Shown here piece by piece: positions 1 to 20,081 of a DNA stretch of 20,081 bases (position 1 is the first letter of the stretch; each line of letters opens with the position of its first letter). The notes below the pieces were generated by a model. It searched no databases. It had not been told where the DNA came from and saw only the letters and a list, made by a program, of their open reading frames with translations. The position numbers were made by a program, and so were the translations under genes. This DNA is from a virus, in the IMG/VR virus record IMGVR_UViG_3300027899_000091, positions 1 through 20,081 of that record. The stretch is one strand, 5' to 3'.

Positions 1-136
1 TAGTCTTATCAACTTCTTCAGCTTGGGCATCTTTACGGTTTAACCCGTGCATCTGATCTACATTATAATAGTCAAAGATCTCAGTAGCATCTTTACCTAT
101 TAGCAGAACAAACTTACCCATATCTATTTTCTTCAT
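1..136 (-). CDS. Small conserved hypothetical protein, cut by window edge
   Basis: The first 45 codons read from the ATG at 136 down to the window edge without a stop. The protein begins MKKIDMGKFVLLIGKDATEI and continues mostly hydrophilic. It starts 16 bases after the stop of the larger minus-strand gene upstream, so both are probably on one transcript running out of the window to the left. I do not recognise a domain. The truncation is due to the window, not to a mutation. Confidence 0.7.
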   Translation of the reverse strand, partial: MKKIDMGKFVLLIGKDATEIFDYYNVDQMHGLNRKDAQAEEVDKT

Positions 137-152
137 ACTATTAATATACAAA

Positions 153-779
153 TTATTCTATTTCATAGAACATTCTTTCTGAATCTTCTGCACCCCATTT
201 AGTATGACTTTCACAATGATAAAATTTTAGGTTTAACTTATAATCAGGAATTACCTTAAAAGGTTCTGACACCATACTAGGTTCATTCCATAAAATTCTA
301 TTATTAGGATATATACAAAAATGTCCAGAGTCTAATTCTATAACATGACCCATCTTATGTTGACTTGGTTCTTCAGCATAAGAAGTAGAAACAGTGGCAC
401 TGCTATCCGCATTCCAATCTAAAGTAAATCTATACCTACCTTCTACCTTTTGTTTATTCTTCAAGTATACCTGGCATCTCTTTCCCTTAAGAAACATAAA
501 CTGTGTTACACTAGGTGTATAAGAAAAACAATCCCATAATTGTAAAATGTGAAAATCAAGATGGGGTGCTTCTTTCTTTTCAAAGGGAACCAGTGCAGAA
601 ATAGGTATCTTATCATACACAGCACCTATATTAGTCATCACTACAAACAATGCAGCAGTTCCCTGTAAACTCTTAATAGCAAAAGCTGTTCCTTCAACTA
701 ATTCTCCGTGATGTTCTTCCAAGTTATATAAATACTCTTTTCTAATATAACATTCTATAGGGGGGATGTTGATGTTCAT
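153..779 (-). CDS. Conserved hypothetical phage protein, 208 aa
   Basis: A complete 208-residue soluble protein beginning MNINIPPIECYIRKEYLYNL, with no signal peptide, membrane segment or catalytic motif I can recognise. The opening resembles a conserved hypothetical protein I associate with crAss-like phages, but no function is known to me. It is the first gene of the minus-strand unit. An intrinsic terminator ends only about 14 bases before its ATG, leaving no room for a separate promoter. It must therefore be expressed by read-through of that terminator from the structured leader upstream, which hints at attenuation control. Confidence 0.85.
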   Translation of the reverse strand: MNINIPPIECYIRKEYLYNLEEHHGELVEGTAFAIKSLQGTAALFVVMTNIGAVYDKIPISALVPFEKKEAPHLDFHILQLWDCFSYTPSVTQFMFLKGKRCQVYLKNKQKVEGRYRFTLDWNADSSATVSTSYAEEPSQHKMGHVIELDSGHFCIYPNNRILWNEPSMVSEPFKVIPDYKLNLKFYHCESHTKWGAEDSERMFYEIE

Positions 780-793
780 AGGATAAAGATAAT

Positions 794-819
794 AAAAAAG
801 CCCACTCCGTAAGTGGGCT
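794..819 (-). terminator. Intrinsic terminator or attenuator before the minus-strand gene
   Basis: On the minus strand an 8-bp stem (AGCCCACT with AGTGGGCT) and a 5-base loop are followed by six U residues. It points towards the gene starting at 779, about 14 bases away. It either ends the noncoding RNA or attenuates the downstream operon. Confidence 0.85.
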
Positions 820-1083
820 GCTCAACTTTAGGTATTGAGTTTGCAAGGACTTGCCTCTGACCGGCTACACCTACAATTTTTGCAGGGAGAAAAAACCCCA
901 AGCAGTTTCTGTTGATCAGACAGTCTTACTTGGAGGTGTTAGTGGTTATACTTTTCAGCTTTCCCAATAACGAAAAGACCAGATCTAGTGAGCAGTTCTT
1001 ACGGTATGCTTACCTGGTACTGTTAAAATTCCATAGCAACAGTATCACTATAGGGTTCTAACAGAAAACCTGTTAGTGGAGTG
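794..1083 (-). ncRNA. Candidate structured noncoding RNA or leader, about 290 nt
   Basis: There is no usable open reading frame here, but hairpins are packed almost end to end: CTCAA/TTGAG at 821-839, GCAA/TTGC at 843-854, ACACCT/AGGTGT at 867-939 enclosing TGCAA/TTGTA (872-884) and CCAAG/CTTGG (898-933, with CTGT/ACAG inside), CTTTTC/GAAAAG at 951-977, ACCAG/CTGGT at 978-1018 with an inner GGTA/TACC, CTGTT/AACAG at 1020-1042, and CTAACAG/CTGTTAG at 1058-1076. Three things place the RNA on the minus strand: a TATATTTG box at its right end, a U-tailed terminator at its left end, and a G-U pair that would be A-C on the other strand. It matches no RNA family I know. The exact 5' end is inferred from the box. 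Confidence 0.55.
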
Positions 1084-1087
1084 ATAC
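1042..1087. repeat. Nested inverted repeat at the structured RNA's 5' end
   Basis: Outer arms GTATCACT (1042-1049) and AGTGATAC (1080-1087) are perfect complements, enclosing CTAACAG/CTGTTAG (1058-1076). The right outer arm abuts the -7 box. It could be an operator for a repressor or the first hairpin of the RNA; the sequence alone does not decide. Confidence 0.7.
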
Positions 1088-1094
1088 AAATATA
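1087..1094 (-). promoter_or_regulatory. Bacteroidota-type -7 element TATATTTG
   Basis: On the minus strand the octamer TATATTTG matches TAnnTTTG, the known -7 consensus of the Bacteroidota primary sigma factor. A clear TTTG -33 box at the usual spacing is not evident, so this is a partial match. Transcription would start a few bases downstream, at about 1083, and run into the structured RNA. Confidence 0.5.
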
Positions 1095-1305
1095 CTACAT
1101 TATACAAATAGCCCAGGGGTAAACGAATGAAAAATAAACCCCCCGGGCAATCTGTTTCATCTGTAGCAAGGTAAAGGTAGGAAGTCTGAGTGAAATGTAC
1201 AACTACGGGGAGGGGTTTTATACTATACAAGAGTGTGTGGTGGGGCATTGGTACAACACCCCCCGGCCCCTGGCGGAGAGGTGGCTACCCCCCTTTGTTT
1301 CAGAG
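1095..1305. other. GC-rich gene-free patch in the divergence region
   Basis: This stretch lies between the minus-strand promoter and the first early cassette and encodes no convincing protein. It differs from the AT-rich surroundings in its long G and C runs. A hairpin at 1111-1148 has GCCC and GGGGT paired with CCGGGC and ACCCC arms, and GGGG/CCCC arms recur near 1243-1265. Position at the strand switch makes a replication origin or another structured element possible, but I see no diagnostic iterons. Confidence 0.45.
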
Positions 1306-1321
1306 AACATCTTACTACACA
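1306..1321 (+). promoter_or_regulatory. Early cassette motif, copy 1
   Basis: AACATCTTACTACACA, a diverged copy of the consensus AACATCTTWTTACTTA. It begins 41 bases before the first gene of the array. The first ten bases are the best conserved part. Confidence 0.7.
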
Positions 1322-1346
1322 GGTTACTAACACTAAAAAATTTACC

Positions 1347-1547
1347 ATGGAGAAAGTTTTGCATCCAGACTGCAGCTGCGGTCAACCTGTCATGTTTGAA
1401 ATTGAACAGGTACCTGTCTTTGAGAATGGTATCCATGTTGCTATGCAACAAGGATCTGTATGGTTTCACACTAGGTGTGAAGATTGTGACCATATGGCCT
1501 ACGTGGCTGGTTTGCCACAAGATGATGGAGATGAGTTGCCCTTTTAG
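1347..1547 (+). CDS. Small cysteine-rich protein, probable zinc binding, 66 aa
   Basis: First gene of the early cassette array. I chose the ATG at 1347 (MEKVLHPDCSCG) because the longer upstream frame would run through the GC patch and the promoter motif. Cys9 and Cys11 (CxC) pair with Cys44 and Cys47 (CxxC), a plausible zinc site. The C-terminus is acidic. Its TAG stop lies in the loop of the terminator hairpin. No family is recognised; small early phage proteins of this kind often bind host proteins, which is inference here. Confidence 0.75.
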   Translation: MEKVLHPDCSCGQPVMFEIEQVPVFENGIHVAMQQGSVWFHTRCEDCDHMAYVAGLPQDDGDELPF

Positions 1548-1562
1548 GGCATCTCATTTTCT
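1531..1562 (+). terminator. Intrinsic terminator of cassette 1, stop codon in loop
   Basis: Stem ATGAG/CTCAT continues, after one mismatch, into GCCC/GGGC with loop TTTTA, then a T-rich tail. The TAG stop (1545-1547) overlaps the loop. Confidence 0.85.
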
Positions 1563-1574
1563 CCAGTATGTAAT

Positions 1575-1590
1575 AACATCTTATTACTCT
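1575..1590 (+). promoter_or_regulatory. Early cassette motif, copy 2
   Basis: AACATCTTATTACTCT, 32 bases before the ATG at 1607. It follows the preceding terminator within about 12 bases, so it can serve only the next gene. Confidence 0.75.
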
Positions 1591-1606
1591 ATCTAAACTA
1601 ACACTT

Positions 1607-1804
1607 ATGAAAACACTTAAACAAGTGCAATACTGTGCTATTGCCATTATTTCTTTAGTATTCTTTGAGGCTATGCTAACTATGGGTACTGTATTCCGCT
1701 TTGAGGATTACAACTGGTTTGCCTGGTTTATGCAGTCTGTAGCATTTGCATTTGCAATAACTACAGCCTTGAGAGTAGAGTATGAATCAAGAGAGGGTCT
1801 ATGA
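1607..1804 (+). CDS. Small two-pass membrane protein, 65 aa
   Basis: Two hydrophobic helices, roughly residues 8-30 and 37-55, are separated by a short loop containing Arg, Glu and Asp; a charged C-terminal tail follows (RVEYESREGL). The protein should sit in the host inner membrane. It is a single-gene cassette with its own upstream motif and a terminator overlapping its stop. No homologous family is recognised; a membrane-acting early protein such as a superinfection or transport modifier is possible but unproven. Confidence 0.75.
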   Translation: MKTLKQVQYCAIAIISLVFFEAMLTMGTVFRFEDYNWFAWFMQSVAFAFAITTALRVEYESREGL

Positions 1805-1815
1805 CCCTCTTTTAC
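1792..1815 (+). terminator. Intrinsic terminator of cassette 2, stop codon in hairpin
   Basis: Perfect 8-bp stem AGAGGGTC/GACCCTCT with a TAT loop, then TTTTA. The TGA stop (1802-1804) sits at the loop-stem junction. Confidence 0.85.
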
Positions 1816-1819
1816 TTTG

Positions 1820-1835
1820 AACATCTTATGACTTA
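1820..1835 (+). promoter_or_regulatory. Early cassette motif, copy 3
   Basis: AACATCTTATGACTTA, one base off consensus, 31 bases before the ATG at 1851. Confidence 0.75.
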
Positions 1836-1850
1836 GTTTAAATTCTAAAC

Positions 1851-2072
1851 ATGGAGAAAAGAAATAGTTTATTTGTAGTAGCTTACTTTACTGTGGGCTT
1901 ATTAGGTGGTTGGTTAATTGCATCTACTAGATACCATCATCCAAGACATGTTGACACTGAATACTTCATTGAGTTGAAGGGAGATTCAGCTGTTATAGAA
2001 GGGACTGATAGGCACACATACACGTGTCCTATTGACAGTATTCCTGTTGTGTTAGAAAGAGACAACCTGTAA
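1851..2072 (+). CDS. Small membrane-anchored protein, 73 aa
   Basis: An N-terminal hydrophobic helix at about residues 6-24 (VAYFTVGLLGGWLIAS) follows a basic start (MEKR). A polar domain with several His residues (RYHHPRH) and a strand-rich tail comes next. It looks like a single-pass anchor with its C-terminal domain outside the inner membrane; there is no lipobox cysteine. Single-gene cassette with upstream motif and stop-overlapping terminator. Function unknown. Confidence 0.75.
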   Translation: MEKRNSLFVVAYFTVGLLGGWLIASTRYHHPRHVDTEYFIELKGDSAVIEGTDRHTYTCPIDSIPVVLERDNL

Positions 2073-2085
2073 TGGGTTGTCTTTG
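2060..2085 (+). terminator. Intrinsic terminator of cassette 3, stop codon in loop
   Basis: Stem GACAACC (2061-2067) pairs with GGTTGTC (2075-2081), extended by an A-T pair, followed by a short T run. The TAA stop (2070-2072) is in the loop. The T tract is weaker than in neighbouring cassettes. Confidence 0.7.
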
Positions 2086-2094
2086 CACACAGAG

Positions 2095-2110
2095 AACATC
2101 TTATTACTTG
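2095..2110 (+). promoter_or_regulatory. Early cassette motif, copy 4
   Basis: AACATCTTATTACTTG, 38 bases before the ATG at 2133. The following CTTAAACTAAACTAA resembles the leader after copy 2, suggesting a shared start region. Confidence 0.75.
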
Positions 2111-2132
2111 TCTTAAACTAAACTAATATGTT

Positions 2133-2393
2133 ATGAGAGTACTTAAATTTCCCGAAGATTTTACCAAGAATGTACACAGAGTTATTCCTGGAGCCCATCA
2201 ATGGCTCTTTGAATACAACAATGGTACTGATGAAATGATCAGTATTGTTGGAGGTGGAACTGGACTGTATGGTGATGGTATTACTACATTTGAAATGTGG
2301 GATACCAAGAACATGCCTGATCCAGACGGTTATCTAACTGCTGAAGATATTAATCAATGGCTTCAGGATCATCCAGTAGAAGAGGGGGAGTAA
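2133..2393 (+). CDS. Hypothetical early protein, 86 aa
   Basis: Soluble, mildly acidic 86-residue protein beginning MRVLKFPEDFTKNVHRVIPG, with a Gly-rich turn (SIVGGGTGLYGDG) and an acidic C-terminus. An ATG five bases upstream is out of frame and stops at once, so 2133 is the start. It has its own promoter-like motif and terminator. No recognised domain. Confidence 0.75.
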   Translation: MRVLKFPEDFTKNVHRVIPGAHQWLFEYNNGTDEMISIVGGGTGLYGDGITTFEMWDTKNMPDPDGYLTAEDINQWLQDHPVEEGE

Positions 2394-2410
2394 TTCCCCT
2401 TTTATTTTTT
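2383..2410 (+). terminator. Intrinsic terminator of cassette 4, stop codon in loop
   Basis: GGGGA (2385-2389) pairs with TCCCC (2395-2399), extended by weaker pairs, then a T-rich tail. The TAA stop (2391-2393) is in the GTAAT loop. Confidence 0.8.
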
Positions 2411-2411
2411 G

Positions 2412-2427
2412 AACATCTTTTTACATA
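2412..2427 (+). promoter_or_regulatory. Early cassette motif, copy 5
   Basis: AACATCTTTTTACATA, 41 bases before the ATG at 2453. The leader shares AACCAATAAAAT with that of copy 7. Confidence 0.75.
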
Positions 2428-2452
2428 ACATGAACCAATAAAATTTTAAGCA

Positions 2453-2767
2453 ATGGCAAATTATGTAAACATTAATGGCAATCAGGTTATAGATCTTACT
2501 CCTGATTATAACCGTCCGCTAGCATTGGTGGACTTACAAGTTCTTAATAAACTCACGGAGTTATTACCAAAGGCAGACTTTGGTGGTATCAGACATGGGT
2601 TGAGGGAACGTATTATGAACACTCAGGATCTTGCACAGCTTGTGGAGACTTGTGAAGACTTTGTCTCATTTCACCGTTCAGTTAATCTCATTAGAGAGAT
2701 ATGTCAGGGTGATATGACAGAAGAGTCACATGAATCTGTAGGAAAGATAGATCTTGGGGAACTTTAA
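2453..2767 (+). CDS. Hypothetical early protein, 104 aa
   Basis: Soluble 104-residue protein starting MANYVNINGNQVIDLTPDYN, mostly predicted helical after residue 25, with an acidic C-terminus. A single-gene cassette with upstream motif and a strong downstream terminator. No motif or family recognised. Confidence 0.75.
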   Translation: MANYVNINGNQVIDLTPDYNRPLALVDLQVLNKLTELLPKADFGGIRHGLRERIMNTQDLAQLVETCEDFVSFHRSVNLIREICQGDMTEESHESVGKIDLGEL

Positions 2768-2775
2768 TCTAAATG

Positions 2776-2808
2776 GAGAGGGGCTATATGGCCTCTCTCT
2801 TTTTTTTC
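2776..2808 (+). terminator. Intrinsic terminator of cassette 5
   Basis: Nine-base-pair stem GAGAGGGGC/GCCTCTCTC (one G-U pair), loop TATATG, then an uninterrupted T tract of about eight. Unlike its neighbours, the stop codon lies before the hairpin. Confidence 0.9.
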
Positions 2809-2809
2809 T

Positions 2810-2825
2810 AACATCTTATTACTTA
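2810..2825 (+). promoter_or_regulatory. Early cassette motif, copy 6, before an ORF-less cassette
   Basis: AACATCTTATTACTTA, an exact match to consensus, although no substantial open reading frame follows before the next terminator. Confidence 0.75.
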
Positions 2826-2976
2826 GTCTGACTTATCGTAGCTAGCTGAACAAATGATGCGGCATCTGTACAGTCAATGAAACACCAAATGGTTGGTTCC
2901 TTATTGCTTTGGACCGTAATACCACAAGAGGATTAGCATCCACACAGAGAGGGTCATGTAGACTCTCTCTTTTTTT
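2826..2976 (+). ncRNA. ORF-less early cassette: candidate small RNA or micro-peptide
   Basis: A consensus motif and a strong terminator bracket about 150 bases with no normal-sized gene. The best frames are 8 codons from the ATG at 2855 and 19 codons from 2877 to 2936 (MKHQMVGSLLLWTVIPQED). The micro-peptide is moderately hydrophobic. The unit may make a small RNA, may encode the peptide, or may be a decayed cassette; the intact motif and terminator argue against simple decay. Confidence 0.4.
2947..2976 (+). terminator. Intrinsic terminator of the ORF-less cassette
   Basis: Nine-base-pair stem GAGAGGGTC/GACTCTCTC with one G-U pair and loop ATGTA, followed by seven T residues. Confidence 0.9.
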
Positions 2977-2992
2977 AACATCTTTTTACTTA
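2977..2992 (+). promoter_or_regulatory. Early cassette motif, copy 7
   Basis: AACATCTTTTTACTTA, exact consensus, 41 bases before the ATG at 3018. It begins directly after the preceding T tract. Confidence 0.75.
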
Positions 2993-3017
2993 GCATAAAC
3001 CAATAAAATCTTGTATC

Positions 3018-3245
3018 ATGTATGTTGTAGTAAATAAAACAAAGAAGAAGGAGTTTAGAATCACAGGTAATTGGCCAGGTGATATCATAGACTATATGTT
3101 AGATAATGGTGATGATATCATTGTTATAAGCACATACTCTAATACTATTAAAGTTCCTGTAGGCTTTGGTACTAAGTACAAGGGTCAGTGGGAATGGAAA
3201 GAGTATGACTATTCTCCTGATGTATTTGAATTAGAAGGGGAGTAA
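3018..3245 (+). CDS. Hypothetical early protein, 75 aa
   Basis: Soluble 75-residue protein beginning MYVVVNKTKKKEFRITGNWP, with a basic N-terminal half, an acidic C-terminus and a predicted strand-rich fold. Its TAA stop lies in the terminator loop. No recognised family. Confidence 0.75.
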   Translation: MYVVVNKTKKKEFRITGNWPGDIIDYMLDNGDDIIVISTYSNTIKVPVGFGTKYKGQWEWKEYDYSPDVFELEGE

Positions 3246-3258
3246 CATCCCCTTTTTT
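3235..3258 (+). terminator. Intrinsic terminator of cassette 7, stop codon in loop
   Basis: Perfect 7-bp stem AAGGGGA/TCCCCTT, loop GTAACA containing the TAA stop (3243-3245), then T residues. Confidence 0.85.
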
Positions 3259-3260
3259 AG

Positions 3261-3276
3261 AACATCTTTTTACTTA
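3261..3276 (+). promoter_or_regulatory. Early cassette motif, copy 8
   Basis: AACATCTTTTTACTTA, exact consensus, 46 bases before the ATG at 3307. Confidence 0.75.
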
Positions 3277-3306
3277 AGCTGTATTAATCCCTTAAATTAT
3301 TTTATT

Positions 3307-3702
3307 ATGAAAAGTTCTAAGAAACTAACTGCGTACAAGCAAGCTAAACAAGACCGTTTAGATGCAACTGAAATTGTTAATGAGATCCGTGAGAAGATCA
3401 AGGAGCTTGGTAGCATTGAGGTCGGTAGTACTATAACTATCACTGCTAGTTCCTCTGATAAACAGTTCATCTATGCTGTTGGTGTCCTAATGAGCCAAAC
3501 TGCTGGGGCAACTGCTCTTGGTTTCACCGAGAGTGACTATGCAGAGAGACTGGCACAGGTTACTGCTTTGTGGGAACTTAGGAAGGACCTTAAACCTTGG
3601 GATGATTATGTCTGTGCACTGCGTAGATATGAGCATGAGGTTTATGCACTGCTCAGTGATGATGAGTTATTCCAACTGTTGGAACGTCCTGTGAAGAAAT
3701 AG
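3307..3702 (+). CDS. Hypothetical early protein, 131 aa
   Basis: Largest protein of the cassette array. The N-terminus is basic and helical (MKSSKKLTAYKQAKQDRLDA), followed by a Ser/Thr-rich strand segment and a long helical C-terminal half rich in Leu and acidic residues. No signal peptide or membrane helix and no motif recognised. Its TAG stop overlaps the base of the terminator stem. Confidence 0.8.
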   Translation: MKSSKKLTAYKQAKQDRLDATEIVNEIREKIKELGSIEVGSTITITASSSDKQFIYAVGVLMSQTAGATALGFTESDYAERLAQVTALWELRKDLKPWDDYVCALRRYEHEVYALLSDDELFQLLERPVKK

Positions 3703-3732
3703 GGAAAGGGAGCTTCGGCTCCTTCCCTTTTT
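3701..3732 (+). terminator. Intrinsic terminator of cassette 8 with UUCG loop
   Basis: Stem AGGGAA plus GGAGC paired with GCTCC and TTCCCT, with a two-base bulge, capped by a stable TTCG tetraloop and followed by T residues. Confidence 0.9.
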
Positions 3733-3737
3733 ATTTG

Positions 3738-3753
3738 AACATCTTATAACTTA
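3738..3753 (+). promoter_or_regulatory. Early cassette motif, copy 9
   Basis: AACATCTTATAACTTA, one base off consensus, 31 bases before the ATG at 3769. Confidence 0.75.
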
Positions 3754-3768
3754 AACATAAACTACAAT

Positions 3769-3909
3769 ATGGAAGAGGTAACTATAACCCTTGAGTGGGA
3801 AGAGTACAAGACAATGTTGGCTGCAATATCTGCTATGAAGAACATGGTAGATAATGAGAAGCTAGATGCACTGTATGTAAAGTTGAGCACAAAGTACAAG
3901 GGGGCATAA
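3769..3909 (+). CDS. Small hypothetical early protein, 46 aa
   Basis: A short frame starting MEEVTITLEWEEYKTMLAAI and ending STKYKGA, with a strand followed by a charged amphipathic helix. The evidence for translation is positional: it fills a cassette that has the standard motif, an A-rich leader and a terminator whose loop contains its TAA stop. No family recognised. Confidence 0.7.
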   Translation: MEEVTITLEWEEYKTMLAAISAMKNMVDNEKLDALYVKLSTKYKGA

Positions 3910-3944
3910 GCCCTCTTATTCTTCTGCCTTCGGCACCTTTTTTT
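3899..3944 (+). terminator. Tandem terminator of cassette 9
   Basis: The first hairpin AGGGGGC/GCCCTCT has the TAA stop within its ATAA loop. A second hairpin TGCC/GGCA around a TTC loop is followed by seven T residues. The second supplies the stronger T tract. Confidence 0.85.
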
Positions 3945-3960
3945 AACATCTTATTACATA
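3945..3960 (+). promoter_or_regulatory. Early cassette motif, copy 10
   Basis: AACATCTTATTACATA, one base off consensus, 52 bases before the ATG at 3997. The leader contains ATTGTTTAACCTTT, repeated in the next cassette. Confidence 0.75.
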
Positions 3961-3996
3961 GATGGTATATTGTTTAACCTTTTAATTCTTTTTATT

Positions 3997-4347
3997 ATGT
4001 CTGAATTTTCTGAAACACGTTCATTGGTTGCCTACATGCAAGCAGTACAGTCTCCTAACCTTAACATTGTCAAGGGCAAGGAAAAGACAAACCCTAAAAC
4101 CGGGGAGCTCTACACACCACGTTATGTGCAGTTCCTCAAGCCTGATGGTTCTGTTCTTGGTACTGCTATGCTTGCAAGCAAGATTGAGAACATTACTGCG
4201 GCAAATGCACGTGACCTTGATGTGTCATGGGTAGAGGGTGCCACAGAGGCAGGTACACCTGTAAAGGGCTATATGGTGCACGGACGTAGCACTGCTGAGG
4301 TTATCAGCACGTTCAGTGTTGCAGACTTGGCTGCTATTGATGCCTAG
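3997..4347 (+). CDS. Early protein, paralogue A of a tandem pair, 116 aa
   Basis: I start at the ATG at 3997 (MSEFSETRSLVAYMQAVQSP); a TTG-initiated extension of nine codons is unlikely because it runs into the leader. The protein closely resembles the next gene along its whole length: shared blocks include NLNI, TAML-SKI/V, VSWVEG, VKGY and STFSVADMA-like. It carries a segment (NPKTGELY) absent from paralogue B. The composition suggests a small strand-rich fold; no known domain is recognised. It has its own motif and terminator. Confidence 0.8.
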   Translation: MSEFSETRSLVAYMQAVQSPNLNIVKGKEKTNPKTGELYTPRYVQFLKPDGSVLGTAMLASKIENITAANARDLDVSWVEGATEAGTPVKGYMVHGRSTAEVISTFSVADLAAIDA

Positions 4348-4353
4348 TGAAAC

Positions 4354-4384
4354 AGAGTACGGAGAAATCCGTACTCTTTTTTTT
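4354..4384 (+). terminator. Intrinsic terminator of cassette 10
   Basis: Perfect 10-bp stem AGAGTACGGA/TCCGTACTCT, GAAA tetraloop, eight T residues. A small TGGCTGCGCCA hairpin follows at 4386-4396. Confidence 0.95.
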
Positions 4385-4404
4385 CTGGCTGCGCCACCTT
4401 AGTT

Positions 4405-4420
4405 AACATCTTTTTACTTA
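4405..4420 (+). promoter_or_regulatory. Early cassette motif, copy 11 (last)
   Basis: AACATCTTTTTACTTA, exact consensus, 53 bases before the ATG at 4458. No further copies are seen outside genes to the right. Confidence 0.75.
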
Positions 4421-4457
4421 CTATGTATTATTGTTTAACCTTTAAAAAACACAAAAC

Positions 4458-4778
4458 ATGAACAACAATTCTGTAGAGTTTATTGAAACTAAGTCTGCTC
4501 TTGACTTTATGAAGAGCATTGGGGCCACTAACCTTAACATCCAGCAGGGTGATAAGAAAGTCCCATATATAGGCTTCAATAACAGTAGCAAGACAACTGC
4601 TATGTTGTCAAGTAAAGTAACTGCGGTAACTGCCCACAACATTCACGAATTACAGGTGAGTTGGGTAGAAGGTACCAATGAAAACGGTAAAGCTGTGAAA
4701 GGCTATTTACTACACCGTGCTGGTAAGCCTGCTGAGATCCTATCCACATTCAGTGTGGCGGATATGGCTACCATTTAA
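4458..4778 (+). CDS. Early protein, paralogue B of a tandem pair, 106 aa
   Basis: Begins MNNNSVEFIETKSALDFMKS and aligns with the preceding 116-residue protein: F/YM--, TNLNI, TAMLSSKV, VSWVEGT, KAVKGY and STFSVADMA recur in the same order. The leader sequence between motif and start is also partly shared. Duplication followed by divergence is the simplest explanation. Last gene of the array; function unknown. Confidence 0.8.
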   Translation: MNNNSVEFIETKSALDFMKSIGATNLNIQQGDKKVPYIGFNNSSKTTAMLSSKVTAVTAHNIHELQVSWVEGTNENGKAVKGYLLHRAGKPAEILSTFSVADMATI

Positions 4779-4787
4779 GGTATATAA

Positions 4788-4820
4788 GGGAGTGTTCTTA
4801 GGAGCATTCCCTTTATCTTT
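4788..4820 (+). terminator. Intrinsic terminator of cassette 11
   Basis: Ten-base-pair stem GGGAGTGTTC/GAGCATTCCC (two G-U pairs), TTAG loop, then TTTATCTTTC. It closes the early array. Confidence 0.8.
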
Positions 4821-5131
4821 CTCTATATATAGGGAGATGAGACTTAACGGTCTGTTATCTCTCTATATATATAGAGGAGAGAGCACTTTATCTTTGAGAA
4901 AACCACTCTCTACAATAATACAGCTGTTGAAACATGAGTAAATTAGGCATGTTTTCTTACAGATATAGTAATATATAGCTAAACATAAGTACATAAACCT
5001 TACTTAGCTACTATATCTATTACTATCTCTATATATACTACTAGTCTTATTACTATATATACTATTCTTATATAAAAGGACAGAGTATAAGACTCCGGAA
5101 TTGTATTTATTCACCCCTAATTATATTTACC
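4821..5131 (+). other. Gene-free AT-rich spacer with two long hairpins
   Basis: About 310 bases without a supportable gene. Hairpin one (4821-4876) pairs CTCTATATATA and GGGAGAT with ATCTCTC and TATATATAGAG, with an AGAC/GTCT tip. Hairpin two (4961-5018) pairs AGATATAGTA and GCTAA with TTAGCTACTATATCT across a short bulge. A TATTACTAT/TATATATACTA-like sequence then repeats at about 5018-5073. The spacer separates the cassette array from polycistronic units and may hold an uncharacterised promoter, an RNA element or an origin; I cannot choose among these. Confidence 0.5.
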
Positions 5132-5353
5132 ATGCATTTACTTATTGCAAACATTATGTTTGTTCTACAACTACACACAGGTGTTATTATACCTACTGAT
5201 GATGTTGATGGTAGAACTATATATTCTATTCCCTCTGCAGGAATAGAGTATGCTTACAAAGCAGAGATTATCCAGTATCTTGAAACTGGAGTATTTATGT
5301 ATGATGAAACTATGGATGATCCGGTTGATCCATCTATGGTTAAAAACAAGTAG
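5132..5353 (+). CDS. Small hypothetical protein, 73 aa
   Basis: Begins MHLLIANIMFVLQLHTGVII; the hydrophobic start could be a short membrane helix or signal, but an internal ATG at 5156 would remove most of it. The rest is acidic (ending DDPVDPSMVKNK). First gene of a unit running through four small genes and a tRNA to the terminator at 6128-6152. It lacks the early motif. Function unknown. Confidence 0.65.
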   Translation: MHLLIANIMFVLQLHTGVIIPTDDVDGRTIYSIPSAGIEYAYKAEIIQYLETGVFMYDETMDDPVDPSMVKNK

Positions 5354-5356
5354 ACT

Positions 5357-5566
5357 ATGAAACTATTTATTGTAACGGCAACTTACTATGAACCAGGAGA
5401 TGGTCCAGTAATGGGAACTAGTGTTGATGGAGTATTTAGTACTCTTGAATTAGCACAAGAGTGTGAAGCAAGTATAAAAGCATCACAAGAATACAGTGAC
5501 TTTGATATTACTACTGCTATTAATATAATGCAGTTAGATGATACAATATATAAAGAGATTGTTTAA
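5357..5566 (+). CDS. Small hypothetical protein, 69 aa
   Basis: A soluble acidic protein beginning MKLFIVTATYYEPGDGPVMG, starting three bases after the previous stop. The alternation of strand (LFIVTATYY) and helix (LELAQECEASIKASQEY) suggests a small alpha/beta fold. It ends in an acidic stretch. No recognised motif. Confidence 0.7.
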   Translation: MKLFIVTATYYEPGDGPVMGTSVDGVFSTLELAQECEASIKASQEYSDFDITTAINIMQLDDTIYKEIV

Positions 5567-5584
5567 CCCTAAAGCAAATAAGCT

Positions 5585-5770
5585 ATGATGTTTGAAGATG
5601 CAAGAGATATGTATATGTTATACAGTATATCTCCGGAATTAACCTGCACTTGTGATGAGTTTCATGAGTGCCAACAGTGCTATGAAGAAAGGCAATCAGC
5701 CAGCCGTAATAGTAAGAAGATGACCTATGGTACTTCTTATGACATGAGTACTGATAGTTTTACTGATTAA
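5585..5770 (+). CDS. Small cysteine-motif protein, 61 aa
   Basis: The central CTCDEFHECQQC segment gives Cys21, Cys23, Cys29 and Cys32 (CxC-x5-CxxC), a compact potential metal site. The C-terminal third is Ser/Thr rich and probably flexible. It sits between two short genes in the same unit. No family recognised; zinc binding is inference from the spacing. Confidence 0.65.
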   Translation: MMFEDARDMYMLYSISPELTCTCDEFHECQQCYEERQSASRNSKKMTYGTSYDMSTDSFTD

Positions 5771-5773
5771 AAC

Positions 5774-6043
5774 ATGTATATGAAAAAGTCAAGGAAAGCA
5801 GAGATTCAGAAATTAGAGAGAGAATTGTATTCATTACAATGGGAGAAAGTAGATGTACATGCATCTAAGATGGACCCAGATATGAAGGCAATCTATCTTA
5901 ATGACATTGATTACAAAGCATATTGTATTCAACAGAGGATTGAGGACATAGAACATGAAGAAGGAATGTTCCCGTTGAAACTGATGTTGGCATGTTTTGT
6001 TATCTTTACACTTGTATTGGTCTTGTATAGAGTAAGCCACTAA
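5774..6043 (+). CDS. Tail-anchored coiled-coil membrane protein, 89 aa
   Basis: The N-terminal two thirds is charged and helical with heptad-like spacing (RKAEIQKLERELYSLQWEKV), then a single hydrophobic helix at about residues 68-85 (LKLMLACFVIFTLVLVLY) and a short tail. This is the layout of a C-tail-anchored inner-membrane protein with a cytoplasmic coiled coil, as in some spanin or lysis-related proteins, though no such role is shown. The start may be 5774 or the second ATG at 5780. It lies directly upstream of the tRNA. Confidence 0.7.
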   Translation: MYMKKSRKAEIQKLERELYSLQWEKVDVHASKMDPDMKAIYLNDIDYKAYCIQQRIEDIEHEEGMFPLKLMLACFVIFTLVLVLYRVSH

Positions 6044-6050
6044 CAAGTAT

Positions 6051-6124
6051 GGTTCCATAGCTCAATTGGATAGAGCAACACACTTCTAATGTGTAGGTTA
6101 CAGGTTCGACTCCTGTTGGGATCA
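6051..6124 (+). tRNA. tRNA-Arg (anticodon UCU)
   Basis: All arms fold: a 7-bp acceptor stem GGTTCCA/TGGGATC with two G-U pairs, D-stem GCTC/GAGC, anticodon stem ACACA/TGTGT with loop CTTCTAA (anticodon TCT), and T-stem ACAGG/CCTGT with loop TTCGACT. The discriminator is A; CCA is not encoded. It reads AGA and AGG, and AGA is the arginine codon that dominates the surrounding phage genes, so it probably supplements the host pool. It follows the coiled-coil gene by seven bases and is followed at once by a terminator. Confidence 0.97.
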
Positions 6125-6127
6125 CTA

Positions 6128-6152
6128 AGCCCCTAAGTCTAGGGGCTTTTTT
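6128..6152 (+). terminator. Intrinsic terminator after the tRNA
   Basis: Perfect 8-bp stem AGCCCCTA/TAGGGGCT, loop AGTC, six T residues. It ends the 5132-6124 unit. Confidence 0.95.
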
Positions 6153-6183
6153 ATTCTTTATTTATTTATTTAAAAGTCTGATT

Positions 6184-6501
6184 ATGAAAGTGTTAGGAAA
6201 ACTATTTAACAGAAAAAAGAGTTACAAAGCAAACCAGAAGTTTGAGGTATTGCTTATTGAAGAGGACTCGTGCTTATTAAATGAAGCACTGGGAATCTCT
6301 GAAGAGAGACATAGAGAGATTATTACATTCTCTATAGATGCATTTAAAGAGGGTGAGAGATATACTGACTCTTGCAAGCTTGCAATAGAGAAGTGTAATC
6401 ACATCAATGAGGTTATTCTTGCTCTAACAACATTGGCTAAAGTAAAGACAATGGCTGATAACCCATTTGCTTCTTTGCTTTCTAAACTTGAGGAAGAATG
6501 A
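6184..6501 (+). CDS. Hypothetical protein, 105 aa
   Basis: Basic N-terminus (MKVLGKLFNRKKSYKANQKF), then a largely helical acidic body ending LLSKLEEE. First gene of a three-gene unit (6184-7131). The start is preceded by TTTATTTATTTA with an 11-base gap to the ATG, an arrangement also seen before the gene at 7586. Its TGA overlaps the next ATG. No recognised domain. Confidence 0.75.
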   Translation: MKVLGKLFNRKKSYKANQKFEVLLIEEDSCLLNEALGISEERHREIITFSIDAFKEGERYTDSCKLAIEKCNHINEVILALTTLAKVKTMADNPFASLLSKLEEE

Positions 6502-6710
6502 AAGTCTTTACATCAGTACTAGGGTTTGACTTTGATGTTACCATAGTAGACAATGAGGGTAATCCACTTAAGACGGGAGCAAAAGTAGTTACTACTACAA
6601 CTACTGATGCTCCCAATGTGGGAACAAAGATTGGTGGCCAGAGCTGGTTTACTAATTATAATGAGCAATTATTAACCAAGATTAGAGATTATAGGAGGAG
6701 AAATGACTAA
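6498..6710 (+). CDS. Small hypothetical protein, 70 aa
   Basis: Begins MKVFTSVLGFDFDVTIVDNE and overlaps the previous stop by ATGA, implying translational coupling. A strand-rich N-terminal half contains a run of threonines (VVTTTTTDAP) and the C-terminus is basic (KIRDYRRRND). It is also coupled to the next gene, overlapping it by eight bases. No recognised family. Confidence 0.7.
   Translation: MKVFTSVLGFDFDVTIVDNEGNPLKTGAKVVTTTTTDAPNVGTKIGGQSWFTNYNEQLLTKIRDYRRRND
6691..6702 (+). promoter_or_regulatory. Strong Shine-Dalgarno sequence, unusual for this genome
   Basis: AGGAGG stands in the end of the upstream gene, about six bases before the ATG at 6703. Other starts in the window use A/T-rich leaders without such a site, as is usual in Bacteroidota. 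Confidence 0.7.
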
Positions 6711-7131
6711 AATTAGAGTAGAATTAGAAGAAACAGATTTGTTTAATGCTATTAAGAAGATCATTGATCATCCTAATAGAGTAGAGATAGCAAAAACATT
6801 AACAACCATTATTGCACCTAATGAGAGACTATCATCTATATTCTTTAAAACATATTTTGGTGGTGCTGCACCAGAAGTGCTACCTAATGGTACTATGATT
6901 ACAGTAAATCCACGTGAGTTAAGTTATAAAGCCAATGTAGAGGGTATGAAAAAACTTGGTCTGCTTAATATTAGTGGACATGCTACTGCTCTAATCAAGG
7001 AGTTTAAGGGCTTTGGTGATTACACTACATATATTGTAAACTTTATGAATGTAGATGATAATGATAAAACATTTGAAGATACAGGGTTTGTAGCTTACAA
7101 TCAAGTACTAAGCGTTATAGAAGAGCTTTAA
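6703..7131 (+). CDS. Hypothetical protein, 142 aa
   Basis: A soluble 142-residue protein beginning MTKIRVELEETDLFNAIKKI. It has mixed helices and strands, a Gly-rich turn (TYFGGAAPEVLPNGT) and no membrane helix. It alone in the window has a near-perfect AGGAGG ribosome binding site, so its output may be raised relative to the two coupled genes upstream. It ends the unit; a terminator follows at 7176. No family recognised. Confidence 0.75.
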   Translation: MTKIRVELEETDLFNAIKKIIDHPNRVEIAKTLTTIIAPNERLSSIFFKTYFGGAAPEVLPNGTMITVNPRELSYKANVEGMKKLGLLNISGHATALIKEFKGFGDYTTYIVNFMNVDDNDKTFEDTGFVAYNQVLSVIEEL

Positions 7132-7175
7132 AGATAGTATATCTGTTGATATGCTTTTCCTGACCAAAGAATACC

Positions 7176-7200
7176 AGGGGCTTTCGGGCCCCTTTATTCT
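7176..7200 (+). terminator. Intrinsic terminator of the 6184-7131 unit
   Basis: Six-base-pair stem AGGGGC/GCCCCT, loop TTTCGG, then TTTATTCT. Confidence 0.85.
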
Positions 7201-7285
7201 TGTTTAGCTATATAGTACAACTTTTCTGCATCTAGTTGATATACAATAGAATATTATTCATGTATATTTACTAAAGATATAGAAG

Positions 7286-7558
7286 ATGTATTACCAGTTA
7301 TCAAATGGAAAAGTAGTTAAACTATCTCTAGAGGAGTTTCTAGAGTTAACTGATGCTGATGTACAGTTCTTAATGTCTATTGACTATGGTGACCACATAA
7401 TTGACCCGTTCCATGGGTCTGCTGTAGAGAAGACTTCACACAAAGAATATGATTTTTCATTCTTGTCAAGTGATGATGATATTTCTCTAGACAGCATTGC
7501 CTCAGATGATACACCATTTGATGATCTTATAGATCTATCTGAGGACACAGATTTGTAA
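7286..7558 (+). CDS. Acidic conserved hypothetical protein, 90 aa
   Basis: The N-terminal half (MYYQLSNGKVVKLSLEEFLE, then a block around LTDADVQFL) resembles a small protein I associate with crAss-like phages. The C-terminal third is extremely acidic and probably disordered (DDDISLDSIASDDTPFDDLI), as in DNA-mimic or protein-binding tails, though neither role is shown. TATATTTA, close to the host -7 consensus, lies about 20 bases before the start. Confidence 0.75.
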   Translation: MYYQLSNGKVVKLSLEEFLELTDADVQFLMSIDYGDHIIDPFHGSAVEKTSHKEYDFSFLSSDDDISLDSIASDDTPFDDLIDLSEDTDL

Positions 7559-7585
7559 TTTTTTTATTTATTTAATGTTTACTAT

Positions 7586-8059
7586 ATGGATTCTAAAGTC
7601 TATGTTGTAGGGGATCCTACGACCAAAGCTGTTGTTGAACAGTCTAAAAACAACCCTGATTATGGATATGTAAAAGTTGTCCAATCAAGATCAATGGTAG
7701 GTGCAGATGGTTTTTACCGTAAGATAGAAGTGCCTGCACTTATTCATGGTTTTACATCTGATTTAGTACATGCAGGATACTATGCAGGTCAAGAACTCCC
7801 TGGTAGAGTTGTAATTAAAGAGTCACTGACTCCATTTAATGTAGCTGAACCACACAGAGATCTTAAGATTGCTGGTACATCCGGTGTTACATGTACAGTG
7901 AATGGTCAGCCTATTTATAGAAAGACTGTTTACACTGAGGTAGCTTCAGTAGAAGAGACCCTGATTGCTCATGATAATGTTGATGAGATACGTGCTGCAA
8001 ATCAGAGAGCAAATAATAATAAGACATTGAAGCCACAAGAAGATTTTGATCTGAAGTAG
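7586..8059 (+). CDS. Conserved hypothetical protein, possible nucleic-acid binding, 157 aa
   Basis: A strand-rich domain fills residues 1-125 (GYVKVVQSRSMVGADGFYRK, AGYYAGQELPGRVVIKESL, DLKIAGTSGVTCTVNGQPIY). A charged flexible tail ends PQEDFDLK. Strand-rich core plus acidic tail is the layout of phage single-stranded DNA-binding proteins, and such a gene is expected near the replication genes. I have no motif proof, so SSB is a suggestion only. TTTATTTATTTA stands 11 bases before the ATG, and a strong terminator follows. Confidence 0.75.
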   Translation: MDSKVYVVGDPTTKAVVEQSKNNPDYGYVKVVQSRSMVGADGFYRKIEVPALIHGFTSDLVHAGYYAGQELPGRVVIKESLTPFNVAEPHRDLKIAGTSGVTCTVNGQPIYRKTVYTEVASVEETLIAHDNVDEIRAANQRANNNKTLKPQEDFDLK

Positions 8060-8081
8060 TTTCAATTTGTTGATTGATGAG

Positions 8082-8109
8082 ATGGGGAGTTAATAGCTCC
8101 CCATTTTTT
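8082..8109 (+). terminator. Intrinsic terminator two bases before the next start codon
   Basis: Eight-base-pair stem ATGGGGAG/CTCCCCAT followed by six T residues. The next ATG is at 8112, so the following gene has no room for its own promoter unless its true start is later. Confidence 0.9.
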
Positions 8110-8111
8110 GT

Positions 8112-8615
8112 ATGATTAAACCAATGTATATTATGGAAAAGCTAAAAAAACAGGTGAGAAATTACCAATTGTACGCAGGTAAGACCTATGTACAGTATGA
8201 ATCTGATGGCTATTCAGCTTATCAGAACTATCTCTATAAGAGAGCACTCTATGGTCTAGATGCACTTACAGAGAAAGAACTTGCTACTATGTGTAGTAAG
8301 AAGAAACAAAGAATAATTAATGTTTACAAGCGTGCACAGGTTACACTTAATAAGTTTAAACAGCAGCTGACTATTAAGTATTCTAACTTAATCTTTGAAA
8401 CTCTGTTTCCAAACAGTCCTATGACACAGTTCTTATTAGCTGATACTGAGACAGATGAGAGATTCAAGAACACTTTAACTTTTAAAGATTTAGGTATTGA
8501 GAAGCAAGATATTATTGCTATCTTTATTGCTGAGGGTATTCTTCCAAAGAACTTTTTGGACCTAAAAGATGCTCCAATCACCTTACCTAGATTGAAGAAT
8601 GAAACCAAAGTTTAA
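8112..8615 (+). CDS. Hypothetical protein, 167 aa (start uncertain)
   Basis: A basic, helical N-terminal half (MEKLKKQVRNYQLYAGKTYV; KKKQRIINVYKRAQVTLNKF) and a C-terminal half of mixed charge. Starts at 8112, 8124 or 8133 are in frame; 8133 gives MEKLKKQ and some leader space after the terminator. It overlaps the HNH gene by 17 bases and opens the long operon to 12473. No domain recognised; the basic helical region could bind nucleic acid. Confidence 0.75.
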   Translation: MIKPMYIMEKLKKQVRNYQLYAGKTYVQYESDGYSAYQNYLYKRALYGLDALTEKELATMCSKKKQRIINVYKRAQVTLNKFKQQLTIKYSNLIFETLFPNSPMTQFLLADTETDERFKNTLTFKDLGIEKQDIIAIFIAEGILPKNFLDLKDAPITLPRLKNETKV

Positions 8616-9009
8616 AGAATGTGATGCCTGTGGTAAACAGAGTATCATATGGAAGAACCATGAGGGATTTAAATACTGTAAATATTGTTGGAGTTGCCAA
8701 AAAGCCATTAATAGTGACAGTTCACAGAAACCAAATGATTACAAAATCCCTCAGGTTTCTTCTAAGAGGAAAAAGCAAGATGCAGAGTATCTCAAGTTGA
8801 GAGAAAGGTTTCTTACTGAGAATCCAATATGTCAAATCTCTGTGGCCGGCTGTGGTAATGGTGCAACTGATGTTCATCACACCTATGCCGGGTCCAACAG
8901 GGAGGTATTTTATTTGGTTCAATCCACTTGGAAAGCAACATGCAGAAATTGCCATGACTGGGTCCACAGCCACCCGTCAGAAGCTAGAATACTAGGCTGG
9001 TTAAAATGA
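8599..9009 (+). CDS. HNH endonuclease with N-terminal zinc fingers, 136 aa
   Basis: The N-terminal region carries Cys8, Cys11, Cys27 and Cys30 (plus Cys33), a zinc-ribbon-like set. A basic linker leads to an HNH core: Cys78 and Cys85, DVHH at 91-94 supplying the catalytic histidine, and CRNCHDWVH at 115-123 supplying metal ligands. HNH enzymes nick or cut DNA; in phages they act in recombination, packaging or homing. This one is embedded in and co-translated with an operon rather than interrupting a gene, so it may be domesticated. Target unknown. Confidence 0.88.
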   Translation: MKPKFKECDACGKQSIIWKNHEGFKYCKYCWSCQKAINSDSSQKPNDYKIPQVSSKRKKQDAEYLKLRERFLTENPICQISVAGCGNGATDVHHTYAGSNREVFYLVQSTWKATCRNCHDWVHSHPSEARILGWLK

Positions 9010-9031
9010 TTTATTTACTGATTTAAAAATT

Positions 9032-9778
9032 ATGATTATGAACATGATTGGAAAAGAACTTAAAGTTAAGCACACAAGCACTTATGCAAAATTCTCTATT
9101 CTACCTATGAACAGAGGTATTGACAGTAAGCATGTGCAGAAGATGATTACTAGTATCCGCAAGATGGGTGTTATTAGATGTGTTATTGCATGTACTACAA
9201 ACATTATTGAGGGAGAAGAGAGAACTTACATTATTGATGGTCAGCATTTAGCTACTGCACTAGAGAGAGAAGGTCAACCAATTCCTTACATTGAGATTAC
9301 TGTTAGCTCTGAAGAAGACTTAATTGAGAAGATGGCATATCTTAATAACTCATCTAAGTCTTGGGACTTGATGAACTATATCAATGCCTGGAAAATGATC
9401 CGTCCAGATTATATGAAGTTGTTCAAGTGGAAGAACATGTATGACATTGAGATTTCTATGTTAGCATGTATTGCTACTAACATGCCTTCAATTAGATTTG
9501 GTACACAACCTATTAAGAATGGTACATTTCAGATCAGCAATCCAAAAGCAGAAGATATGTGTAAAGCATTCAATGATATCTTCTTAAAAATTGGTATGGC
9601 TGATAGAGGTGTTAAGTTTCAGTTCTTGAATGCATTTATGCAGGCTTATAATCCAACTTACAGTCATTCTAAAGTTATGGCTGCTATTGATAAGCACATG
9701 AAAACTGTTAAACTTATGTCCAGTGGAGATGAAACTGGTGCATATATTAGAAAACAAATATTTAAACTTCCAAAGTAA
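9032..9778 (+). CDS. ParB/Srx-like domain protein, 248 aa
   Basis: Residues 20-95 have the ParB N-terminal (ParB/sulfiredoxin) pattern: an N-terminal strand, a helix (SKHVQKMITSIRKMGV), then YIIDGQHLATALEREGQPIP with DGQH at 69-72, and strand YIEITV. In chromosomal ParB this fold binds CTP; in other members it has nuclease or ATPase activity. No typical ParB centromere-binding HTH is evident, and there is no ParA. Three in-frame ATGs occur at 9032, 9038 and 9044. Its stop overlaps the SF2 helicase start, so the two products probably work together, perhaps in replication or DNA processing. Confidence 0.8.
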   Translation: MIMNMIGKELKVKHTSTYAKFSILPMNRGIDSKHVQKMITSIRKMGVIRCVIACTTNIIEGEERTYIIDGQHLATALEREGQPIPYIEITVSSEEDLIEKMAYLNNSSKSWDLMNYINAWKMIRPDYMKLFKWKNMYDIEISMLACIATNMPSIRFGTQPIKNGTFQISNPKAEDMCKAFNDIFLKIGMADRGVKFQFLNAFMQAYNPTYSHSKVMAAIDKHMKTVKLMSSGDETGAYIRKQIFKLPK

Positions 9779-10869
9779 TGACAAGAGAAGAGATTCAAGA
9801 AGAAGCATTAAAAGCAACAGAAGGGAGGCGGAAATGTTCCGTAGTATTAGGCACAGGGGTCGGTAAGACCCTTGTTGGCCTATTACATATTGAAAAGAAT
9901 ACTAGTGAACTACATAATGTATTAGTAGTAGCTCCTAAAAAGTCTATCTTTCAATCCTGGTCTGATGATGCTGTAAAGTTTGGTAAACAAGATCTGTTAG
10001 AGAGAATTACTTTCTCTACTTATATTGGTTTACCTAAACGTGATCCAAATGAGTATGACTACATCTATCTTGACGAGTGTCACTCACTTCTTGACTCTCA
10101 TAGAGTTTTCCTTGATGTGTATAAAGGTGGAATCCTGGGTTTAACTGGGACTCCACCTAAGCACAAGAGTTCTGAGAAGGGTATGATGGTATCACAGTTC
10201 TGTCCTGTAGTTTATACTTTTAAGGCTGATGATGCAATTGATAATGGTATTATTAATGACTACCAAATCATTGTACATGAGCTTAAATTAGATGAGTGTA
10301 AGAACTATCAGGTACAGATGAAGACTAAGTCTTTTATTACTTCAGAAAAACAGAACTATCAGTACTGGGGTAATAGAATAGATATTGGAGCTGGACCTAT
10401 TCAGATGCTCAGAGTCATGAGGATGAAGGCTATGATGGAGTATCCAAGCAAAGAAAAGTATACTAAGAAGTTGATGGAGAGCATTAACACTAAGTGTATT
10501 GTATTTGCTAATACTCAAGAACAGGCTGACAGACTCTGCAGGTTTAGTTACCACAGTGGTAATTCTAACTCTGAGGAAAATCTAAATGCTTTTAAAGAAG
10601 GTAGAATAAATAAGCTATCATGTGTACTGCAGTTAAATGAGGGTATTAATATACCAGAACTGAGACAAGGTATTATCATGCATGCTTATGGTAATGAGAG
10701 GAAAGCTAGCCAGAGAATTGGTAGGTTACTCCGTCTAAATCCTGATGAGAAAGCTATTGTACATATACTATGCTATAAGAACACAGTAGATGAAAAGTGG
10801 GTAAAAGATGCACTAGAGTCCTTTGATCAGAGCAAAATAGTATGGAGAGAATATGATGTAAAATCTTAA
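9778..10869 (+). CDS. SF2 DNA/RNA helicase (DEAD/DEAH-like), 363 aa
   Basis: The conserved motifs are in order: motif I GTGVGKT (25-31), motif II DECH (99-102), motif III-like LTGTPP (121-126), and motif VI QRIGRLLR (about 312-319). It is a compact two-RecA-domain SF2 translocase with no extra domains, like the SNF2/UvsW-type helicases of phage replication and recombination. UvsW remodels forks and R-loops; that role here is by analogy. The ATG shares a base with the ParB-like stop (TAATG), implying coupled translation. Confidence 0.92.
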   Translation: MTREEIQEEALKATEGRRKCSVVLGTGVGKTLVGLLHIEKNTSELHNVLVVAPKKSIFQSWSDDAVKFGKQDLLERITFSTYIGLPKRDPNEYDYIYLDECHSLLDSHRVFLDVYKGGILGLTGTPPKHKSSEKGMMVSQFCPVVYTFKADDAIDNGIINDYQIIVHELKLDECKNYQVQMKTKSFITSEKQNYQYWGNRIDIGAGPIQMLRVMRMKAMMEYPSKEKYTKKLMESINTKCIVFANTQEQADRLCRFSYHSGNSNSEENLNAFKEGRINKLSCVLQLNEGINIPELRQGIIMHAYGNERKASQRIGRLLRLNPDEKAIVHILCYKNTVDEKWVKDALESFDQSKIVWREYDVKS

Positions 10870-10878
10870 CTTAGTATA

Positions 10879-11133
10879 ATGGAACTACCTGAGGATCACA
10901 AGTTAATATTATTTAATGATGATGAGCATAGCTTTGCATATGTTATGGCTTGTCTCATAAAGTTCTGTGGTCATGAGCCACAACAAGCTGAACAATGTGC
11001 TTTAGTAGCTGATCTAGCAGGTCAGTGTACCATAAAGCATGGTTGTTGGGCACAGATTTCTACAATGTTAGAGCTTCTACAGAGTGTAGGTCTAAATGTC
11101 AAAATGGAACTATATGAAGGTGATATGCATTGA
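10879..11133 (+). CDS. ClpS-like N-degron adaptor, 84 aa
   Basis: The fold signature of ClpS is clear: LILFNDDEHSFAYV aligns with the ILVNDDYTPMEFV region of E. coli ClpS, followed by a helix (CLIKFCG), QQAEQCALVADLAGQC in place of RATQLMLAVHYQGKA, and a C-terminal helix-strand pair. Asn13-Asp14-Asp15 match the residues that hold the N-degron amino group. The histidine of the pocket (His66 in E. coli) is replaced by Asp45, and the roughly 25-residue N-terminal extension needed for delivery to ClpA is absent. It may therefore bind the host protease without delivering the usual substrates; that is inference. Confidence 0.8.
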   Translation: MELPEDHKLILFNDDEHSFAYVMACLIKFCGHEPQQAEQCALVADLAGQCTIKHGCWAQISTMLELLQSVGLNVKMELYEGDMH

Positions 11134-11383
11134 TAGCAGTAATAAGCCTGCTAAAATTCCTATTGAACAATGGATTAAACAAGGTGAGACCTATACTATT
11201 ATCAAAGTAGTGAAAATGGGGTTACAGGACGGCAGATATGGTGTACTTCTAGAAGAGGTACAGATGTCTGCTGACTGTTTTCCATATGAGTACTATGATG
11301 CTGATAGGTTTGTGCCTCTGGATGAAAGAGTTGCTAACATGGAAGAAGAAGCTATTAAAGAAGCTGACTTAGAATTAATTTAA
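11114..11383 (+). CDS. Conserved hypothetical protein, 89 aa
   Basis: I choose the ATG at 11114 (MKVICIDSSNKPAKIPIEQW) over 11096, because the family-like start MKVICID is a natural first strand; it overlaps the ClpS-like gene by 20 bases. The sequence has a beta-rich middle (YTIIKVVKMG, YGVLLEEVQM), a conserved-looking FPYEYYDADRFVPLDE segment and an acidic helical tail. I associate similar proteins with Bacteroidota phages, function unknown. Confidence 0.75.
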   Translation: MKVICIDSSNKPAKIPIEQWIKQGETYTIIKVVKMGLQDGRYGVLLEEVQMSADCFPYEYYDADRFVPLDERVANMEEEAIKEADLELI

Positions 11384-11385
11384 TT

Positions 11386-11820
11386 ATGGAAGATTATAAA
11401 AAGGAGGAAGTTCTAAAAGAACTTAGTTCTTTAGACCAAAAGACCCGTAAGAGAAATGTTGTTGACCAAAGAAGCTATTTAATTGGTATTCTACACCAAA
11501 AATTTGGTCTATCAGAACATGCAATTGCAAAATTAACAGGACTTAAGAGAGAAAAAGTAAACTACAATAGAAGGTTACCGGTTCAATTTAAAGATGATGC
11601 TGCATATAAAGAAAATGTATATGTATATGCTCAATTGTTTCCTTTTGATTTTAGTAAAAGTTATACTATTAAATCACAAAGACAGAGAACAATACAAATA
11701 ACTGTTGATGATAAACTATTTAAAAAGTTAACTCTAGTTAGAGACTTATTTGGGCACAAAGATGTTAGAACTACAGTTGCACATTTACTTGAAAAATCTA
11801 TGAAATTATGGGCAGAATGA
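11386..11820 (+). CDS. DNA-binding protein, HTH plus ribbon-helix-helix candidate, 144 aa
   Basis: Residues 42-62 (LSEHAIAKLTGLKREKVNYN) fit a helix-turn-helix. Residues 101-140 form strand RTIQITVD, helix DKLFKKLTLVRDLFG and helix TTVAHLLEKSMKLW, the order of a ribbon-helix-helix fold. Two DNA-binding units in one small protein suggest a transcription regulator that makes bipartite contacts. It starts two bases after the previous stop. Targets are unknown; the palindromic region at 12474-12589 is a candidate. Confidence is good for DNA binding, lower for the RHH call. Confidence 0.7.
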   Translation: MEDYKKEEVLKELSSLDQKTRKRNVVDQRSYLIGILHQKFGLSEHAIAKLTGLKREKVNYNRRLPVQFKDDAAYKENVYVYAQLFPFDFSKSYTIKSQRQRTIQITVDDKLFKKLTLVRDLFGHKDVRTTVAHLLEKSMKLWAE

Positions 11821-12074
11821 AAGAAATATACATGCGTGTCATGCATGAGAATGATGGTCGGGTTCCAGAAGAAATGACCATTGCAGATATGGCTCGTATG
11901 AAAGAATTAGAAATCTACAATTGGGAAGAGTATGAAAGAGAACAAGAGAAACTTAGATTATTCAGAGTTAAACAAGAGAATCCAAGAGAGATTACAAAGG
12001 CAGCTCAAGTTAGGGAACTCTGGGAAGAAGAACTCAAGAAGGGTCAAAACAGAAGAACTCCAAAGGGTGAATAA
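11817..12074 (+). CDS. Charged helical protein, 85 aa
   Basis: The ATG at 11817 overlaps the previous stop as ATGA, the usual coupling in this operon; an ATG at 11808 would add three residues. The protein is highly charged and almost wholly helical (EEYEREQEKLRLFRVKQENP), with a basic end, and could form a coiled coil. It follows the DNA-binding gene and may be its partner, though nothing in the sequence shows this. Confidence 0.7.
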   Translation: MKEIYMRVMHENDGRVPEEMTIADMARMKELEIYNWEEYEREQEKLRLFRVKQENPREITKAAQVRELWEEELKKGQNRRTPKGE

Positions 12075-12280
12075 TGAAGAAGGGGATTAGCCACTTTATT
12101 AAATACACATTGGTATGGATAAGCCAGAACTTGTCCATACCTTTTTGGATGGTAGGTCATGTACACTTAAGTGTAAATGTCTATCAGGACATACATGAAA
12201 TACTTATGTCCTTTGGTATGAATGTAATTGTAGCAGTAGGATTTATTATTGATTATAAACAAACAAGAGATGAAAAATAA
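12074..12280 (+). CDS. Small membrane protein, 68 aa
   Basis: Its ATG shares a base with the previous stop (TAATG). An aromatic-rich amphipathic segment (residues 8-30) is followed by a clearer hydrophobic helix at about 43-61 (ILMSFGMNVIVAVGFIID), with a charged tail. Probably one or two membrane passes. A holin-like role is possible by size but not shown. Confidence 0.65.
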   Translation: MKKGISHFIKYTLVWISQNLSIPFWMVGHVHLSVNVYQDIHEILMSFGMNVIVAVGFIIDYKQTRDEK

Positions 12281-12473
12281 AGCAGGAGTAGTTTTAATAA
12301 CATTACTACCAATTATATTATGGGGATTAGCCCTTTTTGGAGAAATCAGATGTATATACAAGATGTGTACATGTAATTGGGAACCTATTGGTAAAGCTGA
12401 GATAGTTTATACTGTAGGTACATTTACAGGTGCTGGTGTTGTTATTGGATACCTTAATATTGAAGATAAGTAA
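12270..12473 (+). CDS. Small two-pass membrane protein, 67 aa
   Basis: I start at MKNKAGVVLI (12270), overlapping the previous gene by 11 bases; a longer frame from 12249 lies inside that gene. Helices at about residues 6-24 (GVVLITLLPIILWGLALFG) and 46-63 flank a loop with two Cys (KMCTCNW). Last gene of the operon; paired with the membrane gene before it. Function unknown. Confidence 0.65.
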   Translation: MKNKAGVVLITLLPIILWGLALFGEIRCIYKMCTCNWEPIGKAEIVYTVGTFTGAGVVIGYLNIEDK

Positions 12474-12589
12474 ATCACAAAAAAGTGTCATTTTTGACCC
12501 ATTTAACCGGTTAATAACCGATTATGCAGGTTAAAACTAGCATAAAATGTGATTTTTTCACAAAAACTAACCTTTAAACAAAAATAACA
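12474..12589. promoter_or_regulatory. Palindrome-rich control region
   Basis: A perfect 12-bp palindrome TTAACCGGTTAA (12503-12514) is followed by a near repeat (ATAACCGATTA), a further GGTTAA (12529-12534), TTATGC/GCATAA inverted arms, and outer AAATCACA/TGTGATTT arms flanking the whole. It separates two operons and precedes the phosphoesterase gene, so operator sites for a dimeric repressor are likely. No clear TAnnTTTG box is seen. Confidence 0.55.
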
Positions 12590-13153
12590 ATGAGTGTAGT
12601 TAGATTCATAGGTTGTTTACATTTGGGTCATACCAATGTTGCAAAGTACAGGGGATTTGATAATGCTGAAGAGCATGATGAGCATCTTATTAGAAGATGG
12701 AATCTAATGGTAGCTAAAAGAGACACTACCTATATAGTGGGTGATGTTACTATGGAGAAATCCCTAGACTACTACAAACTAGACCAATTAAATGGTAGAA
12801 AGATAGTAGTTCTTGGTAACCATGATAGACATCAGAATGTTAAAGAGCTACTACTTTATGTAGATGGTGTTGCAGGAGCTGTAGACTACAAGGGATTTAT
12901 AGTTACTCATGTACCTATTCATCCTAATGAAGTACAGTTCTACCGTGGAAATATTCATGCACATATTCACCATGTAAATAAACTTGAAGAAGTTGTAGTA
13001 AATGATAGTTATTTAGATGAGGGTAGTACACCAGCTCCAACATTAGATAAGTACTTTAATGTAGATGCTCATTTAATTGATTACCGGCCTATATCTATTT
13101 ATGAGTTAAAGGGTAGGAGATATACTAATATACTTAAACAACAAGAACAATGA
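12590..13153 (+). CDS. Calcineurin-like metallophosphoesterase, 187 aa
   Basis: Metal-site motifs are in order: GCLHLGH (residues 8-14), GDVTM (51-55), LGNHDRH (75-81), VTHVPIHP (105-112) and NIHAHIH (121-127). This is the binuclear metallophosphoesterase fold with the usual phage length. The first motif is normally D-x-H; here the Asp position is Cys9, so one metal ligand is changed. Substrate could be phosphoester DNA ends, nucleotides or a protein phosphate. First gene of the second operon, behind the operator-like region, with an A-rich leader. Confidence 0.88.
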   Translation: MSVVRFIGCLHLGHTNVAKYRGFDNAEEHDEHLIRRWNLMVAKRDTTYIVGDVTMEKSLDYYKLDQLNGRKIVVLGNHDRHQNVKELLLYVDGVAGAVDYKGFIVTHVPIHPNEVQFYRGNIHAHIHHVNKLEEVVVNDSYLDEGSTPAPTLDKYFNVDAHLIDYRPISIYELKGRRYTNILKQQEQ

Positions 13154-13251
13154 AAAGCACACTAAATAAAATATCAGAAGCCATAGGTAATTGGTTTAAG
13201 AGAAGGTGGGATGACTATAATGAGGACTTTAAAAAGTACGGAGGAATTTAA
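13150..13251 (+). CDS. Mini-protein, 33 aa
   Basis: A 33-residue frame (MKSTLNKISEAIGNWFKRRW, then acidic and basic residues) overlapping the phosphoesterase stop as ATGA, the same coupling used by other genes here. An amphipathic, Trp-rich and basic helix suggests a surface- or membrane-associating peptide. Evidence for translation is positional. Confidence 0.5.
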   Translation: MKSTLNKISEAIGNWFKRRWDDYNEDFKKYGGI

Positions 13252-13267
13252 TATTTAAAAAAGAACA

Positions 13268-13537
13268 ATGAAAACAGCAGTAGAATGGTGGAAACTATTA
13301 ATTGTATTTGTATCAGCAATAGTTTTAGAAGCCAACTCAATAGCAGGATTAAGGTTTTTAATGGATGAGAATTGGGTTGGTATGGTAATGATGGTAGCAA
13401 TTAACCCATTCCTTTGCCTACCAATGAACCACTACACTATTGAAGTTAAAAGCTTTAAACAAAGAGCTTTGATTGCCTTGGCATTCAGCTTAGGTTTCGC
13501 AGTTGGTGTAATGACAATAAGACCATTTTTTATTTGA
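13268..13537 (+). CDS. Three-pass membrane protein, 89 aa
   Basis: Hydrophobic helices at about residues 9-27, 34-50 and 66-86 (ALIALAFSLGFAVGVMTI) with short polar loops; starts MKTAVEWWKLL. It has an A-rich leader (AAAAAAGAACA). First of a cluster of small membrane genes. A transporter fragment, a holin or an immunity protein are all possible; no family recognised. Confidence 0.7.
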   Translation: MKTAVEWWKLLIVFVSAIVLEANSIAGLRFLMDENWVGMVMMVAINPFLCLPMNHYTIEVKSFKQRALIALAFSLGFAVGVMTIRPFFI

Positions 13538-13538
13538 T

Positions 13539-13706
13539 ATGAGTGAACCAGAAACAGGATGGGTAAGTGCCCTTATTAAGTGTGACCTATGTGGTCATGA
13601 GTCATTGTCAGTACACCATGAGTCATCTGACAAACTTGAGTGTGCTAATTGTGGACGTATGTCTCACTATGAAGTTTTAGAATATTATACAAATGAAGAA
13701 CTATGA
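13539..13706 (+). CDS. Zinc-ribbon mini-protein, 55 aa
   Basis: Two CxxC knuckles, Cys15/Cys18 (IKCDLCGHE) and Cys35/Cys38 (LECANCGRM), spaced as in a classic zinc ribbon, with an aromatic, acidic tail. Zinc ribbons bind nucleic acid or RNA polymerase; a transcription-related role is conceivable. It starts one base after the previous stop and is coupled by ATGA to the next gene. Confidence 0.75.
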   Translation: MSEPETGWVSALIKCDLCGHESLSVHHESSDKLECANCGRMSHYEVLEYYTNEEL

Positions 13707-13825
13707 AACTAAATCAAGAAGACCGTAGAGAAGAAGTGGGTGGTATTACAACTGCTTTATTGCTCATAGCTGTTACTATATTTGCTATTGGAGCAGTATT
13801 ACAAGTAATTTTTAACTTATTTTAA
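13703..13825 (+). CDS. Single-pass membrane mini-protein, 40 aa
   Basis: A charged N-terminus (MKLNQEDRREE) followed by one helix (TTALLLIAVTIFAIGAVLQVIF). Translation is supported by ATGA overlap upstream and the next start two bases downstream of its stop. Function unknown. Confidence 0.6.
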   Translation: MKLNQEDRREEVGGITTALLLIAVTIFAIGAVLQVIFNLF

Positions 13826-13826
13826 G

Positions 13827-13916
13827 ATGGAAGATTATCCAAAATGGGTAAACAATCTTGTTTACTTTTTAGCCGGAATTGGCTTTGGTCATATTTTATT
13901 TAACTTTATTCTGTAA
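13827..13916 (+). CDS. Membrane mini-protein, 29 aa
   Basis: A 29-residue frame (MEDYPKWVNNLVYFLAGIGF...) with one hydrophobic helix. It fits exactly between two genes with two-base gaps, so it is probably translated. Among the smallest plausible genes in the window. Confidence 0.5.
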   Translation: MEDYPKWVNNLVYFLAGIGFGHILFNFIL

Positions 13917-13918
13917 TT

Positions 13919-14110
13919 ATGCCTGATTTGACAATGTGTGAAGGTAATGATTGTCCATTAAAGGAGACGTGCTATAGATATAGAGCTACAGCAAGTGAAT
14001 TTAGACAATCATATTTCTCTGATCTACCTTATGATAAAGAAAGAGAGAAATGTGATTATTATTTTCCAACTAAACTAATGGATAATGGGAAAGATAATAC
14101 TAGAATTTGA
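13919..14110 (+). CDS. Conserved cysteine-motif small protein, 63 aa
   Basis: Begins MPDLTMCEGNDCPLKETCYR, with Cys7, Cys12 and Cys18 and a fourth at Cys45 (EKCDYYFP), enough for a zinc or iron-sulphur site. Similar small proteins occur, to my knowledge, in Bacteroidota phages; function unknown. It overlaps the next gene by 26 bases. Confidence 0.75.
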   Translation: MPDLTMCEGNDCPLKETCYRYRATASEFRQSYFSDLPYDKEREKCDYYFPTKLMDNGKDNTRI

Positions 14111-14321
14111 CTCTTCTGAGGAAAAAGATGATGCTAGAACAGCACTAGATGCCTATAAATGGAGAGGTGTTGCCTGGGATCTTGATCAGGAACTTAGAAA
14201 GGTTGTTAAGTATGGACGTATTGATAACAGAGAAGCTACTACAGAAGAAGTTGAAGCTGCTGAAAAAATGAGAGAAGAATTAAGAAGGATCTTAGAAGAT
14301 TATAACCTAAACCTAGAATAA
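14085..14321 (+). CDS. Conserved hypothetical protein, 78 aa
   Basis: Short strand (KIILEFDSSEE), then helices (DDARTALDAYKWRGVAWDLD, and an acidic C-terminal helix). The segment around ARTALDAYKW to ELRK resembles proteins I associate with many phages of this host group, though no role is known to me. It overlaps both neighbours, including a TAATG junction downstream. Confidence 0.75.
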   Translation: MGKIILEFDSSEEKDDARTALDAYKWRGVAWDLDQELRKVVKYGRIDNREATTEEVEAAEKMREELRRILEDYNLNLE

Positions 14322-14500
14322 TGAGTGTAAATAAGAAAGACTACAAGATTGTAGAAGTAACGCATGGTTTTCAGACCAAGTATGCTGTAAAGAAAAAGGT
14401 TTTCTGGATTTTCTGGAAAACAGTAAAGAACAATGCAGGATTTGATATAGAGTATGATACTAAGAGAGCAGCTCAGTCATATATCAATTTCCTAAAGTGA
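14321..14500 (+). CDS. Small basic hypothetical protein, 59 aa
   Basis: A lysine-rich protein (MSVNKKDYKIVEVTHGFQTK, then KKKVFWIFWKTVK) with a strand-strand-helix pattern ending DTKRAAQSYINFLK. Its ATG shares a base with the previous stop. The fold could be a small nucleic-acid or protein-binding unit; no family recognised. Confidence 0.7.
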   Translation: MSVNKKDYKIVEVTHGFQTKYAVKKKVFWIFWKTVKNNAGFDIEYDTKRAAQSYINFLK

Positions 14501-14546
14501 CCGATTCTACAGAGATGTTAGGAAAAGTGCAGCGGATTAAGAAATT

Positions 14547-15416
14547 ATGAGTGTTGTAGAAGAAGTCACTAGAAAAAGTATGATTATTAGACCAAGTGGA
14601 AGGAGCACTGATTACATTGCTCCTTCTTTTGGTCATGGCTGTTTGTATAACTGTACTTACTGTTATATGAAGAGACATAAACCGGAAGGACTGACCATAG
14701 CTAAGAATACTATGGACATCCTGACAGAAATTAATTCCCATGCATTCTTTGCAGATGTAGAGAAGCCAAATCAAACTGGAGATTACATTACATATGATAT
14801 CAGTTGTAATGAGGATTTTGCTTTACATGCTAAGTATCATGATTGGAAAACAATCTTTAAGTTCTTTAGAGATCATCCACTTGCTATGGGTTCATTTGCT
14901 ACTAAGTATGTAAATAGAGATCTAATTGCATTTAATCCTGAGGGTAAAGTTAGAATTAGATTTAGTCTAATGCCAGTTGATTTGCAGAGAGTTCTTGAAC
15001 CTCATACAAGTGGTATTATTGAAAGACTCATGGCTATACCAATGTTTTTAAATGCTGGTTATGATGTGCACTTAAACTTTAGTCCTGTTATTGTACGTGA
15101 CAATTGGTTAAATTACTATGAAGACTTATTTATGTACATTGCAAATATGGCAAGAAATCATCATTGGGATCTTACAAGAGTTAAAGCTGAGGTAATCTTT
15201 TTAACTCATAATGAAGAAAAGCATTGGTATAACGTAGCAAATAAATTACCAGGTGAAGAATTTTTATATACCCCTAAAATCCAGGAAACTAAGATTTCCC
15301 AGTATGGAGGAGCTAATCTTAGGTATGAACACAGGAGGAAGCAAGACTATATTAGACAGTTTAGAGAACTTCATGACAGAATCCTTCCTTGGAACACAAT
15401 TCGTTACATATTTTGA
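14547..15416 (+). CDS. Spore photoproduct lyase-like radical SAM protein, 289 aa
   Basis: A radical SAM cluster motif, Cys32-x3-Cys36-x2-Cys39 (HGCLYNCTYCYM), is followed by a region that tracks spore photoproduct lyase: DISCNED with Cys87 at the position of the H-donor cysteine of the Bacillus enzyme, FATKYVNRDL, KVRIRFSLMP, EPHTSG, NAGYDVHLNFSPVIV, and a C-terminus LPWNTIRYIF matching the family end. SPL uses SAM to reverse the spore photoproduct of thymine dimers. Here the N-terminal extension of the bacterial enzyme is missing, and the presumed host does not sporulate, so the natural lesion or substrate is unclear; repair of phage DNA is a reasonable guess. Confidence 0.85.
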   Translation: MSVVEEVTRKSMIIRPSGRSTDYIAPSFGHGCLYNCTYCYMKRHKPEGLTIAKNTMDILTEINSHAFFADVEKPNQTGDYITYDISCNEDFALHAKYHDWKTIFKFFRDHPLAMGSFATKYVNRDLIAFNPEGKVRIRFSLMPVDLQRVLEPHTSGIIERLMAIPMFLNAGYDVHLNFSPVIVRDNWLNYYEDLFMYIANMARNHHWDLTRVKAEVIFLTHNEEKHWYNVANKLPGEEFLYTPKIQETKISQYGGANLRYEHRRKQDYIRQFRELHDRILPWNTIRYIF

Positions 15417-15423
15417 TAGAGAA

Positions 15424-15837
15424 ATGGAAAAGAAAATAACACATGAAATGCTGGAGTTATCAGCACAGATTTCAAGAGAGCATTATGAATTGACAGACAA
15501 TGTAGATAGAAACTTAAACTATCTGTGGTATATGTACCACAAGGGTAGTAAAGTTGGGACATTCCGTCCTTTTGTATATATGGCAGAGTTACAACTGCTA
15601 AAGAGAATGGGCTACATTAATGATACTGAGATAAAGAACATGATTGCAATGTTAGAATCTTCAGATGAAGAGAACCTACATATGGTTACTCTATCAATTA
15701 AGAGCTTTAGAGATCTAAGAATTCTAGAACATGGTGAGTATAGTAAGGTGAACCAGGTCTATTGGAAGATTGCCAAGGATTATCCACATGAGATACTTAA
15801 CCATGAAGTATTTATGCAGACAATGGCAGCTAAGTAA
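15424..15837 (+). CDS. Helical hypothetical protein, 137 aa
   Basis: I start at 15424 (MEKKITHEMLELSAQISREH), seven bases after the SPL-like stop; longer starts would run deep into that gene. It is almost entirely helical with mixed charge and no membrane segment. Position next to the SPL-like gene is suggestive but no domain is recognised. Confidence 0.7.
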   Translation: MEKKITHEMLELSAQISREHYELTDNVDRNLNYLWYMYHKGSKVGTFRPFVYMAELQLLKRMGYINDTEIKNMIAMLESSDEENLHMVTLSIKSFRDLRILEHGEYSKVNQVYWKIAKDYPHEILNHEVFMQTMAAK

Positions 15838-16004
15838 TGGCAAATGTAGTAGTAGAACACATAGTAAAGGAAATAAGATTGGATAATAAGGACATAGAAG
15901 TTATGAGTCCAAAAATTATAGCCGGCTATGTGATGTATAAGTACAAGTGTAGTCCTTATTTAGCTAAACAGATTGCTAAAAAATTAACAGATGACAGAAG
16001 ATGA
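15837..16004 (+). CDS. Small basic protein, 55 aa
   Basis: Starts MANVVVEHIVKEIRLDNKDI at a TAATG junction and overlaps the next gene by 14 bases. The C-terminal half is basic and helical (SPYLAKQIAKKLTDDRR). No family recognised; translation is supported by the tight overlaps at both ends. Confidence 0.65.
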   Translation: MANVVVEHIVKEIRLDNKDIEVMSPKIIAGYVMYKYKCSPYLAKQIAKKLTDDRR

Positions 16005-16242
16005 TTTAACAAGTCTTGGGTTTAATAAAGTAGAAATTAAACATGAAGACAGTCAAAATGGATATGATTACTACTATTATACTCTTGATGTATTTAGTGG
16101 TCTGACTCTTTGTTCAGTAGACAGTGACAGGATAGATGATGATGGTTGGGTTGTTACCAATATGGAGTGGCCCGAACAGTTTAAACTTCAAACTCCACTT
16201 GAGATTGTAAGTTTTCTTGAAAGTGTAGGCTACCAGAAGTAA
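15991..16242 (+). CDS. Conserved hypothetical protein, 83 aa
   Basis: Begins MTEDDLTSLGFNKVEIKHED. It has an aromatic-rich strand (YDYYYYTLDVF), an acidic patch (DSDRIDDDGW) and a C-terminal helix. Similar proteins are common, to my knowledge, in phages of Bacteroidota; function unknown. It overlaps the preceding gene by 14 bases. Confidence 0.7.
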   Translation: MTEDDLTSLGFNKVEIKHEDSQNGYDYYYYTLDVFSGLTLCSVDSDRIDDDGWVVTNMEWPEQFKLQTPLEIVSFLESVGYQK

Positions 16243-16264
16243 TAACACATTAAAGAATGAGAAT

Positions 16265-16636
16265 ATGTTTACAGTAAAACTAGTTAAACGTGATGGTAAG
16301 TTAGTTTACCCTGATGACAAGTCAAAATTGAACTATCAGATTTTCTTAGATAAACTATCTGATGGACAACAGGTTGAGGTGTTTATGGGACTTACATCAG
16401 ATGATGGTTCTGTAGCACAATTAGCTAAAGTCCATGCTTGTATACGTGAGTTAGCCAAAGAATCCGGCTACACATTTGATGAAATGAAAACTATTATAAA
16501 GCAGCACTCTGGTCTATGTTATGACGCAGATGGTGCGGAATACTGTAAGTCTTTTGCAGACTGTAGTAAAATGGAATTGGTACTAGCTATTGAAGCTTGT
16601 ATACAAATAGGAAAGGAATTTAATATTAGTTTTTAG
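16265..16636 (+). CDS. Conserved hypothetical protein, 123 aa
   Basis: The N-terminal half is strand-rich (MFTVKLVKRDGKLVYPDDKS). The C-terminal half is helical, with Cys at residues 59, 84, 94 and 100 and 112 and a KSFADCSKMELVLAIEAC segment. The layout faintly recalls recombination-related NinB-type proteins, but I would not assign that. Its end overlaps by 11 bases the end of the antisense gene that follows. Confidence 0.65.
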   Translation: MFTVKLVKRDGKLVYPDDKSKLNYQIFLDKLSDGQQVEVFMGLTSDDGSVAQLAKVHACIRELAKESGYTFDEMKTIIKQHSGLCYDADGAEYCKSFADCSKMELVLAIEACIQIGKEFNISF

Positions 16637-16931
16637 TCTGATCATCAGGTACATCTACCTCTACATCAGCAAACTGATTATTTTCTACGGCTTGTCTTTC
16701 TATCTCTGCTAGTAAAAGAGTTAGTGTATAGAAAGACTGCTCCCAATGGGTCATATCTTTATAGTCTTTGTTCATCAGGCCCTTAAGGACTTCTTCTCTC
16801 TTATTATCTGGGTCATCAGACTCCTTAAATAAGTAGAAGAGTACACTTTTTACCATAAAGTAAAAAGACTTATTAACCTGAATAGATACAAGAGCATCAT
16901 CCTTGAGCTCTTTGACTGTAATTTTAGCCAT
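16626..16931 (-). CDS. Antisense conserved hypothetical protein, 101 aa
   Basis: The only minus-strand gene in the right-hand 15 kb. I start at 16931 (MAKITVKELKDDALVSIQVN); an in-frame ATG at 16949 would overlap the promoter box. It has a strand N-terminus, a hydrophobic helix (SFYFMVKSVLFYLFK) and a helical segment (SFYTLTLLLAEIERQ), then an acidic tail. I associate this family with crAss-like phages, function unknown. It converges with the gene ending at 16636 and diverges from UDG, only 24 bases away. Confidence 0.8.
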   Translation of the reverse strand: MAKITVKELKDDALVSIQVNKSFYFMVKSVLFYLFKESDDPDNKREEVLKGLMNKDYKDMTHWEQSFYTLTLLLAEIERQAVENNQFADVEVDVPDDQTKN

Positions 16932-16946
16932 TGTAGTATTTTTTAA

Positions 16947-16954
16947 CAAATATA
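16947..16954 (-). promoter_or_regulatory. Bacteroidota-type -7 element TATATTTG for the antisense gene
   Basis: TATATTTG on the minus strand fits TAnnTTTG and is identical to the box before the structured RNA. It lies 15 bases from the antisense ATG and abuts the UDG start at 16956 on the other strand. A good -33 TTTG is not seen. Confidence 0.5.
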
Positions 16955-16955
16955 C

Positions 16956-17663
16956 ATGATTATGAGTAATACACTAGATATTGATGATTATAAACAAAAA
17001 ATATTTAATAAACTTGAACCCAGTGGTTGGGGCAGAGTTCTTAAACCTTTTATATTTAGTTTGGAGTTTGAGAAGATTCTAACTGAATTGTATAATATGT
17101 CCAATAATGGGCAGAGGTTTACTCCAGTTCTTAAGGATGTATTTAGAGCATTTGAAGAGTGCCCTTATGACGAACTAAAAGTTGTAATGGTTGGACAGGA
17201 TCCCTATCCTACACTAGGTGTAGCAGATGGTATTGCATTTAGTTGTGGTAAGTCTGAAAAAGAACAGCCTTCTCTAAGGTTTATGCTTGATGAAGCACAG
17301 AAGATGTATCCATTCTATCATAGACCCCTGGACTTGAAGGTATGGGCTAATCAGGGCATACTCTTGCTTAATACAGCTCTTACAACTGAAGTTGGTAAGA
17401 TTGGTAAGCACTATGAAATATGGGCTCCATTTACTGCATACTTATTTGATTACTTTAAGAACTTTCACCCGGGATTAGTTTATGTCTACATGGGTAAAAA
17501 ATCTCAAGAGTGGGCAGACATGTGTGGAGAAAATTGTACTAAATTTATGGTTTCACATCCTGCAAGTGCTGCATATAATGGTAGCAAGTGGGATTCTAAA
17601 GGTGTCTTTCAAGAAGTATGGACCACAGTTAGACATTTATATAATTATTCAATCCACTGGTAA
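16956..17663 (+). CDS. ung: Uracil-DNA glycosylase, family 1, 235 aa
   Basis: The catalytic water-activating motif GQDPYP is at residues 80-85, LLLNTALT at 136-143, and the minor-groove loop motif HPASAAY at 201-207 (usually HPSPLS, so slightly divergent). It removes uracil from DNA, the first step of base excision repair. UDG is a frequent replication-module gene in crAss-like phages. In-frame ATGs at 16956 and 16962 are both possible. Its stop overlaps the next start (TAATG). Confidence 0.93.
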   Translation: MIMSNTLDIDDYKQKIFNKLEPSGWGRVLKPFIFSLEFEKILTELYNMSNNGQRFTPVLKDVFRAFEECPYDELKVVMVGQDPYPTLGVADGIAFSCGKSEKEQPSLRFMLDEAQKMYPFYHRPLDLKVWANQGILLLNTALTTEVGKIGKHYEIWAPFTAYLFDYFKNFHPGLVYVYMGKKSQEWADMCGENCTKFMVSHPASAAYNGSKWDSKGVFQEVWTTVRHLYNYSIHW

Positions 17664-18250
17664 TGCAAGAAGTATTTAACAAACTAATAAAAGCAGGACT
17701 TAGTCCTAATGCATTCTATGTATTGTATTGTATACATAATAAGATTGTACCTAGTGATTTGGTAAATGCATCTATTGAAGTTGCCAGATTGAAATCAGGT
17801 AACTATATTACTGATGACTTGCAATTGTCAAGTAATAGTCTTATATTTATACAAGAAATTGAGAGCTACTTCAAGAAGTCTAAGAAGAAAACATCTAAAA
17901 ACCTCATGGGTGATGATTTTCTAGATAACATTAAAACTTACAATGAGTGCTTCCCGGCAAGTAAATTGCCAAGTGGTGTTTATGCAAGAGTTAACGTAAA
18001 GAGTCTAGAAAATGCATTTAGATGGTTCTTTGAAACATTTGACTATTCTTGGGAGACAGTTATTCAAGCTACTGAAAAGTATGTAGAAGAGTATTCTATT
18101 AATAGGTACAACTACATGCGTAACTCACAGTATTTTATTAGAAAACAGAATACAGATAAAACCTGGGATTCTACTCTAGCAACTTACTGTGATATGATTA
18201 CACAAGATGATTATGAAGCACCTATATTCTTTAAAGAAAAGATAGTATGA
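17663..18250 (+). CDS. Conserved protein, possible replisome or helicase-loader role, 195 aa
   Basis: The N-terminus (LSPNAFYVLYCIHNKIVPSD) reads like a winged-helix start of the kind seen in DnaD-type replication initiators. A Lys-rich linker (KKSKKKTSKN) leads to a C-terminal helical domain with aromatic residues (RNSQYFIRKQN, TWDSTLATYCDMI). Position between UDG and the DnaB-like helicase suggests replisome assembly. The domain reading is weak, so this is inference mainly from context. Coupled at both ends (TAATG, ATGA). Confidence 0.7.
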   Translation: MQEVFNKLIKAGLSPNAFYVLYCIHNKIVPSDLVNASIEVARLKSGNYITDDLQLSSNSLIFIQEIESYFKKSKKKTSKNLMGDDFLDNIKTYNECFPASKLPSGVYARVNVKSLENAFRWFFETFDYSWETVIQATEKYVEEYSINRYNYMRNSQYFIRKQNTDKTWDSTLATYCDMITQDDYEAPIFFKEKIV

Positions 18251-18417
18251 TTAGATTTAAATTGTTCTTTGTTGCATTAACAGGAAGTCTTGTTTCCTGG
18301 CTGTTAGTTTATACTCTACTTATAGAAATGAACTTTGTACAGTTTTTAGCAATAGAGTTTATAGTGGGATTATCTCACTACATCTATAATGATGTAAAAG
18401 GTAAATTAACAACATAA
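18247..18417 (+). CDS. Small membrane protein, 56 aa
   Basis: A 56-residue protein with two hydrophobic stretches (LFFVALTGSLVSWLLVYTLL and FLAIEFIVGLSHYIY), coupled by ATGA to the previous gene. A membrane gene between replication genes is odd; membrane anchoring of the replisome is one speculation. The next start is nine bases downstream. Confidence 0.65.
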   Translation: MIRFKLFFVALTGSLVSWLLVYTLLIEMNFVQFLAIEFIVGLSHYIYNDVKGKLTT

Positions 18418-18426
18418 TCCAAATGT

Positions 18427-19425
18427 ATGGCAGAATTATTTAACGGTGCCCGGGCTCTGAAGCCTGTGAGTGAAAGAGACGCTCTTAGAAAAGCCCTTCT
18501 TAAGATGAAGGCTAGAAGATCTGGTGAGCTAAAGTCACTTAAAAGTTCATGGCCCAAATTTAATGATGCCTTCTGTGATGGATTGGAATGGAGAACTATC
18601 ACCGTTGTAGGTGCTAGGCCTGGCACAGGTAAAACTTTATTTATGGAACAGTTAATCTCTGATATTATTGAAGAGAACCAAGATCATAAATTTAGAGTAC
18701 TTAAGTTCCAGTTTGAGATGCTTGATGAGACCAATGGTATCAGAAAGCTGAGTCTGAATACAGGTGCTGATTACAATACATTAATGAGTAAAGGTGAACC
18801 GGTAGATAAGGATCTATACCTAAGATGTGTCCAGTACTATGAAGATAGTTCTAGAAATGACATTATTGATGTAGTATATGATCCGTGTACTGTAGATGAG
18901 ATGTGTGCAACTATACATTATTATATGGAAGCTCACAAAGATGAAGCAGGTAACTACACAAATACTCTGGTTACTATTGACCACTCAGCTTTATTTAAAG
19001 TAGGTAAAGGTCAGAAGGATAAGTTTGAAGTATTATATGCTCTTGGTGAAGCCATGACATATATGAAAAAACATTATCCTGTGGCGTTTCTTATCTTAAG
19101 TCAGTTGAACCGGAATATAGATAACCCAGATAGATCTAAAGATGGTGACTATGGAAATTATGTATTAGATTCTGATTTATTTGGAGCAGATGCTTTATTG
19201 CAACATGCTGATGTGGTGTTGGGTATTAATAAACCCTCTATCAGAAAGATTAGACAGTATGGTCCAGAGAGATTTATAATTAGTGATGAAGATACTTTAG
19301 CCTTCCACTTTTTGAAATCAAGAAATGGCACCACAAGATTGAGCTTCTTTAAGCTAGATAGAAACTCCATGAGAATTGTTGAAATAGCAACTCCAGCCCA
19401 AGCAAGTAAAACAATTAAAATTTAA
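18427..19425 (+). CDS. DnaB-like replicative helicase (RecA-fold core only), 332 aa
   Basis: The Walker A motif GARPGTGKT is at residues 62-70. Walker B-like LVTIDH, the sensor LSQLNRN and the FHFLKSRNG arginine-finger region follow in the order of DnaB C-terminal domains. There is no DnaB N-terminal primase-interaction domain, and the total length (332) is far below cellular DnaB. It should form a hexamer unwinding DNA at the fork. Neighbours (UDG, possible loader, ATPase) confirm the replication module. Confidence 0.9.
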   Translation: MAELFNGARALKPVSERDALRKALLKMKARRSGELKSLKSSWPKFNDAFCDGLEWRTITVVGARPGTGKTLFMEQLISDIIEENQDHKFRVLKFQFEMLDETNGIRKLSLNTGADYNTLMSKGEPVDKDLYLRCVQYYEDSSRNDIIDVVYDPCTVDEMCATIHYYMEAHKDEAGNYTNTLVTIDHSALFKVGKGQKDKFEVLYALGEAMTYMKKHYPVAFLILSQLNRNIDNPDRSKDGDYGNYVLDSDLFGADALLQHADVVLGINKPSIRKIRQYGPERFIISDEDTLAFHFLKSRNGTTRLSFFKLDRNSMRIVEIATPAQASKTIKI

Positions 19426-19427
19426 GT

Positions 19428-20009
19428 ATGAGTAGAAAAGAAAAAGAAAAGGAATTCTTTGCCCATCACATGGACAAATTCCGTAAAGCTCAGGTAACTG
19501 ATCCCTACTTTACTATCAAAACTGCTTTCTTTCAGAAAGGTAAGTATGGTAGACAAGTCCAGTTATTTGAGGGTGAACTAAAGAGAGGAGAAGATATCTA
19601 TATTGAGTTTATTGACATTATGAGAGATGCACTTGGTAAAGAAACAGGCATTGAACATGCCTTTGAAGATAGACCACTCTTTAAGTACAAACACAATCCT
19701 TATTTTGCAGAAGAATATGATGTAAAAGAAAGTACAAACTCTAATGGTGAAAATTATTTTGCCTACACTATTCCATTATCTGAGTTAATGGTTATTATGC
19801 CTGATGGTTCTGAGATTACACAAAATCTTTATGAGAAGAGAAAAGCTGAAGCTCCTAAAGAGCAAGTAAGTCTATCTGTATTTCCAGACTTTGAGAATGA
19901 ATTTATTCCAAAGCTTAAGGAAGTAAGTTTAGATGTAGAAGAATCAGCTTCTGACATTCTTCTAAGAATTGCAACAGAGTTTCAAAAACTAGCAACTAAG
20001 ATAAAATGA
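19428..20009 (+). CDS. Hypothetical protein of the replication module, 193 aa
   Basis: Basic helical start (MSRKEKEKEFFAHHMDKFRK), then a strand-rich central region (FTIKTAFFQKGKYGRQVQLF; YFAYTIPLSELMVIMPDGSE) and an acidic helical C-terminus. It lies two bases after the DnaB-like gene and is coupled by ATGA to the ATPase that follows. Strand-rich core with an acidic end could be a DNA-binding or clamp-like accessory protein, but nothing is diagnostic. Confidence 0.75.
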   Translation: MSRKEKEKEFFAHHMDKFRKAQVTDPYFTIKTAFFQKGKYGRQVQLFEGELKRGEDIYIEFIDIMRDALGKETGIEHAFEDRPLFKYKHNPYFAEEYDVKESTNSNGENYFAYTIPLSELMVIMPDGSEITQNLYEKRKAEAPKEQVSLSVFPDFENEFIPKLKEVSLDVEESASDILLRIATEFQKLATKIK

Positions 20010-20081
20010 GTATAGTACTTCCAACTAAAAAAGTAAAGGCTGAGAGAGTTAATCCAAAGAGATTAGTAATCTATTCAAAGC
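20006..20081 (+). CDS. Start of a probable RecA/Sak4-like ATPase, cut by window edge
   Basis: Twenty-five codons are visible (MSIVLPTKKVKAERVNPKRL, then VIYSK). The NPKRLVIYSK segment reads like the strand just before a Walker A loop in phage AAA/Sak4-like single-strand annealing or RecA-like ATPases. The P-loop itself is outside the window, so the assignment is provisional. Its ATG overlaps the previous stop. Confidence 0.6.
   Translation, partial: MSIVLPTKKVKAERVNPKRLVIYSK

Follow-up and report, generated by a model that had tools for sequence, protein, structure and literature searches.

A pseudoknotted noncoding RNA family with a self-complementary terminator loop in uncultivated viral contigs

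Background

What does a hairpin-rich stretch at a divergence point of a phage genome specify? The question is raised by positions 794 to 1094 of a lake phage fragment, a complete IMG/VR record of 20,081 bases called the window below. An original prediction took this segment for one hairpin-dense RNA of about 290 bases belonging to an undescribed class.

The DnaB-type helicase of the window has its nearest GenBank phage counterparts in crAss-like phages (about 31% identity). The relatives, all uncultivated viral contigs, measure at most about 118 kb. The window also encodes a uracil-DNA glycosylase and a photoproduct-lyase-like protein. Judged by the established promoter consensus, the host is probably a member of the Bacteroidota, since the window has the promoter boxes TATATTTG and TATCTTTG. 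The 208-aa protein encoded at 153-779 (minus strand) shares about 40% identity with proteins of Pelagibacter phage and cyanophages, which carry inconsistent annotations (PurM or ferredoxin). Between 1540 and 2970 runs a series of short plus-strand ORFs with strong terminator-like hairpins between them, where recurring 'aacatctt(a)ttac' motifs may be phage promoters.

Results and discussion

Two consecutive units in the segment

Folded as the minus strand (1094 to 794), the segment reaches -87.8 kcal/mol, whereas shuffled sequences average -72.0 kcal/mol (z = -3.0), and none of 100 shuffles folds as well, which bears out the dense folding originally predicted. Fold energy by itself barely discriminates strand, the plus strand giving z = -2.25; the predicted structure and its minus-strand orientation are settled by the comparative data. 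As predicted, the TATATTTG box and a U-tailed terminator (794-819) lie on the same strand, and no ORF of 50 aa or more lies inside the segment, where only the end of a 66-aa minus-strand ORF overlaps 1048-1094.

The claim of a single RNA did not stand. The segment contains two complete minus-strand terminators, at 890-935 and 794-819, and comparison with relatives indicates that it is two consecutive units, RNA A and RNA B (Table 1), because the first of these terminators is internal and because each half occurs alone elsewhere: contig L003 carries the 3' half (95% identical) downstream of a gene with no 5' half adjoining, and L026 and L094 carry the 5' half with the 3' half absent. The multibranch element that the original prediction saw closed by ACACCT/AGGTGT (about 934-939 and 866-871) is a chance pairing across the boundary between the two units. 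It is not conserved, it cannot form in L315 and L316 (AAACCC... / GUGAGUGAU), and it lacks a partner at loci where RNA B occurs by itself; its ACACC strand is immediately adjacent to the helices of the pseudoknot and terminator described below. The single-sequence minimum-energy fold is partly wrong, the relatives backing a pseudoknot that such a fold cannot represent.

The hairpin at 1111-1148 is kept at the same site without RNA A in the close relatives L022 and L024, and therefore lies outside RNA A; L003 and L004 have a similar form there, likewise without RNA A at that site.

Table 1. Positions of the features at the divergence point of the window
Feature	Position	Strand	Basis
G+C-rich hairpin GCCCGGGGGG...CCCCUGGGC (arms CCCGGGGGG/CCCCUGGG) at the divergence point, 5' of the promoter	1111-1148	-	sequence
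TATATTTG, Bacteroidota-type -7 box (TAnnTTTG)	1087-1094	-	sequence
RNA A, predicted structured noncoding RNA, about 198 nt	889-1086	-	CM R1, relatives, covariation
5' module hairpin Ia (CUAACAG/CUGUUAG)	1058-1076	-	covariation
5' module hairpin Ib (CUAUAG/CUAUGG), conserved loop UGAUACUGUUG	1031-1053	-	covariation
Core P1	1014-1018 with 978-982 (within 977-1020)	-	covariation
Core P2	1007-1010 with 991-994 (within 977-1020)	-	covariation
P2 loop UACCGUAAGAAC, 12 nt, consensus UNCCRUNAGAWC	995-1006	-	conserved motif
P3	973-976 with 960-963 (within 938-976)	-	covariation
Pseudoknot, P3 loop GUUAUUGG (964-971) with CCACUAAC (938-945)	938-976	-	covariation
P5, RNA A intrinsic terminator, apical loop CUGAUCA at 913-919	890-935	-	sequence and covariation
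RNA B, conserved element of about 94 nt with its own terminator (stem 799-819, U tract)	794-887	-	16 contigs

A family defined by its relatives

Three divergent relatives (L026, L093 and L094) exposed the conserved loops from which search patterns were made. With the terminator-hairpin pattern, 117 stretches were recovered from viral contigs, almost every one preceded by the complete core; an independent P2-loop pattern found at least 119, comprising many new members and some chance matches. The two scans cross-check each other, in that most full-length members from the P2-loop scan have a terminator loop of seven bases that contains a self-complementary hexamer. A last scan of the viral contigs covered 19-nt variants only and served solely to describe them. 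Among the matches listed there are about 110 distinct relatives of RNA A, all in uncultivated viral contigs; matches below about 30 bits or on the strand opposite RNA A were set aside, being taken for symmetric echoes or the short hairpin form. In the window, CM R1 matches 889-1026 with 140.5 bits.

A lack of compensatory base changes in relatives would have counted against the original prediction; such changes are in fact abundant, and on this point it was not refuted. CM R1 realigned 78 distinct RNA A sequences to a named structure of 31 pairs (P1, P2, P3, the pseudoknot and both parts of P5), in which 92.2% of 2400 cells are paired and 26 of the 31 pairs show compensatory double changes; slid-partner controls are 32-51% paired. 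The covariation score is 0.450 against 0.170 for shuffled alignments, a value that none of 500 shuffles reaches. A first MAFFT alignment, fitted to no structure, already gives 89% paired cells and double changes in 19 of the 31 pairs.

The helices of the core contribute individually: P1 (95% of cells paired, double changes in 4 of 5 pairs), P2 (98%, 4 of 4), the pseudoknot helix (88%, 5 of 7), the outer stem of P5 (94%, 6 of 7) and its inner stem (95%, 4 of 4). Pairing in the pseudoknot is kept through the variants GUUACUGG/CCAGUAAC, GAUAUCGG/CCGGUAUC, UGUAUCGG/CUGAUACA, UGC.CAG/CUG..GCA and AGUAAG/CUUUACU, and extends to the most distant members, L211 and L230, as GUCAA with UUGAC or UUGGC. 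Of the 75 distinct members recovered with the terminator-based scan, 73 have the P2 loop motif, although that motif played no part in their selection.

Upstream of the core, the 5' module (window 1029-1086) is 96% paired with double changes in 12 of 13 pairs. Hairpin Ia has compensatory changes in 6 of 7 pairs and 93% of cells paired in 16 relatives. Hairpin Ib has such changes in all 6 pairs with 100% of cells paired; the Ib loop GAUACUGUU was the criterion by which these rows were selected, and its conservation is therefore not independent evidence. RNA A is predicted to start just downstream of the -7 box, at about 1080-1086. The G+C-rich stem-loop and U tract of an intrinsic terminator are found both in P5 (890-935) and at 799-819, which explains only the 3' ends of RNA A and RNA B.

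A self-complementary loop that suggests a dimer

The apical loop of P5 has seven bases, a pyrimidine (Y) followed by a self-complementary hexamer. When loop versions are counted in members found without selecting on the terminator loop, the hexamer occurs as UGAUCA, UGGCCA, UAGCUA and, with a G-U pair, UGGUCA; UGAUCA dominates, which leaves roughly three replacements as the basis of the palindrome argument. A non-palindromic, GACG-type terminator loop occurs in about three lineages: the L234/L275/L318 type, L211, and the second copy of L119 together with L315 and L316. Neighbouring bases in the middle of the hexamer cannot pair within one hairpin, and since self-complementarity is nevertheless kept, pairing between two molecules is indicated. 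The RNA A loops therefore likely form a kissing-loop contact between identical molecules.

The region between P3 and the 3' strand of the pseudoknot (P4) is variable, with short, mid and long types, the window having the short one. Mid-type P4 carries palindromes of 6-8 nt (UGGUACCA, AGGUACCU, AGAUAUCU), and long-type loops are GACG or AACGCGUU. Mid-length loops are palindromic in 15 of 18 variants, against about 5 of 18 in shuffles, the variants being mutually related; P4 is suggestive of a possible second self-pairing site.

Comparison with known RNAs

In agreement with the original prediction that the RNA is undescribed and is not a tmRNA, RNase P RNA, 6S RNA or group I intron, Rfam 15 yields no family above its gathering threshold for the window or for the loci of ten relatives; at relaxed limits only weak, chance-like matches appear there, Trp_leader and CopA among them, far below threshold. 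The Rfam models of RNase P, 6S and group I introns have no match in the window, neither ARAGORN nor Rfam finds a tmRNA in it, and the GOLLD, ROOL and OLE models match neither the window nor the ten relatives' loci, even with relaxed limits. Searching GenBank phages by blastn with three members returned short chance matches only. When five Bacteroidota phage isolates were searched whole, a 22-bit CM match in immuto was rejected, as it is mostly the 3' end of a coding gene and the motifs are absent from it, and a single pattern scan across GTDB genomes yielded two matches that inspection showed to be chance. Every one of these database negatives is bounded by the sensitivity of its search method. 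A literature search whose scope left most subscription journals and preprints outside found no description of RNA A, and the conserved sequences had one unrelated match in the literature searched.

RNA A nonetheless has counterparts of a general kind. The stable RNAs C and D of phage T4 are small, stable, of unknown function and situated inside the phage tRNA cluster; they belong to a different host and phage, and their likeness to RNA A is one of description. The pRNA of phi29, a phage RNA comparable in length, forms multimers through loop-loop pairing. Its loops are intermolecular, are not palindromic and serve packaging; RNA A has no Rfam match, and nothing observed here points to a packaging role for it.

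Closer parallels are ROOL and GOLLD, phage-encoded structured noncoding RNAs of unknown function that often lie near tRNA islands and have pseudoknots and homo-oligomer loops (PMC12286853). They differ in length (about 660 to more than 800 nt, against about 140-290 nt for RNA A) and in helices and loops, and for RNA A an oligomer is suggested by a self-complementary loop whose sequence switches. The inner tetranucleotide of the RNA A loop alternates among GGCC, GAUC and AGCU as in OLE, where the alternation is read as an intermolecular contact; for OLE and GOLLD such switching was argued to mark intermolecular kissing loops, with bridges seen by cryo-EM (PMC12286853). OLE is cellular, large and protein-bound, unlike RNA A. 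RNA A thus appears to be a new, apparently undescribed RNA family of a known general kind and not a member of ROOL or GOLLD. It adds a well-supported family to the phages of a major bacterial phylum, and combines a covariation-backed pseudoknot with a self-pairing loop that can be tested.

Distribution and genomic context

Full-length RNA A is mostly a single-copy feature: 16 of the 18 long contigs with a model match have one full-length copy, and the other two (G025 and G027) have the short hairpin form only. Contig L119 has two adjacent copies (3534-3693 and 3703-3849, minus strand), the second being divergent in type; its terminator loop, UGACGA, recurs ahead of RNA B in L315 and L316. A homolog of the window's DnaB (45-92% identity) is encoded by 10 of 22 long contigs tested, and G020, G021, G022, G029, G043 and G044 encode the phrog_2 terminase (E < 1e-40). 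Since RNA A is found both in phages with the crAss-like DnaB and in phages with this unrelated terminase, it crosses phage groups. It is dispensable, because close relatives of the window phage do without it, either at the same site or altogether.

The position at a divergence point, named in the original prediction, proved incidental: in relatives RNA A is found at varied sites, for the most part close to tRNAs or preceded by a promoter of its own, which rules out a restriction to divergence points. Of 107 loci, 56 have a TAnnTTTG box in the 160 nt upstream, whereas 12% of random positions in these contigs do. The distance of the box varies with the modules present: about -8 where there is only the core, -36 to -41 where one hairpin is added and -68 to -91 where the 5' module is present. 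A same-strand tRNA lies within 300 nt in 38 of 109 loci that are distinct in core and flank, and the near tRNAs listed are all on the same strand. The two contexts are nearly exclusive. Proximity to tRNA islands, as in GOLLD and ROOL, is thus seen across the relatives and not in the window itself, where the tRNA-Arg is 5 kb away on the opposite strand.

Possible function

We consider it fairly probable that RNA A is a stand-alone RNA acting in trans, probably as a dimer, and that it resembles ROOL and GOLLD in working within the phage tRNA module. In the window it would be transcribed leftward from its own Bacteroidota-type promoter and would fold into the two-hairpin 5' module, P1/P2 with the 12-nt loop, the H-type pseudoknot and the terminator hairpin. 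Two copies would then kiss through their UGAUCA loops over 6 bp, making an RNA homodimer the working unit. In the relatives RNA A would be transcribed either alone or inside tRNA arrays, most likely as part of the same module as the phage tRNAs, perhaps serving as a scaffold or decoy while the phage takes over host translation.

The main rival, to which we give roughly a one-in-four chance, is that RNA A serves 3'-end formation or processing as a composite terminator or stability structure for upstream genes or tRNAs and does nothing as an RNA in its own right; the conserved loop would in that case be recognised by a protein of phage or host, for instance an antiterminator or an RNase. RNA A does end in a covarying intrinsic terminator, and many copies are located about 25-29 nt downstream of a tRNA. 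The P1/P2 hairpin with the same conserved loop (UACCRUNAGAWC) and a U tract also exists by itself outside RNA A, between tRNAs or just before a phage tmRNA: it lies within about 20 nt of tRNAs in L216, L217 (872-925), L243, L256 and L266, occurs in L245 as well, and is 27-34 nt upstream of the tmRNA in L220, L248, L257 and L258. A simple terminator, however, needs no pseudoknot, conserved 12-nt loop or 5' module, and neither the mostly single full copy per genome nor the many copies whose own promoter keeps its distance to the RNA 5' end would be expected of such an element.

That RNA A is a cis-regulatory leader, a riboswitch or attenuator of the downstream gene, is very improbable. Most loci do have a same-strand ORF downstream of RNA A, which ends in a terminator, but these downstream ORFs belong to 32 protein families over 100 loci rather than to one regulon, which argues that it is not a gene leader; in several loci a promoter box intervenes between its terminator and the next gene, and no ligand-linked gene recurs downstream among the loci compared. 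Least credible of all is a DNA-level element (a replication origin, packaging or recombination site) that merely resembles RNA, as the divergence point, the inverted repeats and the perfect palindrome TGATCA might suggest, since G-U pairs are frequent in the conserved helices and so bespeak selection at the RNA level, a pseudoknot is meaningless in DNA, promoters and tRNAs are on the same strand as RNA A, and its genome position is not fixed.

If RNA A is a dimerising trans-acting RNA, a broader proposal can be made tentatively, namely that small RNA-only homodimers (or chains, given the P4 palindromes) partner tRNA arrays in at least two unrelated lineages of Bacteroidota phages. Such a class of small homodimers would make self-assembly like that of ROOL and GOLLD a general phage strategy, feasible with about 200 nt. 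What ROOL, GOLLD and similar tRNA-island RNAs do has been a puzzle ever since they were discovered, and RNA A, being short, would be a tractable model for studying it.

RNA B

RNA B occurs in 16 viral contigs with a mean column identity of 89%, too conserved for covariation, so that its structure is weakly tested. It lies directly 3' of RNA A in six records (the window, L086, L253, L306, L315 and L316) and follows protein genes, with no RNA A adjoining, in L003 (7092-7188), L307, L312 and L313. It is placed between tRNA-Met and tRNA-Leu in L184 (about 420-530) and L309, and adjoins a tRNA in L145 and L310. Its frequent position beside RNA A or within clusters of tRNA genes suggests that the tRNA arrays of phages contain noncoding RNAs beyond those annotated.
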